Assembly: GCA_016842085.1 (NCBI GenBank)
Contig: JAEVEX010000037.1
Coordinates: 1-64,000 of the forward strand
DNA: 64,000 nt
Direction of reading: 5' to 3'
From: Candidatus Thermoflexus tengchongensis
GTDB taxonomy: Bacteria; Chloroflexota; Anaerolineae; Thermoflexales; Thermoflexaceae
The position numbers and the translations under genes are program-made. The notes beneath the pieces were generated by a model. It was given only the letters and a program-made list of their open reading frames with translations. It did no database searches and was not told where the DNA came from. This document shows, piece after piece, positions 1 through 64,000 of the stretch (its first letter is position 1; each line of letters starts with the position of its first letter).

Positions 1-161
1 AGGATGTGCTTAAGATGCACCGCCTGGCAGAGGATGGGGAAGCACTCAGACGCCGTGTCGATGCTTTCCTGGATCAATTCGCCTCCGGCTCTCAGGAGTT
101 GCTCCGGTATGTGGGACTGTTGGGCGATGGCAAACTGGCCCAGGCAATCCATGGCCCATGA
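1..161 (+). CDS. 3' end of an unidentified protein (partial)
   Basis: A reading frame open from the window edge (first full codon at base 3) runs to a TGA at 159-161 and gives a 52-residue C-terminus rich in Leu, Arg, Asp and Gly. It begins DVLKMHRLAED and ends LAQAIHGP. Helical content looks high, no membrane segment is visible, and I do not recognise a family from this tail. It lies about 20 bases upstream of a truncated glycosyltransferase copy on the same strand, so it may belong to the same polysaccharide region. Coding is inferred from the open frame and codon use only. Confidence 0.5.
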   Translation, partial: DVLKMHRLAEDGEALRRRVDAFLDQFASGSQELLRYVGLLGDGKLAQAIHGP

Positions 162-180
162 TTACCGAACTTGATCGTCA

Positions 181-1125
181 AAACTCATCAGGGGGAATTG
201 GGAGGGCTGGCTTGCTGGGCTCCAGTCCACACATCTGATCGATTTTTATATGGAGATCGATCATTTTGTTCCCGAGCGACGGGCCAGTGTGTTTCATCTG
301 GTGCGGAAAGTTCCCCCTGTTCGATGGACGCCAGCCAGCGCTCAGTGGGCAAACGGTCTGCGTCTGGATGGTATAGGCTGGATCGATGAAAAAGTGATGC
401 CTGGACGTTCTTTTCAAATTGCTCTCCAGTTCTCAAAGGATCGCCGGATTGAAAACCGATGGACGCTCTTCCTGCATCTGGTGGATGAAAAGGGGCAGCT
501 CTGGGCGAATTGGGATGCGGAGCCCAATCCTGTCGTCCCGGAATGGATTCCAGGGCAGGAAATCCTGGTGGGGCGTAGCTTGATGGTCCCTCTCTATGTG
601 CCTCCTGGGCGTTACCGGCTTCAGATTGGCTGGTATGAGACGGGCACGTCAGGATTCCCCCGCCTGCCCCTGAGACAGGGAGGAGATTCCTGGATCCTGG
701 GCCACATTGAAGTGCTGCCGCGGATTGAGGCTCCGCGCATCGGGGCTGTGGCCACTGATTCTGTGGAGATGGATCCGCCCATTGTCCGGATGGTACAGGG
801 GGTTGACGGCTGGCGGCTGGAGGTTCAGGCGCGATGGCAGAGCCGCGGTCAGGCCCATACTTCGGGATGGCAGGTTCGTCTGAACACGCCGGACGGGCTT
901 GTGTCTCTGGAGAGGGTTCACCCGGTGCCGGAGGCCATCATTTCGGAGGTGGGATGGCTTACGGAGGTCTGGATTAGCCCCCCGCTTCCCGGTGCCCGGC
1001 CTGCCTTGAGCTATCTTGAGATTCTCTACCAGGGGCGGCAGATGGCCAACCGACCGGTATGGATTTTTCCACCTGATGCCAGCTGGGTTTACGGATGGGC
1101 TTTTCTGAATCGTTTCCCGCGCTGA
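181..1125 (+). pseudogene. 5'-truncated duplicate of the adjacent membrane glycosyltransferase
   Basis: The translation matches the C-terminal third of the next gene (1160-3373). NWEGWL.GLQ.THLIDF appears in both, followed by RASVFHLVR, a WTLF.HLVDE stretch, PPGRYR, GWYETGT.GFPRLPL and a terminal RPVWIF. Homology starts near base 181, and an in-frame TGA lies at 172-174. The whole N-terminal GT-C membrane portion is therefore absent. The first ATG in frame is at 250, inside the homologous region, with no convincing ribosome-binding site. The remaining product (about 290 residues) would be a soluble beta-rich domain. I read it as the relic of a tandem duplication. It could still be expressed as a free domain, since no stop interrupts it after base 181. 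Confidence 0.7.
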
Positions 1126-1159
1126 ATGGATCAAAAAGATCCATCCGAGAGTTCTGGGG

Positions 1160-3373
1160 ATGAGTGTCACAAAAGATCAGGTCGTCTTTGCTGCTCTGTT
1201 AGCTACTCTGATGACCTTCTGGGTGGCGCTGGCTTTGATGCCATGGGATCTGGCGCTGTTCGATGAGCTGCATGTGCTCTGGCAGGTCAGCTCCTATGGC
1301 TGGGTGGAGGTGGCCCGCAACCTGATGCGGGATAGCCACCCACCGCTGTATTACTGGCTGGTCAAGGGCTGGCGGGAGCTCGGCGGCTTCGATCGCCCGT
1401 GGGCCTATCGGTTTTTCTCGATCTTCCTGGGATTACCGGCTCTTCCGATGGCCTTCCAGGTCGGACGGCAATGGGGCGGCCGTCGGCTGGGCCTGGCGCT
1501 GGTGGCGGCGCTGATGCTGAACCCTTTTTACCTGTTCCTGCTGGTCCTGATCCGCATGTATGGGCTGGTAGTGGTCCTGGGCGGGCTATCCATGTTTTTA
1601 TGGACTCGTCTGCTGCGGCGGCCTACCACCTTCCAGTGGCTCGCCTGGGCTCTGGTCCAGGGTGCCCTGATGTTCACCCACTACTATGGGCTGCTCCTCA
1701 TCGGTGCGCAATGGCTGATCCTCCTGATCCGTCATCCCCGGGGATGGCGCATGGGCGGATTGGCTGCGCTTCCCTTCATGGCCGCCTTCGGCGCCTGGAT
1801 TGCCCAGGCTTATGAAGGAAGCCTGGAAAACACGGTCCGGAACCTTTCCGCAATCCCGGTCCGCCCGATGCCGTGGGAGGTGCTGGGACATCTCTGGGCC
1901 AACCTCCTCGTCGGCCCGTTTGCTGATGGCAGGCTTGCAAAAATCCTCGCCGTAATGACCGGTGTGCTCATCGGGCTTCTTCTCCCCACCCTTCGCTCAT
2001 GGAGGCGGATTCGGCTCGAGCTGGCGATCGTCGCACTGCTCCCGCTGGGGGTGGGAGCTCTGGTTGCGCTGCGCTGGCCTTTCTTCGCCGCCCGTTATTT
2101 CACGATGTCTTTGATCCCCGTACTTGCGCTGATCCTCTCCGTCCTGCAGGGTTTCCGATGGAAAGGGGCGTTTCCGATCCTGATCCTGCCCGGCCTGATC
2201 GGGGTCGCCAGCTTTCCGGTGATGAACCTCTCCGTGGGTCCGGTGTTGAGCCAGGATCCTCTTGCCCGGACTGTCGAAATACTGACGGCTTCGGATTCGG
2301 TGCTGGCCCAGGCGCGCTGGCATCTCCTGTGGTCTGGGGACTCGGGGCTTTCGAGCTATGAGTGGTCGGATCCGATCCAGCGCGCTCAGGTGATGGGCCG
2401 CTCTCCCTCTTTCTGGTTTGTGGGGGTCACCCTTTATCGAGCAAACTGGGAAGGCTGGCTGCAGGGGCTCCAGGCCACCCATCTCATCGACTTCCAGGCA
2501 GAGTTCCCCCATGAGATCCCCGAATACCGGGCCAGCGTCTTCCATCTGGTCCGCAGGGTTCCGGCCGTGCGATGGATCCATCCGGATGCCCGCTGGGCCA
2601 ACGGGATCCGGCTGCGCGACGTCGGCTGGACTCAGGAGGTGGTGGAGCCAGGTCATTCTGTGCAATGGCACCTGAGGTTCTCCGTGGATCAGCCGCTGGA
2701 TCGCCGGTGGACCCTTTTTGTGCACCTGGTGGATGAGGCGGGGCGGCTCTGGGCCAACTGGGATGCGGAGCCGGATCCTCCGACGGATCGCTGGGCCCCG
2801 GGGCAGGTTTACGACATCGGACGCAGCCTGCTCATTCCCCGTTTTGTTCCCCCCGGGCGCTACCGGGTGGATCTCGGCTGGTATGAGACCGGGACGCCGG
2901 GTTTTCCACGACTTCCCCTGATCCAGGGGACGGATATCTGGACACTGGGATGGGTGGAGGTGCAACCGATTCGGGAACCTCCCCGCTGGGGAACCCAATC
3001 CGTTGGCCCAGTGGAGCTTCAACTGCCGGAGATGTCCGTCCGCCCGGGACCGGATGGAACCCGGGTGTGGGTGCAAATCCGGTGGCGGGGGCGGGAGCCA
3101 GCTGCATTCTCCGGATGGGAGGTCGCCCTGATTACCGCCGGTGGATCCCATCCGCTCCAGCGGCTCTATCCCATCCCCGAAGGAGCGGTCCATCGATCCG
3201 GCTGGGTGACCGAGGTTTGGGTCAGCCCGCCGCAAACCGGGAGCCGGCCCGCGCTGCAATGGTTGGAGGTTCGCTATGCAGGGCAGGTGATGGTTCGACG
3301 TCCCGTATGGATCTTCTCTCCCTCCGTGTCATGGAGCTATGATTGGTTGTTCCGAAACCGCAGCGGTCCGTAA
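1160..3373 (+). CDS. GT39-like (PMT_2) membrane glycosyltransferase with C-terminal beta-rich domain
   Basis: This 737-residue integral membrane protein is of the GT-C type, which uses polyprenyl-phosphate sugars on the outer membrane face. An Asp-Glu pair lies in the first extracytoplasmic loop (FDELHVLWQ, about residues 34-42). It is followed by the HPPLYYWL motif typical of ArnT/PMT_2 enzymes and then about ten hydrophobic helices up to residue 360. Residues from about 440 to the end form a soluble domain (WTLFVHLVDE, PPGRYRVDLGWYETG) that recurs in the truncated copy upstream and, in looser form, in the gene at 57281-59209. Start at ATG 1160 follows a CTGGGG element. Sugar donor and acceptor cannot be read from sequence. 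Confidence 0.85.
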   Translation: MSVTKDQVVFAALLATLMTFWVALALMPWDLALFDELHVLWQVSSYGWVEVARNLMRDSHPPLYYWLVKGWRELGGFDRPWAYRFFSIFLGLPALPMAFQVGRQWGGRRLGLALVAALMLNPFYLFLLVLIRMYGLVVVLGGLSMFLWTRLLRRPTTFQWLAWALVQGALMFTHYYGLLLIGAQWLILLIRHPRGWRMGGLAALPFMAAFGAWIAQAYEGSLENTVRNLSAIPVRPMPWEVLGHLWANLLVGPFADGRLAKILAVMTGVLIGLLLPTLRSWRRIRLELAIVALLPLGVGALVALRWPFFAARYFTMSLIPVLALILSVLQGFRWKGAFPILILPGLIGVASFPVMNLSVGPVLSQDPLARTVEILTASDSVLAQARWHLLWSGDSGLSSYEWSDPIQRAQVMGRSPSFWFVGVTLYRANWEGWLQGLQATHLIDFQAEFPHEIPEYRASVFHLVRRVPAVRWIHPDARWANGIRLRDVGWTQEVVEPGHSVQWHLRFSVDQPLDRRWTLFVHLVDEAGRLWANWDAEPDPPTDRWAPGQVYDIGRSLLIPRFVPPGRYRVDLGWYETGTPGFPRLPLIQGTDIWTLGWVEVQPIREPPRWGTQSVGPVELQLPEMSVRPGPDGTRVWVQIRWRGREPAAFSGWEVALITAGGSHPLQRLYPIPEGAVHRSGWVTEVWVSPPQTGSRPALQWLEVRYAGQVMVRRPVWIFSPSVSWSYDWLFRNRSGP

Positions 3374-3403
3374 GAGCACAAGGGCACATGAGGTGTTGTT
3401 TCG

Positions 3404-5553
3404 ATGCGTCCCCGGAAACCTTCATGCTGGACCTGGATCGTCATTGCGACTACCTGGATCGTTTTCCTGCGAAGCGCCTGGCCGGTCCGAGATCTCTTTC
3501 ACTTTGTGCCCGCAGGTCCAGATACCCTGGAGGTGCTCTGGGCATTGCAATGGTATCGAGAGGCAATTGGAAAAGGACAGTCGCCGTTCTTCTATCCTCT
3601 GGCCTTTGCCCCAATGGGCTGGCATACGGCCAATCTGGCCCACACACCCGTCCTGATAACCCTGATATTGCCATGGGCAATCCTGGGAGGGGAGGCCTTT
3701 GCGTTCAACATCTTTGGCTGGATCTCAATGACCCTGGCGTTTGGAGGCGCATACCGCCTGGGCCTTCGCCGGAGCCAGGATCCGTGGATCGCTGCGGCGA
3801 CAGGCATGGCCTATGCGTTGCTGAACACTGCCTATGCGGGTTTGCGCGAATTCGGGGGGCATCTTCACATTATGGCCGGCTTGGCGCTGATGCCGTGGCT
3901 CGTCATTGAGCTGGAGCGCTCCCGTGCTCAAGGATGGCGGGGCGCCGCATTGTGGCGGGCAGGGGTCCTCTGGGGGCTCGCCGCGAGCATGCACCTGCAG
4001 ATGCTGGTGATCGGTGGGATCCCCGTCCTGGTTTACATCGCCCGCAAGGATAGAATGCAGAATATTCTGCGATCCATCGTCCTCATCGGAATCATGGCGC
4101 TCGTGATCGCAGGCCCTTCGCTGGTGCTCTTCCGATGGTCTTTTGCCCAGGATCAGATGCAGCCCCACACGCTGAGTTTGCTCAGGGGCACAGGATACGA
4201 CTGGGGTTTTGCCTTCCAGTGGAACCCATACAGTCCCATGCGGGCTTTCATTGGTCCCGCGCCTGGATTGCCCAAATCTCCGCCTATCGGGGTGGTCCCA
4301 TGGCTAACAGGCGGCATCTGTCTGATCTGGGGACTGATTCGAAAAAAGAAGCTGGTTGTTAATAGAAGATTGTTAATCATGGCCGGGATCGGGGCTTTTA
4401 TATCTGCTGGCATCACACTAATGTGGGGGGGCCTGTTGTCTTCCCCTGGCCTGCCTGGATGGCCACAGCCTATCGGACGTTGTGGCGCTGGGGATATGTT
4501 TTGAACCCGTCGTTTTTCGAAACTCCTGTTCTCCCGGCTTATATGGAGAACCATTTATATTCCCCACTTTTGATTTTAAGCTTCTTGCCTTTCATGGCCT
4601 ATGCTGCTGCGCTTGGGCGATTTGCAGGGATATTCGTACTGGGAGCTACTACCGCTATCGCCGAATTCATCTCCAGCATCATTCATTCGAAATCTGCACG
4701 GGTCTTCATTGTCCTGGCATGGATGCTGGAGCTATATAGCGGGAACAGCATGGAAGGACTTCGATGGCCTGTCCTTCCCCATCCGGGTCATGTATGGTTG
4801 CGCGATCAACCTGGCAACGGTCTGGTGCTCGAGCTGGAGACCAAAGGTAATATCCTGCGCTCAAGCGCGGCATTGTTGATCACTCGATACCACCGTAAGC
4901 CAGTTGTGAACGGATGGGGGTCTTTCTATCCTGCCTGGTTTACCCAGCTGGATCGGCTGATCATGGGTTCCATCGATCGGGTCCCGCGGCTAAGTGCCCT
5001 GGGGATTCGATATCTGATTCTGCACGGATCCCAGGAAGATTCTGAAGCCCTCGCAAAGCTATGGGGTCTTCCGCTTCGGTGCTTTGATTCGCTTCACGCA
5101 GAGAGCCCATGGGAGGAGGCGCTCTGCATCGCAGATCTGTCAAGTCACCCGCTGACCCGAATCACGAATTTGTTTCTTTTGGAAGGATGGTCAGGGGCCG
5201 AGACCTGGGGTGTCTGGGTAGCTTCAACATCTGCAAAGGCATTGTGGCTGGCTCGAAGCCCCGGATCGTTCGAGCTGGAAATTCAAGCCTTCCCCTTCTG
5301 TCCGACCGATGCTCCACAGCGCATGGATGTATCGGTGAACGGCTATCCTCTTGCCAGGTTGTCGTTTCAGGGATGCGATGAGCAGCGCTGGGCCATACCG
5401 ATCCCGGCAGGTTGGATCCGCGGTGGATGGAATGAGCTGGATCTTCACTTCGCTTACGCCCGATCGCCGGCAGAGGTCAGCGGTGGGAAAAATCCAGATC
5501 CTCGTCCGCTGGCAGCCGGCTTTCGCGCGCTTTGGGTTCATGAGAAACATTAA
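3404..5553 (+). pseudogene. YfhO-like multi-pass membrane glycosyltransferase split by a frameshift
   Basis: Two overlapping frames encode one protein. Frame 2 (3404-4504) carries the N-terminal membrane helices, with motifs such as FYPLAFAPMGWHTANL and FGGHLHIMAG. Frame 1 (from about 4423 to 5553) continues with the conserved-looking GPVVFPWPAWM segment, two more helices and a soluble C-terminus. The switch falls at a run of seven G (4425-4431). One extra G would join MWGG to PVVFPWP and give one product of about 715 residues. Base composition from about 4300 to 5550 looks less GC-rich than the rest of the window. The break could be a real mutation, slippage-based switching, or an assembly error. 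The family call (GT-C/YfhO-like) rests on topology and is moderate. Confidence 0.7.
4425..4431 (+). repeat. homopolymer of seven G at the frameshift point
   Basis: Seven consecutive G lie exactly where the two halves of the membrane glycosyltransferase change frame. Eight (or five) G would restore one frame. Such tracts are classic sites of slippage and also of sequencing error. Confidence 0.8.
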
Positions 5554-5712
5554 ATAACCATTTGTCCTTGTCAATCGCGGTGGGCTGTTCCGGCCCAGTC
5601 ACGCGAATTCTGGATAGCCCGCGGACCGTGGATGAACCATCCTTCTTTTTGGCTTCCACTCCCTCATGATAGCAGGGCCCCATGGCCTCTCTTCTCAACT
5701 AGCAACTTGGGT

Positions 5713-5750
5713 TAAAATATGATCGGCAGGTCATATGACCGGCTGGTCAT
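5713..5750 (+). promoter_or_regulatory. -10 element and overlapping palindromic TetR-type operators
   Basis: TAAAAT at 5713-5718 can serve as a -10. Directly after it, GGTCATATGACC (5729-5740) is a perfect palindrome. It overlaps a second near-palindrome, ATGACCGGCTGGTCAT (5735-5750). The ATGACC/GGTCAT half-site thus occurs three times around the expected transcription start. This is how an autoregulating TetR repressor of the downstream ABC exporter would be placed. No clear -35 is visible. Confidence 0.65.
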
Positions 5751-6216
5751 GATGGGGTCCATAGCATGCCTCGAGCGACCTTCTCCAACTTTGCGCCCCA
5801 TCCTGGAGCGCGCCGGCCAGGAGGATTTCTTCGCTCTGTTACGGGAGATCTTCGCCACCGGCATCCGCTTCGCCCGGGAGCACCCCCTGTATGTCCGAAT
5901 CGGACGCCAGCTGCTCGCCAGCCGGAGCTCGCCGATCTACCAGGAAGCGCTGACGCGCGGCATGGCCATTGCCCATGAGATCTTCGAAGGGATGATCCGG
6001 GAAGCCATCCGACGCGGCGAGGTGCGTGATGATCTGGATGTTCACCTGATAGCGTTCCTGGTGGCCTCTTTGAGCAACCTGGTCGTGGAATACTATAACG
6101 ACCATGTGGCCGCCGAATACGATGAGCGCCTGCTTCGGATCGTCGACCAGTTCATTGAGCTCCTCCGTCGGGGGCTCGCCGCAGATCGCCGGAAACACGA
6201 GGAGGAAGCACGATGA
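5749..6216 (+). pseudogene. TetR/AcrR-family regulator lacking its helix-turn-helix domain
   Basis: The frame from LRPILERAGQEDFFALLREI to the end matches the ligand-binding C-terminus of TetR regulators that accompany ABC-2 exporters (REHPLYVRIG, SSPIYQEAL). The roughly 45-residue N-terminal DNA-binding domain is absent. At 5766, in another frame, an ATG opens MPRATFSN, resembling the MPKxTFFN start of this TetR subgroup. This suggests an internal, out-of-frame deletion joined residue 8 or so to the end of the helix-turn-helix. In-frame ATGs at 5749 and 5752 could still give a protein of about 155 residues without DNA-binding helices. It overlaps the ABC ATPase gene by four bases (ATGA). The exporter is probably no longer repressed by this product. 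Confidence 0.7.
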
Positions 6217-7097
6217 GCATCATCGAGGTGGAGGGACTCACTAAATACTACGGCCGGACCCGCGGGATCGAGGATGTCTCCTTCCGCGTGGAGGAGGGGG
6301 AGATCTTCGGCTTCATCGGGCCGAACGGCGCGGGGAAAACCACGACCATCCGCCTGCTCCTCGCCCTGATCTACCCCACGCGAGGCAGCGCCCGGATCTT
6401 CGGCAGGGACGTTTTCCGACATGGGCCGGAGATCCGCCAGGAGATCGGCTATCTCCCCGGCGAGGTCTTTTACTACGGGCGCATGAAGGTCATCGATCTG
6501 CTGAAATACGCGGCCAGTTTCTACAATCGCGATTGCACGCGCCGCATGTTCGAACTGGCGGAATATATGGAGCTTGACCTGAACCGCCGCATCGATGAGC
6601 TCTCCTACGGTAACCGGAAGAAAGTGGGCATCGTGCAGGGCCTGATGCACAGCCCCCGCGTGGTCTTCCTGGACGAGCCGACCATCGGCCTGGATCCCCT
6701 GATGCAGCGTCGGTTTTTCGATTTGATCCGGGAGGAGAACGCGCGGGGGATGACGGTGTTCTTCTCCTCTCATATCCTGAGCGAGGTGCAGCGCCTGTGC
6801 CACCGGGTGGCCATCATCCGCGAGGGGCACATCGTGGAGATCGCCGACATGGAGACGCTGATCCGAAACAACTACAAGAAAGTGCGGGTGGTGGCCCGGG
6901 ATATCGATCCTTCTTATTTCGATATCCCCGGGGTGACTCACCTGGAGCGCATCAACCACGCCGTGCATTTCTTCTATCGGGGGGACATCAACGCGGTGCT
7001 GCGTCGGTTGAGCGCCCTGAATGTCACAGACGTGACAATCGAGGAACCGACCTTAGAGGAGATCTTCATGCACTACTATGAGAGGAGCGGATCATGA
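6213..7097 (+). CDS. ABC-2 exporter ATP-binding protein
   Basis: A 294-residue nucleotide-binding subunit that powers an exporter with the two permeases that follow. Walker A is GPNGAGKTTT (about residues 36-45), the signature is LSYGNRKK (130-137) and Walker B is VVFLDEPT (150-157). An H-loop (SSHILSEV) follows. The C-terminal extension of about 75 residues is typical of DrrA/CcmA-like exporters for drugs, lipids or peptides. The gene overlaps the TetR relic and the next permease by four bases each, so translation is coupled. The substrate is not predictable. Confidence 0.93.
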   Translation: MSIIEVEGLTKYYGRTRGIEDVSFRVEEGEIFGFIGPNGAGKTTTIRLLLALIYPTRGSARIFGRDVFRHGPEIRQEIGYLPGEVFYYGRMKVIDLLKYAASFYNRDCTRRMFELAEYMELDLNRRIDELSYGNRKKVGIVQGLMHSPRVVFLDEPTIGLDPLMQRRFFDLIREENARGMTVFFSSHILSEVQRLCHRVAIIREGHIVEIADMETLIRNNYKKVRVVARDIDPSYFDIPGVTHLERINHAVHFFYRGDINAVLRRLSALNVTDVTIEEPTLEEIFMHYYERSGS

Positions 7098-7903
7098 AAG
7101 CCAACATCTACGGGTTTGAATTGTGGCGGAAGCGGAACTCGATCCTCATCTGGTCGGCGAGCATCGTCCTGGTTGCGCTGCTGTATATGGGGCTCTTCCC
7201 CACCTTTGCCGACTATGCGGCGGTGTTGCAGGAGACATTGAAGAGGTTCCCGCCGGAATACCTGGAGGCCTTTGGGATGGCGGGAGTGGATCTCTCGACG
7301 GTGGTGGGCTATTACAGCTTCGTCTTCACTTTCCTGCAGATCCTGCTGGCCCTTCAGGCCAGCAACTACGGCTTCGACCTGATTGCGGTGGAGGAGGGCC
7401 AGATGATCGCCGATTTCGTGGTCAGCAAGCCGGTCGCCCGCGCCCAGATCCTGACCAGCAAGCTTCTGGCCGCCTTCACCGCCCTCACGATCACCAGCGC
7501 GGTGACATGGGCGGCCAGTTTCCTGTTTATCGAACTGTTCCGAGAAGGGCGTCCCTACGAGCTGCGTCCGCTGGCCCTGATGCTGGGCAGCATCCCGATC
7601 TTCCAGGCCGTTTTCCTCAGCCTGGGCCTCGCATTCTCGTTGCTAACGCGAGGGATACGCAGCGCCACACCATATGGCCTGGTTCTGGGCTTCGGAGGCT
7701 ACGTTCTGAACGCCTTCGGGGATCTGCTGGGAGACGTGAAGCTGGAGCTCATCACGCCTTTCCGCCACTTTGATCCCACTTACATCGCTCAGCACCAGGC
7801 GTATGACGCGCCTCTGGTGCTGCTCAGCGTGGCGATGATGGTCATCGCGCTGGCTTTCAGCTACTGGCGATATCTCCGTCGGGATATCCCGGCCGCGGTT
7901 TGA
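7094..7903 (+). CDS. ABC-2 type permease subunit
   Basis: A 269-residue membrane protein with about six hydrophobic helices. It starts MKANIYGFELWRKRNSI, so the cytoplasmic N-terminus precedes the first helix as in ABC-2 permeases. The motif around VVSKPVARAQILTSKLLA matches the coupling region of ABC-2 membrane proteins and is echoed in the next gene as LALPVSRSRVLTAKTLA. The two are therefore diverged paralogues that probably form a heterodimer. Start overlaps the ATPase stop (ATGA); the next gene follows 12 bases later with an AGGAGGTG site. Confidence 0.88.
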   Translation: MKANIYGFELWRKRNSILIWSASIVLVALLYMGLFPTFADYAAVLQETLKRFPPEYLEAFGMAGVDLSTVVGYYSFVFTFLQILLALQASNYGFDLIAVEEGQMIADFVVSKPVARAQILTSKLLAAFTALTITSAVTWAASFLFIELFREGRPYELRPLALMLGSIPIFQAVFLSLGLAFSLLTRGIRSATPYGLVLGFGGYVLNAFGDLLGDVKLELITPFRHFDPTYIAQHQAYDAPLVLLSVAMMVIALAFSYWRYLRRDIPAAV

Positions 7904-7915
7904 GGAGGTGATCCC

Positions 7916-8710
7916 ATGAACATCTTCTGGCATGAGTTCAAATCCGGACTTCGGTCGCTCCTGATCTGGAGCGCGGTCATGGGGCTGTTCATCTGGATCT
8001 CGGTGTTGAAGATGGCCGGTTACGTGAACAATCCGGAGATGATGGAGGTCCTGAAATCGATCCCCCGGGCCGCTGCGGCTGCCTTCGGGCTGGGGGCCTT
8101 CGATCTCACCACCCTGGAAGGCTTCTTCGGCGTCATGTTTGTCTACTTCGCCCTGATGGGGGCGATCGCCGCCGCCATGTGGGGCAGCGGCGTCCTCTCC
8201 CGCGAGGAGAGCGGAAAAACCGCCGACTTCCTCCTGGCCCTGCCGGTGAGCCGATCCCGTGTGCTCACCGCGAAGACCCTGGCCGCGCTGGCGAACTGCA
8301 TCCTCTTCACGATGGTGACCGGCCTTACCTCTGCGATCGCGGTTCAATCCTACCATCCCGATGCAGCGTTCTACCGTCTCCTGGCCCTGGAGATGGGCGC
8401 CATGCTCCTCATCGAGCTGATCTTTCTGGCCCTCGGGCTGCTGCTGGCCAGCCTGCTCCGCCCGGCCTGGCGCGCCGCTTCCGTCGCCATCGGATGGATC
8501 CTGGCTTCCTATTTTGCGTTCGCTGCCTCTAATATGTCAGAGGATCTCGAGTTCCTTAAATATTTAACCCCCTTTAAATACTTCGACGCCGCCGTTTTCA
8601 TGCGCGAGGGTCGCCTGGATGGGGTCTATGTGCTGGTTTCATTGCTGATCGCGCTGGCCTGCATCGCGGGGGCATACGTAGCCTACCCGCGGCGGGATAT
8701 CTACGTCTGA
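7916..8710 (+). CDS. ABC-2 type permease subunit, second copy
   Basis: A 264-residue membrane protein with about six helices and the PVSRSRVLTAKTLA coupling motif after EESGKTADFLLA. Its start is preceded by GAGGAGGTGATCCC. With the preceding permease and ATPase it completes a three-gene exporter. A GC-rich hairpin follows the stop codon. Residues near 200-220 contain a soluble, acidic loop (SNMSEDLEFLKYL). Confidence 0.88.
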   Translation: MNIFWHEFKSGLRSLLIWSAVMGLFIWISVLKMAGYVNNPEMMEVLKSIPRAAAAAFGLGAFDLTTLEGFFGVMFVYFALMGAIAAAMWGSGVLSREESGKTADFLLALPVSRSRVLTAKTLAALANCILFTMVTGLTSAIAVQSYHPDAAFYRLLALEMGAMLLIELIFLALGLLLASLLRPAWRAASVAIGWILASYFAFAASNMSEDLEFLKYLTPFKYFDAAVFMREGRLDGVYVLVSLLIALACIAGAYVAYPRRDIYV

Positions 8711-8728
8711 TCGGGATCGTGGGAGAGG

Positions 8729-8759
8729 CCGGGCGGGCTGCCGGCGACAGCCCGCCCGG
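8729..8759. terminator. GC-rich hairpin between convergent genes
   Basis: Twelve-base-pair stem CCGGGCGGGCTG / CAGCCCGCCCGG with a seven-base loop, between the ABC operon and the converging speE. It lacks a T tract, so it may stabilise 3' ends rather than act as a classic terminator. Confidence 0.5.
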
Positions 8760-8817
8760 GGGATCCAGAACCATGGGTTCCGATGAGGAAGCCGCCCTCG
8801 CATCGACCCTGGCTGGC

Positions 8818-9702
8818 TCAAAACGTCCCCTTGAGCTCCTCCAGGCGATCGATGAAGGCGGTGGGGGCGAACAGCCACGCGTGGTAGCTGGGATCATAAT
8901 ACCGGCCCCGGAACGGATGCGGGTTGCGCACCACTCGCGGATCTAACCCCTTCGAGCAGACGATGAAGCTCCACCAGTTGCATGGATACGTGGAATAGGG
9001 CATGGGGATGGTCTCCACATACCGGAAGAGCTGGCCCAGCGTCCCCCGCACCATCGGTGCCTCATAGCCCAGGTATCCTTCCCGGAACAGGGACTCGGAT
9101 AGGTGCAGGGCCAGCATCCCCTCATCGGTCAGGTGCTCGGCGCACAACCGGAAGAAGGTGGGGTCGAACAGGCTGCGGGCCAGCTCCGCCAGAGGATCGT
9201 TGGAATCCAGCAGGATCACATCGTAGGCATCCGGGTGTTCTTCCAGGAAGGTGCGCCCGTTGCCGATGATCAGGCGAACCCGGGGATCCTCAAAAGAGGA
9301 GGCGAACTCCGGCATATGCCGGCGACACAGCTCCACCACCTGGCCGTCCACCTCCACGACGGTCACTTCCTCCACCGTGGGATACCGCAGGGCCTCCCGG
9401 GCCACCCCCCCATCCCCCCCGCCGATCACCAGCACCCGGCGGGGGTTCGGATGGGCCATCATCGCCGGATGGACCAGGGACTCGTGATAGAAGAACTCGT
9501 CCCGCTGGGTGAACTGGATCACGCCGTCCAGGACCAGCGCCTTGCCCCAGTTCTCCAGCTCCAGGATGGCGATCTCCTGCAGGGGGCTGCGCTCATGGGC
9601 CAGCACCCGCCGGACCTGATAGACAGCGGTGATCGTGCTTTCCTCGGCGAAGGTCAATCGCATCCCTTCGAAGGGATCTTCAGCCAGCGCTCCCTGGGCC
9701 AT
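8818..9702 (-). CDS. speE: polyamine aminopropyltransferase (spermidine synthase)
   Basis: This enzyme transfers an aminopropyl group from decarboxylated S-adenosylmethionine to putrescine or a related polyamine. The 294-residue protein has an N-terminal beta domain followed by a Rossmann methyltransferase-like fold. Motifs: FFYHESLVHPAM, the glycine-rich VLVIGGGDGGVAREAL (about residues 91-106), VVEVDGQVVELCR, and YDVILLDSNDP at the catalytic Asp region (usually DSTDP). The C-terminal NWWSFIVCSKG is also typical. Polyamines matter for nucleic acid stability in thermophiles. No speA/speD/speB is nearby, so it appears to be a single-gene unit upstream of tRNA-Lys on the same strand. Confidence 0.93.
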   Translation of the reverse strand: MAQGALAEDPFEGMRLTFAEESTITAVYQVRRVLAHERSPLQEIAILELENWGKALVLDGVIQFTQRDEFFYHESLVHPAMMAHPNPRRVLVIGGGDGGVAREALRYPTVEEVTVVEVDGQVVELCRRHMPEFASSFEDPRVRLIIGNGRTFLEEHPDAYDVILLDSNDPLAELARSLFDPTFFRLCAEHLTDEGMLALHLSESLFREGYLGYEAPMVRGTLGQLFRYVETIPMPYSTYPCNWWSFIVCSKGLDPRVVRNPHPFRGRYYDPSYHAWLFAPTAFIDRLEELKGTF

Positions 9703-9830
9703 TCTCGATCCTCCCAGTTGATGTTTGAAGCAGGATTCACACCGTTAAGCTAAGGATGCCCCTCCTGGTGGCCCTCTGGGACACGAGGAAGGGAAGGAGG
9801 AGTATTCTTCATGGCCGGCCCCGCATAAAA

Positions 9831-9856
9831 GCCCCCAAAGGAAACCCGTTGGGGGC
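9831..9856 (-). terminator. intrinsic terminator downstream of tRNA-Lys
   Basis: Stem GCCCCCAA/TTGGGGGC with a ten-base loop. Read on the minus strand it is followed by TTTTAT. It sits after a first terminator, so together they isolate tRNA-Lys from speE. Confidence 0.65.
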
Positions 9857-9876
9857 CGGTACGGCTGGATAAAGCA

Positions 9877-9914
9877 AAAAGCCTTCCGCGATGGACACAT
9901 CGCAGAAGGCTTTT
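9877..9914 (-). terminator. strong intrinsic terminator of tRNA-Lys
   Basis: A near-perfect stem (AAAAGCCTTC, mismatch, GCGATG / CATCGC, mismatch, GAAGGCTTTT) with loop GACA. On the minus strand it ends in five T. It lies 44 bases past the tRNA 3' end. Confidence 0.85.
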
Positions 9915-9957
9915 CCCAGGATGCGACACGAACCCGTGTCGTCCCTTCATCCGGAGG

Positions 9958-10030
<73 letters not shown>

Positions 10031-10043
10031 ACGCTGCAGTTTA

Positions 10044-10073
10044 ATTCTAATCGGCGTGGCGGGGGTTTGTCAA
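10044..10073 (-). promoter_or_regulatory. sigma-70-type promoter of tRNA-Lys
   Basis: On the minus strand TTGACA (10068-10073) and TAGAAT (10044-10049) are separated by 18 bases, about 14 bases before the tRNA 5' end. Confidence 0.8.
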
Positions 10074-10215
10074 ACACACTCCCATGGGAGGGTGCGTCCC
10101 AGCCATCTATCCAGGGCGCTCCCTTTCCCACCCCCAACTCCTCTTAACGCCTGATACCCGCTGCAGTCGACCCACCTGGCGCTCCGGTGGGCAGCTGAGC
10201 TTCTCCGTTAGGCAC

Positions 10216-10245
10216 TTGTCTGCACAGTCTTTTCGCGGCTACAAT
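10216..10245 (+). promoter_or_regulatory. promoter of the toxin-antitoxin operon
   Basis: TTGTCT (10216-10221) and TACAAT (10240-10245), spacer 18 bases, about 45 bases before the antitoxin start. Bases 10074-10215 show no other clear feature. Confidence 0.6.
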
Positions 10246-10290
10246 AAAGGCGCAGGAAGGGGATTAAAGCAAGCTCAAAGGAGGATGGAA

Positions 10291-10521
10291 ATGCGATCTA
10301 CAGCAATTGTGACGGTGGAAAAAATGCTGGAGTCTTTGCCTGAGGAAATGCAGGAGCGTGTGGTGGAACATCTGCGAGAGTATATCCTGGATTTGCAAGA
10401 CGAGCTTCAATGGGATGCGCTGTTCAAGCGCACCCAGGGTGAACTCGTTGCGGCGGCTCGTCGTGCCAGGGAGGAAATTGCCGCTGGCAAAGCAGAGCCT
10501 ATGGACTTTGAACGACTATGA
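10291..10521 (+). CDS. antitoxin-like small protein of a RelE/ParE-type pair
   Basis: A 76-residue protein (MRSTAIVTVEKMLESLPEE) with a helical centre (VVEHLREYILDLQDEL) and a conserved-looking tail (AREEIAAGKAEPMDF). This layout resembles antitoxins of the DUF2281/YefM-like kind that precede RelE toxins. The start at ATG 10291 sits six bases after an AAAGGAGG site; the ATG at 10285 would leave no spacing. It overlaps the toxin start by four bases (ATGA), the usual coupling of antitoxin and toxin. The family is inferred mainly from size and position. Confidence 0.6.
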   Translation: MRSTAIVTVEKMLESLPEEMQERVVEHLREYILDLQDELQWDALFKRTQGELVAAARRAREEIAAGKAEPMDFERL

Positions 10522-10868
10522 AATCGGCCACCCTGCCCTCCTTCTGGGAAGCTTATGCCCGCCTTGACGAGAGCATCAAGCGCAGGGCCAGGAAAGCCTT
10601 TCGGTTGTGGACACAAAACCCTTTTCATCCTTCCCTGCAATTCAAGTGCATCAATAGTGAGGAAAACATTTGGTCTGTAAGGATAACGCGGGGCTATCGC
10701 GCGATCGGTGTTCTTGAAGGGGATACGGTAACCTGGTTTTGGATTGGACAACATGTCGACAACCCACATCGAATATCTGGGAGTGCAATGGGGTCCCGAG
10801 GGCATCGCCCTGGTCCAGAATGGGCGAAAGCTCCTCTTCATCCCCAAACATTCCATCCGACGAATTAA
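10518..10868 (+). CDS. RelE/ParE-superfamily toxin (mRNA interferase-like)
   Basis: A 116-residue protein. Residues 1-78 fit the RelE fold: an N-terminal helix (SFWEAYARLDESIKRRARKA), then FKCINSEENIWSVRITRGYRAIGVLEGD and WFWIGQH. Members cleave mRNA in the ribosome A site or act as gyrase poisons, and are neutralised by the upstream antitoxin. Family members normally end just after the xxWIGxH motif. Here about 37 extra residues follow, and their DNA also encodes the start of the next gene. The extension is therefore probably frame read-through after an end-of-gene rearrangement. Whether the toxin is active is unknown. Confidence 0.7.
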   Translation: MKSATLPSFWEAYARLDESIKRRARKAFRLWTQNPFHPSLQFKCINSEENIWSVRITRGYRAIGVLEGDTVTWFWIGQHVDNPHRISGSAMGSRGHRPGPEWAKAPLHPQTFHPTN

Positions 10869-11220
10869 AATCCGCAAGGGTTTTCAGTCCGCACATCCCC
10901 TGTTACAGATTACCCTCGGAGTTCTGATACTGCTGACCGGGATTGGCTTTCTGCTTCATTTGCTGCTCTGGTTTCATAGGGGCGGCATAGCGTATGATTT
11001 TGAATTCATGATGTTGCTCTGCATCCCTGTGGGTTTCTGGATTTTGTATGACGGAACGAAATGGGGTCTCTATCTCGAAGTGGAACTAGATAGCGGCAAG
11101 CGCAGGATCATGTTTCAACGATCGCCAAGCCCCGATGAGCTGACGGAAGTGATCCGGCACGCGGCGAGACTGGGGTATTTCTTCGATCCATTCGATGCGC
11201 CGGGGGATCTTCTGCCATGA
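10744..11220 (+). CDS. small membrane protein with PH-like C-terminus, function unknown
   Basis: A 158-residue protein. It has a soluble N-terminus of about 50 residues (IEYLGVQWGPEGIALVQNG, LLFIPKHSIRRI) that looks like a beta-rich domain. Two hydrophobic helices follow (about 52-75 and 85-102), then a C-terminal part (LYLEVELDSGKRRIMFQR). The arrangement resembles bacterial PH-like membrane proteins. The first 125 bases overlap the toxin gene in another frame. ATG 10744 and ATG 10753 are both possible starts. No function is assigned. Confidence 0.6.
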   Translation: MDNMSTTHIEYLGVQWGPEGIALVQNGRKLLFIPKHSIRRIKIRKGFQSAHPLLQITLGVLILLTGIGFLLHLLLWFHRGGIAYDFEFMMLLCIPVGFWILYDGTKWGLYLEVELDSGKRRIMFQRSPSPDELTEVIRHAARLGYFFDPFDAPGDLLP

Positions 11221-11322
11221 TCCCACGGAAAGGATGGATGAGGCTCCCCATTCCCTTCTTCTCCCCATCCCTGCATCGCGGGGCGGCATGCGATGACTCG
11301 TTGAGACGGGCAGCCGGCGCGC

Positions 11323-12636
11323 TTACGCCAGGGAGGAGGACGCGGGCAGGTCTGGAAGGCGAATGTGGATGGAGGCGGCATGGGCGTGGAGCCCCTCCAC
11401 CTCCGCCAGCGTGGTGATCACCGGGGCCAGATGACGCAGACCCTCTTCGGTCAGAGCCTCCACTTCGATCTTCTTCACGAAGGTGTCCACGGAAACCGAA
11501 GAAGCCACGCGAGCCCAGCCACCGGTCGGCAGGGTGTTGTTGGTGCCGGTGGCGTAATCCCCCGCCGCTACAGCGGACCAGGGACCCAGGAACACGGATC
11601 CCGCGTGGCGGATGGCCGGGAGGATCGCCCAGGGATCCCGGGTGTAGATGGCCAGATGCTCCGGGGCGTAGGCGTTGCAGACCTCGATGGCCGTTTCCAT
11701 ATCCGCGGTCACGATCAGGCCTCCGTAGGTTTCCAGCGCCTGGCGGGCGATGGTCCAGCGGGGCAGGGCAGGCCCCTGCCGCTCGATCTCTGCCTGCACA
11801 GCCCGCGCCAGGGTTTCCACCGGCGTCACTAAGAGGCACGAGGTATGGGGATCGTGCTCGGCCTGGGCCAGAAGCTCCGCCGCCACCCAGTCCGGGCGCG
11901 CCGTCTCGTCAGCGAGGACGATCACTTCGGTCGGTCCGGCCAGCATATCGATGGCCACCTCGCCCATCACTAAGGCTTTGGCCGCCAGCACATAGAGGTT
12001 CCCGGGCCCCACGATCTTATCGACTTTGGGGATGGTCTCGGTGCCCCAGGCCATGGCGGCGATGGCAGCCACCCCGCCCACCAGGAAGAAGTCGGTCACT
12101 CCCGCGGCATAGGCGGCGGCCAGGACGGCCGGATGGCGCCCGGCAGGCGGGGTGCAGGCGACGATCCGGCGCACTCCGGCCACTGCGGCCGGGATCCCCA
12201 GGGCGTGGACGATGGTGGGATAGACGGCGCGGCCGCCGGGGATGTAAAGCCCGGCCGAATCCAGGGGGCGAATGATCTGCCCGGCGATCACGCCGGGGGC
12301 CATCTCCATCAGCCAGATGGGCCGTTCCCGCTGGGCTTCGTGGAACCGCCGGACGGCCTCTGCTTCCCGGCGGAGGGCCTCCCGGACCTCCGGGCGGAGC
12401 TCCTCCCAGGCGGCGGCCATCGCCTCCCGGCTCACCCGCCAGCGCTCCGGCGGCCAGTCGATCCCATCGAAGCGCCGCAGGTAATCGACGACCGCAGCAT
12501 CCCCTCGCTGCCGCACGTCCTCCAGGATCGCCTTCACTTCCGGGAGGACCTGCTGGAGATCCGCCCGGGCGCGCATCAGCAGGCGTTGTCGCGTTTCCGC
12601 ATCCAGAGCTTCCCAGCGATAGATCTCGATAGGCAT
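11323..12636 (-). CDS. hisD: histidinol dehydrogenase
   Basis: Catalyses the last two steps of histidine synthesis, L-histidinol to L-histidine, using NAD+ and zinc. The 437-residue protein has the family motifs GLYIPGGRAVYPTIV, KVDKIVGPGNLYV and DMLAGPTEVIVLADE, the zinc/catalytic region LAQAEHDPHTS, and YAPEHLAI near residue 335. It is the last gene of the minus-strand his cluster and lies 54 bases after hisIE, with a perfect palindrome in the gap. hisG, hisC and hisB are not in the window. Confidence 0.96.
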   Translation of the reverse strand: MPIEIYRWEALDAETRQRLLMRARADLQQVLPEVKAILEDVRQRGDAAVVDYLRRFDGIDWPPERWRVSREAMAAAWEELRPEVREALRREAEAVRRFHEAQRERPIWLMEMAPGVIAGQIIRPLDSAGLYIPGGRAVYPTIVHALGIPAAVAGVRRIVACTPPAGRHPAVLAAAYAAGVTDFFLVGGVAAIAAMAWGTETIPKVDKIVGPGNLYVLAAKALVMGEVAIDMLAGPTEVIVLADETARPDWVAAELLAQAEHDPHTSCLLVTPVETLARAVQAEIERQGPALPRWTIARQALETYGGLIVTADMETAIEVCNAYAPEHLAIYTRDPWAILPAIRHAGSVFLGPWSAVAAGDYATGTNNTLPTGGWARVASSVSVDTFVKKIEVEALTEEGLRHLAPVITTLAEVEGLHAHAASIHIRLPDLPASSSLA

Positions 12637-12653
12637 CCTTCCTCCTCTTCAAT

Positions 12654-12681
12654 GTAGGGCAACTGCTTGCAGTTGCCCTAC
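12654..12681. repeat. perfect palindrome between hisIE and hisD
   Basis: GTAGGGCAACTGC and GCAGTTGCCCTAC face each other across TT. It resembles the short dispersed REP-like palindromes of GC-rich genomes. It could attenuate or stabilise the his transcript. No T tract. Confidence 0.6.
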
Positions 12682-12690
12682 TTCGGCTCC

Positions 12691-13353
12691 TCAAGGGCGC
12701 TCCCCGAGGATCGTCCCCATCCCCCGCCGCTCGGACAGGACTTCCAGCACAGCATCCCAGCTCAGCCCTCGGGCCACCAGCCCAACGGTCAGCATGTAGA
12801 GGAGATCTGCAGCCTCCTCCAGGGACCGCTGGTCCGATTGGCGGCTCAGCGCGAGAGCCACCTCGATCGCCTCTTCGCCGATTTTCTTCGCGATTTCATC
12901 CGGTCCGGCCGCAAGAAGTTGAACGGTGTAAGAGCCCTCTATCGGGTGCCTCTGCCGATCCCGCACCACCGCCTCCAGCCGATGGAGGATGTGCCCGGAT
13001 GGAGGGGGAAGCTCCTCGCCGCGAAGTTCCCGATGGAAGCAGCTGGGCCGCCCGGTGTGGCAGGTGGGGCCGGCAGGGATCGCCTGGATCAGCAGCGCGT
13101 CCCCATCACAGTCCAGACGGATCTCCACCACCCGGAGGATGTTCCCCGAGGTCTCCCCTTTCCGCCACAACCGCTTGCGGGACCGACTCCAGAAGTGCAC
13201 CAGCCCGGTCTCCAGGGTGCGCTGGAGCGCCTCTTCATTCATCCAGCCCAGCATCAGCACCCGGCCGGTGCGGGCGTCCTGGACAATCGCGGGGCGCAGC
13301 TCAGCCGGATCCGGCGCGGAGCTCCAGCCGGAAGGGGTTGAAGTCGGTGTCAT
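12691..13353 (-). CDS. hisIE: bifunctional phosphoribosyl-AMP cyclohydrolase / phosphoribosyl-ATP pyrophosphatase
   Basis: Steps two and three of histidine synthesis in one 220-residue chain. HisI comes first (about residues 18-115), with [28 protein letters not shown], the metal-binding DCDGD and the CHTGRPSCF pair of cysteines. HisE follows (about 120-215), with [25 protein letters not shown] and [10 protein letters not shown]. The start lies inside the 3' end of yhhQ (53-base overlap). No other good in-frame start is seen before the HisI domain. Confidence 0.95.
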
Positions 13354-14032
13354 AGTCGTAATAGTCCTCCTGTTCCAGGCGTTTCAACGTTCCCACAATC
13401 AGATAGGTCACGGGCGTCATCACCGCTTCCACGCCGACCTTGAAGAGATAATTGGTCAGCACCAGCGTGGTGAACAGGCTCCACGGGAAGACGCCGGCCA
13501 GCGACGCGATCCCCACGAAGACCGCGGTATCCACCAGCTCCCCCACCAGCGTGCTGCCGATGGTCCGGGTCCACAGGTAGCGGCCGCGGGTGAGGATCTT
13601 CATCTTCGCCAGGGTGAAGGAGTTGGCGAACTCGCCGGACCAGTAGCCCAGAAGGCTCGCCAGGACGATGCCTCCGGTGCTCATACCCCCCAGGATGGCC
13701 TCATACGCCCGCTGCCCGGCGTATCGCTCCCACTCCGGATCCCCTGGCAAGACCCTCACAATCCAGAAGATGAGGGCGGAGAGCGCCAGACACGCAAACC
13801 CGGTCCAGATCACCCGACGGGAGCGCCGGTAGCCGTAGACCTCCGTCAGGATGTCCCCAAAGATATAGCTCACCGGGAAAAGGATCGTGCCGGCATCGAA
13901 GGCGAGCCGCACACCGAAGAGACTCACCCCCCAATCCACGATCTTCGCCGACGAGGCGATGTTGCTGACGATGAGGACGGTGACGAAAAGGGCCATCACC
14001 AGATCGAAGAAGCGATAGGAGCGCTGTCCCAT
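13301..14032 (-). CDS. yhhQ: queuosine precursor transporter (VUT/YhhQ family)
   Basis: A 243-residue inner-membrane protein with six or so helices. Family marks include [12 protein letters not shown] near the N-terminus, [41 protein letters not shown] and [18 protein letters not shown]. YhhQ imports 7-cyano/7-aminomethyl-deazaguanine for queuosine in tRNA. ATG 14032 is the only reasonable start. It sits between hisF and hisIE on the same strand and overlaps hisIE by 53 bases, though it has no role in histidine synthesis. Confidence 0.9.
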
Positions 14033-14079
14033 CCGTATCCTCCACGCGCTGTATGCCTGGGTTGCGATGGGTTTTCGAT

Positions 14080-14841
14080 TCAAAGAAGGCGTACCGGGAT
14101 CCCGCGTTCCGCCAGATAGGCCTTCACCTCCGGGATGCGCAATTGCCGGAAGTGGAAAACCGAGGCGGCCAGGGCCGCGTCGGCCTTTCCGGCGGTGAAC
14201 ACCTGATAAAAGTGCTCGAGCGTGCCCGCTCCGCCCGAGGCGATCACCGGGATGCCAACGGCTTCCGCCACCGCCCGGGTGAGTTCCAGATCGTAGCCCT
14301 CCTGGGTGCCATCGGCGTCGATGCTGGTGAGCAGGATCTCCCCGGCCCCCTGCCGTTCCGCCTCCCGGGCCCATGCCACCGCGTCCAGACCGGTCGGCGT
14401 GCGCCCCCCGTGGATGTAAACCTCCCACCGGGATGGCCCGACCCGTTTGGCGTCGATGGCCACCACCACACACTGGGAGCCGAAGCGCCGGGCCGCCTCG
14501 GTGATCAGCTCGGGCTGGCGGACCGCCGCCGTATTGATGCTGACCTTATCTGCGCCCGCCCGCAACAGCGCCCGGAAGTCCTCCACTGTCCGGATCCCCC
14601 CACCCACCGTGAACGGGATCGAGAGGACCTCTGCCACGCGCTGGACCACATCCAGCAGGATAGCGCGATCCTCATAGGAGGCCGTGATGTCCAGGAAGAC
14701 CAGCTCATCGGCCCCCTCATCTTCATACACGCGGGCATGCTCCACCGGATCTCCCGCGTCGCGCAGATCCACGAACTGCACCCCTTTCACCACCCGCCCG
14801 GCGTGGATATCCAGACAGGGAATGATCCGCTTCGCCAGCAT
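14080..14841 (-). CDS. hisF: imidazole glycerol phosphate synthase, cyclase subunit
   Basis: The (beta/alpha)8 cyclase that turns PRFAR plus ammonia from HisH into IGP and AICAR. The 253-residue protein has [19 protein letters not shown] with the catalytic Asp early, [36 protein letters not shown], the second catalytic Asp in [12 protein letters not shown], and [15 protein letters not shown]. It lies 64 bases downstream of hepT on the same strand and 47 bases before yhhQ. Confidence 0.96.
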
Positions 14842-14905
14842 CGTCCGAGCTTCCCCACATCTTTAATTTTCGTAGTTCGCAGGGTTGTTGCAGGGAACAG
14901 GGCCC

Positions 14906-15343
14906 TCAACCCGACGTGAGCCACGGCTGGAGCCACGCCCGCAGCCGGCGCACCATCTCTCTTAGCGCGCTGGCTTCCTCCCGGGCCATCCGATAAATCT
15001 GGGCGGGCGTGGCCTCTTGATACTCGTGGATCATCTCATTGCGGAAGCGGGCCAGCCGGCGCAGGCGCTGGCGAAACTCCTCTTCCCAGCCCAGGCGATC
15101 GGCCAGCATATCGAAGCACAGGACAAAACCGCCCGGTGCATGTCGGAACACGCGCGCCATGATGTGGTTACAGAGCGCAGCGGCGCCCTCTACCGCCTCC
15201 ACGAGGAGCATCTTGACCGCCAGGATCGTGCGCTCATCGGCCTGGAAATCCGCGAACTCAACTGCTGTATAGGCCTCGAGCTTCTCCAGGCGTTCCAGAA
15301 TCTCCGCGCTCAGCCGGGCCACTCGCTCGGGATCGGGTTTCAC
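14906..15343 (-). CDS. hepT: HepT-like toxin (DUF86, HEPN RNase)
   Basis: A 145-residue, mostly helical HEPN protein with the diagnostic RNEMIHEY motif (the R-x4-H-x-Y active site). In HepT/MntA systems this is an RNase silenced when the antitoxin adds AMP to the Tyr of this motif. A GTG at 15343 overlaps the MNT stop (GTGA), giving tight coupling. Longer frames upstream are shadows of the MNT gene. The pair lies between hisA and hisF in the same orientation. Confidence 0.85.
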   Translation of the reverse strand: MKPDPERVARLSAEILERLEKLEAYTAVEFADFQADERTILAVKMLLVEAVEGAAALCNHIMARVFRHAPGGFVLCFDMLADRLGWEEEFRQRLRRLARFRNEMIHEYQEATPAQIYRMAREEASALREMVRRLRAWLQPWLTSG

Positions 15344-15750
15344 GGCAGCAGCTCCCTGAGGAACTGGAAAACATAGGGCTCCCAGTGCATCCACTCCCAC
15401 CCGGTTCGTTCGATGAGATCGGCGAAGCGCTCCGGGTCCCGGAGGATCAGCGGGCGGCCGTTCAGGATCTGAACCTGCAATCCCAGGGGCGCGCGTTCGA
15501 ACACCACCACATCCAACGGATAACCCAGGGCGACCGTCCACTCGGCTGCCCGGTCGAGCTCGTAACGCTCCGGGTCCACCCCGGGCGCCAGCCCAAGGCC
15601 CACATCGATATCCGCGAAGGGAAGGTCCGTCTCCAGGAAGGAGCCAAAGATCATAGCGAATCGGATATCCGTATCCGCCTCCATCAGCGCCTGCAGTTGC
15701 TCGATCAGGCGCTCTCGCTCATCCGGTGGAAGGAAAACCCGTGGTCGCAT
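15340..15750 (-). CDS. mntA: MntA-like nucleotidyltransferase antitoxin
   Basis: A 136-residue minimal nucleotidyltransferase. The active-site signature is GSFLETDLPFADIDVGL (G-S-x10-D-x-D, about residues 33-47), with a later third acidic position in LDVVVFE. It should neutralise HepT by AMPylating the HEPN Tyr. ATG 15750 has an AAGGTGAG site five bases upstream, so it is preferred over GTG 15759. The gene begins inside the last 32 bases of hisA, which makes it part of the his transcript. Confidence 0.85.
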   Translation of the reverse strand: MRPRVFLPPDERERLIEQLQALMEADTDIRFAMIFGSFLETDLPFADIDVGLGLAPGVDPERYELDRAAEWTVALGYPLDVVVFERAPLGLQVQILNGRPLILRDPERFADLIERTGWEWMHWEPYVFQFLRELLP

Positions 15751-16495
15751 GGTTCTCACCTTCCAGATCCCGCAGGCGGGCGATCGCCTCCCGCAGGGTG
15801 AAATACCTGTCGTGCAGCGCCCGTCCGAGGATCAGCCCGGCCAGGCCCGGGAAGGCTCGACGCCTGGCTTCCTCAATATGGGAAAGCGCTCCGATCCCTC
15901 CGGAGACGAGAACCTGAGCGCCCGCGGCCCGGGCGACCCGGGCTGCCCCCTCCAGATCGGGACCGACCAGGGTGCCGTCCCGTTCGACGCGGGTGTAGAG
16001 GATCCACCGCACCCCCCGCGCCGCCCAGGCACGGGCAAAAGCGAGGGGATCCCCCGCCGTCTCCCGCCAGCCGGCCACCGTCAGCTGCCCCTCCCGAACC
16101 TCCACGGCCAGGACCAGCCGGTCCGGCCCGAAGCGGGCCAGCGCCGCCTCGAAAGCCGCCGGGTTCCGCACGGCCATCGTGCCCACCACCGCCCGGCCGA
16201 TGCCGAGATCGAAAGCGCGCGCCAGATCCTCCAGCGTGCGCAACCCACCGCCCAGCTGCACCGCCAGCGGCGTCTCCCGGATCAGGCGGGCCACTTCGGC
16301 AGCGCTGGCTCCACCTGCCCCGAAGGCGCCATCCAGGTGGACCACGTGGAGCCAGCGGGCTCCTTCCTCCGCCCATCGGAGGGCCTGCTCGACCGGGTCT
16401 ATGGCATACACGATACGACGCCGGGGATCGCCCTGGATCAGCCGGACGACCTGACCCTGGAGCAAATCGATGGAGGGGATCAGCTCGATGGCCAT
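15719..16495 (-). CDS. hisA: phosphoribosylformimino-5-aminoimidazole carboxamide ribotide isomerase
   Basis: Opens ProFAR to PRFAR in histidine synthesis; a (beta/alpha)8 barrel homologous to HisF. The 258-residue protein has ELIPSIDLLQGQVVRL with the catalytic Asp, HVVHLDGAFGA, LAVQLGGGLRTLED, VVGTMAVRNPAAF, YTRVERDGTLVGPDLE with the second catalytic Asp position here replaced within TRVERDGT, and VLVSGGIGALSHI. It starts seven bases after hisH ends. The last residues (NHATTGFPSTG) are encoded by DNA that also starts the MNT antitoxin. Confidence 0.94.
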   Translation of the reverse strand: MAIELIPSIDLLQGQVVRLIQGDPRRRIVYAIDPVEQALRWAEEGARWLHVVHLDGAFGAGGASAAEVARLIRETPLAVQLGGGLRTLEDLARAFDLGIGRAVVGTMAVRNPAAFEAALARFGPDRLVLAVEVREGQLTVAGWRETAGDPLAFARAWAARGVRWILYTRVERDGTLVGPDLEGAARVARAAGAQVLVSGGIGALSHIEEARRRAFPGLAGLILGRALHDRYFTLREAIARLRDLEGENHATTGFPSTG

Positions 16496-16502
16496 GGGGC
16501 GT

Positions 16503-17114
16503 TCAGGGAAGGCCCAGGAAATTCCGCAGGATCCGCTCGCCGACCCGATGGCTTTTCTCCGGGTGGAACTGCACCCCCATCACCGGTCCCCGAGCCACCA
16601 TCGAAGCGTAATGGATCCCGTAGAACGTGGTGGCGATCACATCCGCTGGATCCTCCGGCTCGCAGTAATACCCATGGACGAAATACACATAGGCGCCGCT
16701 GGGAACCCCGGCCAGCAGCGGATGGACCCCGGCATGCTCCAGGCGGTTCCAGCCGATCTGGGGCACCTTGCCCGCCTCGGGGGGAAATCGACGAACCCGG
16801 CCGCGCAACAGGCCCAGACCCCTGTGGTGGCCCATCTCCTCGCTTTCCTCAAAGAGCAGCTGCATCCCCAGGCAGATGCCCAGCAGGGGGATCCCATCCG
16901 CGACCGCCTGCTTCAGCGGCTCGACCCACCCGCGCGCCGTCAGCCCGGCCATTCCATCACCGAAGGCGCCCACTCCGGGCAGCACAATCTTCTCCGCCCA
17001 GCCCAGGTCCTCCGGATGCTCCCTCAGGCGCACCTCCGCCCCCAGCCGCCGGAACGCCCGGACCACATTGCCCAGGTTTCCGATCCCATAATCGATCACC
17101 AGCACCCGTGTCAT
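16503..17114 (-). CDS. hisH: imidazole glycerol phosphate synthase, glutaminase subunit
   Basis: A class I glutamine amidotransferase that feeds ammonia to HisF. The 203-residue protein starts VLVIDYGIGNLGNVVRAF. The oxyanion and nucleophile regions are LPGVGAFGDGM and PLLGICLGMQLLFE (Cys near residue 80). The catalytic His and Glu are in MGVQFHPEKS. ATG 17114 places the family N-terminus correctly; the longer upstream frame is not conserved. It is the first gene of the minus-strand his cluster here. Confidence 0.95.
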   Translation of the reverse strand: MTRVLVIDYGIGNLGNVVRAFRRLGAEVRLREHPEDLGWAEKIVLPGVGAFGDGMAGLTARGWVEPLKQAVADGIPLLGICLGMQLLFEESEEMGHHRGLGLLRGRVRRFPPEAGKVPQIGWNRLEHAGVHPLLAGVPSGAYVYFVHGYYCEPEDPADVIATTFYGIHYASMVARGPVMGVQFHPEKSHRVGERILRNFLGLP

Positions 17115-17252
17115 GCGCGCTCCAGCCGGATCGTTTCCCCCTATTTTAGCGCAACAGGCTGTTCCCCCGATGGTAGCTCGCGCCGGGTTTACTCGACCGG
17201 ACCTGAGCAGGAGAGGCGTTCCGGCTATGGGTGAAGGGATCCAGCGGGGAAT

Positions 17253-17290
17253 CCAGCGGGGGATGAGCACCCTCACCCATCCCCCGCTGG
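17253..17290. terminator. hairpin between nrfA and hisH
   Basis: Stem CCAGCGGGGGATG / CATCCCCCGCTGG (13 bp), loop 12 bases, just after the nrfA stop codon on the minus strand. No T tract follows, so it may be a processing or stability element. Confidence 0.5.
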
Positions 17291-17316
17291 GCAGACGTTC
17301 GTATTCGGGGGATTGC

Positions 17317-18639
17317 TCAGGGCACGCGGGCCTGAGGGCGCTGGAGCGCCTGGATCGCTTTGACCTGGGCCTGGCGCGCGTAGTTGATGGATTCCGCCAG
17401 CAATCGCATGGCCTCCTGGGGATTGTGGAAGCCCAGGGAGTTCTCCGCGCTGACGAAATCCCAGCGCATATGGGCCTTGCGGAACAACGTTCGGGCCTCT
17501 TCCGTCAGTTTGGGATCCGCATTCGGATTGTCCTTGATCGCCTTCAGGGCCTCGATTGCCTCCAGCAGCGCGTTCTCTGCCGCATCCTGGAGGCCCCTGG
17601 TGGTCCTCTGAATGATCTCCACCCGTTTCTGAATGAAGGGGATGTCCCGGTGACATGTGCCGCAGGCCTGCTCCATACGATACCACGGGCTGGCTGCCTG
17701 ATGAGAGGTATACTTGATCCCCCCCTCAATCACGAAGGGCATATGACAATCGGCGCAGGCTACCCCGGCCAGGTAGTGCGTGGAGTTTGAAGTGTAAAGT
17801 TCGAATTCAGGATGCTGGAATTTGACAACCGGCACGCCGGTGGAGGGATGAATCCAGTCTGCGAAGTTTTTCTCGCTGTAATAGGCCTCAATGTCCTCAA
17901 AGCGCGTCCCCTTCTCCCAGGGGAACACCAGATAATCCTTGGGCTCTTTAGCGAAGTAATACTCTACATGGCATTGAGCGCATGTCAGGGTGCGCAGCTC
18001 GTGCCGGGAAAGCTCGCGGATGTCCTTCCCCAGCTTTTGCAGTGCCTCCTGGAGAGCGACCTGTTTGATCACAGGGGCCATCGTCTTCGGATCGTGGCAG
18101 TTGGCACATGAGACCGGATATTGCATCCGCTCCCGAAGTTGTTCAAAGGGGGTGGCATAGAAATTCGCCGCCCCCATCTCTGCCATCAGCGATGGGACGT
18201 TCGCTGATTTGCATGTCCAGCAGGTGCCGGGGGCAGATCCACCCCGCTTCTGAGCCAGCACCTGGATCCGCCTGGTTTTCAGGACATCTTCCACAGAATA
18301 CGCGTGCCCTCGGTCTTCCCCGTATTCGACCGCGAAGGGATAGCCTTCCCAGAGCGTCCGCAGGCGGGGATCTTCCTCCAGCTTGTCGTAAGGGATCGAT
18401 CCCGCAAAGAGCGTTTTCCTTCCCTCTTTGGTGCGCAGCCAGGTTTCATATTCCCGCGGGAACGCCAGCCCCCAGATCGCCGGGTTAACCTCGTTCTCTG
18501 GAATAGCCACCGGGCGGACCACCTCCAGGCGGGGTCCACGAAGTTGCACGATCGCAAAAGCCAGCGCCAGGCCCAGGACTACCACCAGTGCGATAAATCC
18601 GGTGATCTGCAACCACAGTGGAGGCATCCGTCGAAGCAT
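17317..18639 (-). CDS. nrfA: cytochrome c nitrite reductase, catalytic subunit
   Basis: Six-electron reduction of nitrite to ammonium on the outside of the membrane. The 440-residue pentahaem protein has an N-terminal membrane anchor/signal (about 10-32). It carries the diagnostic catalytic haem site CWTCK (residues 140-144) and four CxxCH sites at about 178, 220, 295 and 326. The Lys-ligated first haem separates NrfA from other multihaem proteins. Catalytic region residues appear in TSNSTHYLAGVACADCH and GGIKYTSHQAASPW. It follows nrfH by three bases, so the two form one transcript. Confidence 0.97.
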   Translation of the reverse strand: MLRRMPPLWLQITGFIALVVVLGLALAFAIVQLRGPRLEVVRPVAIPENEVNPAIWGLAFPREYETWLRTKEGRKTLFAGSIPYDKLEEDPRLRTLWEGYPFAVEYGEDRGHAYSVEDVLKTRRIQVLAQKRGGSAPGTCWTCKSANVPSLMAEMGAANFYATPFEQLRERMQYPVSCANCHDPKTMAPVIKQVALQEALQKLGKDIRELSRHELRTLTCAQCHVEYYFAKEPKDYLVFPWEKGTRFEDIEAYYSEKNFADWIHPSTGVPVVKFQHPEFELYTSNSTHYLAGVACADCHMPFVIEGGIKYTSHQAASPWYRMEQACGTCHRDIPFIQKRVEIIQRTTRGLQDAAENALLEAIEALKAIKDNPNADPKLTEEARTLFRKAHMRWDFVSAENSLGFHNPQEAMRLLAESINYARQAQVKAIQALQRPQARVP

Positions 18640-18642
18640 CGC

Positions 18643-19131
18643 TTACCTCCTTTCCGGGGGAGTGCCGAGCGCGATGGAGCGCCGCTCGCCGTGGGCGACC
18701 GTGCGATGGCAATCAAAGCAGAAGCGGGAGCCCTCCATCAGCCCGCTCTGGGCAGCCACTGTATTGAAATGACAGCGAATGCAGTTCGCCTGGACAACCT
18801 GGCGGGTGAGGGGATCCGCATGGATCTGAGGGGGGATCTGATAAGTGGTGTAGAAATAGACGTGCTGGATGCCTTTCGCGAGCTTCATCCCCCACTTGGC
18901 GGGGAAGTTGTGAGGCGTGTGACAATCATTGCACACAGCGACACGGCGGTGGACCGCGTGGAACCAGCCTTCATAGGCCGCGTTCATCACGTGGCAGTTA
19001 TTGCAGGCCTCCGGGCGATCTGTCAGATAAGCTCCCAGGCCCTGGGGGTTCAGCATCAGCCACCCGATCCCGGCCATGATCAGGATCCCTACGACTCCGC
19101 CAATCCCCCAGTAGAATGCGGCCCGCATCAC
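18643..19131 (-). CDS. nrfH: NrfH tetrahaem quinol dehydrogenase
   Basis: A membrane-anchored NapC/NirT-family cytochrome that passes electrons from menaquinol to NrfA. The 162-residue protein has one N-terminal membrane helix (about 6-27) and four CxxCH sites: CNNCH (43), CNDCH (67), CIRCH (117) and CFDCH (138). It also has the family segment RPEACNNCHVMNAAYEGW. With NrfA it makes a complete respiratory nitrite ammonification module with no denitrification genes nearby. Confidence 0.96.
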   Translation of the reverse strand: MMRAAFYWGIGGVVGILIMAGIGWLMLNPQGLGAYLTDRPEACNNCHVMNAAYEGWFHAVHRRVAVCNDCHTPHNFPAKWGMKLAKGIQHVYFYTTYQIPPQIHADPLTRQVVQANCIRCHFNTVAAQSGLMEGSRFCFDCHRTVAHGERRSIALGTPPERR

Positions 19132-19399
19132 CGATCGCCTCCGGCGTGGATGACGGCCCAGACACAGCCTGTGTTTTCCGGCTTTTAATTTAGCATGTTT
19201 AGAGCCTTCGTGCTAATGATGAGCTTCGCGATTTATGGATGACTATCCTCATCGCAGCTTTCCTCCCTGCAAATGGGGAGGCTGCCAGGGGCTCCTGTTT
19301 GGCTTGGCGGTGTTCTTGGATAGCAGATAGGGGTCTTGATCGCGGATTTCCTTGCCGGTCCCCTTGCTGTTCTGGCCTTCGACAGGGGAATCCCTGGCC
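19132..19399. other. intergenic region upstream of nrfH
   Basis: Locally AT-rich for this genome (around 19180-19240). On the minus strand a weak pair, TTAGCA and TGCTAAATT 18 bases apart, could be the nrfHA promoter. No clear FNR/NnrR-type palindrome is visible. Confidence 0.35.
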
Positions 19400-20395
19400 T
19401 CACAAGCTCCGGCTCTCCGACGCCCGTTCGACGACCTGCCGCGCTGCCTGCAGGTTCACCTCCGGGGCGTGGATCGGAATCACGCAACCGGTGCCCAGGA
19501 TGAACCGCCGCCCGTCGGTCCGGGCGATGGCCTCCCGGGCTTCCGCTTCCACATCCTGAGGGGTTCCCAGCACCATGGTCCGGATCCGGGAGAGCCCTCC
19601 CAGCACGGCCCCCCTTACTTTCTCCCTTCCCTCCTCCAGCGCGGGCGGCGTCTCCCGATCGTGCCAGTTCCAGACGGCGACCGGGTAATCCACGAAAAGA
19701 TCGAACATCACGGCCTCGCCATGGAGGTGGAGGATGTTCAGCCAGGCGTCGATCGCCACCTCCAGGATCGCCAGATCATAAGGGCGACCGAAGGTCCGAT
19801 ATTCCTCCGGGGAAATCAGGAGGTAAGAGGCGTGCTGGACCGCGTAGAAGATCCCGTCCACCCCGAGCTCCAGGGCCGCGCGGATGAAACGGCGGGTGCT
19901 CTCCGTGATGGTCCGGAGACCCATCTCAAGCGCCTCGGGGTGACGTCTCAAGTGAAGCAACAGCCGATCCGGGCCCGCCAGGTTCTTCGCCTGGGCCAGG
20001 GGGCTGAACACGGTTACAACGATGGGAACCTCCGGGAGCGCCCGGCGGATCCGTGCCACCGCTTCCAGGTGCTCCCGCAGAGCTCCCCGGGCGGGATCGA
20101 GGATCGGCAGACCGGCCCAGTCCCGGGGTTCCTGCACCGGATACCGGATGTAGCGCCGGGTCCCTTCGGTATCCCCCTCCCAGCGATCCTCGACTCCCCA
20201 ATCCCGGACGCAATAACTGGAGGCCGGGGTGATCTTCACGAAATCGAAATCAAAGCGGCGCTGGAACCCGATCACCGCCTCGGCGAAGGCGCCCGGATCC
20301 TGGTCCGCGACCGGGAAATGCCGCCACAGGGCCACCGGCGGGCGGTCCACCGCATCGCCCCGAATGGCCGCCTGGAGTCGCTCACGCTTCTCCAT
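19400..20395 (-). CDS. uroporphyrinogen decarboxylase-family protein (URO-D/MtaA-like)
   Basis: A 331-residue (beta/alpha)8 protein of the URO-D superfamily. It starts MEKRERLQAAIRG..VDRPPVALW, typical of this family, and has HLHGEAVMFDLFVDYPVAVWNW where methyltransferase relatives bind zinc and ligand. The C-terminal RFILGTGCVIPIHAPEVNL matches the Gly-rich motif of MtaA/CmuA-like members. True HemE active-site motifs (RQAGRY) are not seen. It is therefore more likely a corrinoid-linked methyltransferase-like or uncharacterised member than a haem enzyme. It overlaps the preceding TPR gene by 14 bases. Confidence 0.85.
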   Translation of the reverse strand: MEKRERLQAAIRGDAVDRPPVALWRHFPVADQDPGAFAEAVIGFQRRFDFDFVKITPASSYCVRDWGVEDRWEGDTEGTRRYIRYPVQEPRDWAGLPILDPARGALREHLEAVARIRRALPEVPIVVTVFSPLAQAKNLAGPDRLLLHLRRHPEALEMGLRTITESTRRFIRAALELGVDGIFYAVQHASYLLISPEEYRTFGRPYDLAILEVAIDAWLNILHLHGEAVMFDLFVDYPVAVWNWHDRETPPALEEGREKVRGAVLGGLSRIRTMVLGTPQDVEAEAREAIARTDGRRFILGTGCVIPIHAPEVNLQAARQVVERASESRSL

Positions 20396-20681
20396 CGGAA
20401 CCTCGCAGGGCCTCCAGATGGGCCTGGGCGAGCCGGGAGAGGATTTGAGCTTTGGCGCGATCTTCCAGTAGGGGGGTCAGTTCGATCACTTTCTCGAAAG
20501 CCTGGATGGCCTTCTCCTTTTCTCCCTTCGCTTTGCAGGAGAGGCCAAGCCCATAATAAGCATCTACCGCATTTCCATCCATTTCGATGGCTTTGCGGAA
20601 CTGCTCGATCGCCTGATCATATTGCTTCTTCGCGTGGAACTCCCATCCGAGGTCGATATAAGTCTCCGCATTCTCAGGCAT
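20382..20681 (-). CDS. TPR-repeat small protein
   Basis: A 99-residue soluble protein made almost wholly of two to three tetratricopeptide repeats: AETYIDLGWEFHAKKQYDQA, AVDAYYGLGLSCKAKGEKEK and a C-terminal capping helix. TPRs mediate protein-protein contacts; the partner is unknown. Its 3' end overlaps the start of the URO-D-like gene by 14 bases, suggesting co-translation. Confidence 0.8.
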   Translation of the reverse strand: MPENAETYIDLGWEFHAKKQYDQAIEQFRKAIEMDGNAVDAYYGLGLSCKAKGEKEKAIQAFEKVIELTPLLEDRAKAQILSRLAQAHLEALRGSDGEA

Positions 20682-21057
20682 GGGCGTGTCCCCCTTGCTG
20701 GGTTATCGGTTTCCAGGCGAAGAGAGCATCCACCTGAAGTCCGGAGAGGATCGCTGCCTGATCCTCTCTCAGGACCTGTGCGTTCAGTTCGAATTCGATC
20801 TGGGGAAGCGAAGCAGGGTGTCTTCAGTGCCCCACCCGTCCCCAGAGCCCCCATAGATGGATCCGGACCCCTTGAGGAGCTCTCTCTGGGATTATATCGC
20901 ATGCGGATCGTATGCTGTCCAGCAGGGGAGCGCTCTGATCCGGGGGGAACACGGGCAAGCCCTTCGCCGGCCCCGGGCGATCCGCCGGATCCTATTCGGA
21001 TTGGGCTCAGTGATGCAAAATAGGAAAGGGGAAGAAGATCCTTCTGCAGAGGAAGCG
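20682..21057. other. divergent intergenic region, no clear gene
   Basis: About 375 bases between the TPR gene (minus) and the S51-like gene (plus). Frames read across it but lack a recognisable protein or ribosome-binding site. I see no convincing promoter pair or hairpin. An in-frame ATG at 21013 could lengthen the S51-like protein by 15 residues. Confidence 0.4.
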
Positions 21058-21738
21058 ATGGGGCAGAAAGGCCCGCTGCGCTGGCGGGGCGGCCATGGAT
21101 GGCTGGTGCTGTGTGGAGGAGAGGAAGCCGAAGAGGTGCACCGGATGGCGCTGGCCCGGAGCGCTTCGGAAGGCCTGGTGGTGGTGGTCATGGCCGCCGC
21201 CGAGGATCCGGGGCGCGCCCAGCGATATGAACGCCAGTATCGAGAATGGGGAAGTCCTCCATGCCGGGTGCTCACCCTTCGCTCTCGAGAGGAAGCCTTT
21301 CAGACCGCTCATGCCCGCCTGCTCCTGGATGCCCGTCTGATCCTGATCGCGGACGGGGATGTGCGGCGCCTGCTGGAAACCTTCTTCGACACGCCCGCCC
21401 TCCAGGCGATGATCACCGCCTATCATTCCGGCGCAGTGGTGCTGGGGATCGGAGCGGGGGCGGAGGCCATGGGGACATGGGTGCTGCGCTCCAGCTGGGA
21501 GGAAACGCTGGGGGCATGGGGCTGGTTGCCGGGCGCTTTCGTGGTGAGCCACTATACCCCGGAGGCGGCGCGAGCGCTCCAGGCCGCCCTTCACCGGCGC
21601 CCCTTCGCGTATGGGATCGGCCTGGCGGAGGGGGCAGCCCTCGCCCTCGGCCCGGACGATCAAATCGAGCGCTGGGGGGAGGGGGAGATCACCGTGGTCT
21701 TCGGAGCCCGCTGGCTGGATCGCGAGGAGGGCCGATGA
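21058..21738 (+). CDS. cyanophycinase-like peptidase S51 homologue lacking the catalytic serine
   Basis: About 226 residues from ATG 21058 (GAGG just upstream). The layout follows the S51/cyanophycinase fold: GWLVLCGGEE at the start, a central LILIADGDVRRLLE where active members have GGDQ, and AVVLGIGAGAEAMG where active members have GTSAGA. The nucleophile Ser is thus Gly here, and the Gly-Gly-Asp motif is also changed. It is probably not a peptidase; it may bind a ligand. Its stop overlaps the start of the BtuF-like gene (ATGA), so the two are coupled. Confidence 0.65.
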   Translation: MGQKGPLRWRGGHGWLVLCGGEEAEEVHRMALARSASEGLVVVVMAAAEDPGRAQRYERQYREWGSPPCRVLTLRSREEAFQTAHARLLLDARLILIADGDVRRLLETFFDTPALQAMITAYHSGAVVLGIGAGAEAMGTWVLRSSWEETLGAWGWLPGAFVVSHYTPEAARALQAALHRRPFAYGIGLAEGAALALGPDDQIERWGEGEITVVFGARWLDREEGR

Positions 21739-22646
21739 GGGCTGAAGGGAAGATCCCTCTCTGGGATCTGGAAGGTCATCCCTTTCGGCCGGAGCGCCCC
21801 CCTCGCCGGGTGGTCTCCCTGGTTCCCAGTTTGACGGAAACCCTGTTCGATCTGGGGCTGGGGGATCGGGTGGTCGGGCGGACGGACTACTGCATCCATC
21901 CGGCGGAGGCGCGATCGGTTCCCTCGGTGGGGGGCACGAAGAACCCGGATCTGAACAGGATCCTCGCGCTGCGGCCGGATGTGGTGTTCGTCAATGTGGA
22001 AGAGAACCGGGAGGCGGACGCGCGGGCCCTGGCGGCCCAGGGGATCCCGGTGGCGGTGTCCTTCCCCCGCTCGGTGGCGGAGGCCCTCGCCCTCGTCCGG
22101 TATCTGGCCGAGCTCTTCGGGATCCACCGTTCCCCGGTGCTGGAAGAGCTGGAGGCCCTGGAGGCCGCCCACCATCCGGCGAACATGGAGCGGCGCCCGC
22201 GGGTGTTCTGCCCGATCTGGAAGGATCCCTGGATGACTTTCAACGCGGAGACCTATGCCCACGATATGCTGACCCGGTGCGGGGGCGATAACATCTTCGC
22301 GAGTCGCCGGCGGCGGTACCCGCTGGCTGCGGACCTGAACCCTGAGATGTCCGCGCGACCGACGGCACGGGATGATCGATATCCGCGCCTTTCGGAAGAG
22401 GAAATCCGACGCGCCGCCCCGGAGCTGATCCTGCTCCCCAGCGAGCCGTATCCTTTCCGGCCAGAAGATGTAGAAACGGTCCGGGCGTGCTTCGCGGATA
22501 CGCCGGCAGGGCGCACCGGCCGTGTGTGCTGGATCGATGGGAGCCTGTTGTTCTGGCATGGCACCCGCCTGCGGCATGCGCTGCGGATCCTGCCCCATAT
22601 CCTTCAGAGCGCCTTCGTCCCTGAGGACCGCTCGTCGGTCTGGTAA
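21735..22646 (+). CDS. BtuF-like helical-backbone metal/cobalamin-binding protein, apparently cytoplasmic
   Basis: 303 residues with the periplasmic-binding-protein class III fold: RRVVSLVPSLTETLFDLGLGDRV, VVGRTDYCIHPA, VPSVGGTKNPDLNRILALRPDVVF, then the long linking helix, and PELILLPSEPYPF. These are marks of BtuF/FecB-like cobalamin or siderophore receptors. There is no signal peptide or lipobox before the domain, and no BtuC/D genes adjoin, so a cytosolic role is more likely. The start at 21735 overlaps the S51-like stop. Confidence 0.8.
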   Translation: MRAEGKIPLWDLEGHPFRPERPPRRVVSLVPSLTETLFDLGLGDRVVGRTDYCIHPAEARSVPSVGGTKNPDLNRILALRPDVVFVNVEENREADARALAAQGIPVAVSFPRSVAEALALVRYLAELFGIHRSPVLEELEALEAAHHPANMERRPRVFCPIWKDPWMTFNAETYAHDMLTRCGGDNIFASRRRRYPLAADLNPEMSARPTARDDRYPRLSEEEIRRAAPELILLPSEPYPFRPEDVETVRACFADTPAGRTGRVCWIDGSLLFWHGTRLRHALRILPHILQSAFVPEDRSSVW

Positions 22647-22720
22647 GGAGCTCGTCTCATTGAAAACCGGACTCTGGACAAGGCGCAAGTCCCATGTTGA
22701 ACCGCCAGGGTGTGGATAAG

Positions 22721-23287
22721 ATGAAACAGCGTCTCATCGTGGGGATCAGTGGGGCCAGTGGGGTCATTTATGGGATCCGGTTGCTGGAGGTCCTTCGCTC
22801 GAACCCGGAGATCGAAACCCACCTGATCCTCAGCCCGGCGGCCCGTATCACCATCGTCCAGGAGACCGATTACACGGTCCGCCAGGTGATCGAGCTGGCG
22901 GATGTCGTTCATGCCTTTCACGATATCGGGGCGGCCATTGCCTCCGGATCCTTCCGGACGATGGGGATGGTGATCATCCCGTGTTCGATCAAGACACTGG
23001 GGGCGATCGTCAGCGGTTACACCGCCGATCTGATGAGCCGGGCGGCGGATGTGACCCTGAAAGAAGGGCGGCCGCTGGTGCTGGTGGTGCGGGAGACCCC
23101 TCTTCATATTGGCCATCTGGATCTGATGCGGAGGGCGGCGCGGATGGGCGCGGTCATCATGCCGCCGGTTCCGGCTTTCTACGGCCGCCCCCGCACGATC
23201 CAGGACCTCATCGATCAAACGGTGGGGCGGGTGCTCTTGCGCCTGGGGATCGAGAACGATCTTTACGCGCGATGGAAGGAGGGTTAA
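22721..23287 (+). CDS. ubiX: flavin prenyltransferase (UbiX family)
   Basis: Makes prenylated FMN, the cofactor of UbiD-type decarboxylases, from FMN and dimethylallyl (pyro)phosphate. The 188-residue flavodoxin-like protein starts KQRLIVGISGASGVIYGIRLL. Further marks are GSFRTMGMVIIPCSIKTLGAI and VLVVRETPLHIGHLDLM, both matching the family. ATG 22721 aligns with UbiX starts; ATG 22694 would add nine residues. No UbiD partner is in the window. Confidence 0.92.
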   Translation: MKQRLIVGISGASGVIYGIRLLEVLRSNPEIETHLILSPAARITIVQETDYTVRQVIELADVVHAFHDIGAAIASGSFRTMGMVIIPCSIKTLGAIVSGYTADLMSRAADVTLKEGRPLVLVVRETPLHIGHLDLMRRAARMGAVIMPPVPAFYGRPRTIQDLIDQTVGRVLLRLGIENDLYARWKEG

Positions 23288-23290
23288 GAA

Positions 23291-24064
23291 GTGATGCTGA
23301 GAACGATGGTGGTGGTGCCCACTTACAACGAAGCCGATAATCTGCCCCGCCTGGTAGAGGCGCTGCTCGAGCTGGATTTGCCGGATTTGCAGATCATGGT
23401 GGTGGACGATCGGTCACCGGATGGGACCGGCGAGGTCGCCGAAGCCCTGGCTCAAGCGCACCCGGGCCGCCTGATCGTGGTGCATCGGGATGGCCCTCGC
23501 GGTCTGGGGCCGGCATATCTGGAGGGTTTCCGACGGGCTCTGCGGACCGGCGCGGAAGCGATCATCCAGATGGATGCGGATCTTTCCCACCCGCCCTCGG
23601 CCATTCCCCGGATGCTGGAGCGGATGGCCGATTACCATGTGGTGGTCGGATCCCGTTATGCGCCGGGAGGGCAAGTGGATCCCCGCTGGGGCCCCGGGCG
23701 CTACTGGCTGAGCCGCTGGGGGAATTTCTACGCCCGCACCATCCTGGGCCTTCAGGTCCGGGACGCGACGGCCGGTTTCAAATGCTGGCGCCGGGATGCC
23801 CTGGCGCGTATGCCCCTGGATCGGGTGCGATCCAGCGGCTATATCTTCCAGGTGGAGATGGCCTATATCGCTCAGCGGTTGGGCTATCGGGTGTGCGAGA
23901 TCCCCATTTTCTTCGAAGATCGACGGGTGGGGCGTTCGAAGATGAGCTGGCGGATTAAAATCGAAGCCGCCCTGCGGGTCTGGGAGCTCCGCTGGCGTTA
24001 TCGGGATCTGAAGCCGATCTCCCTGATCGGAGTGACGGAACCCCGAAACCGGGACAGGCGATGA
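23291..24064 (+). CDS. polyprenol-phosphate mannosyltransferase (DPM1-like GT2)
   Basis: A 257-residue GT2 enzyme that transfers a hexose from a nucleotide sugar to polyprenyl phosphate, making donors for GT-C enzymes such as those at 1160 and 57281. Motifs: TMVVVPTYNEADNLPRLVE, IMVVDDRSPDGTGEVA, the DxD-like QMDADLSHPP, RYWLSRWGNFYAR, DATAGFKCWRRDAL, and EDRRVGRSKMSW. No C-terminal membrane segment, so it is the soluble DPM1 type. GTG 23291 lies seven bases after an AGGAGGG site. It overlaps the ArsR gene by four bases. Confidence 0.9.
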   Translation: MMLRTMVVVPTYNEADNLPRLVEALLELDLPDLQIMVVDDRSPDGTGEVAEALAQAHPGRLIVVHRDGPRGLGPAYLEGFRRALRTGAEAIIQMDADLSHPPSAIPRMLERMADYHVVVGSRYAPGGQVDPRWGPGRYWLSRWGNFYARTILGLQVRDATAGFKCWRRDALARMPLDRVRSSGYIFQVEMAYIAQRLGYRVCEIPIFFEDRRVGRSKMSWRIKIEAALRVWELRWRYRDLKPISLIGVTEPRNRDRR

Positions 24065-24351
24065 GCGGAGATCCGGTTCGCTTTGCCCGAGCCCTGGCGG
24101 ATGACCATCGACAGCAGATCCTGCGACTGCTATGGGGCCGGGAGCTCTGCGTGCGAGACCTGGTCCAGGCCCTGGGTCTTTCCCAGCCTGCGGTCTCGCA
24201 TCATCTCCGTGTCCTGCAGCAGGTGGGGCTTCTCCGCGCTCGGGAGGCCGGCCGGCAGACGTTTTATACCCTGGATCTGGACGCCCTGGATCGGGGTTTG
24301 CGGGCACTGCGGCTGGCTCTCCGGCCGATCCGTCGGAAGGGGCGACGGTGA
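24061..24351 (+). CDS. ArsR-family winged-helix regulator
   Basis: A 96-residue single-domain regulator: VRFARALADDHRQQILRLLW, LCVRDLVQALGLSQPAVSHH as the recognition helix, then LRVLQQVGLLRAREAGRQTFYTL as the wing. The classical metal-binding ELCVCDL motif is modified to ELCVRDL with a single Cys, so arsenic-type sensing by a Cys pair is unlikely. It is coupled to the mannosyltransferase gene by an ATGA overlap. Its target is unknown. Confidence 0.88.
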   Translation: MSGDPVRFARALADDHRQQILRLLWGRELCVRDLVQALGLSQPAVSHHLRVLQQVGLLRAREAGRQTFYTLDLDALDRGLRALRLALRPIRRKGRR

Positions 24352-24391
24352 TGGGGGCAGCCACAATAGGGTGGTGCCTTTTCCCCATCGC

Positions 24392-25474
24392 TTATGACCT
24401 GAGGCCTTCGCTGGATTGTGGATCCTCCATAGGCCAGATCAGGACGTCCTCAGCCGGAATCGTGAGGGAAAGCGGCTCTCCCGGGCGGGCCTCAATGGTG
24501 TTCGCCGGGAAAAGCCATCGAAGGCGCCCCGTCCCGATTCGCATCCATATTTCCATATAAAGCCCCCGGAAGGAACGGGCGACCACTTCACCGGTGAGAA
24601 CATTGGCTGGCCCTGAGGGATTCAATCGGGGAGTGTGACGGATCAGGATCAGGGCCCGAGCATGGGGCTGAATGGGCCCCCTGGGCCGACCCCGCAATAT
24701 CCCGAGGGGCGTCCAGACCTGAGCGGTTTCCCCGAGGGCAAGCACCTGGCCTTCCAGGAAGGTGCCCAGATCCAGAAAACGCGCCACGAAGGGGGTGGCC
24801 GGATCCTGATATAAAGCCTCCGGCGGGCCGATTTGCTCGATCCTCCCCTGGTGGAGGATCAGCACCCGATCGGCCACGGCCATCGCCTCACTCTGATCGT
24901 GGGTGACATACAGGGCGGTCATCCGTTCGGCTTTCAGGAGCTCCCGGATCTCCCTCATCAGCTGCTCCCGCAACGCCCGATCCAGGGATCCCAGGGGCTC
25001 ATCCAGCAGCAGGATGGCGGGCCGCGGGGCCAGACTGCGGGCCAGAGCGACCCGCTGCTTCTCCCCTCCAGAGAGGGTGTGAACCTCGCGCAGCTCGTAA
25101 CCGGGTAGCCCAACCTGATTCAACAGCGCTCGCACCCGCTCCCGGATCTCCGGCTCGGGAAGCCGCTGCATTCGCAATCCGAAGGCGATGTTCTCAAAAA
25201 CATTCAAATGGGGGAAAAGCGCGTATTCCTGGAACATCAGGCCGATCCGACGACGGTGTGGGGGGACACCCGCAAGGTCCTGGCCATCCAGGAGGATCTG
25301 CCCTTCATCGGGGGACTCCAGGCCCGCGATCAGACGAAGCAGCGTGCTCTTCCCGCTCCCGCTGGGGCCCAGGATCACCATGATCTCCTCATGGGCGACC
25401 TCGAATGTGACATGATCGAGGGCCACCTGAGGACCGTAGCGACGGGTTACCCCGATGATCTTCAGAGAGGGCAT
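24392..25474 (-). CDS. ABC transporter ATP-binding protein (PotA/FbpC/ThiQ-like, with TOBE domain)
   Basis: A 360-residue importer-type ATPase. Walker A is LGPSGSGKSTLLRL, the Q-loop region MFQEYALFPHLNV, the signature LSGGEKQRVALARSL, Walker B ILLLDEPLGSLD, and the H-loop YVTHDQSEA. After residue 240 a TOBE-like regulatory domain follows (FLEGQVLALGE..., NVLTGEVVARSFRG). ATG 25474 is preferred over TTG 25534 because of a GGGGG element upstream. No permease or binding protein is adjacent, so the partner genes lie elsewhere. Confidence 0.87.
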   Translation of the reverse strand: MPSLKIIGVTRRYGPQVALDHVTFEVAHEEIMVILGPSGSGKSTLLRLIAGLESPDEGQILLDGQDLAGVPPHRRRIGLMFQEYALFPHLNVFENIAFGLRMQRLPEPEIRERVRALLNQVGLPGYELREVHTLSGGEKQRVALARSLAPRPAILLLDEPLGSLDRALREQLMREIRELLKAERMTALYVTHDQSEAMAVADRVLILHQGRIEQIGPPEALYQDPATPFVARFLDLGTFLEGQVLALGETAQVWTPLGILRGRPRGPIQPHARALILIRHTPRLNPSGPANVLTGEVVARSFRGLYMEIWMRIGTGRLRWLFPANTIEARPGEPLSLTIPAEDVLIWPMEDPQSSEGLRS

Positions 25475-25555
25475 CGGCTCTGCGACCCCCTTGTCCTGAA
25501 TGCTGGTTGTCGTGGATGGGTGGTTCTGCTGCAAACGCGGAAGGAAGCCCCGGGT

Positions 25556-26713
25556 TCACGATTTCCCCTCTCCGCGCCCCTTCGTTGGGGGAGGGAAGAG
25601 AGGGGCTCCTTCCTCTGCTCCGGTTTTTGAGGACGCCTGCGCGGTCCCTCGACCCGGAGTAGATAGCCCCGTCCGCTCCAGCAACATGGTGACGTTGTCG
25701 CGCCATGTTACCCGATCCTCCCGGCCCTCCATCAGATCCTCGAGGATCCGGGTGAGGGCGGCGTGGACCGGCGTGGGGACCCCTGCGCGAGCCCCATGGC
25801 GCACCACCGCGCCGCAGTAAGCCTCGATCTCCAGCCGGGCCCCTCGTTGCAGATCCTGGTGCAGGGAGGGAAGTTTCTCTCCCCGCCCCCGCGCCCCCAT
25901 GAAGGCCAGAATCGGTCGGATCATGGAGGCAGGTCCCCAGCGCATCGCCCATGTCAGCAGCGGGACCGGATATCCGGGAAGCGAAACGGGTCGCAGGCCC
26001 AGCGCGCGCATGACCGCCAGGGCTTCCCGAAACGCCGCCCGCTCCACCGCGAAGGTCCGGGGATCCCGGAGCACCCGTTCCGTGGGCCAGTCCAGGATGG
26101 CACAGGTGGCGTTGGCGATGAGGTTGAGCAGCAGCTTGGACCACTTCATCGCCTGGGGGTCCGGGTAGAGACGGGTGGAGAAACCGGCCAGCTGCAGGAT
26201 CGCCTGCCATTCCCTCAGGTCCTGCCTCGGGCCCATGGGGGCCAGGCCCAGCCCGCCGCGGGCCCGTTCCAGCCGGACGACCCCTGGCGCGACGGTGGAG
26301 ACGGGCTGGGTGAGGGTCCCCGCCACCACCCGGTCGGCCCCGAACGCGGCGGCCAGCCGGGCCTCCCCATCGACGCCGTTCTGCCAGCAGAACAGCAGCG
26401 CGGAACCCCATCCTTTGCGCTGGATCGCGGAGATGGCCGCTTCCGTATCGTAAGCCTTCACGGTCAGGAAAATGGCGTCCACCTCTGAATGGACGGCGTC
26501 CAGGTCCGGGATGGCGTGAGGCCGGGTGGTGAGCTGCAGTCCATCGGGGCGCAGGAGGGTCAGCCCATGGCGCCGAATGGCTTCGACCACAGCGGGGCGA
26601 CCGAGGAGGATCACCTCGTGGCCAAAGGCGCTCAGCATCGCCCCCAGATATCCTCCGACCGCTCCTGCACCGAAGATCAGGATCCGTCGAGCGGGAAGGG
26701 GTTCCACCGGCAT
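25556..26713 (-). CDS. panE: 2-dehydropantoate 2-reductase (ketopantoate reductase)
   Basis: NADPH-dependent reduction of ketopantoate in pantothenate/CoA synthesis. The 385-residue protein has the Rossmann start RILIFGAGAVGGYLGAML, then VDAIFLTVKAYDTEAA, LLFCWQNGVDGEARLA, the catalytic Lys region AMKWSKLLLNLIANATCA, and the C-terminal helical domain PSLHQDLQRGARLEIEAYCG. The last 30-odd residues (from about STPGRGTAQASS) are low-complexity. They are encoded by an imperfect dispersed palindrome at 25561-25612, so the real domain ends earlier. Confidence 0.88.
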   Translation of the reverse strand: MPVEPLPARRILIFGAGAVGGYLGAMLSAFGHEVILLGRPAVVEAIRRHGLTLLRPDGLQLTTRPHAIPDLDAVHSEVDAIFLTVKAYDTEAAISAIQRKGWGSALLFCWQNGVDGEARLAAAFGADRVVAGTLTQPVSTVAPGVVRLERARGGLGLAPMGPRQDLREWQAILQLAGFSTRLYPDPQAMKWSKLLLNLIANATCAILDWPTERVLRDPRTFAVERAAFREALAVMRALGLRPVSLPGYPVPLLTWAMRWGPASMIRPILAFMGARGRGEKLPSLHQDLQRGARLEIEAYCGAVVRHGARAGVPTPVHAALTRILEDLMEGREDRVTWRDNVTMLLERTGLSTPGRGTAQASSKTGAEEGAPLFPPPTKGRGEGKS

Positions 26714-26720
26714 GACGGGT

Positions 26721-27485
26721 TCAGGCCTTCACCCGGGCCGTCTCATGGATGATCCCCAGAAACGTCTCCGCCTTCAGGCTCGCCCCGCCCACCAGCGCTC
26801 CATCGATGGTGGGGCGGCAGACGAACTCCGCGATGTTCTCAGGGGTCACGCTCCCCCCGTAAAGGACCCGCACCCGTTGCGCGACTTCGAGCCCGAAGAG
26901 CTCCTCCAGGGTTCCCCGAACCCATCGTCGAATCACCTCTTCCGCATCCGCCCCGGTGGCCGCCCGGCCGGTCCCGATGGCCCAGACGGGCTCATAGGCG
27001 ATGACGAGACCGGCGGCCTGCTCCGGCGAGAGCCCTTCCAGCGCGCGTCGGGTCTGGGTGGCCACCACGGTTCCGGTCTCCCCGGCTTCGCGCTGAGCCA
27101 GTGTCTCCCCCACGCAGAGAATGGGGATCAGGCCGTGGCGCAGAGCGGCGAGGACTTTGCGGTGGATCATCTCATCGTCTTCATGGAAATACTGCCGGCG
27201 CTCCGAGTGACCGATGATCACATATCGGCACCATTCTTTGAGCATCACCGGAGAAATCTCCCCGGTGAAGGCCCCGGCATCCTCCCAGTGAACGTTCTGA
27301 GCTCCCAGATGGATCGGGGAGCCCTGCAGCACGGCGTGGACAGCGGGGATCGCCGTGAAGGGTGGGCAGAGCACCACTTCCACAGTCTGGGTCTGGAGAC
27401 CTTCCCGGATCGCCCGGGCCAGCGCCTGTCCTTCTGTGGCGGTTTTGTTCATCTTCCAGTTCCCGGCGATCAATGGTTGCCGCAT
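26721..27485 (-). CDS. tpiA: triosephosphate isomerase
   Basis: Interconverts dihydroxyacetone phosphate and glyceraldehyde 3-phosphate. The 254-residue protein contains the active-site Lys in AGNWKMNK (K11), His in IIGHSERRQYF (H93), Glu in AYEPVWAIGTG (E165) and the phosphate loops YGGSVTPENI and GALVGGASL. All catalytic residues are intact and the length is normal. It lies seven bases before panE on the same strand. Other glycolytic genes are not adjacent. Confidence 0.97.
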   Translation of the reverse strand: MRQPLIAGNWKMNKTATEGQALARAIREGLQTQTVEVVLCPPFTAIPAVHAVLQGSPIHLGAQNVHWEDAGAFTGEISPVMLKEWCRYVIIGHSERRQYFHEDDEMIHRKVLAALRHGLIPILCVGETLAQREAGETGTVVATQTRRALEGLSPEQAAGLVIAYEPVWAIGTGRAATGADAEEVIRRWVRGTLEELFGLEVAQRVRVLYGGSVTPENIAEFVCRPTIDGALVGGASLKAETFLGIIHETARVKA

Positions 27486-27710
27486 GGTTCACCTCGCTCG
27501 ATGAAGCAGTGAATCCGGTGCACTCCTGCCTCTATTTTATTGGGTCTTGGGTTTTTCGATCGCTCTGCGGGGTTTCGAGGCCAGGCATGATGCCCTCGGC
27601 CTCCTGCACTGCGCGATGGCTCTACCTCAAGGAGCGATGGGGGAACCACCGGCGTGCACCCCACGAAGGAAGTGGAAGGACCATCCCCATTGCGGAGTCC
27701 CCGGCGATCG

Positions 27711-27739
27711 TTGACGCGCTCCCGTTTCGGTGCTAATTT
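27711..27739 (+). promoter_or_regulatory. promoter upstream of pterin dehydratase gene
   Basis: TTGACG (27711-27716) and TAATTT (27734-27739) with a 17-base spacer and a TGC just before the -10. The rest of the 27486-27866 gap shows nothing else clear, apart from an AT-rich patch at 27530-27545 that may hold the tpiA promoter. Confidence 0.65.
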
Positions 27740-27866
27740 AGCGGTGGAAGGTGTCCTTTTATCCCATCCCCCCATAGCTTAAAAGGCTGTAGCAGGGAGC
27801 AGCTGGCTCTTCCCGATCAAGTTTAGAGTGGAGTTCCGAAGGGAAATACCCTCTGGGGGGCACAGG

Positions 27867-28226
27867 ATGAAGCTGGAAGAGATGAAGTGCGTTCCATGCC
27901 GGGGCGATGAGCCACCCCTGACCGAAGCGGAGATCGCGGCTTTGCTCCCCAGCGTTCCGGAATGGCAGGTGGTGGTCCGGGAGGGGATCCCTCAGCTGGA
28001 AAGGACCTTCCGCTTTTCGAATTTCCGGGAGGCGCTGGAGTTCACGTGGGAGGTGGGGGAGCTGGCGGAGGGGGAGGGCCATCATCCGGTGCTGGTCACC
28101 CGCTGGGGCCGGGTGACCGTGACCTGGTGGACGCATAAGATCCGCGGGTTGCATCAGAATGATTTCATTATGGCCGCGAAAACCGATGCTCTCTACCGGA
28201 AGAGGGGTCTTTCAGAACCGGCATAA
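27867..28226 (+). CDS. pterin-4a-carbinolamine dehydratase-like protein
   Basis: About 119 residues with the PCD fold: [39 protein letters not shown], the active-site [10 protein letters not shown], and [20 protein letters not shown]. The family pattern H-H-P ... T-H ... G-L ... D is kept. Classical members dehydrate 4a-hydroxytetrahydrobiopterin; in many bacteria lacking aromatic amino acid hydroxylase the protein may act in molybdopterin or folate pathways. ATG 27867 aligns with family starts. A moeA gene occurs elsewhere in the window. Confidence 0.88.
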
Positions 28227-28316
28227 GCGGTTCTTCCCTGCCGTCCGGAGTCCAGGTTCTATCGATCCCCCGGGAAAGCCTTTCGAGGCGAGTCTCACCA
28301 ACAGGGTGTTGATCGG

Positions 28317-29498
28317 ATGGCGGAAACGATCCTGGTCGTCGATGATGATCTGCAGGCGGTGAAGCTGATCAGCCTGATCCTCCAGCGCAAGGGATATCGG
28401 GTCACCCCGGCGACCAGCGGCGCGCAGGCGCTGGCCAGGGCGGAGACGGAGCAACCCGACCTGATCATCCTGGATGTAATGATGCCCGATATGGATGGGC
28501 TGGAGGTTTGCCGGCGCCTGCGGGCGAACCCGAAAACCTCCGGGATCCCCATCCTGATGTTCACGGCGAAGACCGCCGTGGCGGATAAGATCGCCGGCTT
28601 CCAGGCGGGCGCGGATGATTACCTGACCAAGCCGGTGCATCCGGCGGAACTGATCTCCCGGGTGGAGGCCCTGTTGCAGCGAGCGGCCCGTCTGAAGGCC
28701 GAGGCCACCGCCGGGATCCACGCCGCCACGATCGGTTTCCTGGGTGTGAAGGGGGGGGTGGGAACTTCCACCGTGGCGCTGAACACGGCGGTGGTCCTCG
28801 CCCAGGGGGCCGGCCACCTCCCCCCAACGGTCCGAACGCCTCCTCCGGATTTCCGCTATCCTCGAGTGGTGCTGGCCGATCTGGCCCCGCATGGAGGGCT
28901 GGCCTACCTGCTTCGGCTCTCCCAGGCCCTGGGGCTGCCGAACGTCCTGGCGTATCCGCCTCAGGAGCTGGATCCCCCTACCATCGAGAAATATCTCACG
29001 CGCCATGTCAGCGGACTGCGGATGTTGCTGACCCCCTATACCCCGCGGCCGGTGATGCTCTCCGCCGCCCACATTCGCACCCTGGCCCGCCATCTGGCGG
29101 CGCTGGGCGATTACGTGCTCTTTGAGATGGGACATACGCTGGATGACGGGGCCCGGACGTTGCTGGGGGAGCTGCGTTATCTGGTTCTGGTCATGGAACC
29201 CACTTCTTTAGCTTTAGCCCACGCCCGCGAGCTCATCGCTGTGTTATCTCAGCTTGGATGGGTTACTCAGCAGCTCGGACTGGTCGTGGTGAACCGGGCG
29301 GTCTCCGGGATCGCCCTGACCCGGCGCCAGATTGAAGAGGCGCTTTCCATCGAGCCGATCGGCTTCATCTCCCCGGCTCCTGAGCTGGCCCATCAGGCCG
29401 CCGATCAGGGGGTCCCGATCGTCATGTTGCAGCCGGAGGGCCTGCTGGCGGAACAGTTCCGCGAGCTGGCCCGACGTCTGGTAGCGCTCACGAGGTGA
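28317..29498 (+). CDS. response regulator receiver fused to CpaE-like ParA ATPase (copy 1)
   Basis: 393 residues. The N-terminal REC domain (about 4-122) has the acidic pocket VDDD, phospho-acceptor Asp in LIILDVMMPDMDG, Thr in MFTAK and Lys in YLTKPV. From about 140 a CpaE-type ParA/MinD domain follows, with a deviant Walker A in FLGVKGGVGTSTVALN and Asp-rich VVLADLAPHGG. In Tad/Flp pilus systems CpaE helps place the secretion machine. Fusion of REC to this ATPase suggests phosphorelay control. It overlaps the endonuclease V gene by four bases (GTGA). Confidence 0.9.
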   Translation: MAETILVVDDDLQAVKLISLILQRKGYRVTPATSGAQALARAETEQPDLIILDVMMPDMDGLEVCRRLRANPKTSGIPILMFTAKTAVADKIAGFQAGADDYLTKPVHPAELISRVEALLQRAARLKAEATAGIHAATIGFLGVKGGVGTSTVALNTAVVLAQGAGHLPPTVRTPPPDFRYPRVVLADLAPHGGLAYLLRLSQALGLPNVLAYPPQELDPPTIEKYLTRHVSGLRMLLTPYTPRPVMLSAAHIRTLARHLAALGDYVLFEMGHTLDDGARTLLGELRYLVLVMEPTSLALAHARELIAVLSQLGWVTQQLGLVVVNRAVSGIALTRRQIEEALSIEPIGFISPAPELAHQAADQGVPIVMLQPEGLLAEQFRELARRLVALTR

Positions 29499-30202
29499 AG
29501 ATGCCGATCCAGGCCCGCCATCGCCATCCATGGGATGTCTCGCCGGAAGAGGCGATCGCGATCCAGCAACGGCTTCGCTCCCTGGTGATCCGGGATGGAC
29601 CTATGCCGGAACCCGGCGCAATCATTGTTGGGGTGGATGTCGGCTTTCAGGGCGATCTCGCCCGTGCCGCCGCCGTGGCTGTGCGATTCCCGGATCTCAC
29701 GCCCCTCGCTCAGGCGGTCGCGGAGGTCCCGGTGACGTTCCCCTATATCCCGGGCCTGCTGGCTTTCCGGGAGGCCCCCGCGATCCTCGCCGCTCTGGAT
29801 CGTCTGACGCTCGAACCCCACCTGCTGATGGTCGATGGCCATGGGATCTCTCATCCCCGCCGGATGGGGATCGCAACGCATCTCGGGGTTTATCTGGATC
29901 TTCCGTCCGTGGGATGTGCGAAGTCGAAGCTGTGGGGGCGCTATGAGATGCCGCCGGATGAGCCCGGGGCCTGGACGCCGCTCCGGGATGGGGAGGAGAT
30001 CATCGGAGCCGTGCTGCGCACTCAGGTGGGGACCAGCCCGCTGTTTGTCTCCATCGGCCATCGCATCTCTCTGGAGAACGCGATCGCCACGGTGATGGCC
30101 TGCGTTCGGGGCCACCGGCTTCCAGAGCCGACCCGCCTGGCCCACCTGGCGGCGGGAGGGGCCGATGTGGTTTCCTCCGCCCGACAGCCTCGTTTGCTGT
30201 AG
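29495..30202 (+). CDS. nfi: endonuclease V (deoxyinosine 3' endonuclease)
   Basis: Nicks DNA one base 3' of deoxyinosine to start repair of deaminated adenine, a frequent lesion at high temperature. The 235-residue protein has IIVGVDVGF (metal-binding Asp), TFPYIPGLLAFREAPAI, the catalytic LMVDGHGISHPRRMGIATHLG, and CAKSKLWG. All match Nfi. GTG 29495 overlaps the stop of the REC-ATPase gene; ATG 29501 is an alternative. Its place between two signalling/pilus genes appears to be operon packing rather than shared function. Confidence 0.94.
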   Translation: MKMPIQARHRHPWDVSPEEAIAIQQRLRSLVIRDGPMPEPGAIIVGVDVGFQGDLARAAAVAVRFPDLTPLAQAVAEVPVTFPYIPGLLAFREAPAILAALDRLTLEPHLLMVDGHGISHPRRMGIATHLGVYLDLPSVGCAKSKLWGRYEMPPDEPGAWTPLRDGEEIIGAVLRTQVGTSPLFVSIGHRISLENAIATVMACVRGHRLPEPTRLAHLAAGGADVVSSARQPRLL

Positions 30203-30268
30203 AGCGTAAGAACACGGCCCGGGGTGAGAACCGGTTGGCCTCTATCCAAACCATATGGAGGCATTCCC

Positions 30269-31366
30269 ATGGCGAGACTGCTGGTGGTGGACGATGACCC
30301 CGACGCGCGTCGGCTGATCGGGCTGGTGCTCCGGCGTGCTGGCCACGATATCCTTTATGCCGAGGATGGCTTCCAGGCCCTGGAGGTGATGGGTCGGGAG
30401 CATCCGGATCTCGTCATCCTGGACCTGATGATGCCGGGGATGGATGGCTTTGAGGTCCTGGAAGCCATGCGCCGGCGGATGGACCTGCGAGGCCTGCCGG
30501 TGATTGTATTGACCGCGAAAGCTCAGGTGGCCCCAGCGGCAGAGCAGAAGCTCCTGGATGTGCAGGCCTACCTGACCAAGCCGGTCTCCGCCGAAACCCT
30601 GCTGCAAACGGTCCAGGAAACGCTGAAAGCCGCCCGTCCTCTCCTTCCTTCGGGGAACCAGGCGCTGGAGATCGCCTGTGGGGAAAGCTGGCCAGGCAGC
30701 GCAGGGGAGTTCCTGGCCTCGGCCCTGGCGGCCGCTCTGGCCGCCCATGCTCCGACGTTCCTGATCGATGTCGAAGGGCTGGGGCGAGGAGCCATGATCT
30801 TCGATCTGGAGCCTCATCTCACGGTGGAGGACCTGGAGGTGGGTCGGGATCCGGTCCAGGGTCTGATCCCGGTTCGGGAACAGCTTCAGGTCTGGTCCCT
30901 CTATGGACGGCCCGGCCCGGCCATTGTGCAGCGGGTGGCGGAGCGACTGGCCCCCCAGGCTGGATTTCTGGTCTGGATGGTCGGGGATCCCATCGGGCCG
31001 GTGGCGGCCTCCATCTTTCCCCGATGTCTGCGGATTTTCTTCACCTTTGAGAGCCATGGGCCCGGCATGCGGCGGGCGCGGATTGTGCTCCGTCAGCTGG
31101 AAGAGCTGGGCCTTCGATCGCCACGCGTCTGGCCGGTCTGGGTGCGACGCTGGGCGGTTCCCGAGCCATGGACGGAGGCGGAGATCCAGAACCGCCTGGG
31201 CGGCGTTCCCCTCCGGGTCTGGCCGGTGGATCCGGTAACGGCCCACCGGGCCCTGCAGGATGGCCGGCCGATCCAGGAAGTTGAGCCGGAAAGCCCCACC
31301 GCGTATCGAATCCGGGAATGGGTTGGGGAAATCCTTGAACTGGCGAAGGAAAGGAGGGCATCTTGA
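30269..31366 (+). CDS. response regulator receiver with degenerate CpaE-like domain (copy 2)
   Basis: 365 residues. REC (about 1-118) is intact: VVDDDPDA, Asp in LVILDLMMPGMDG, Thr in VLTAK, Lys in YLTKPVS. The C-terminal part aligns in layout with the CpaE-like domains of the two sister genes. The P-loop position instead reads IACGESWPGSAGEFLASAL, without the GGxGT(S/T)T loop. ATP binding is therefore unlikely, and it may act as a regulatory partner. ATG 30269 lies seven bases after TGGAGG. Its stop overlaps the TTG start of cpaF, so the two are coupled. Confidence 0.82.
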   Translation: MARLLVVDDDPDARRLIGLVLRRAGHDILYAEDGFQALEVMGREHPDLVILDLMMPGMDGFEVLEAMRRRMDLRGLPVIVLTAKAQVAPAAEQKLLDVQAYLTKPVSAETLLQTVQETLKAARPLLPSGNQALEIACGESWPGSAGEFLASALAAALAAHAPTFLIDVEGLGRGAMIFDLEPHLTVEDLEVGRDPVQGLIPVREQLQVWSLYGRPGPAIVQRVAERLAPQAGFLVWMVGDPIGPVAASIFPRCLRIFFTFESHGPGMRRARIVLRQLEELGLRSPRVWPVWVRRWAVPEPWTEAEIQNRLGGVPLRVWPVDPVTAHRALQDGRPIQEVEPESPTAYRIREWVGEILELAKERRAS

Positions 31367-32673
31367 ACCCGCAGGAGCCGCAGATTCCCCCGGAGCATTA
31401 TGCCCGACTTCGGGCCTGGCTGATTCAGCAACTGCGAAAGGGTTCGGAGCCGCTGCCGATGGGAATGACCCCGGAGAGCTGGCGCTGGGTCCGGGATCGG
31501 GTAAGCCAGTTGCTGGCCTCCGCGCGGATCTCCCTGCCTCCAGAGGCGCTGGAGCGGCTGGTGGATGAGGTTGGAGACGAGGTCGTGGGCTATGGCCCCA
31601 TCGGGCCGCTGGTGCGCGACCCTTCCATCACGGAGATTATGGTCAATGGCCCTCATCAGGTCTACGTGGAGCGAGCCGGGAAGATCGTCGAAGTCGATGT
31701 GCGGTTCCGGGATGAGCAGCATGTGATGGAGGTCATTGAACGTATCCTCAGATCCCTGGGGCGTAAGGTGGATCGGGCGTGGCCCATGGCCGACGCCCGG
31801 CTCCCCGACGGCTCGCGGGTGAATGTGATCATCCCCCCATGTGCTCTGAACGGGCCCACCATCACGATCCGGAAATTCCCGGCCCGCCGGCTGACGGTGG
31901 AAGATCTCATCCGCTTCGGAACCATGACACCGGAGATGGCGGAGTTCCTGCGGGCCTGTGTGATCGCCCGGTTGAACATCGTGGTCTCCGGCGGGACCGG
32001 TTCGGGGAAGACCACTTTGCTGAATGTGCTGTCCGCGTTCATCCCGGAGGACGAGCGCATCATCACGATTGAGGATGCAGCGGAGCTCCAGTTGCAGCAA
32101 CGCCATGTTGTGCGCCTGGAAGCGGCGCCTGCCCTGCCGGATGGAACAGGGCGGGTGACCATTCGGGATCTGGTGATCAATGCCCTGCGGATGCGGCCCG
32201 ATCGGATCATCGTTGGGGAATGCCGGGGGCCCGAGGCCCTGGACATGCTTCAGGCAATGAACACGGGCCATGAAGGTTCGATGACCACCATCCACGCGAA
32301 CAGCCCTCGCGATGCCCTTTCCCGCCTGGAAACGATGGTGCTGATGGCAGGCATGGATCTTCCCCTGCGGGTGGTCCGCACCCAGATCGCCTCTGCCATC
32401 GATCTCATTGTGCAGCAGGAACGGCTGCGGGATGGCTCACGGAAGATCACCCGGGTCACGGAGATCCAGGGGATGGAAGGGGACACGGTGGTGTTGCAGG
32501 ATCTCTTCGTCTTTCAGGCGAAAGCGATCGGAGAGGAACAGGGGAAGGTGGAAGGGGTCCATCGGCCGACCGGGATCCGCCCGCATTTCATGTCCCGTCT
32601 GGAGGCCGTTGGGATCCGCCTGTCTCCCCAGATTTTCGGGGTGGGGACGATCACCGTCGGTCGGGGACGATGA
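31363..32673 (+). CDS. cpaF: CpaF/TadA-family secretion ATPase
   Basis: A hexameric ATPase that drives Tad/Flp pilus assembly or type II-like secretion. The 436-residue protein has the N-terminal domain ([20 protein letters not shown]), the RIxDGSRV-like [25 protein letters not shown], Walker [27 protein letters not shown], Walker [28 protein letters not shown] and [13 protein letters not shown]. The start is a TTG overlapping the previous stop (TTGA). TadB/TadC, pilin and prepilin peptidase genes are absent here, so the rest of the machine is elsewhere. Confidence 0.94.
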
Positions 32674-32679
32674 AGGGAA

Positions 32680-32702
32680 GGGGCGGGCGGAGCGCCCGCC
32701 CC
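32680..32702. terminator. GC hairpin between convergent cpaF and selW-like genes
   Basis: Perfect ten-base-pair stem GGGGCGGGCG / CGCCCGCCCC with loop GAG, placed exactly between the two converging stop codons. No T tract on either side. Confidence 0.6.
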
Positions 32703-32705
32703 GGG

Positions 32706-32948
32706 TTATGAGCGCAGCCGGGCCGCCAGCGCCTGGCGGATCTCCTCCACCTCCGCGTGGCGCCCCAGCTGTTTCTTCGAAAACACCAGCTCTCCGTTCA
32801 CCCGGACCTCGAAGACGCCCCCGCTGGAGGGGATGAGCGTCCAGGAGGCCACCTGGCCTTCGAATTCCTTGAGCAGTTCCTCGGTCAACCTGACCGCTCG
32901 AGGAAGATACCCTCAGACCGCACAGTATTCGATTTCAACCCGCAGCAT
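32706..32948 (-). CDS. SelW-like Rdx-family selenoprotein with in-frame UGA (Sec12)
   Basis: Reading from ATG 32948 gives MLRVEIEYCAVUGYLPRAV followed by LTEELLKEFEG, GGVFEVRVNGELVFSKK and a C-terminal helix, 80 residues in all. U12 is a TGA at 32913-32915. The order C-x-x-U-G-Y with a preceding beta strand, and the FEV..NG..VFSKK stretch, are hallmarks of SelW/Rdx thioredoxin-like redox proteins. The ATG has a perfect AGGAGGAGG site five bases upstream. The 60-residue frame beginning at TTG 32888 has no such site. A SECIS-like hairpin starts eight bases after the UGA. A conventional gene caller would report only the 60-residue part and miss the active site. Selenocysteine machinery genes are not in this window. 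A functional TGA stop is the alternative, but it would leave an 11-residue peptide. Confidence 0.85.
32877..32905 (-). promoter_or_regulatory. bacterial SECIS-like hairpin downstream of the selW UGA
   Basis: In the minus-strand RNA, TTCCT (32905-32901) pairs with AGGAA (32881-32877). A four-base bulge CGAG follows on the 5' side. CGGTC (32896-32892) pairs with GACCG (32886-32882), and the loop is AGGTT. The first loop G is about 22-23 bases after the UGA. Bacterial SECIS elements are upper stem-loops inside the coding sequence shortly after UGA, with G in a small apical loop and a bulge below, recognised by SelB. Confidence 0.7.
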
Positions 32949-33063
32949 TTGAACCTCCTCCTGAACAGGGTTCTGTCCGCGCGCTGGGTTTGTGGTGAAA
33001 GGGTCTTGCGTATGGCCTTTAGGAGTGTGAGGGCGGCTGAAGCCCCTGCCCGGATTTCCCATC

Positions 33064-33525
33064 TTACGGCACATCGTTATACGTCCAGAGGCGGTTTGCC
33101 AGGAAATTCCAGAACAGGGCGATCCCCACAGCGATCACCTGGGAGACGTTCACGCCCCACTTCATCCCCAGGCGGGGAATGAGGAGCCCCGAGACTGTCC
33201 CGAACACCGCGAGGTTGATCCCCAATCCGGCAGTGTTCACCATAAAAAACTGGGAGATCTGTTGCCAGATGGGTTTCGATCGGGATTCCGGGTAGGTCCA
33301 GTAGCGGTTCCACAGGAAATTGTTGATCACCGCGGCCGTGAACGATACCGCCTTGGCCATAACCGGGATCCATCCGCCCAGGAAGATCAGGCCGTTCAGA
33401 ATCCCTGTATCCACCGCAAAGCCCACCGTCCCGACCACGCAGAACTTGATGAACCGCACGATCTCCTTGCGATACATTCGATAGAGATCTCCCAGTGCAG
33501 GTCGAAGGGAGAGTCTTCTCTCCAC
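33064..33525 (-). CDS. GtrA-family membrane protein
   Basis: A 153-residue protein with four membrane helices, typical of GtrA/DPMS-linked flippase-like proteins in polysaccharide decoration: EIVRFIKFCVVGTVGFAVDTGIL, KAVSFTAAVINNFLWNRYWTY, FFMVNTAGLGINL, and FWNFLANRLWTY. The two FNFxxNRxWTx motifs are both present. GTG 33525 has GGAGG seven bases upstream and avoids overlap with the O-antigen ligase gene, so I prefer it to the longer frame from 33591. It probably handles a polyprenyl-linked sugar. Confidence 0.88.
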   Translation of the reverse strand: MERRLSLRPALGDLYRMYRKEIVRFIKFCVVGTVGFAVDTGILNGLIFLGGWIPVMAKAVSFTAAVINNFLWNRYWTYPESRSKPIWQQISQFFMVNTAGLGINLAVFGTVSGLLIPRLGMKWGVNVSQVIAVGIALFWNFLANRLWTYNDVP

Positions 33526-33563
33526 GCGATGTCCTCCATTTCGGGCTTTGGGGTCGAGGGCCG

Positions 33564-34994
33564 TCAATCTGCATTCAGGAGTTCCACCCACGCCCCATAC
33601 AGGGCAATCAGCAGAGGCAGGTTGGCCACGTAAAGATTATCGAAGAACTGATGGATGTGCAAATGCATCCACGCGGCCATGATCCCCGCAGCCAGCCCCC
33701 TTCGCCACCCGATGTTTCGTCGCCAGGCCCGCCAGGTCTGGATCCCAATCACGATCCAGAGCAGCAGGTAAAGCGACAGACCGATCAGGCCGGTTTCCGC
33801 AGCCATATTCAGATAGATGTTATGGGCATGGCCCAGCGGGTTCGGCCATCGGATCAGGGCGTAGGCGGGATAAGCAGCGGCGTAGTTCCCGAATCCAACC
33901 CCGAGCCACGGATGAGCCCGGATCATCCCCACGGCGGCCTGCCAGTGGGCCAGCCGCTCGATGATGGCAAAGTTCGCATCGTTAACCTCCACCCCGCGCA
34001 CATCGATGACCTGGATCTCCTCGATGGCCCCCGCCAGGCGATCCCGAATGGGCGCCGGGATCCAGCCTGCAGTCCACAGGAGGACCCCGGTCAGGATCAG
34101 GGCCGTCAGAGCGGCCAGCCCCCATCGGCTTCGAGCGGGTAGCATCCCGACCAGGGTTCCCATCGCGATGGCCGCTCCCAGCCACGCGCCCCGGGACCAG
34201 GAAACGATCAAAGCGAGAAGCGCCAGGCCTCCGAGGCCCAGCGCCCCCAGCCCCAGCACCGTCTCCCGAATGGGCCGCCGGGGATGGAAGAGTAGCCCGA
34301 AGGCGAGGCCCAGCGCGACCGGTGCGATCAGCCCCATCATCCCGGCGAAGGGGTTCGGTTGCTGAAATGTCCCATAGGCCCGATAAAACGGAAGGCCAGG
34401 AAGCTGAAAATGCTCCGGCCCGGTCCCTCGCAGGAAGGCCTGCCAGATCCCGATGCCTGCCTGGAGGGCTCCGGAAGTCAGCGCGATCCCCAGGAGGATC
34501 CGCTGCGTGCGCGGCGAGGCGGTCCGGATCATGATCACCACCACCCCGATCTGGGCCCATTTGATCCATTCCGGGAGCCCTTCTTCCCACGACGGCGCCC
34601 AGGAAAGGGAGAGAAACGCATAACTCAGGAACAGCCCGTAGGCCCAACCCCAGCTCCATCGGGGCAGGGAAAATGTACGGTGGACCAGCCCCCGCCATAT
34701 CCAGCCCAGGAGCGCCAGGCCCAGGAAGATCTGGGCGCTGGGGATGGGGGGATGCCAGCGTTCGCTCTCCAGCGGTGCCATCGGCCCGGTCAGCAACGCC
34801 ACCCCCAGGCCGGCTTCGGGGACTCGCAGGAGGGCGATCAGACCAGCGAAGGCCATACCCATCCCGATCAGGAGCTCCGGCCTCCATGCCAGCAGCAGAC
34901 CCAGACCGAGGGCCAGAATCCCCCATCCGCGCTTCTGGTCCAATAAGCGTAGCCTCAGCCGGACGCCCTGAAGGGATCGATCCATGCCTGCCAT
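33564..34994 (-). CDS. O-antigen ligase-like (Wzy_C family) membrane protein
   Basis: About 476 residues with ten or more hydrophobic helices and a large extracytoplasmic loop between about residues 330 and 420. The family region IIRAHPWLGVGFGNYA (here MIRAHPWLGVGFGNY) followed by GHAHNIYLNMAAETGLIGL matches the Wzy_C/WaaL motif with the conserved His. Such enzymes join or polymerise polyprenyl-linked glycans outside the membrane. Starts at 34994 and 34985 are both possible, with weak AGG elements. It lies between gtrA and the nucleotide-sugar gene on the same strand. Confidence 0.88.
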   Translation of the reverse strand: MAGMDRSLQGVRLRLRLLDQKRGWGILALGLGLLLAWRPELLIGMGMAFAGLIALLRVPEAGLGVALLTGPMAPLESERWHPPIPSAQIFLGLALLGWIWRGLVHRTFSLPRWSWGWAYGLFLSYAFLSLSWAPSWEEGLPEWIKWAQIGVVVIMIRTASPRTQRILLGIALTSGALQAGIGIWQAFLRGTGPEHFQLPGLPFYRAYGTFQQPNPFAGMMGLIAPVALGLAFGLLFHPRRPIRETVLGLGALGLGGLALLALIVSWSRGAWLGAAIAMGTLVGMLPARSRWGLAALTALILTGVLLWTAGWIPAPIRDRLAGAIEEIQVIDVRGVEVNDANFAIIERLAHWQAAVGMIRAHPWLGVGFGNYAAAYPAYALIRWPNPLGHAHNIYLNMAAETGLIGLSLYLLLWIVIGIQTWRAWRRNIGWRRGLAAGIMAAWMHLHIHQFFDNLYVANLPLLIALYGAWVELLNAD

Positions 34995-35082
34995 GTTGCG
35001 AACCTGAATCCGGGGTGATGGGTGAGCGGCCTCGCTCCCCGCCCGGCTCCCCGGGCAAGCCTCGAAGAGAGGAACAGAAGGC

Positions 35083-36027
35083 CTATCGCATCCCCAGCCG
35101 TTCCTCAAACCATCGAATCGTCCGTCGCAGCCCCTCCTCCAGGGGGATCCGGGGGCTCCATCCGAGGCGCTGGCGGGCTTTCGTGATATCCGGGCAGCGG
35201 CGCTGAGGATCCCCCGGGATCCGTCGATCCGGCAGGATACGGATCCCGGCGGGGTTCCCGGTCAGGCGGTTGATAAGCTCCGCAAAGGTGAGGATGCTGA
35301 CCTCCTCCGGGTTCCCCAGGTTCACCGGCTCGTGTTCCTCGACCTCGAGGAGCCGCACGATTCCTTCCACCAGGTCATCGATGTAACAGAAACTGCGTGT
35401 TTGCGAGCCGTCCCCGTAGACCGTCAGAGGCTCCCTTCGCAGGGCCTGGCCAATGAAATTCGGCACCACCCGTCCATCGTCCAGCCGCATGCGGGGACCG
35501 TAGGTATTGAAAATGCGAACGATACGGGTGTCCACGCCGTGAACCCGATGGTAAGCCATCACCATCGCCTCGGCGAACCGTTTGGCCTCATCATAGACTC
35601 CTCGTGGCCCGATGGGGTTCACATGGCCCCAGTAGGTTTCCGGCTGAGGATGAACCTGGGGATCCCCATAGACCTCGCTGGTGGAAGCCAGCATATAGCG
35701 GGCCCCCTTGACCCGCGCAAGGCCCAGGGTGTTATGGGTCCCCAGCGCGCCGACTTTCAGGGTTTGGATGGGGTATTTCAGATAATCCACCGGGCTGGCT
35801 GGCGATGCGAAGTGCAGCACCACATCGAGCGGTCCCTCAACATAGAGGAAGTGGGTAACGTCATGGCGAATGAAGCGAAAGTGCGGGTGCCCGATCAGGT
35901 GGGCGATGTTGTCGGCCGTTCCCGTCAGGAAATTATCCACGCCGATCACTTCGTGGCCATCCGCGAGGAAGCGATCGCAGAGATGGGAACCGATAAAGCC
36001 AGCGGCACCAGTGATCAGAATACGCAT
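35083..36027 (-). CDS. UDP-glucuronate decarboxylase-like NAD-dependent epimerase/dehydratase
   Basis: A 314-residue extended SDR enzyme: [20 protein letters not shown] for NAD binding, [52 protein letters not shown], the catalytic YDEAK, and [10 protein letters not shown]. The P-V-D-Y and SEVYGDP..HPQ.E.YWG set is characteristic of UXS (UDP-xylose synthase). Product: a nucleotide sugar for the surrounding glycan genes. ATG 36027 has AGGTGA seven bases upstream. The exact substrate is not proven by sequence. Confidence 0.88.
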
Positions 36028-36097
36028 GGGGCGGTTCACCTGGAGCTCGGGAATTCTGGAACCTGAGATCTGGGCCCAACGGCGCAAACCCGGCCGG

Positions 36098-36760
36098 CTA
36101 ATGGAGGGAAAGCCTCCAGCGCGTTAGGAGGATCAGCGCGATGGCTTCCAGCATGGTAAGCCCGCCGATCCACACGGCGGCGTCAAACCAGAATTTCTCC
36201 GGATACAGGCGGATCAGCGTATCCGTGGGCAGGAAAAGCCATGTATCTCCTTCGAAGAACACCCGGTGGAACAGCGTGAACGCGGCATCGAAGCTCAGGA
36301 GGAAGCCCAACAGGACCCCCAGGACCAGCCCCAGGGTGAGGAGCCCTCCCCGGTTCAGGCTCTGCCAGGCCAGCGGGCGGGTTGCGGGGGAGAACCAGAG
36401 ACATGCCCAGGCCCCGATGAGCGCCAGGGCCAGGAGCAGGCCCACCCGGAAGGCGTTCCCCTGCAGCACATACACATCCTGCATATGCCGGATCTCCCGC
36501 TCGTTGAAGGCCGGCCGCCCATCGGCGAATCGGATCTCCCGCAGGATGCTGGCCCCGGGCGGCTGGGTCACCGAGCGAAGCCCGGTCAGGGCGAGTTCCA
36601 GCCGCTCCTCCGGGCTCATCCCATAGAGGTCTGGCGGGAAATCCGGCCGCGCATATTCCAGGCGAATGAACCAGTCGTTCATCAGCAGGCGGACGTTCAG
36701 CAGGAGCAACACGGCCGGTAGCGAAAGGACGATCAGGGCTGAGAGCACGCGGGATAGCAT
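36098..36760 (-). CDS. TIGR01906/DUF1461-like integral membrane protein
   Basis: A 220-residue protein with about five membrane helices. An extracytoplasmic stretch between helices one and two carries [20 protein letters not shown] and [14 protein letters not shown], the conserved part of this uncharacterised family. [28 protein letters not shown] is the second conserved block. Function unknown. It is 50 bases downstream of the DegV gene on the same strand. Confidence 0.8.
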
Positions 36761-36810
36761 GGATGCGCTCCTTGCCTGAATTTCTCATATCGTCTCGAAA
36801 TCCGCAGGGC

Positions 36811-37659
36811 TTACGGTGAACCCTCTTCTTTAATCATAACCCCCAGCCCATCAAAGCCGATCCATGCCGCCAGGGAAGGGCCGTAAGGGCGGACGATGAG
36901 CTCGCGAGCCTGCATCGCCTCCTGCAAGCGCTGAGCGAAGGCATGGGCCTCCTGGGGGGACCGTGCGGGCCCGTAAAGGACCCCTACCCGTTCCGCCCGG
37001 GAGAACTCGGCCGCGAATTCGATCAGCTTTTCCAGCGCCTTCTCGGTGGAGCGGGCCTTCTCCAGCGGGAGCAGGGCGCCATCTTCCATCATCAGGAACG
37101 GCCGGATCCCCAGCATCGTTCCCAGGATGCGCTGGGTTTTGCTTAACAACCGGTTGCGCTCCAGGGCTTCCAGGCTCTCGGTCACGAAAACGGCGTAGAG
37201 GCGCGAGAGCATCCCTCGCAGGAGCCGGACGATCTCGTGGACCGGCTGGCCCTGAGCGGCCAGGCGAAGGGCTGCTTCCGCGATCCAGCCCTGGGCGATC
37301 CCCATCGTCTGGGTATCGATAACGTGGACGGGGCACCGTCCCAGCACGGCGGAAGCCGCAGCCCGGGCCCGGGCGACCAGGGGGGAGAGCCGGCCGGAGT
37401 GGAGAACGGCCACGATCGCGGAGGTGCTGGGGGCCAGCCGGGCGTAAAGCGCCCGGAGCTCCTCTTCTGTCGGCGGCTCCAGGGTGAACGCCTTCGTTCG
37501 ATCTGCAGGCGGCCAGAGTTCGGGAGGGATCTCATCGATTCCTTCCCGGAAGGTTTGATGATCCACCCGGATGGTCAGCGGGATCCAGACCAGCAGGTTG
37601 TCCGGCAGACCCGTTGTGCCCAGCAGCGCGGCGCTATCTACAAGCACCCGGACAGGCAT
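36811..37659 (-). CDS. DegV-family fatty-acid-binding protein
   Basis: 282 residues in the DegV fold: MPVRVLVDSAALLG with the lipid-head-group Ser/Thr region, VWIPLTIRVDHQTFREGID, a TLEPPTEEELRALY segment, VLHSGRLSPLVARARAAA, and VIDTQTMGIAQGW. In Firmicutes FakB (DegV) presents fatty acids to the kinase FakA, encoded just upstream here. GGAGG lies 11 bases before ATG 37659. The classic TSQP motif reads TLEPP, so lipid specificity may differ. Confidence 0.85.
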   Translation of the reverse strand: MPVRVLVDSAALLGTTGLPDNLLVWIPLTIRVDHQTFREGIDEIPPELWPPADRTKAFTLEPPTEEELRALYARLAPSTSAIVAVLHSGRLSPLVARARAAASAVLGRCPVHVIDTQTMGIAQGWIAEAALRLAAQGQPVHEIVRLLRGMLSRLYAVFVTESLEALERNRLLSKTQRILGTMLGIRPFLMMEDGALLPLEKARSTEKALEKLIEFAAEFSRAERVGVLYGPARSPQEAHAFAQRLQEAMQARELIVRPYGPSLAAWIGFDGLGVMIKEEGSP

Positions 37660-37795
37660 GGATGATGTTTCCTCCGCTGGCGATGATGAGTGTGGGAGAC
37701 GCTTCGCTCCACTTCCAGAGCTCTCGGCAGCCTGGGGCGGGCGAACGCTCTGCCCGTTCGCTTCCGCAAACTCCATCCGCGAGCGCAGCAGGCGC

Positions 37796-39466
37796 TTACT
37801 CCGCGCTCAGGATGTAAGGATAGTAGGGCTGTCCTGCTTCCACCATCTCGATCTGTTGCTGGGGATAGCGAGAGCGGAGCTTCTCGATCAGGCGGGCCGT
37901 CTGGGAGGGATCCGCTTCCGCCCCTACATAGAGGGTCAGCAATTCGGCGGAGCGGGCATCCATGGCCTCCAGAGTCCTCTGGATGACTTCCTCCAGGTCA
38001 TTCCCTGCGGCCACCAGGTGATCGTCCACCAGCCCGATCCATTGCCCCTGGCGGGCGATCACGCCCTCCAGCTCCACATCTCGCGTGGCCCGCGTGATCT
38101 CCCCGCTGCGCACCAGCTCCAGCGCCTCTTTCATCGCCTGCAGGTTGCCTTCCAGATCCACCTCGGCCCGATAGGCGACCATGGCGGCCACGCCCTGGGG
38201 CAGGGTGCGGGCAGGAACGATCTCCACGCGCTTATCCGGAACCAGCTCGGCAGCCTGCCGGGCCGTCAGCACTACATTGGGATTGTTGGGCAGCACGATG
38301 ATCTGATCCGCAGGCAATGTTTGCAGGACCTCCACGAATTGCTGAGCGCTGGGATTCATGGTTTGTCCGCCGCGAAGGGTCGCGCTGGCCCCCAGACTGG
38401 CGAAGATCCGGGCCCATCCCTCACTGGGGACCACCGCGATCACAGCCACCTGGCCGGGTTGGAGGGGGAAGGAGGGGCTCTCAGCCGCTCGGGCTCGCTC
38501 TTGGATAAATTGCTGATACTGGGCCTGCATATCTTCCACCACCACATCCCGCAAACTGCCCCAGCGAATGGCATAGCTGAGCGGCTGCCCGGGATCGTGG
38601 ACATGCAGATGGACCTTTACCGTGTTCGCATCGCCGACGACCAGGACGCTATCGCCCATCGCCTCCAGGTCGCGGCGGATCTGGTCCACATCCAGATGGC
38701 GGCCCACCAGGATGAACTGGACATCGTAGCCATAGCCTTCGGATCCGGGCTCCAGGGCCCCGGTCGCCCGGGCGCCTGAGAGGGATTGAGCTGCCATTGG
38801 GGTCTCCTCCTCTGCGGGTTCCCCTTTCAAGCACCGAAGCATTCCTTCCAGGATCAGATAGAGGCCCTGTCCGCCCGAATCCACCACCCCGGCCGCTTTC
38901 AGAATGGGGAGGAGATCCGGCGTGCGTTGCACGGCCTCGCGGGCTCGACGCACCACTTGTTCCATCACGTCCAGAAGATCCCCACCGCGCTGGACGGCAT
39001 CGGTAGCCGCTTCGCTGGCCTCCCGGATCACGGTCAGGATCGTTCCCTCAACCGGCTTCATCACCCCGCGGTAGGCTGTGCGGGTGGCCTCCTGAAGGGC
39101 GAGGGCAAGATCTTCGGCCGTGATCGTCGGACGACGGTCGATCGCCTGAGCCATCCCCCGCCAGATCTGAGAGAGGATCACTCCGGAATTCCCTCGCGCG
39201 CCCATCAACGCCCCCCGCGCCACCCGCTGGAGCAGCGCGCCGGCCTCATGGTCCGGCATGCCGGCGATCTCCTGCCAGGCCGCCTCCATCGTCAGCAACA
39301 TATTGGTCCCGGTGTCGCCATCCGGGACCGGGAACACATTCAGGGCGTTCACCAGCTCGTGATGGCGACGAAGCCAGAGCAGTGCGGCCCGGATCATCTC
39401 TTTAAACATCCGCCCATCAATGGACTGAAGGGTCGGTCGTGAGGAGGAAGACCCTTCCCGTTGCAC
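37796..39466 (-). CDS. fakA: fatty acid kinase-like DAK2/DhaL + DegV-domain protein (FakA/YloV family)
   Basis: 556 residues. The N-terminal DhaL kinase domain has IDGRMFKEMIRAALLWL, NALNVFPVPDGDTGTNML, GARGNSGVILSQIWRGMA and VDSGGQGLYLILEGM. The middle region (about 235-310) and the C-terminal DegV-like domain (FVEVLQTLPADQIIVLPNNPNV) complete the FakA/YloV layout. FakA phosphorylates FakB-bound fatty acids. The GTG start has an AAGGAGGACG site. Order asp23-fakA-degV is a common arrangement in Chloroflexota and Firmicutes. Confidence 0.93.
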   Translation of the reverse strand: MQREGSSSSRPTLQSIDGRMFKEMIRAALLWLRRHHELVNALNVFPVPDGDTGTNMLLTMEAAWQEIAGMPDHEAGALLQRVARGALMGARGNSGVILSQIWRGMAQAIDRRPTITAEDLALALQEATRTAYRGVMKPVEGTILTVIREASEAATDAVQRGGDLLDVMEQVVRRAREAVQRTPDLLPILKAAGVVDSGGQGLYLILEGMLRCLKGEPAEEETPMAAQSLSGARATGALEPGSEGYGYDVQFILVGRHLDVDQIRRDLEAMGDSVLVVGDANTVKVHLHVHDPGQPLSYAIRWGSLRDVVVEDMQAQYQQFIQERARAAESPSFPLQPGQVAVIAVVPSEGWARIFASLGASATLRGGQTMNPSAQQFVEVLQTLPADQIIVLPNNPNVVLTARQAAELVPDKRVEIVPARTLPQGVAAMVAYRAEVDLEGNLQAMKEALELVRSGEITRATRDVELEGVIARQGQWIGLVDDHLVAAGNDLEEVIQRTLEAMDARSAELLTLYVGAEADPSQTARLIEKLRSRYPQQQIEMVEAGQPYYPYILSAE

Positions 39467-39639
39467 AGCGTCCTCCTTACTGGGGAATAGCGTCGCTCAT
39501 ATGGTCATGGGCAACCCATGAAGCCCCTCCCGTGATGGGGGGAGCGGGCGGGCAAGTCCTATCCGGATAACGCGAACAGAGCCCCTGTTTGGGCCTTACA
39601 GCTATCTGAGAGGGCGTCCCGCTTTCCCCGGACTCTCCG

Positions 39640-39987
39640 TTACGGAGGAGGTTGCAAGCCCTGAATATGAACGTTCACTTCCGTCACCGGCAGGCCCGTG
39701 GTTTTCTCCACCTGATATTTGATGGTGTGCTGCACGCTGCGGGCGACCGCGATCAATCGGACCCCGTAGGCCAGGATGAGATAGACATCGATCACCAGGC
39801 CATCCGGCCGCTCACGGATCTCAATGCTCCGCCGGGCGTCTGGCGCAAAGAAGTTCGCGACCACATCGGTCATGCGGTGTGAAGCCAGGCCGACAACCCC
39901 ATAGCATTGGGCCAGGGCCTGTGCGATCAGGGTTGCGATTGCCGCAGGCAGCACCTCGATCCGCCCCAGTTCGTTCTGTTCTTTCAT
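39640..39987 (-). CDS. Asp23/Gls24 family (YqhY/AmaP-type) protein
   Basis: A 115-residue protein: LGRIEVLPAAIATLIAQALAQCYGVVGLA, GLVIDVYLILAYGVRLIAVA, and VTEVNVHIQGLQPP, matching Asp23 domains. YqhY-type members act with fatty-acid metabolism genes and the envelope. It lies just upstream of fakA (174-base gap). Confidence 0.9.
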   Translation of the reverse strand: MKEQNELGRIEVLPAAIATLIAQALAQCYGVVGLASHRMTDVVANFFAPDARRSIEIRERPDGLVIDVYLILAYGVRLIAVARSVQHTIKYQVEKTTGLPVTEVNVHIQGLQPPP

Positions 39988-40438
39988 ACCTTCTGGCTCC
40001 TCGAAGATCTGGCCGGTGCGAGCTTGCTCTGCGCAAATCCGGTAACGATTTAACCCGTATTCCCATCCCCTTCCCCTTCAGGGGCGGGAACGGGGGAGGA
40101 TTGAAGGGAGCCCCCGAGTCAGGTTGGCCAGGTGGACGGCACCGAAGTCCACCTGGCTGGCTGCTTACCATAGCTCTCCTACTATCTTATATCTTAACCC
40201 ACATAGATCTTCCCCCGAGGAGCTCTGGGGGCCGGGCGGGTCGCTTGCGGCGATCCCCCTGGCTCCCAAAGGTTCTTTCCCTTCCCCTGCGGATATGGCA
40301 GCAGGTTGCATTAAAATATGGATTGATACAGAATGCGGTCTGCAGCAGGCGAGGGCATGGAAGCTCAAAGGGCAGCCGGTGGGATGACCTCATGCTCCGC
40401 CGGCGGAGGATTTTTCTTTCTCGGGAGGGAGGTCCACG
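39988..40438. other. divergent intergenic region with hairpins
   Basis: Between asp23 (minus) and pdxS (plus). It holds an 11-bp hairpin at 40127-40157 (GCCAGGTGGAC / GTCCACCTGGC), an AT-rich patch at 40170-40205, and another near 40305-40335 that may include the pdxS promoter. Just before pdxS lies a short GC stem, CTCCG-CCGG-CGGAG, followed by GATTTTTCTTT. It looks like a weak leader terminator. A dispersed CCTTCCCC...GGGGGAGG-type imperfect palindrome is at about 40060-40100. No gene is seen. Confidence 0.45.
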
Positions 40439-41338
40439 ATGACGGGAGAAGTTCGACGCGCCTATGGAACCGTAACGGTGAAGCGGGGGCTTGCCCAGAT
40501 GCTGAAGGGCGGCGTGATCATGGATGTCACCAATGCGGAGCAGGCCCAGATCGCTGAGGAAGCGGGCGCCGTGGCCGTGATGGCCCTCGAGCGGGTTCCC
40601 GCGGATATCCGGGCGCACGGCGGGGTGGCCCGGATGGCGGATCCCGAAAAGATCCTTGAGATTATGGAGGCGGTGACGATCCCGGTGATGGCCAAGTGCC
40701 GTATCGGCCATTATATGGAGGCGAAGATCCTGGAAGCCCTCGGTGTGGATTTCATCGATGAGTCAGAGGTTCTGACCCCTGCTGACGAGCAATATCACAT
40801 CAACAAATGGGAATTTAAGGTTCCTTTCGTCTGTGGGGCGCGGGATCTCGGGGAGGCCCTGCGCCGGATCGCCGAAGGGGCGGCGATGATCCGCTCCAAG
40901 GGGGAGGCCGGAACCGGGAACGTGGTCGAAGCCGTCCGCCACGCACGGGCGATCATGGGTGCCATCCGGCGGATCCAGGGGATGGGGGAAGAAGAGCTGG
41001 TGGCTTATGCGAAAGAGATCGGCGCTCCCTATGAGCTGGTCCTGGAAACCCGGCGCCTCGGGCGCCTGCCCGTTGTCCTCTTTGCCGCGGGTGGGATCGC
41101 CACCCCGGCCGATGCGGCGTTGATGATGTGGTTGGGGATGGATGGGGTGTTCGTGGGAAGTGGGATCTTCAAGAGCGAGAATCCGTATAAGCGGGCACGG
41201 GCGATCGTGGAGGCCGTAACTTACTGGCAGGAGCCGGAGATCCTGGCGATGGTCAGCCGTAACCTGGGCGAGCCGATGTATGGCATCGATGTCCGGCAGC
41301 TGACCGAGGCGCAGCGTCTGGCGCTGCGCGGGTGGTGA
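40439..41338 (+). CDS. pdxS: pyridoxal 5'-phosphate synthase, synthase subunit
   Basis: Builds PLP from ribose 5-phosphate, glyceraldehyde 3-phosphate and ammonia in the DXP-independent route. The 299-residue (beta/alpha)8 protein has [45 protein letters not shown], the catalytic Lys in [27 protein letters not shown] with [28 protein letters not shown], and [16 protein letters not shown] plus [14 protein letters not shown]. The C-terminus is near full length. A strong GGGAGGGAGG site precedes ATG 40439. Confidence 0.98.
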
Positions 41339-41389
41339 GATCCTGAGGCCCTGCTGGCTGTCTCACACAGACTCCTTAGCAGGAGGTGT

Positions 41390-41986
41390 ATGGTGAGGAT
41401 CGGGGTGCTGGGATTGCAGGGGGATTACCTGGAGCATCATCAGGTGCTCCGTCGTCTGGGTGTGGAGACGGTGGATGTTCGCCTCCCTTCACATCTGGAG
41501 GGGGTGGATGGTCTGATCATCCCGGGCGGGGAGAGCACCACGATCGGCGCCCTGGCGGAGCGTTACGGTTTGATGGAACCGCTCCGCCGCATGGCGGAGG
41601 CGGGCATGCCGATCTGGGGCACCTGCGCCGGCATGATTTTCCTGGCCAGGGATGTGGGCCGTCCCCAGCCCACCCTGGGTCTGATGGATGTCCGAGTGCG
41701 GCGGAACGCCTTCGGCCGTCAGATCGATAGCTTCGAGGTCGATCTGGAGGTCCCGGCCCTGGCCCGGCTGGGGGATCCCCGGCCTTTCCACGCGGTTTTT
41801 ATTCGGGCCCCCCTGATCGAGGCGGTGGGACCCAAGGTGGAGGTCCTGGCCCGGCTGGAGGATGGAACCATTGTGGCGGCTCAACAGGGACATCTGCTGG
41901 CCACCGCCTTCCATCCGGAGCTGACGGACGATACCCGGTTCCATCGGTATTTCCTGGAAATTGTTCGACAGGCTTCCCGCCGATGA
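41390..41986 (+). CDS. pdxT: pyridoxal 5'-phosphate synthase, glutaminase subunit
   Basis: Supplies ammonia to PdxS. The 198-residue class I glutaminase has [37 protein letters not shown], the Cys nucleophile in [37 protein letters not shown], and the His-Glu pair in [25 protein letters not shown] precedes the start. It lies 51 bases after pdxS and overlaps the acetyltransferase-like gene by four bases. Confidence 0.97.
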
Positions 41987-42816
41987 TCCGATCCTTGCGG
42001 ATGAGGGATGGCCCGCGTTTCCTGGCGGCCGCCCACGCGGGTTTATATCTGGATGAGCGGGCGGCGCGGGTCGATCGCTTCCATCCCATCGAGGCTGCCA
42101 CCATTTCCATGTTCTTCCCGGATCTGGCGCCGGTGCTTACGCTTTCGGATCCCTCGGGGTCCTATTTCCTTCAGTTGAGCTATCGGCGCCGCGGGGATGA
42201 AGGACGTCTGCTTTTTATGGCGCCTGCGCCGACGACCATGGATCCGGAGGCCACGGCCGGGTGGGAGATCGTCCTTCGCGCCGTCGTTGAATGGGCAGCT
42301 GCGCATGGGATCCGGCGTCTGGTAGCGGAGGTGGCGCTGGACGAGCTGCGGCCGGCTCTTCTGCAGCGCCTGGGCTTCGAGCGAACCCGCCGTTACACAG
42401 TGTGGGCCGGCTCGGCCCAGGTGGTGGAGCAGGCATTCCACGCGCTGGCTGGCCGCGAGCCCATGATCCGCGCCTCGTCGTGGGCGCTTTATCGAGGGGC
42501 CAGGGGGGCCTGGGTGGAGGAAATCCGGAGCATGTCGGAAGATCCGCTCCTGGGGCTGGCGCAAACACTTGCCGATCTGGGTGCCCGCTGGCGGCATCCA
42601 GTTTATGCCCAGGTCCGCCGGGAGACCCCGGAGGTGGTGGAAGCTTTACGGGCGCTGGGGTTCCACCCGGCTTTCACCCTGTGGCGAATGGTGCGCTGGA
42701 TCGCGGTGCCTCTTCGATTGCCATCCGCGGAGGGGCTGGAAACGGGCGTCTCCGCCTCCCTGGCGTTCTACTTCTTCCATCATATGGCGCGCTCGCCGAT
42801 TCGAGAGGGGAAGTGA
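41983..42816 (+). CDS. GNAT-like protein, possibly tandem acetyltransferase domains
   Basis: A 277-residue soluble protein. It starts [19 protein letters not shown], typical of GNAT openings. It then has [40 protein letters not shown] in the first half, where the AHGIRRL...LLQRLGF pattern recalls motif B. The second half repeats a similar [29 protein letters not shown] segment. The acetyl-CoA P-loop (Q/RxxGxG/A) is not evident. Coupled to pdxT by ATGA. Substrate unknown; call is moderate. Confidence 0.6.
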
Positions 42817-42864
42817 GGGAGGTCACCGGACCCTCCGCCTCATCCCCCAGGGCTCCATCCGCGT

Positions 42865-42870
42865 TATAAT
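42865..42870 (+). promoter_or_regulatory. -10 hexamer TATAAT
   Basis: Perfect TATAAT 57 bases before the gene at 42928. A good -35 is not apparent at 16-18 bases upstream. Confidence 0.45.
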
Positions 42871-42927
42871 GGACCTGAATAGCGGCAAGGCGATCGGATC
42901 GCGATCCGCCAGGGAAAGGGGATTGCC

Positions 42928-43461
42928 ATGACACAACCTGGAATTCGAACGGGAACCATTACTGTTGATTTCCTGACTCCCACTCACCGGATCTCCGCCC
43001 AGATGGTATTGAGAGGCCGGGTTCTGGGGGATGTTTTGAACGACGTGCGCACCTCCTTTGTTCCCCTGGAGGCAGTGTTCCTCTCTCGCCTGGATGAGCC
43101 CGCCCGTATCCTCAAAAGCTTCGGCGCCGCTATCCTGAGCAAAAACCACATCACCATGGCGATCGTTAATGTGGGGGTCGAGATGGCCCTGAAGGCCGTT
43201 TCCCCGGCATACGGCTCTCGAAAAGCATATAGCGTGTTCGCCACCATACCCGGATTTGAGATCGAGGGAACCATTGAGTTCGCAAGCCGCCCGGATCTCC
43301 ATGCGCTGCTGGTGACCAACGTGGAGCGCTTCATCCCGATCATGAATGCGAAAGCGGTGATGAGCGATCGGCCCGGGACGAATTTCGCCGGCGAGCTGAT
43401 CTTTGTGAATCGAGATTTCATCGGATTGCTTTCGCTCAGCGGAGAGGTGGCTCAGGGATGA
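42928..43461 (+). CDS. conserved-looking protein of unknown function (DUF6812-like)
   Basis: A 177-residue soluble beta-rich protein: GTITVDFLTPTHRISAQMVLRG, LNDVRTSFVPLEAVFLSRL, and a repeat-like second half where FEIEGTIEFASRPDLHALL, VERFIPIMNAKAVM and GELIFVNRDFIGLL echo the first half. Two similar beta domains in tandem are likely. It overlaps the third REC-ATPase gene by four bases (ATGA), so the two should be co-made. I do not know its function. Confidence 0.65.
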   Translation: MTQPGIRTGTITVDFLTPTHRISAQMVLRGRVLGDVLNDVRTSFVPLEAVFLSRLDEPARILKSFGAAILSKNHITMAIVNVGVEMALKAVSPAYGSRKAYSVFATIPGFEIEGTIEFASRPDLHALLVTNVERFIPIMNAKAVMSDRPGTNFAGELIFVNRDFIGLLSLSGEVAQG

Positions 43462-44567
43462 CCCGTATCCTGGTGATCGATGATGATATCGAGCTCCTTC
43501 AGATGGTCCGCCTGATGCTGGAGCGGGCCGGGTTCGAGGTGTTCACCAGCGCGGATGGCGCGGATGGGATTGAGAAAACCCGCCAGCTCCGACCGGATCT
43601 GGTGATCCTGGATTTGATGATGCCGGAGATCGATGGCTTCCAGGTGCTCCAGGCCATCCGAAACGATCCGCTGATCAGCGACACACCGGTCCTGGTCCTG
43701 ACGGCTCGAGCGCAGCCGGTGGATCGGGAGGCGGCCCTGGCCGCCCGAGCCGATGATTACCTGGCCAAGCCGGTCTCTCAGAAGGAGCTCCTGGATCGGG
43801 TCCAGGAAGTGCTGAACCGGCGCCGGCGAGCGGGGGCCCAGGGTTCGGTGGTGCTCTTCCTGGGGCTTCGCGGAGGAACCGGGACCACCACGCTGGCGGT
43901 GAACACGGCGCTGACCCTGGTTCGTAGCGGTCCTGTGGTGCTGTGGGATGCCAGTCTGAGCTCTGGTCATGCGGGGCTTCATCTCCGGATCGCTCCCCGG
44001 ATCTCCTGGCTGGACTGGTGGCGGGATGGATGCTCGAAAGAAAATCTGGAGGCTCATTTGATGCCCCATCCCGCTGGACTCAGTCTGTTTCCCGCCCCTC
44101 TGATGCCGGTTACGGAGGCCTTGGAAGAATCCCTGGTGGGTCTGACTCTGGACTTCCTGCGCGAGCGTTTCACCTTTGTGATCATCGATGGGCCTTCCAC
44201 GCTGGTGCCCCTGGGTCTCGTCCTCTGTCAGCAGGCGGATCAGTTATTCCTGGTGATGACCCCCGAGGTGGGCGCTCTGCAGACCACGGTGATGACCCTG
44301 CGGGCCCTGCAATCGGCGGGGATACCGATGGAGCGGATCCACGTCGTGGTGAATCATGCGGCGGGGCCGGGCACATTGAACATCCAGACCATTGAGCGGG
44401 CGCTGGGCCGGGCCCCCATGCTCACGGTGCCGTTCGATCCCAACCAGGCTGTGGCGCTGGTCCAGGGCGCTCCGCTCATTCTGAGCCATCCGAACGGCCC
44501 TCTGGCAGCGGCCGCGCACCGGCTGGCCGGGCATGTTCTATCCACCGTGCGCCAGACCGGGGATTAA
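43458..44567 (+). CDS. response regulator receiver fused to CpaE-like ParA ATPase (copy 3)
   Basis: 369 residues. REC (about 1-120): VIDDD, phospho-acceptor in LVILDLMMPEIDG, Thr in VLTAR, Lys in YLAKPVS. The ParA-like domain begins near 134 with the deviant P-loop FLGLRGGTGTTTLAVN (Arg replaces the first Lys), then VVLWDASLSSGHAGLHL and FVIIDGPSTLVPLG as Walker B-like region. Closely related in layout to the genes at 28317 and 30269. Partner of the upstream unknown protein through a four-base overlap. Confidence 0.9.
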   Translation: MTRILVIDDDIELLQMVRLMLERAGFEVFTSADGADGIEKTRQLRPDLVILDLMMPEIDGFQVLQAIRNDPLISDTPVLVLTARAQPVDREAALAARADDYLAKPVSQKELLDRVQEVLNRRRRAGAQGSVVLFLGLRGGTGTTTLAVNTALTLVRSGPVVLWDASLSSGHAGLHLRIAPRISWLDWWRDGCSKENLEAHLMPHPAGLSLFPAPLMPVTEALEESLVGLTLDFLRERFTFVIIDGPSTLVPLGLVLCQQADQLFLVMTPEVGALQTTVMTLRALQSAGIPMERIHVVVNHAAGPGTLNIQTIERALGRAPMLTVPFDPNQAVALVQGAPLILSHPNGPLAAAAHRLAGHVLSTVRQTGD

Positions 44568-44940
44568 GGCCTGCCCATATATCGAGAGGATCGTGGCCGC
44601 CCCATAGGATCGTCAGGGGCGGTCCGGATGGAGTCCCCGGGTGCTCCACTCCACCCCCAAACGGTTTTCTCTCCCCTCAGAGCCCAGATGGCCCCGGGGA
44701 AATACGCCGGGGACCAGCTCCTCAACCCCTTCCAGAGGAGGTCAGCTGTGTAATTCCTGCGGCACAAATGATCTGGAACTTGTTCACATCACCATCAGAT
44801 CGATCCAGCTTCTTTTCTTTTTGTTCCTTAAACATTTTGCTTATCTGGTTAAAATCGGCATAATGTTCTGATTAGATCCTTGATGATATCCGTAACGGCT
44901 CCGGATCCGGTCCCGTGTTGAATAAATTCCAACTTTCTGC
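44568..44940. other. intergenic region with AT-rich tail
   Basis: About 370 bases after the REC-ATPase gene. Bases 44780-44880 are strikingly AT-rich and contain TTGCTT and CATAAT 16 bases apart. A minor frame from about 44751 would read LCNSCGTNDLELVH behind an AGGAGG but lacks a normal start codon (CTG only). No recognised gene. Confidence 0.4.
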
Positions 44941-44970
44941 TTGACGAAGGGATCCCCGGTGTGCTATAAT
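44941..44970 (+). promoter_or_regulatory. sigma-70-type promoter of the DUF177/sigA region
   Basis: TTGACG (44941-44946) and a perfect TATAAT (44965-44970), spacer 18 bases, 77 bases before the DUF177 gene. Confidence 0.8.
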
Positions 44971-45047
44971 CACCCCAGCAGGTTTTTCTGGCCTGCCCCA
45001 ACCCTGGATCGGGCCATCAGATGCAGCGGCCTGTCCTGGAGGGCCCC

Positions 45048-45551
45048 ATGAAGATGCTACGCTATCGGGTGGGCGCGCTGGTGGGCGCGCCGATTGGGAG
45101 TCGAATGGTATTATCCCTGGAGGAGGGACCGGGGGATCTGGGCTATGGGGTGGAGGTGGATTACCTTCGGGGGGAGATTGAGCTGGTTCGTTCCGATCGC
45201 CGGCTCCTGGCCTCCGGAACGATCTCCACGCAGATCCACACGTCATGTGCCCGCTGTCTGGAACCGGTCGCCTTCCCCATGACTTTTGAATTTGAGGAGG
45301 CGTTTTTCCTCTCCCCGGTGGATATCCCTGGGGAGACATTTTATGCGGTGACGGATGACGGCTATCTCTTCCTGACGGCGCCGCTGCGGGAGCATATCCT
45401 GCTGAACACCCCGCTGCGGGTTCTCTGTCGTCCGGATTGCCGCGGTCTGTGCCCCGAGTGTGGCCAGAACCTGAATGAGGGGGATTGCGGCTGCGTCCGT
45501 GAGCCGGATCCCCGATGGGCAGCTCTGCAGGCGTTCCGTTTATCCGAATGA
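45048..45551 (+). CDS. yceD: DUF177/YceD-family protein (large-subunit rRNA accumulation protein)
   Basis: A 167-residue protein: ASGTISTQIHTSCARCLEPVAF with a CxxC pair, TFEFEEAFFL, and LLNTPLRVLCRPDCRGLCPECGQNL with further cysteines, a zinc-ribbon-like end typical of YceD. YceD members are linked to 23S rRNA accumulation and usually precede rpmF, which is not found here; the primary sigma gene follows instead. ATG 45048 has GGAGGG just upstream. Confidence 0.9.
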   Translation: MKMLRYRVGALVGAPIGSRMVLSLEEGPGDLGYGVEVDYLRGEIELVRSDRRLLASGTISTQIHTSCARCLEPVAFPMTFEFEEAFFLSPVDIPGETFYAVTDDGYLFLTAPLREHILLNTPLRVLCRPDCRGLCPECGQNLNEGDCGCVREPDPRWAALQAFRLSE

Positions 45552-45770
45552 CCGGACGGGCCACCCGGCTGGGCCGTGGACAAGCCTGCCGGGCCCTTTC
45601 CCGGGGTTTCAGAAACCTGACGCTCATGGATCTTCAGCAACCCGGATTCCTGGAATGAACCATCATCCAGCTTCTATCCGGAGGAAAATTGAAGCACGGA
45701 GTTGAGGCTGGAGATCCGGGGGTCCTGGGAGGTTGCCGGACTGTTTATCTGTGATCGGAGAGGAGCGACG

Positions 45771-46979
45771 ATGGCGAGCTTCGATGAGGTCATAGGGGAG
45801 CTTCTTTCTCTGGCGGAGCGGCAGGGTTACCTCACGGTTACAGACATCCTGGAGATCTACCCGGAAGCCGAGGAATCTCCCGAGGAGCTGGATGAAATCT
45901 GCCTGTGGTTGCAGGAAGCGGGCATCGAGCTCTACGATGACACCCGGATCAACATCGAGGAAGAGGAGCGGTTCCTTCGCGAGATCGAAGAGGAGGAAGA
46001 GGAAGAGGCGGAGGAGCATTTCGAGACCAGCGATGTGGTCCTGGGGGAGGATGACGACCTGGCGGACATCGATGTGGATGACACGGTAGGGCTCTATCTG
46101 AAAGAGATGGCCCGCGTCCCCCTGCTGACCAGTGAAGAGGAGGTGCGGCTGGCCCGGCAGGTGTTCCGGGGTCAGCAGGCCGCCCGACGGCTCCGGGAAG
46201 CCCGTCGTCTCTCCCCTCAACAGCGGGCCCGGCTGGAGCGGCTGGTGGAGGAAGGCCGAAAGGCCCGGGAGCACCTCATTAAAGCCAACACCCGTCTGGT
46301 GGTCAGCATCGCCAAGAAATACATGGGCCGCGGGGTTCCGTTCCTGGACCTGATCCAGGAGGGGAACCTGGGGCTGATGAAGGCGGTGGAGAAGTTCGAT
46401 TACCGGCGGGGTTACCGCTTCAGCACGTATGCCACGTGGTGGATCCGCCAGACCATCACCCGGGCGATCGCGGATCAGAGCCGCACGATCCGGGTTCCGG
46501 TTCACATGAGCGATCGGATCCGCAAGCTGTATCGGGTGGCCCATGAGCTGGAACAGAGCCTGGGCCGCAAGCCGACCGCGGAGGAGATCGCTGCCGAACT
46601 GGGGGTGGATCCACGGAAGGTGGAGTGGATGTTCCGGGTTTCCTGGCAGCCTTTGAGCCTGGAAAACCCGGTGGGGGAAGATGAGGAGGACGAGCTGGGT
46701 TACTTCATCGAGGACGAATCCTCGCCCTCTCCGAACCAGATCGCTTACCAGAACCTGCTCCGGGAGAAGATCGAGGAGATCCTCTCCACGCTGAGCCCGC
46801 GCGAGGCCCGGATCCTGCGGCTGCGGTTTGGCCTGGTGAACGGGCGGTGCTACACGCTGGAGGAAGTGGGGAAGAAGTTCGGGCTGACGCGGGAGCGCAT
46901 CCGGCAGATCGAAGGGCGGGCTCTGCGCCGGCTGCGCCACCCCCGTCGGAGCCGTCAGTTGCGGGAGTTCCTGACCTGA
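45771..46979 (+). CDS. sigA: primary RNA polymerase sigma factor (SigA/RpoD)
   Basis: 402 residues. Region 1.1-like N-terminus ([20 protein letters not shown]), then an acidic linker, region 1.2 ([17 protein letters not shown]), region 2 ([57 protein letters not shown] for -10 recognition), region 3 and region 4 ([36 protein letters not shown] for -35 recognition). All core motifs are intact, so this is the housekeeping factor. GGAGAGGAG lies upstream of ATG 45771. It ends at a strong terminator. Confidence 0.97.
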
Positions 46980-47004
46980 AAAGGCTTCCCTGCGAGGGAT
47001 TTTC

Positions 47005-47044
47005 AAAACCGGACCGGCCACTTTGAGCGGCCGGTCCGGTTTTT
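47005..47044 (+). terminator. intrinsic terminator of sigA
   Basis: Stem AAAACCGGACCGGCC / GGCCGGTCCGGTTTT, loop nine bases, ending in a run of five T. Twenty-five bases past the sigA stop. Confidence 0.9.
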
Positions 47045-47196
47045 ACAGGGCTTACATCGCTCTCCCCCCAAAATCCTCAGGCAAAAGCCAGGCGCGGAAT
47101 TCCACAACTGCCTGCCCTTCCCGGTCCGCAGACCCATTGCCCCCTGTCTCACCTTCTCCCCGCAAGCGGGGGAGAGAAGCCGCCGCTACTAAATGA

Positions 47197-47227
47197 AGAG
47201 GCCGCTTCCAGAGTGGAAGCGGCCTCT
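47197..47227 (-). terminator. hairpin ending the small minus-strand unit
   Basis: Perfect 14-bp stem (GAGGCCGCTTCCA / TGGAAGCGGCCTC plus one A-T pair), loop of three bases. On the minus strand it is followed by TTCATTTA. It closes the promoter-ORF unit at 47247-47435. Confidence 0.7.
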
Positions 47228-47230
47228 CCC

Positions 47231-47326
47231 GGCGGGCCGTCGCCGATCAGCGCTCACCGGAGGTGATGCGACGGCCCGCCTCCTTCAGGTCTGTCCGACG
47301 TTTTTCGTCCATGTCGCATCACCTCC
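47231..47326 (-). promoter_or_regulatory. two mutually exclusive RNA hairpins over a 21-codon ORF
   Basis: Structure A: the Shine-Dalgarno segment GGAGGTGATGCGAC (47326-47313) is perfectly complementary over 14 bases to the internal segment GTCGCATCACCTCC (47272-47259), which would hide the ribosome-binding site. Structure B: GGCGGGCCGTCGC (47280-47268) pairs over 13 bases with GCGACGGCCCGCC (47243-47231) after the stop codon, and its loop holds a small TCACC-TCC-GGTGA stem. The five bases 47268-47272 belong to both, so A and B cannot coexist. This is the logic of an RNA switch. Function is inferred only from pairing. Confidence 0.6.
47247..47312 (-). CDS. small 21-codon ORF with strong ribosome-binding site
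   Basis: ATG 47312 follows AAAGGAGGTGATGCGAC. The peptide is highly basic and acidic (MDEKRRTDLKEAGRR then ITSGER) with no hydrophobic segment. It stops at TGA 47247-47249. A -35/-10 pair lies about 95 bases upstream and a terminator about 20 bases downstream, so it would be a monocistronic gene facing sigA tail to tail. Too short for homology judgement. It may be a small protein, a leader peptide, or the RNA may be the functional product. Confidence 0.5.
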   Translation of the reverse strand: MDEKRRTDLKEAGRRITSGER

Positions 47327-47406
47327 TTTCTGTGGGATGGCGCATCCGGTGGGCGCAGGCGGCAGGGGATAGAGGTTCGGGAAGGCCTGCACCCGTAACA
47401 AACCGA

Positions 47407-47435
47407 ATCATGCATGGAATGATTCCGGATGTCAA
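47407..47435 (-). promoter_or_regulatory. promoter of the small minus-strand unit
   Basis: On the minus strand, consensus TTGACA (47435-47430) is followed after 17 bases by CATGAT (47412-47407). The predicted leader before the ORF is about 90 bases. Bases 46980-47000 and 47045-47190 otherwise hold only a CTTCTCCCC...GGGGGAGAG-type dispersed palindrome (about 47149-47178). Confidence 0.6.
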
Positions 47436-47532
47436 CTTCAAGCGGATCGCCCTCGGGGCTTTTATTCGCTTGCCCGCTCGCATGAGGGGTTACGCGGCGG
47501 GCTTCCCGAAAATGCCTACAGGGTTTTATCGC

Positions 47533-48105
47533 TCATCGGCCCCGGGGTCGGCCGTAGAGCCACCAGAATCGATCGCGAGGGAAAACTGCCTGCAGGGCCT
47601 CCTCCCATAGAAAGGGGCCGGGCTCCCAATTTCGCCGCAGCGCCTGATCCAGCGCCCGCAGGCGGTTCCGGATATTCTCGACATCGGATCCCAGGCGGTC
47701 TCCTTCTTCCAGTAGCAGCTCGATCTTTAAACGAATATGTGCCTGAGCCGGATAGCTCGCAGCGACCTCTTCGGGATGTTTCTCATAATCCTCCAGATAC
47801 CAAGTCCAGGCGTCCAGGCGGCTGCTGAGCTCCCGCTCCAGCTTCTGCCGGTAGCGGGCCTGGTGAACCTCTCGCACCCGCTCCAGGTGGGTTTTCAGAG
47901 TCTCCAGCTCCGCCCGGGCCTGCGCGGGAAGACGGCTCTGAAGCGCCTCCAGCCGCCGCAGGCTCTCCAGCAGGCCACCGATACTGAGCGATGGGAAGGT
48001 GGCGGAGAAGGGACGAAGGGGCCAGTAAACCATGTCCGAGGCCAGATAGTCCTCCAGGGCCGCCACCCCTTCCCGCACGAACGTCAGCTCATCCTCCGGT
48101 TTCAT
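47533..48105 (-). CDS. helical protein of unknown function
   Basis: A 190-residue soluble, highly charged, mainly helical protein: VREGVAALEDYLASDMVYWPLR, a long coiled-coil-like centre (LRRLEALQSRLPAQARAELE, HQARYRQKLERELSSRLDAW), and a C-terminus rich in Trp (ENIRNRLRALDQALRRNWEP). No known motif. Codon use and length support a real gene. It follows the P-loop kinase by 45 bases on the same strand. Confidence 0.75.
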   Translation of the reverse strand: MKPEDELTFVREGVAALEDYLASDMVYWPLRPFSATFPSLSIGGLLESLRRLEALQSRLPAQARAELETLKTHLERVREVHQARYRQKLERELSSRLDAWTWYLEDYEKHPEEVAASYPAQAHIRLKIELLLEEGDRLGSDVENIRNRLRALDQALRRNWEPGPFLWEEALQAVFPRDRFWWLYGRPRGR

Positions 48106-48150
48106 GCATCCCCCTGTTGGAACGGGAATCGAACAGAAAACCTCCTCCCG

Positions 48151-48747
48151 CTATGGATGATGGGTTCCCGCATCCGGGCAGGCCGCCTGATGGATGGCCC
48201 TCACCAGGTGAGGGAGCAGGGTGTCCAGATCCTGGGAGGTATCCACCTCGAGATAGGGTCGACCGATCGGCTCCATATAGCGTCGCATCCGCTCGTAAAC
48301 GGGCCAGGTGGCTTCACTGGCATCCTCTGGATGGCGCTGACGGACGCGCCCCTCCAGACGATCTCGCACCACTTCGGGTGGGGCGGTGACAAGGAGGATC
48401 ACCAGAGGGATCCGGAGGCGATCCGCAATCTGGTAGATCAGGACGCGGTGGGCCTCGATCAGGTTGGTGGCGTCGAAGATCACCGAAGAGCCCTGGCGCA
48501 GAAGCTGCTCCATGAGCACCCGGCATACCTGATGGACGCGGCGGCTCTCGTTCAGGGTGTGCCGGGGCCACTTGAACAGGATCCGTCGCACCCGATCGGA
48601 CTCCACAATGGGGGCCGGGAGGAGGGCGGCCAGCCGGCGGGCCAGGGTGGATTTCCCGGTCCCGGGCAGGCCCACCATCAGGATCAGCCGGGGATGGGGA
48701 GTGGGGATGGGGCGGATCTCCAGCGCCTGCGCGGCCCGCCTGGCCAT
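48151..48747 (-). CDS. AAA_33-type P-loop kinase-like protein
   Basis: About 198 residues: LILMVGLPGTGKSTLARRLA as the P-loop, IVESDRVRRILF, GSSVIFDATNLIEAHRVLI and LVTAPPEVVRDRLEGR, as in polynucleotide-kinase/zeta-toxin-like NTPases that phosphorylate nucleic acids or small molecules. The target is unknown. ATG 48747 places the P-loop about 25 residues in. The longer frame (from 48906 or 48951) would add a low-complexity stretch that overlaps a dispersed CCCTCCCC-type repeat, so I consider it noncoding. Confidence 0.8.
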   Translation of the reverse strand: MARRAAQALEIRPIPTPHPRLILMVGLPGTGKSTLARRLAALLPAPIVESDRVRRILFKWPRHTLNESRRVHQVCRVLMEQLLRQGSSVIFDATNLIEAHRVLIYQIADRLRIPLVILLVTAPPEVVRDRLEGRVRQRHPEDASEATWPVYERMRRYMEPIGRPYLEVDTSQDLDTLLPHLVRAIHQAACPDAGTHHP

Positions 48748-49044
48748 CGCCTCGGCTTCTCCCCGGGGGAGGGGATAAGGGGAAGGAGCCCCCGGGCTTC
48801 CATCCCGACGCAGCGTGCGGTCCAGGCCCTCTTCATTCCTCTTGCCCGGCTCCGGAATCCCCCGCTCTTCCATCCCCATGGAACTCCGTTCGTGGTTGCG
48901 CTCCATTCGGGCTGGTGATGATCTGGAGGTGGGGAAGAGATCCCCGCGCACTGCTCAGGCGATTTGTCAGAAGCGTTCAATCGAATTATACCGAAGTCAG
49001 ACTTCATGCGCAGGCTCAGAAAGCTCCCACCGGAGGCAGACAGC

Positions 49045-49965
49045 GTGCACAACCCGGAAAAACCCCCCGTCCCTCCTTACCTGGTTCTGTTCATCGGCCT
49101 TCTGGCCGTTTCGATGTCTTCGATTTTCATTCGTTTCGCCCAGCGGGAAGCCTCTTCCCTGGTCATCGCCGCCTATCGTCTGACCCTGGCCACCTTGCTG
49201 ATCTTCCCGGTGGCCCTCCTGCGTTATCGCCATGAGCTGGCGCAGGTGACCCGCCGGGATCTCCTCTGGATGGCGCTGTCCGGGATCTTCCTGGCCCTGC
49301 ATTTCGTGACATGGATCACCTCCCTGGAATACACCACGGTGGCCAGCTCGGTGGTGCTGGTTTCCCTCTCGCCGGTTTTCGTCGCCATCGCTGCACCGGT
49401 TTTGCTGCGCGAGGCCATCACTTCCCGGATCATCCTGGGGATCCTCATCGCTCTGGTAGGAAGCGCCGTGGTCGGCTTCAGCGACGCGTGTTCATGGCCG
49501 CCACTGCGCTGCACGCTGGAAGGAGGTGGTCGCCTTCCCATGGTCGGCAACCTGCTGGCCCTCATCGGGGCGATCATGGTAGCGGGCTATTTTATGATCG
49601 GCCGTCGGGTGCGCAGCCGGTTCTCCCTCCCGGTGTATATCGGCTTCGTCTACGGATCCGCCGCGGTGATCTGCCTGCTGATTGTGGCCGGATCCGGGCT
49701 TCCCATCCTGGGCTATTCGCCGCAGACTTACCTCTGGATGACCCTGGTGGCGATCTTCCCCCAGCTGATCGGCCATTCCTCCTTCAACTGGGCCCTGCGT
49801 TACCTGCCGACGGCGGTGGTCACGGTGACCACCCTGGGAGAGCCCATCGGTTCGACGATCCTGGCCTATGTGATCCTGCGGGAAGCGCCGACGTGGGTGA
49901 AGATCCTGGGGGGCGGATTGATCCTCACCGGGATCGCGATCGTGTCCCGGGAGAGGGAGCGCTGA
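49045..49965 (+). CDS. EamA/DMT-family transporter
   Basis: A 306-residue inner-membrane protein with ten helices in two EamA repeats (about 10-140 and 160-300). The first repeat has SSIFIRFAQREASSLVIAAYRLTLA and ITSLEYTTVASSVVLVSLSPVFVAI; the second ends FNWALRYLPTAVVTVTTLGEPIGSTI with LGGGLILTGI. Members export amino acids, nucleosides or other metabolites. GTG 49045 has GGAGG eight bases upstream and is preferred over ATG 49006. It is 26 bases before tryptophanase; whether it moves a related metabolite is speculation. Confidence 0.88.
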   Translation: MHNPEKPPVPPYLVLFIGLLAVSMSSIFIRFAQREASSLVIAAYRLTLATLLIFPVALLRYRHELAQVTRRDLLWMALSGIFLALHFVTWITSLEYTTVASSVVLVSLSPVFVAIAAPVLLREAITSRIILGILIALVGSAVVGFSDACSWPPLRCTLEGGGRLPMVGNLLALIGAIMVAGYFMIGRRVRSRFSLPVYIGFVYGSAAVICLLIVAGSGLPILGYSPQTYLWMTLVAIFPQLIGHSSFNWALRYLPTAVVTVTTLGEPIGSTILAYVILREAPTWVKILGGGLILTGIAIVSRERER

Positions 49966-49991
49966 GTGTCGGATGAGTAACTCCTGAACCT

Positions 49992-51395
49992 GTGTGGGGG
50001 GACCCTTCCATGCCGATCCATCCGCCGGAACCTTTTCGGATCAAGGTGGTGGAGCCGTTGCGGCAGCTCTCGCGAGAGGAGCGACGGCAGCGCCTTCAGG
50101 AGGCGGGCTATAACCTCTTCCGCCTGCGGGCGGAAGACGTGTTCATCGACCTGCTGACGGATTCCGGAACGGGGGCGATGAGCGACCGCCAGTGGGGGGC
50201 GATGATGCAGGGGGATGAATCCTACGCGGGTGCCCGGAGTTTCTACCGGTTCCAGGAGACGATTCAGGAGATCACAGGCTATCCTTATGTGGTGCCTGTG
50301 CATCAGGGTCGTGCGGCGGAGCATATCTTCTTCGCCGTAGCGGTGCGGCCCGGCCAGCGGGTCCCCAGCAACAATCATTTCGATACCACCCGGGCGAACC
50401 TCCTGGCCCGCCCCGCCGATCCCGTCGATCTGGTCATCGACGAGGCCTATGATCCCACCCTGGAGCATCCCTTCAAGGGGAACATGGATCCGGCCAAGCT
50501 GGAGGCGTTCTTCGAACAGGTCGGGCCGGAAAACATCCCCTTTGTGATGCTGACGCTGACCAACAACACAGTGGGCGGGCAGCCGGTCTCCATGGAGAAC
50601 GTCCGCACGGTGGCGGCCATCGCTCACCGGTATGGGAAGAGGCTCTACCTGGATGTGGCCCGGTATGCGGAAAACGTGTATCTCATCAAGCTGCGCGAGC
50701 CCGGCTATGCCAGCCGGTCGGTGGGGGAGATCGCCCGGGAGCTCTTCGGATACGCGGACGGCTGCCTGATGAGCGCCAAGAAGGATGGGCTGGCCAACAT
50801 CGGCGGGTTCATCGCGTTGAAGGACCCCGAGCTCTACGAAGCGTTATGCGCCCAGCTGGTGCTCCGGGAAGGATTCCCTACCTACGGCGGGCTGGCCGGG
50901 CGGGATCTGGAGGCCATCGCGGTGGGTTTGAGGGAGGCGCTGGATGAGGATTACCTGGCCTACCGGATCGCTCAGGTGCGCTATCTGGCGGAATCCCTCC
51001 AGCAGGCGGGGATCCCCATTGTGGTGCCCCCGGGCGGACATGCGGTGTATCTGGATGCCGGCCGATTTCTCCCCCACATCCCTCCATCCGAATACCCGGG
51101 CCATGCCCTTGCCGTGTATCTTTACCTGGAAGGCGGGATCCGGGGTGTGGAGATCGGCAGCGTGATGCTGGCCCAGGAGGATCCTCAGACAGGGCAGGTG
51201 CTCTACCCCCGTCTGGAGCTGGTGCGGCTGGCGATCCCCCGACGGGTTTACACCCAGAGCCATCTGGATTACGTGGTGGAGGTGTGTGTCCGGGTCTACG
51301 CGCAACGGGAGCGAATCCGGGGGTTCCGTATTGTGCGGGCACCGAGGCTCCTGCGTCATTTCATGGCCTGGTTCGAGCCGCTGGGAGAACTTTAG
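49992..51395 (+). CDS. tnaA: tryptophanase (TnaA-like) of the TPL/tryptophanase family
   Basis: PLP enzyme that splits tryptophan to indole, pyruvate and ammonia. The 467-residue protein has EPFRIKVVEPL, DVFIDLLTDSGTGAMSD, VVPVHQGRAAEHIFF, the PLP Lys region LMSAKKDGLANIGG (K257/K258), FPTYGGLAGRDLEA and the C-terminal RAPRLLRHFMA. Two residues separate tryptophanase from tyrosine phenol-lyase. The FDTT position carries Asp (D125), and VEIG carries Ile (I382) where lyases have Thr and Arg. Both favour tryptophanase, although some other segments look lyase-like. Confidence 0.88.
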   Translation: MWGDPSMPIHPPEPFRIKVVEPLRQLSREERRQRLQEAGYNLFRLRAEDVFIDLLTDSGTGAMSDRQWGAMMQGDESYAGARSFYRFQETIQEITGYPYVVPVHQGRAAEHIFFAVAVRPGQRVPSNNHFDTTRANLLARPADPVDLVIDEAYDPTLEHPFKGNMDPAKLEAFFEQVGPENIPFVMLTLTNNTVGGQPVSMENVRTVAAIAHRYGKRLYLDVARYAENVYLIKLREPGYASRSVGEIARELFGYADGCLMSAKKDGLANIGGFIALKDPELYEALCAQLVLREGFPTYGGLAGRDLEAIAVGLREALDEDYLAYRIAQVRYLAESLQQAGIPIVVPPGGHAVYLDAGRFLPHIPPSEYPGHALAVYLYLEGGIRGVEIGSVMLAQEDPQTGQVLYPRLELVRLAIPRRVYTQSHLDYVVEVCVRVYAQRERIRGFRIVRAPRLLRHFMAWFEPLGEL

Positions 51396-51441
51396 GGAAA
51401 GGAGGAGGATTCGTGTCACAACTTCCCATATGGCCCGGATC

Positions 51442-52671
51442 CTACTCCCACCGCCAGATCTCTACCGGGTCCCCTGCTTGAAGGCCGTTGAGATCCATGG
51501 GAACCATCACCAGGCCGTCTGAACGGACCAGGGTGAAGATCATGTTGCTTTTCCCGAACAACGGCTCCGCCCACCACGTTCCTTCGCGGTAGATCAGCCG
51601 GACCGGCACCCAGTCGATACGCCCCGGCGCGGAGGGGATGTTGTGGGTCAGACGGGCGGGTTGAAGGGAAGGGGCCGGGGGCTCCAGGCCCTGAAGGAAG
51701 TAAAGCAATGGGACGAGGAGCATGCGAGCGACGACGAAGGCGGAGACGGGGTTGCCCGGCAGCCCGAGAACCGGCTTCCCGCGGCAAAAGGCGACCAGGG
51801 TGGGTTTCCCGGGGCGGATGGCCAGCCCGTGGGCCAGGATTCCTGGGGGACCCAGACGCTCGATCACGGTGGCTGTGAGATCCCGGGTGCTTACGGAGCT
51901 GCCCGCGGTGAACACCAGCACATCCGCAACCTCGAAGGCTTCCTGAGCCATCTGCTCCAGGATCTCCAGCCGATCCGGCGCGATCCCCCGGGGGATGGGC
52001 TCTCCACCGTGTTGACGGATCAGGCCGATCAGGGAGAAGGTGTTGACATCGCGAACCTGCCCGGGCTGGGGAGTTTGCTCGGGGGGAACGATCTCGTCCC
52101 CGCTGCCGAGGATGGCCACCCGGGGTGCTCGCGTCACCGGGACTTCCACCACCCCCAGCGCGGCCAGGGCCCCCAGGTCCTGAGGGCGAAGGCGGTGATT
52201 CGCCGGGAAGGCGACCGCCCCTGAGGGGATGTCCTCGCCGATCCCGATCACGTTCTCCCCCGGGGCAACCGGCCGAAGCACCTCAATGGTCTCCGCATCC
52301 AGCCGCTGGGTTCGTTCCAGCATCACCACCGCATCGGCTCCCTCCGGGAGCATCCCGCCGGTGTGAATCAGGGCGGCTTCGCCGGGGCCAATGGACAGCC
52401 CGGGAGCCCGGCCCATGGGGACTTCGCCGACCAGGCGCAGGTAAGCCGGGAGGCTTTCCGTAGCGCCGAACGTATCCGCCGCCCGCACGGCGTAGCCATC
52501 GACAGTGCTACGCGGGAACGCGGGGAGAGGTTCTGGAGCGAGGATCGGTTGCGCCAGGACCCGCCCCAGGGCCCGGGGCAGCGGCACCATCTCCGGGGGC
52601 AGGGGGGAAAGATGTGTGCGCAGCTGCTCCAGCGCCGTCTCCGGCGGCAGCACCGTGAAGAATTCCGGCAT
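51442..52671 (-). CDS. moeA: molybdopterin molybdenumtransferase
   Basis: Inserts molybdate into adenylated molybdopterin. The 409-residue protein has FPRSTVDGYAVRAADT, ALIHTGGMLPEGADAVVMLE, GIGEDIPSGAVAFPANHRL, VAILGSGDEIVPPEQTPQPGQVRD, the MoCF domain FTAGSSVSTRDLT and IRPGKPTLVAF with VLGLPGNPVSAFV. Here the usual TGGxSxG reads TAGSSVS, a common MoeA variant. It is divergent from efp. No molybdoenzyme is in the window. Confidence 0.95.
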   Translation of the reverse strand: MPEFFTVLPPETALEQLRTHLSPLPPEMVPLPRALGRVLAQPILAPEPLPAFPRSTVDGYAVRAADTFGATESLPAYLRLVGEVPMGRAPGLSIGPGEAALIHTGGMLPEGADAVVMLERTQRLDAETIEVLRPVAPGENVIGIGEDIPSGAVAFPANHRLRPQDLGALAALGVVEVPVTRAPRVAILGSGDEIVPPEQTPQPGQVRDVNTFSLIGLIRQHGGEPIPRGIAPDRLEILEQMAQEAFEVADVLVFTAGSSVSTRDLTATVIERLGPPGILAHGLAIRPGKPTLVAFCRGKPVLGLPGNPVSAFVVARMLLVPLLYFLQGLEPPAPSLQPARLTHNIPSAPGRIDWVPVRLIYREGTWWAEPLFGKSNMIFTLVRSDGLVMVPMDLNGLQAGDPVEIWRWE

Positions 52672-52687
52672 CGGATTTCACCTCCCA

Positions 52688-52716
52688 TTGACGGGCTTTC
52701 CCCTCTTTTTTATAAT
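52688..52716 (+). promoter_or_regulatory. promoter of efp
   Basis: TTGACG (52688-52693) and perfect TATAAT (52711-52716) with a 17-base spacer, about 98 bases before efp. Confidence 0.85.
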
Positions 52717-52813
52717 GCCCTTCGGATCGAAAGTCCATGCGGTCACGGGATGGGCCAGGGCTTTTCTGTGTTCTCCGGATGCCCACACCCGTGATGTTCG
52801 GGAGGATGAACCG

Positions 52814-53374
52814 ATGATCGATGTGAATGACCTGCGAAAGGGAACCACGTTTATCCTGGATGGGCAGATCTACGAAGTCCTGGAGTATCAGCATCACAAG
52901 CCGGGTCGGGGGAACGCCTTCATCCGGACCAGGCTCCGCAACCTGCGCACCGGAGCCATCATCGATAAGACGTTTCTCTCCGGAGATCGGGTGCAGGACA
53001 TCCGGGTGGAGAACCGGGAGGTCCAGTTCCTGTATCGGGATGGGGATCTTTACTACATGATGGATACCCGAACCTACGAGCAGATCCCGGTCCCGGCGGA
53101 GCGTTTAGGGGAGGCGGTGAATTTTCTGAAAGAGGGGATCACGATGATCCTGCGGGAGTATGAAGGCGAGCCCCTGGGGGTGGAGCTGCCGGTGACGGTG
53201 GACCTGCAGGTGGTGGAGGCGGAGCCGGGGGTGAAGGGCGATACGGCCTCCGGAGCGGATAAGTGGGTGGTGGTGGAAACTGGCTATCGGCTTCGGGTTC
53301 CCCTTTTCGTCAACGAGGGGGATATCATCCGGGTGGACACACGGACCGGGGAGTATGTGACCCGTGTCAGTTGA
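52814..53374 (+). CDS. efp: elongation factor P
   Basis: Binds between the P and E sites of stalled ribosomes and promotes peptide bonds at polyproline. The 186-residue protein has all three beta domains: VNDLRKGTTFILDGQIYEVL, the tip loop HHKPGRGNAF, GDRVQDIRVENREVQFLYRDGD, and VVEAEPGVKGDTASGADKW with VPLFVNEGDIIRVDTRTG. The modified-Lys position is Arg here (R32), as in EarP-type factors. Start by GGAGG at 52801. It is followed by fabF in the same direction. Confidence 0.97.
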   Translation: MIDVNDLRKGTTFILDGQIYEVLEYQHHKPGRGNAFIRTRLRNLRTGAIIDKTFLSGDRVQDIRVENREVQFLYRDGDLYYMMDTRTYEQIPVPAERLGEAVNFLKEGITMILREYEGEPLGVELPVTVDLQVVEAEPGVKGDTASGADKWVVVETGYRLRVPLFVNEGDIIRVDTRTGEYVTRVS

Positions 53375-53411
53375 AGGGAGGCATGCCGGACTTTCCAGCC
53401 GGGAGGTTTCG

Positions 53412-54659
53412 ATGCAGCCACGTCGGGTTGTGATCACCGGTATGGGGGCCATCACCCCGCTGGGCCTGGATGTGCCAACCAGCTGGGCCAGCGCCATTGC
53501 CGGCCGCTCCGGTGTGGGGCCGATCACCCTTTTCGATGCTTCGTCTTTAAATGTGCGCATTGCCGCCGAGGTGAAGGGGTTCGATCCCCTGAACTACATG
53601 GACGCGCGGGAGGCGCGACGGCGGGATCGCTTCGAGCAGTTCGCGGTGGCGGCCACACAGGAGGCCGTGCGTCAGGCGAACCTCCGGATCACCGACTCCA
53701 TCGCCGATGAGGTGGGGGTGATCATCGGCTCGGCCATCGGCGGAGCTCAGAGCTTCGCCGATGGGGTGGAGACAGCGCTTCACAAGAGCCCCCGCCTGCT
53801 CCATCCCTTCGTGATCCCCATGGTGATCGCGGATGGGGCGTCCGCTCAGATCGCGATTGAGCTGGGCGCGCGGGGCCCGAACTTCGCCACCGTCTCCGCC
53901 TGTGCGGCGGGGGCCGACGCCATCGGCATCGCTTACGAGCTGATCCGCAGCGGGGATTGCCGGGTGTGCATCGCGGGGGGTGCCGAGGCGAGCATCACCT
54001 ACATCGGCATCGCAGCCTTCGATCGTATCGGTGCGATGTCCCGCCGCAACGACAACCCCGCGGGGGCCTGCCGGCCCTTTGATAAAGATCGGGACGGGAC
54101 CGTGATGGGGGAGGGGGCGGCGATCCTGGTGCTGGAGGACCTGGAGTTCGCCCTATCCCGCGGGGCGGAGCCTCTGGCGGAGATCATCGGCTATGGGGCG
54201 ACCTCGGACGCCTATCATCCCATCGCTCCGGACGAGAACGGGGCCGGGGCGGCACGGGCGATGGCCAAGGCCCTTCGCAAAGCCGGGATCCACCCGGAGG
54301 AGGTGGACTACATCAATGCCCACGGAACCGGGACCCCATTGAATGACAAGACAGAGACGATGGCCATCAAAACGGTGTTCGGCGAGCGGGCCTATGAAAT
54401 CCCGATCAGCGCCACCAAGTCCATGACGGGCCACATGATCGGGGCCACGGGCGCGCTGGAGGCGATCTTCTGTGTGATGGCCATCCGCGAGGGGATCATC
54501 CCGCCCACGATCAACCTGCAAAACCCGGATCCGGAGTGCGATCTGGACTATGTTCCCAACGTCGCCCGGCGAAAGGATGTTCGTATTGCGATCACCAATG
54601 CCTTTGGCTTCGGCGGGCACAACAGCGTGCTGGTGATCCGACGCTGGGAGGGAGCATAA
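53412..54659 (+). CDS. fabF: beta-ketoacyl-ACP synthase II
   Basis: Condenses malonyl-ACP with acyl-ACP in fatty acid elongation. The 415-residue thiolase-fold protein has RRVVITGMGAITPLG, the Cys nucleophile in VSACAAGADA (C164), and the two His in INAHGTGTPLNDKTE (H304) and SMTGHMIGATGALE (H341), plus AITNAFGFGGHN. All catalytic residues are present. GGGAGG precedes ATG 53412. It is 37 bases after efp, so both may share the efp promoter. Confidence 0.96.
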   Translation: MQPRRVVITGMGAITPLGLDVPTSWASAIAGRSGVGPITLFDASSLNVRIAAEVKGFDPLNYMDAREARRRDRFEQFAVAATQEAVRQANLRITDSIADEVGVIIGSAIGGAQSFADGVETALHKSPRLLHPFVIPMVIADGASAQIAIELGARGPNFATVSACAAGADAIGIAYELIRSGDCRVCIAGGAEASITYIGIAAFDRIGAMSRRNDNPAGACRPFDKDRDGTVMGEGAAILVLEDLEFALSRGAEPLAEIIGYGATSDAYHPIAPDENGAGAARAMAKALRKAGIHPEEVDYINAHGTGTPLNDKTETMAIKTVFGERAYEIPISATKSMTGHMIGATGALEAIFCVMAIREGIIPPTINLQNPDPECDLDYVPNVARRKDVRIAITNAFGFGGHNSVLVIRRWEGA

Positions 54660-54664
54660 GCGGG

Positions 54665-54699
54665 GTGTGGGGGGCGTGCCTTCCGTGCGCCCCCCACAC
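54665..54699. terminator. GC hairpin between convergent fabF and dihydropyrimidinase
   Basis: Twelve-base-pair stem GTGTGGGGGGCG / CGCCCCCCACAC, loop 11 bases, six bases after the fabF stop. No T tract. Confidence 0.55.
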
Positions 54700-54751
54700 A
54701 GAACGTTCGAAGAGGTCTCAGCGCCCCTCTGAGTTCCACCGTTCGGCCGGG

Positions 54752-56137
54752 TCAGGCCAGAGCCGAGCGAGCCATCTGCGGGGAGAAAGCTTCAGCAGGA
54801 ACAAAGCGCCCCCATCCCGGAGTTCCCCGAAAGACGCCGTCCTCCACCACGATCTGGCCGCGGACCATCACCATGCGCACGCGCCCCCGAACCCGCCAGC
54901 CCTCGTAGGGTGTATACCCGGCCACGTAATGCAGACGGGAGGCGGTGAGGATCTCCTCGGGCTCTGGATCGTAGAGGACCAGATCCGCATCCGATCCGGG
55001 TTGCAGTGTCCCCTTGCGGGGGTAAAGCCCGAAGAGCTTCGCCGGGTTGGTTGCGCACAAGCGCACCAGGTCCGGCCATCCCATGCGGCCCTCGAGGATG
55101 CCGAAGGTGTGAAGAAGCGGCAGCATGGTCTCCAGCCCGGGCAATCCCCCCGGGGTGGTGAGGAAGGACCCCGTGGCGGTTTTCTGGCGGAGCGCATAAT
55201 CGCAATGATCGGTTCCGATGGTTGCGATCCATCCCCGGTGGAGGCGCTCCCACAGCCCGGCCCGCTCAGCGGCCGGTCGCAGGGGGGGCTGGAGGATATA
55301 CCACTCCGGGTGCGGTCCTTCGTAAGCGGTTTCATCCAGGAGAAGATACTGGGGGCATGTCTCGGCAAAGGCCAGCTGGCCGCGTTGAGCGGCCTCATGG
55401 ACCAGGTCAACCGCGCGGGCGGTGGAGCAGTGGACGATGTAGACAGGGGCGCGGGCCTCCGCGGCCAGGAAGAGAACCCGGTGCACCGCCTCGATCTCCG
55501 CAATGGGCGGCCGGGAGCGGCCGTGTTCCCGCAGGCTGGTCTGGCCCTCCGCCTTCAGGCGCTCGGTGGCCTCCGTCACGATGGCATCGTTCTCACAATG
55601 GACCAGCGTGATGAGCCCCATAGCGCCGGCGGTCCGCATCAGGCGCAGAAGGGTCGCGTCGTCCGCATAGTAGTTCGGACGATACGTGGTGTAAAGCTTG
55701 ATGCCGGCTGCTCCCTGGGCGACCAGCTTCCCCAGCTCCCCCTCCTTCCCCGGGGGGAGATCGGTCACCATCATATGGAGCGCGTAATCGACCACCGCTT
55801 TCCCGCCGGCCTCCTCCAGACGGGATGCCAGGGCTTCTTCAAAGGTCTGTCCGCGGAACTGAGTGGCGAAATCCACCACCGTGGTCACCCCGCCGAAGGC
55901 CGCCGCCTGCGTCCCGATGAACCAGTCATCATCGGTGCGATAGATCCCGGTGTCCAGGGCGATATGGACATGGGGATCCACCAGGCCCGGGAGGACCATG
56001 CATCCCCCCGCATCGACCACAGGCTCTCCGGGGTAAGGGAGAAGATCTCCGATGGCCGCGATCCGCTCTCCCTCCACACGAAGGTCCGCTCGTATCGTTC
56101 CCCCGGCGGTCACCAGCGTTCCGTTCCGGATGAGCAT
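54752..56137 (-). CDS. dihydropyrimidinase / D-hydantoinase
   Basis: A zinc amidohydrolase that opens 5,6-dihydropyrimidines or hydantoins. The 461-residue protein has LIRNGTLVTAGGTIRADLRVEG, the metal-binding PGLVDPHVHIALDTG, FAAFGGVTTVVDF, the carbamylated Lys in GAAGIKLYTTYRP, LVHCENDAIVTEA, YIVHCSTARAVDL, and IGTDHCDYALRQK with the metal Asp region. GSDADLVLYDP is typical of cyclic amidohydrolases. ATG 56137 aligns with family starts. No other pyrimidine-degradation genes are adjacent, so the substrate is open. Confidence 0.9.
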   Translation of the reverse strand: MLIRNGTLVTAGGTIRADLRVEGERIAAIGDLLPYPGEPVVDAGGCMVLPGLVDPHVHIALDTGIYRTDDDWFIGTQAAAFGGVTTVVDFATQFRGQTFEEALASRLEEAGGKAVVDYALHMMVTDLPPGKEGELGKLVAQGAAGIKLYTTYRPNYYADDATLLRLMRTAGAMGLITLVHCENDAIVTEATERLKAEGQTSLREHGRSRPPIAEIEAVHRVLFLAAEARAPVYIVHCSTARAVDLVHEAAQRGQLAFAETCPQYLLLDETAYEGPHPEWYILQPPLRPAAERAGLWERLHRGWIATIGTDHCDYALRQKTATGSFLTTPGGLPGLETMLPLLHTFGILEGRMGWPDLVRLCATNPAKLFGLYPRKGTLQPGSDADLVLYDPEPEEILTASRLHYVAGYTPYEGWRVRGRVRMVMVRGQIVVEDGVFRGTPGWGRFVPAEAFSPQMARSALA

Positions 56138-56201
56138 GGGGCTCCTCCTGTTAAGGGAAGGCATCCTGCCCGACCATGTGGGAAAACCGCCTGATGCTTA
56201 G

Positions 56202-56504
56202 CTTGACATTGTTCGATTGGCCGTGCCGTCGTGACGTCGCACGGGCTTCCGCCCGTATAAGACGGTGAACGCGGGCTTGCGCCCGCGGCGCAGGCTGAAG
56301 GCCTGCGCTACAAGGCCGTCCTGGGCGCTCTTCACAATCCTGACATTGTTCGATTGGCCGTGCCGCTGTGACGTCGCACGGGCTTCCGCCCGTATAAGAC
56401 GGTGAACGCGGGCTTGCGCCCGCGGCGCAGGCTGAACGCCTGCGCTACAAGGCTGTCCCTGGCAGTTGGGAGAGGTCAAAGAGCCCGAATTGAACAATGT
56501 CAAG
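56202..56504. mobile_element. MITE-like element with 13-bp inverted ends, 4-bp target duplication and internal tandem repeat
   Basis: The 303-bp sequence starts CTTGACATTGTTC and ends with its exact inverse, GAACAATGTCAAG; further bases match imperfectly. TTAG occurs directly outside both ends (56198-56201 and 56505-56508), a plausible target-site duplication. Inside, a unit of about 125 bases is repeated with period 137 (copies near 56204 and 56341). Each copy has three hairpins: ACGGGC-TTCC-GCCCGT, GCGGGC-TTGC-GCCCGC and GCGCAGGC...GCCTGCGC. No transposase is encoded. The frame that reads through it is a by-product of the repeats. TTAG fits the YTAR target of IS5-type elements, but the parent is not identified. 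Confidence 0.7.
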
Positions 56505-57236
56505 TTAGGGCGTCAGGGGTATCCCCAGCTGGATCAGGAATGTATGGATCGTGGGGGTCAGAGCCACGAGCAATGGGGCGATCAGCAACCCGGGCAGAAA
56601 GCTGGCCACCCGCACGCGTTTAATGTCCAGCAACAGCAACCCGATCCCCAGGATCATCGCCCCGCCAACGGCGGTCATCTCGGTGATCATCGCCTCGGTC
56701 AGGAGCGCCTTCACCAGCCCCGCCCCCAGGGTCAGGGATCCCTGGTAGATCAGCACCGTCAGGGCAGCGAACATCACCCCGATCCCCAGGGAGGCGCTGA
56801 AGGCCAGGGAGGCGAAGCCATCCAGCGTCGCCTTGATGGCCAGGAGGGTGTAGTTTCCGGTAAGGCCGTCCTGGATCGAGCCGAGGATGGTCATGGGGCC
56901 GACGCAGAAGACCAGGCTGGCGGTGACGAAGCCCTTCACAAAGGCGCTGCCCTCCCCGCTGTTTCCAGAGATCCGGGTCTCCAGCCAGCGCCCCAGGGCC
57001 TGGAGGCGTTCCTCCAGGCCCAGCCCCTCTCCGACCACTCCGCCGAGGAGCAACGCAGCCAGCATCCGGAGCGGGTTCTGAGTCTGAAGGGCCATGCTCA
57101 TCCCGATGACCATGGTCATCAGGCCCAGGCCATGCAGCACCGTCTGGCGGACGCGCTCGGGGAGACGGCTGCCCACCAGCATCCCGGCGCCGCTGCCCAC
57201 CACCACGGTCGCGACGTTGATGAGCGTCCCCACCAT
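56505..57236 (-). CDS. DUF554 (YqgA-family) membrane protein
   Basis: A 243-residue protein with about seven helices: VGTLINVATVVVGSGAGMLVG, GLGLMTMVIGMSMAL, SAFVKGFVTASLVFCVGPMTILGS, DGFASLAFSASLGIGVM, and a last block EMTAVGGAMILGIGLLLLDI. These match DUF554, a putative transporter family of unknown substrate. ATG 57236 is the family start. The TAA stop (56505-56507) is part of the TTAG duplicated next to the mobile element, so the insertion fell exactly at the gene's end. Confidence 0.9.
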   Translation of the reverse strand: MVGTLINVATVVVGSGAGMLVGSRLPERVRQTVLHGLGLMTMVIGMSMALQTQNPLRMLAALLLGGVVGEGLGLEERLQALGRWLETRISGNSGEGSAFVKGFVTASLVFCVGPMTILGSIQDGLTGNYTLLAIKATLDGFASLAFSASLGIGVMFAALTVLIYQGSLTLGAGLVKALLTEAMITEMTAVGGAMILGIGLLLLDIKRVRVASFLPGLLIAPLLVALTPTIHTFLIQLGIPLTP

Positions 57237-57280
57237 GGGCCGTTTCCCCCTCCGAGGAGATCTCCTTCTTTCCGGATATT

Positions 57281-59209
57281 CTATCGAACATGAACTTCGA
57301 TGGTCCCGACCTCCCACATCTCCCCTGCCGGCTGGCCGTTGTGAAACACGGGCAGGCGCCGGCCGTCCGGCCCATAAAAGCCGATGGTGATCGGGTAGCG
57401 CCCTGGGGCCAGCGTGGCCGGCAGCCACACCCCGTAGCGATCCTCCAGGACCTCCCCGGGACGCCAGGTGGTGGTCGGACGGCGCCATCCCATGGGTTCC
57501 CGATCCGTCTGAGCCGCCGGACGGCCCTCCGGATCCCGCACGTGTATGAAGACCTTATAGGATACGGGGATCGGGGCAAGGACCCGCCATCGCACGATCA
57601 GGTTCAGCACATCTCCGGGGCGCAGGGGGGAGGCGGTCATGCCATATCCGTCCACCTGGATGGCCTCCCCGAATCGGATCTCGGGCGCCGGGCGCGGAGG
57701 GGGTTCCCCCAGGCCATAAACCGCGAAGCGGATGCGGCCGACCCAGCGCTCCTCCGCCCGGAAGGCGTGGGCGTCCAGCCATGCTTCCACCCGGCCCTCT
57801 GGATCCGCCTCCCGTTCCCCATACCAGAGCACGAAGAGCCGGTCCCGCCCGCGCAGCGCCGGGGCCAGGGTTTCCTGGATTTCCTCCGGCGGGGGCGGGC
57901 GCCGCATGGGGGCAGGAAGCAATGGGGCTTCCGGCCAGTAGTAGGTGAATACATCGATCTGTCCGGGGGCATACAGCAGGATCCCATCCCCGGGTCGGAC
58001 GATGGTGGCCAGCATCCGGGCCAGCCCCCGGTAATCATCCCGGGCGAAGCGGGGATCGAAGTAGAGCGCCCGGAGGCTGATCCCCACCGGGCCGAGCATC
58101 AGGCCAAGGGCGAAGGCGAGGCCGAGACGCCCTCCCCACAGACCCCCGTGCTTTCTGAAAATCCATCGGATCCCCTCGAGGCCGGCCGCCCACAGGGCGA
58201 CGAAGGCCGGAAGCGCCGCCATGAAAAACTTCAGATTCGCCTCCCGATAGGCTCCCCGCCCCAGCACCAGTCCGATCGGGCTCGCCATCAGCAGAAGCGC
58301 GATCCAGGACCCCGCCGGGTTCGATGCGGAAGGAGATCGAAACGGGCGAGCCGCAATGCCCTGCATGAGCCCCATGCCGACCCCGATCAGCGGCAGCCCG
58401 AGGGTCATCGCGGGGACTTCAGGGGGAAGGGTGATCCCTGCGCCCAGGGCGCGCAGGATGGCGCGGAGCGCTTCGGAGAGCGGAACCGGCGCGGGGGCTG
58501 GCCACTGTCGCAGCTGGGCGATGGCGACAGGGGCCCATGGCAGAACGGCCAGTCCGATCCATGCCTGCAGGCCCAGCCAGCGGATGAGCCGTCGGGACCA
58601 GCCGTGGCCCCTGTCGATCAGCATGCCCAGAAAATGGGCCGCCGGGATCGCCGGGAACACATAGTGGGTATACCATCCCGCGGCCCCGGTCAGGAGGAGC
58701 CCCAAAGCGCGGGCCGGTCGGGGCCGCTGCCGCCAGGCCAGCCAGAAAAGGGAATGTAACGCCGCCCACAGCCCCAGGAGGGTATACATCCGGACCTCCT
58801 GGGCGTAGTAGATGGCCAGGGGATGAACGGCGATCAGGAGCGTGGCGATCCCGCCGGCCTCCCGGCCGAAGAGCCGCGTCGTTAAGTTCCCCACGGCGGC
58901 GATGAGGAGCACCCCCGTCAGGGCGGAGAAGGCCCGAAGGGAGAACTCCGAACGGCCGGCGAGGGCCGTCCATCCGTGCAACCCCACGTAATACAGCGGC
59001 GGGTGGATATCCTGGGCCGCGCTTTCCAGGATGTGCCGGAGGGGACCTTCGCTCAGGCGGGCGGATGTTCCCTCGTCATACCACAGGCTCTGAGCCTCGA
59101 GGCGATAGAACCGCAGACCCATCCCCAGCAACAGCGCGGCCAGCCCGATCCATCCCGGGCCCTTCCGCCGGCCGGCCTGGCCTCCCCGTCCCATCCCCGC
59201 CTCCCTCAC
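57281..59209 (-). CDS. GT39-like (PMT_2) membrane glycosyltransferase with C-terminal beta-rich domain
   Basis: A 642-residue GT-C protein. The catalytic first loop has SLWYDEGTSARL with the Asp-Glu pair, then HPPLYYVGLHGW and YYAQEVRMYTLL, as in ArnT/PMT_2 enzymes. About ten membrane helices reach residue 385; a soluble part follows. The end (DVLNLIVRWRVL, SYKVFIHVRDPEG, APGRYPITIGFYGPDGRRLPV) is a looser relative of the C-terminal domain of the enzyme at 1160-3373. GTG 59209 overlaps the prs stop (GTGA); ATG 59194 is an alternative. The sugar donor is probably polyprenyl-phosphate based. Confidence 0.85.
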   Translation of the reverse strand: MREAGMGRGGQAGRRKGPGWIGLAALLLGMGLRFYRLEAQSLWYDEGTSARLSEGPLRHILESAAQDIHPPLYYVGLHGWTALAGRSEFSLRAFSALTGVLLIAAVGNLTTRLFGREAGGIATLLIAVHPLAIYYAQEVRMYTLLGLWAALHSLFWLAWRQRPRPARALGLLLTGAAGWYTHYVFPAIPAAHFLGMLIDRGHGWSRRLIRWLGLQAWIGLAVLPWAPVAIAQLRQWPAPAPVPLSEALRAILRALGAGITLPPEVPAMTLGLPLIGVGMGLMQGIAARPFRSPSASNPAGSWIALLLMASPIGLVLGRGAYREANLKFFMAALPAFVALWAAGLEGIRWIFRKHGGLWGGRLGLAFALGLMLGPVGISLRALYFDPRFARDDYRGLARMLATIVRPGDGILLYAPGQIDVFTYYWPEAPLLPAPMRRPPPPEEIQETLAPALRGRDRLFVLWYGEREADPEGRVEAWLDAHAFRAEERWVGRIRFAVYGLGEPPPRPAPEIRFGEAIQVDGYGMTASPLRPGDVLNLIVRWRVLAPIPVSYKVFIHVRDPEGRPAAQTDREPMGWRRPTTTWRPGEVLEDRYGVWLPATLAPGRYPITIGFYGPDGRRLPVFHNGQPAGEMWEVGTIEVHVR

Positions 59210-60168
59210 TCGTTGAACAGCTGGCCGACGGAGCGGCCCTCATGGATGCGGCGGATCACCTCGGCGAGCATCGGGCCGATGGAGAGAACGGTCATGTTCG
59301 GGAGGCGCTTGTGGGGCGGTATCGGGATGGTGTTCGTGCAGATGATCTCCTTCAACGGCAGCGCGCGCAGGCGATCCACCGCGGGGCCGGAAAGGACCGC
59401 ATGGGTGAAGCAGAGGTAAATCTCCGCCGCTCCCTGCTCCTTCAGGACGCGCACCGCGCCGCTCACCGATCCCGCTGTGTCCACCTCATCGTCCACCAGG
59501 ATCACCTTCTTCCCCGCCACGTCTCCGATCACCGTCAGGGCCTCTGTCTGCGTCCCGGTCCGGCGCTTCTCCACGAAGGCGATGGGCAGGTTGAGCTTGG
59601 CGGCGTAGTTGCGCGCCTTCTTGGCGAACCCCAGGTCGGCGGCCACCACCACGGCTTCCTCTGGGGAGAAGTGTTTCTCCAGCAGGTAATCGCTGAGGAG
59701 GTGGAAAGCGGTCAGCTCATCGCCCGGGATGCTGAAGAAGCCCTGGATCTGGCTGGCGTGCAGGTCGATGGTCACCCAGCGGTCAGCCCCGGCCACGGCG
59801 ATGAAATCCGCCACCAGGCGTGCGGTGATGGGCACGCGGGGTTGATCTTTCTTATCGCTCCGGGCATAGGCCAGATAGGGGATGACCGCGGTGATGCGGC
59901 CCGCATTCGCCCGCTTGATGGTATCCAGCAGGATGAAGAGCTCCATCAGGTTATAGTTCACCGGCGAGGCCGTGCTCTGGATCACGAAAACGTCCTGCCC
60001 GCGGACGCTGGCGAGCAGGCGGACAAAGATGTTTTCGTTCGGGAAGACGATGATCTCACGGGGGAGCAACGGGACCCCCAGACACTCCGCGATTTCCTCG
60101 GCCAGTTGCGGATGGCCGGAACCCGCCACCAGAATCAGGTCCCCATAGCGCCATGACGGTCCGGGCAT
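59206..60168 (-). CDS. prs: ribose-phosphate pyrophosphokinase
   Basis: Makes PRPP from ribose 5-phosphate and ATP for nucleotide, histidine and tryptophan synthesis. The 320-residue protein has the ATP-binding PNENIFVRLLASVRGQDVFV, IPYLAYARSDKKDQPRVPIT, the metal-binding ITIDLHASQIQGFF-like VTIDLHASQIQGFF, the KRRTGT flexible-loop segment, and the PRPP loop [26 protein letters not shown] precedes the ATG. Coupled to the downstream glycosyltransferase by a four-base overlap. Confidence 0.96.
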   Translation of the reverse strand: MPGPSWRYGDLILVAGSGHPQLAEEIAECLGVPLLPREIIVFPNENIFVRLLASVRGQDVFVIQSTASPVNYNLMELFILLDTIKRANAGRITAVIPYLAYARSDKKDQPRVPITARLVADFIAVAGADRWVTIDLHASQIQGFFSIPGDELTAFHLLSDYLLEKHFSPEEAVVVAADLGFAKKARNYAAKLNLPIAFVEKRRTGTQTEALTVIGDVAGKKVILVDDEVDTAGSVSGAVRVLKEQGAAEIYLCFTHAVLSGPAVDRLRALPLKEIICTNTIPIPPHKRLPNMTVLSIGPMLAEVIRRIHEGRSVGQLFNE

Positions 60169-60319
60169 TCGCGGGTGACCTCCCCATCGGACTGGATCTC
60201 AGCCTATTCATCATAACCGGAATCGCGGAGATCCAAAAGAATCCCTGTGGGATTGGCAGAGCTTTCCCATGCGCTTCGAACATCCGTCGTTCGGCTCCCA
60301 TCCGGGGGACGAGAGAAAA

Positions 60320-60343
60320 GGGGCGGGCCGGTCGGCCCGCCCC
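60320..60343 (-). terminator. intrinsic terminator of the lipoprotein genes
   Basis: Stem GGGGCGGGCC / GGCCCGCCCC with loop GGTC. On the minus strand it is followed by TTTTCTCTC. It lies 33 bases after the stop of the gene at 60376-62274 and before prs. Confidence 0.75.
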
Positions 60344-60375
60344 TCGAAAACCCTCCGACGGAAACCCATCGCGCC

Positions 60376-62274
60376 TTACGGAGTGCACTTCGGCTGACCG
60401 GCCGCCTCGTGGTTGTAGAGCGCAGCGACCTCCGCCGGGCTTAATACCCGGCTCCAGAGCTCCCATTCGTCCAGCCGCAGCCGGTTTCCGAAGAACGGAC
60501 CCACCGGCTCCCCCGGAGGCCCCGCGCATGTGCTGGAAGGAAGCGGGCCATGGTATCCCGCCAGCCATAGATCCGCCGGGCTGGCCACGTTCGTGGCGTT
60601 GACGCCGGAGATGGTGCCCATCTGAACCAGGCTCCCGTTCACATAAAGGCGCACCTCCGCCGAATTCCCGGGCTGCCAGGCCACCGTGGCGGCGACGAAG
60701 ACGGGCTGGTTCGGAGGAACTGCGCCGGTCGCCGTCACCCGGGAGGAGCCCGGGCTTCCCACGCCGTTGCCGAGGCGGAAGATCAGATCATACGCGTTCG
60801 CCCCGGCGTTCCATTCCAGAAAAAGGGCATATCCCTGAAGGATCTGACATCCCGGGCTCACGCTGTAGGTCTTGTCCAGGATGGGTTGAAGAGCCGGCGA
60901 AGCGGTAGAGGGGGGAGGGGCATACAGCCACCCCGCCACACTCATCCCATTCGGGCCGATGTTCAATGCCGGGCTGTGTGGGATCCGGCCGCAGGATCCA
61001 TTGAAGAAGAGCGCGTTCCCCACCTGGCCGCTAACGGATCCTACCCAGGGAGGAGCGCCTGTGCCAGAGCCGATAGAGAGGAGGTTTCCGCTGCTATCCC
61101 GCGGGGTTCCCGGGTGGGCGCCCATCCCCTCGCTGAGGGTCGCGCTGCCGGCCGGGTCATCCATTCGCCACCAGGCGGTCAGGCCCGTCGGGGAGATGAC
61201 ACAGGCGAGAGCGGGCGAAGCCGTCGGCGTGGATGTGGGCGTGGATCCTGGAGGGGAAACCGTGATACAGGTGGAGTTGTTCCCGCTGTTTGTATCCGTG
61301 ATCCCCTGCAGGGCCGCGCAGTTCTGGAAGGGCTGGCTGTATCCGGTGGGGCCGAAGTAGACGCCGAAGAACATGGTGATGCTCTGCCCGGGATTCAGGG
61401 TAACCGGGGACTGCTGGCAGACCACCGCGTTCCCGGAGTAGGAGCATGGGGGACCGGATTGCAGGCTTCCGCCTCCGGCAAACAGCGTGGACCATGGCGG
61501 GGTGGTCTGATCGACGATCGTGATTGGGCCCGTGTAACCCCCTGGCCCCAGGTTCGTCACCGTGAGGGTGAAGCCGCAGGTGTGGATCCCGCTGCATGAG
61601 GCCGACTTGCTCACCGCGAGATCGAAAGCGCCGGATGCTGGAGTGGGGGTCGGGGGCTGGAGGGTGACTGTGACGCACGAAGTATTGTTGGACGGGTTGA
61701 TATCCGCGATCTGAAGTGTGGCGCAGTTCTGGAAGGATCCGGAGGCCCCCACCTGGACCACGATGGTCATCGTGTAAGTGCCTCCGGCGGGGAGGGTGAC
61801 CGGGTAATGTGGGCCGCAGGAGATCTGCGATCCGCTGGTGTAGCAGAGCACGCCTCCGGCGCCTCCGAAGCCGGTCAGGGTGAACGGCATGGTCGGGGTG
61901 ATCTGGTCCAGGATCGGGATGCCGCCGGTGTAAGCCGTGGGGCCGTGGTTGGTGACCACAATGGTGAAGGTGCACGAGCCGCTGGGATTGCACTGGGCGC
62001 TTTTCTGAAGGCTGAAATCGGCGGGCGAAGCCGTCGCTGTCCCGGAAGACGCAGGCGTCGGGGTCTTCGTGGCTGTCGGGAAAGCGGTGGGCATATAGGT
62101 CGCCGTGGGAGAGGGTGCCGGTGAGAATGTGGCCGTCGGAGCAGCGGTCGCCGTCTGAGTGGAGATGGGGACGACCGTGATCGGGGCGGGCGTCCATGGT
62201 TGGGTCTTGCAGGCGGCGAGGAAGACCAGCGCCCACCATCCGATCCCCTTCATCCATCCTCGAAGCTTTCCCAT
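60376..62274 (-). CDS. surface lipoprotein with Thr-Pro linker, DUF11-like repeats and LamG-like domain
   Basis: 632 residues. The signal ends in a lipobox (ALVFLAACK, Cys near 22). A Thr-Pro-Ala linker (TPTATFSPAPSPTATY...) follows. Two DUF11-like beta domains occupy about 85-190 and 195-305 (FTIVVTNHGPTAYTGGIPI, FTLTVTNLGPGGYTGPITI). After another TP-rich spacer comes a concanavalin/LamG-type domain (about 330-630: LTAWWRMDDPAGS, GNALFFNGSCGRIPHS, LRLDEWELWSRVLSPAEVAALYNHE). It is probably exported and anchored by lipid, with the lectin-like end binding glycans or another cell. AAAGGAGGGAGC precedes ATG 62274. Confidence 0.85.
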   Translation of the reverse strand: MGKLRGWMKGIGWWALVFLAACKTQPWTPAPITVVPISTQTATAAPTATFSPAPSPTATYMPTAFPTATKTPTPASSGTATASPADFSLQKSAQCNPSGSCTFTIVVTNHGPTAYTGGIPILDQITPTMPFTLTGFGGAGGVLCYTSGSQISCGPHYPVTLPAGGTYTMTIVVQVGASGSFQNCATLQIADINPSNNTSCVTVTLQPPTPTPASGAFDLAVSKSASCSGIHTCGFTLTVTNLGPGGYTGPITIVDQTTPPWSTLFAGGGSLQSGPPCSYSGNAVVCQQSPVTLNPGQSITMFFGVYFGPTGYSQPFQNCAALQGITDTNSGNNSTCITVSPPGSTPTSTPTASPALACVISPTGLTAWWRMDDPAGSATLSEGMGAHPGTPRDSSGNLLSIGSGTGAPPWVGSVSGQVGNALFFNGSCGRIPHSPALNIGPNGMSVAGWLYAPPPSTASPALQPILDKTYSVSPGCQILQGYALFLEWNAGANAYDLIFRLGNGVGSPGSSRVTATGAVPPNQPVFVAATVAWQPGNSAEVRLYVNGSLVQMGTISGVNATNVASPADLWLAGYHGPLPSSTCAGPPGEPVGPFFGNRLRLDEWELWSRVLSPAEVAALYNHEAAGQPKCTP

Positions 62275-62390
62275 TGCTCCCTCCTTTCCTCTGGGGTCTC
62301 TGCGAGATTCACCGTGGTCCTGCCGTTCAGGGCCACGGACGAGCTGCAAAGGGCGCTTTCATGCTCGTCCAGGCAGACAGGGGAAGCGGG

Positions 62391-63089
62391 CTATGGTGTT
62401 ACGGTGACACAGGCGGTATTGTTTCCATTGTTTGTGTCGGAGTCCGGCGACTCCAGCGTCGCGCAGTTCTGAAAGGGTGAGCTGGAGCCGGAGGATCCGA
62501 AGCTCACATTGAAAGAAAACAGAAAGCTGTTGCCGGGGTTCAGATTCACCGAAGGCCCCGGGCAGACCAGAGCGTCGACAGACATAAAGCAGAAGGACGG
62601 GAAAGAGAGACTGGCGCCGGCCCCCTGCAGCGTGGACCATGGCGGGCTGGTCTGATCGACCACCGTGATCGGTCCGCTGTAGATCCCGGGGCCCAGGTTG
62701 GTTACGGTGACAACAAAAAGACATGTCCCGGCGTTGCATGAAACCGATTTCTGCACGGCGAGGTCAAAGGCTCCGGAGGTCGAGGGGGTTGGCGTCTTCG
62801 TGGCCGTGGGCGCCGGGGTGGGGGTATTCGTCGCCGTGGGGGCCGGGGTGGGTGTTTTCGTGGCCGTTGGAGCCGGCGTGGGTGTCTTCGTGGCCGTTGG
62901 GATCGGAGTGGGGGTGTCCGTGGCGGTCGGCACCGGCGTGGGCGTCCTGGTTGCGGTCGGGATCATGGTGGGCGTCTGCGTGGCGATCGGGACGACCGTG
63001 ACGATGGGGATGGGGGCCGGCCTGCATGCGGTGATGGCCCCCACCAGCAAAAGCCCCAACCCATGGGGAAAGAGACGAACAGGGAACAC
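62391..63089 (-). CDS. shorter paralogous Thr-Pro-rich lipoprotein with one DUF11-like domain
   Basis: 232 residues. Signal peptide with lipobox GAITAC (Cys near 22), then a 67-residue tandem repeat of about ten residues (PTATKTPTPA and variants, seven copies), then one DUF11-like domain (FVVTVTNLGPGIYSGPITVVDQ) close in sequence to the second domain of the next gene. It ends AFQNCATLESPDSDTNN-like without the LamG part. A partial duplicate of its neighbour. The GTG start at 63089 follows GAGGAGG. Confidence 0.82.
   Translation of the reverse strand: MFPVRLFPHGLGLLLVGAITACRPAPIPIVTVVPIATQTPTMIPTATRTPTPVPTATDTPTPIPTATKTPTPAPTATKTPTPAPTATNTPTPAPTATKTPTPSTSGAFDLAVQKSVSCNAGTCLFVVTVTNLGPGIYSGPITVVDQTSPPWSTLQGAGASLSFPSFCFMSVDALVCPGPSVNLNPGNSFLFSFNVSFGSSGSSSPFQNCATLESPDSDTNNGNNTACVTVTP
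62784..62987 (-). repeat. 30-bp tandem repeat encoding a Thr-Pro linker
   Basis: About seven degenerate copies of a 30-base unit, each giving P-T-A-T-x-T-P-T-P-x. Repeats of this kind can change copy number by slippage and so lengthen or shorten the stalk of the lipoprotein. Confidence 0.75.
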
Positions 63090-63553
63090 AGGTTCCTCCT
63101 CAAGTTGAGTATGGGAAAGCAGGCTCCGGGTTGCCCGGGAGGAAGCCCGAGGAAGACCCGCGCGCGGGATCTCGGGATGGGAGATGCCCGGGTGGGGCGA
63201 TCCGGGGTAGAGAAGTCAGGCCCCGTTTCGGATCCCTTCAACCCCGACCATCCGAATAGAGCCCTCCGGGATTCGAGGAGTTCAAATCCAGGCTCACGGG
63301 GATCCGATGATCCGCCGCGATTTCCGGAAGCTCCCGCAGCGTCTCCTGCCGCTCGAATAGAGCGTAGAGTATACCGTCCATCCGGGCAGAGAGGTTATGT
63401 CGGCCTCTCCGGCGGATGGTTCCTGCCTTCTGGTTGCGCTGATCTTCTCAATGGTTATGCATGGTCTTCCTGATGCTCCTGCTCCTCCCGATGGGGCTTC
63501 CCAGCGATGACGCTCCAATCATGAGACGTCGGAATCCCGGAGGATCTTACATG
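63090..63553. other. intergenic region, nothing recognised
   Basis: About 460 bases upstream of the shorter lipoprotein. Frames on both strands are short and lack ribosome-binding sites or known motifs. No clear promoter pair or strong hairpin was found. A promoter for the two lipoprotein genes is expected here. Confidence 0.4.
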
Positions 63554-63973
63554 CTATCGGCAACGCACCCGGAGGGTGTGTCGCTCCCCAGGGCGCAGGG
63601 AGATGGTATGGGGCCCAGGGGGCAAATCGGCGCCATCCCATTCGGCCGCCGTCAGGCCTTCGATAGGGAGATCGAAGACCAGTCCATAGGCCCCCACCCG
63701 GATCCCGCCCTCCAGGCGCTGGAGGGCAAGCGTGACCGGAGGCAGGCGGGCGATCTCCGTCGTTCCCGTTTCGATCCTGACGGGCACCTCCAGGTTGGGC
63801 AGGATCCGGAGCAGGCGGACGACGGGCGGGGGGCTCACCAGCGGGGGGCAATTCCGGTTCTCCACCTGCACTTCGGCGGATCCAGATCCCACGATCCAGA
63901 GCCCGAGGGCGGCGGCCGCCAGGCCCAGCATCACCGCGCTTGTCAGGAGCGCGACCCCCAGGCCCTTAAGCAC
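63554..63973 (-). CDS. membrane-anchored protein of unknown function (5' end probably outside the window)
   Basis: At least 139 residues. One N-terminal membrane helix (TSAVMLGLAAAALGLWIVG) is followed by a beta-rich exported part (VRLLRILPNLEVPVRI, PPGPHTISLRPGERHTL) ending in VRCR. GTG 63973 is a possible start, but the frame stays open to base 64000 with residues (GAAGAAGVGVLKG) that look like coding sequence. The gene may therefore begin beyond the edge. The two Cys (CPPLV and VRCR) might form a disulphide. Function unknown. Confidence 0.65.
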   Translation of the reverse strand: MLKGLGVALLTSAVMLGLAAAALGLWIVGSGSAEVQVENRNCPPLVSPPPVVRLLRILPNLEVPVRIETGTTEIARLPPVTLALQRLEGGIRVGAYGLVFDLPIEGLTAAEWDGADLPPGPHTISLRPGERHTLRVRCR

Positions 63974-64000
63974 ACCTACCCCGGCCGCGCCCGCCGCTCC

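Follow-up and report, generated by a model that had tools for sequence, protein, structure and literature searches.

A SelW-like gene of Thermoflexus with a conserved in-frame UGA that almost certainly encodes selenocysteine

In the window (the whole stretch of 64,000 nt that was analysed, from Candidatus Thermoflexus tengchongensis, a hot-spring bacterium of the Chloroflexota) we describe a small gene whose single in-frame TGA, judging from its sequence and those of its relatives, almost certainly encodes selenocysteine (Sec). The gene, its conserved UGA, a covarying hairpin and a full set of Sec machinery genes are all there in the sequence. We hold with very high confidence that the gene encodes a SelW-like protein, with a predicted thioredoxin fold and a CxxU centre, in which Sec would be inserted by way of SelB and the hairpin. 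The features considered are the following:

32706..32948, minus strand: SelW-like (Rdx family) predicted selenoprotein gene, 80 residues, single in-frame TGA
32913..32915, minus strand: UGA codon, predicted Sec 12 of the CxxU motif; TGA conserved in the genus and the class, Cys in other homologues
32954..32962, minus strand: Shine-Dalgarno site AGGAGGAGG, read directly in the sequence; the ATG start (32948-32946) lies five bases downstream
32882..32896, minus strand: predicted bacterial SECIS hairpin, stem CGGUCA/UGACCG, loop GGU

A preliminary description, made from the letters of the window, had placed at 32948-32706 of the minus strand an 11-residue head with a CAVU motif joined through a TGA at 32915-32913 to a 60-residue frame. 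All of this was found as claimed when re-read, and so was the AGGAGGAGG ribosome site ahead of the upstream ATG. The 80-residue translation, in which U stands for TGA, is MLRVEIEYCAVUGYLPRAVRLTEELLKEFEGQVASWTLIPSSGGVFEVRVNGELVFSKKQLGRHAEVEEIRQALAARLRS, with the UGA at the redox position of the N-terminal CxxU/CxxC motif that characterizes the family. Without read-through, what is left is the 60-residue frame, with a TTG start at 32888-32886 whose beginning is within the loop of the hairpin; we agree that plain gene-callers would cut the protein short in this way. AGGAGG or GGAGG stands at about the same spot in most Thermoflexus relatives and is weaker in G175, a Thermoflexus draft genome. A scan for promoters and terminators found nothing, and a plasmid search gave no match. 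On one side the gene has a neighbour that we take, from general knowledge, to be a GtrA-like membrane protein gene, and on the other a convergent one, presumably a CpaF-type ATPase gene. One or both of them stay near the SelW-like gene in other Thermoflexus genomes, and they give no hint to its function.

The SelW-like Rdx identity, which had been proposed by eye, is borne out by profile matches computed with C substituted for the stop. Precisely, the protein matches Pfam Rdx PF10262 over residues 3-74 (E=1.3e-23, 83.4 bits against a cut-off of 22.6), TIGR02174 CXXU_selWTH (71.2 bits against 34.2) and NCBIfam NF041051 SelTWH_Campy (96.3 bits against a curated cut-off of 88), the last being a family that, going by its name, was defined on Campylobacterota. 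The homology spans the TGA and is present on both its sides. Mammalian selenoprotein W (PDB 2npb) is a relative by sequence (E=3.7e-7); its SECIS, of a eukaryotic type unlike the bacterial one, is located in the 3′ UTR, whereas the bacterial SECIS is within the coding region. The bacterial Rdx structures PDB 3dex, 2fa8 and 2p0g belong by sequence to the same family, from which the window protein differs by the predicted Sec at its second redox position. From the similarity to these solved relatives we infer a thioredoxin-like fold.

The hairpin predicted after the UGA was compared with a published model of bacterial SECIS elements, which sets a loop of 3-9 nt, an (upper) stem of 4-16 bp, a G in the first two loop positions, a UGA spacing of 16-37 nt and an MFE of at most -7.5 kcal/mol (PMC13188914). 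The window hairpin has a 3-nt loop with G first, a stem of 6 bp, a spacing of 22 nt between the UGA and the beginning of the loop and an MFE of -7.8 kcal/mol, all within these ranges. Against shuffled sequences it is modest by itself (z about -1.4), other helices compete with it in longer folding windows, and an Rfam scan of the window returned one ordinary tRNA only, with no curated RNA family above threshold at the hairpin. Because folding of the single sequence is weak, we used comparative evidence.

Over 36 distinct Sec genes, the stem positions pair in 95.8% of cells; sliding the partner strand brings this down to 19-49%. Doubly changed stem cells number 18, against a shuffle mean of 4.4. 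The pair 21-33 is C-G in 28 of the 36 genes, G-C in six and U-A in two, and it is never broken. Its two bases are the third positions of a conserved Ala codon and of a codon that is Thr or Ala in most sequences; the two positions are mostly silent and covary, so that constraint on the protein does not explain them. The loop codon is AGG, AGT or AGC in 35/36 genes (related sequences, hence not 36 independent cases), and it is AGG in every case in which Arg is encoded; among eight genes of the window, AGG makes up 4% of Arg codons and AGT 4.5% of Ser codons. In a further set of named genomes, retrieved by protein similarity and with lineages partly shared with the 36-gene set, all 14 TGA genes form the six stem pairs, including those of bins labelled Gemmatimonadaceae and Acidobacteria. 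The stem is broken in Cys homologues, and the sampled Cys-type Rdx genes are without a hairpin, unlike the window gene. The SECIS-type hairpin that had been noticed in the single sequence thus gains its support from covariation: alone it is unconvincing, and it is the comparison of sequences across genes that makes the predicted element real.

The genome that carries the gene (3.9 Mb, 100 contigs, 95% complete) also encodes the machinery that the preliminary description had taken to be implied by it. We detected selA (564 bits), selB (327.7 bits summed over matches at its N-terminal and C-terminal ends, which share one open frame), selD (378 bits) and a tRNA-Sec above cut-off (80.8 bits, anticodon TCA by ARAGORN), together a full Sec machinery. 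Searches for tRNA-Sec and selB also match tRNA-Ser and other elongation factors, and for this reason these two were counted only above the curated cut-off. Since the machinery genes lie on different contigs, we checked G010, a genome of the same genus in one contig, in which the TGA-bearing Rdx gene, selA, selB and tRNA-Sec are all present; this excludes an artefact of contamination or binning. The selD gene (contig C90:11133-12068) is itself a likely selenoprotein gene, whose active-site stretch SCAGU contains a single in-frame TGA, at what we take to be the active-site position where many bacterial SelD proteins carry Sec. As for a Sec-type formate dehydrogenase, the matches in the genome were below cut-off and had no internal stop.

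Rdx matches were found in 179 of 396 genomes of the class; nearly all of the matches listed have exactly one in-frame TGA, and nine have none and carry Cys instead. The codon at position 12 was read directly at 50 loci, a few of which are the same place read twice, giving TGA 38 times, TGT 10 times and TGC twice; of 21 loci from named genomes, 14 have TGA there and seven have TGC or TGT. The preliminary description had held that Cys at this position in homologues would support Sec, and that a codon for neither residue in related strains, or stops of other types, would speak against it. Cys codons are indeed there (12/50 and 7/21 loci), close relatives keep the TGA, and neither TAA nor TAG was seen at any of these loci.

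These counts bear on one alternative, in which the TGA would truly end translation and the product would be the TTG-started 60-residue frame only, or nothing. Such a reading fits the standard genetic code, and the 60-residue frame is open, but relatives conserve the protein sequence of the redox head ahead of the TGA, the TTG starts inside the loop of the hairpin, dozens of genomes have TGA at this codon and no alternative other than Cys was seen, and a complete Sec machinery is encoded in the genome; we consider it very improbable. Equally improbable, in our judgement, is that the UGA is read through as Trp or a near-cognate residue: sequence alone cannot tell Sec from another residue, but homologues have Cys at the position, and both the hairpin and the machinery for Sec are found here. 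A pseudogene or a sequencing error is more improbable still, and the conservation of the TGA refutes it. One stop interrupting a frame that is open elsewhere could have arisen by mistake, and the G175 copy looks degraded, but the TGA recurs in several Thermoflexus genomes and records that were assembled separately, with 91-98% protein identity apart from G175. The assignment to the genus Thermoflexus comes from named records that are 96-97% identical. Reading the UGA as Sec in a CxxU motif, as first proposed, is supported by the conserved TGA, the Cys homologues, the hairpin and the machinery.

The degraded look of the G175 gene (contig C289) consists of many substitutions, one broken stem pair and ACG where ATG is expected; in this draft (84% complete) selA was not found, and tRNA-Sec and selB are present.

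Across the class, selA was matched in 170/179 Rdx-positive and 169/217 Rdx-negative genomes (odds ratio about 5, kinship ignored). The nine genomes with an Rdx match and no selA match weigh against the Sec reading. One of them, G325, has Cys copies only, six are at most 86% complete, G334 (about 630 contigs) reaches 90% completeness, and G146 reaches 95%.

G325 is a one-contig genome with two Rdx copies, both Cys-type, and in it selA gave no match and selB and tRNA-Sec were not above cut-off. G251, of the same genus, has selA, selB and tRNA-Sec, and carries a single Sec copy beside a single Cys paralogue. The two genomes illustrate how the Sec trait is lost in nature, with Cys paralogues retained in both. 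Separately, a Cys-type Rdx subfamily with the motif WLLRAAWMxQELL shows very similar sequences in bins of Chloroflexota, Nitrospirae, Gammaproteobacteria, Hydrogenedentota and Hyphomicrobiales, and may have spread by horizontal transfer.

In the bacterial system, a SECIS just after the UGA is bound by SelB, which delivers Sec-tRNA (PMC1794560). In the window gene, SelB with Sec-tRNA(UCA) would bind the hairpin just 3′ of the UGA, and the bound complex would insert Sec there with no termination; we infer that Sec is actually incorporated. A redox role has been suggested for SelW-like proteins from their motif (PMC1088965). By its likeness to SelW, the product is probably a small thiol/selenol redox protein with the C-x-x-U centre as its working site, or may be a redox partner.

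Bacterial SelW-like selenoproteins have long been known: a survey of the Sargasso Sea in 2005 found them to be the most abundant selenoprotein family (PMC1088965), and examples were tabulated in Genome Biol. in 2006 (PMC1794560). The Thermoflexus gene is therefore one more member of an established family. It shares with the known ones a small Rdx protein, the CxxU motif, a UGA followed by a bacterial SECIS and a G in the apical loop, and it differs in organism and lineage only (Thermoflexus, Chloroflexota), in nothing of kind. We found no paper on selenoproteins of Thermoflexus or Anaerolineae in particular in the open-access literature, a scope that makes this weak evidence of novelty.

We consider it likely that Sec-containing SelW is common and probably old in the class, with a hairpin nearly fixed, and that Sec-unaware gene-callers would truncate it in many of its genomes; the nearly fixed hairpin sequence also occurs in the Gemmatimonadaceae- and Acidobacteria-labelled bins. 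The understanding of Sec decoding is unchanged by this gene. What it is likely to correct is how a redox protein is annotated, both in Thermoflexus and in many further genomes of the class. The finding indicates the use of selenium by Thermoflexus and its relatives in the class, and makes selenium supply a testable growth factor for Thermoflexus hugenholtzii.
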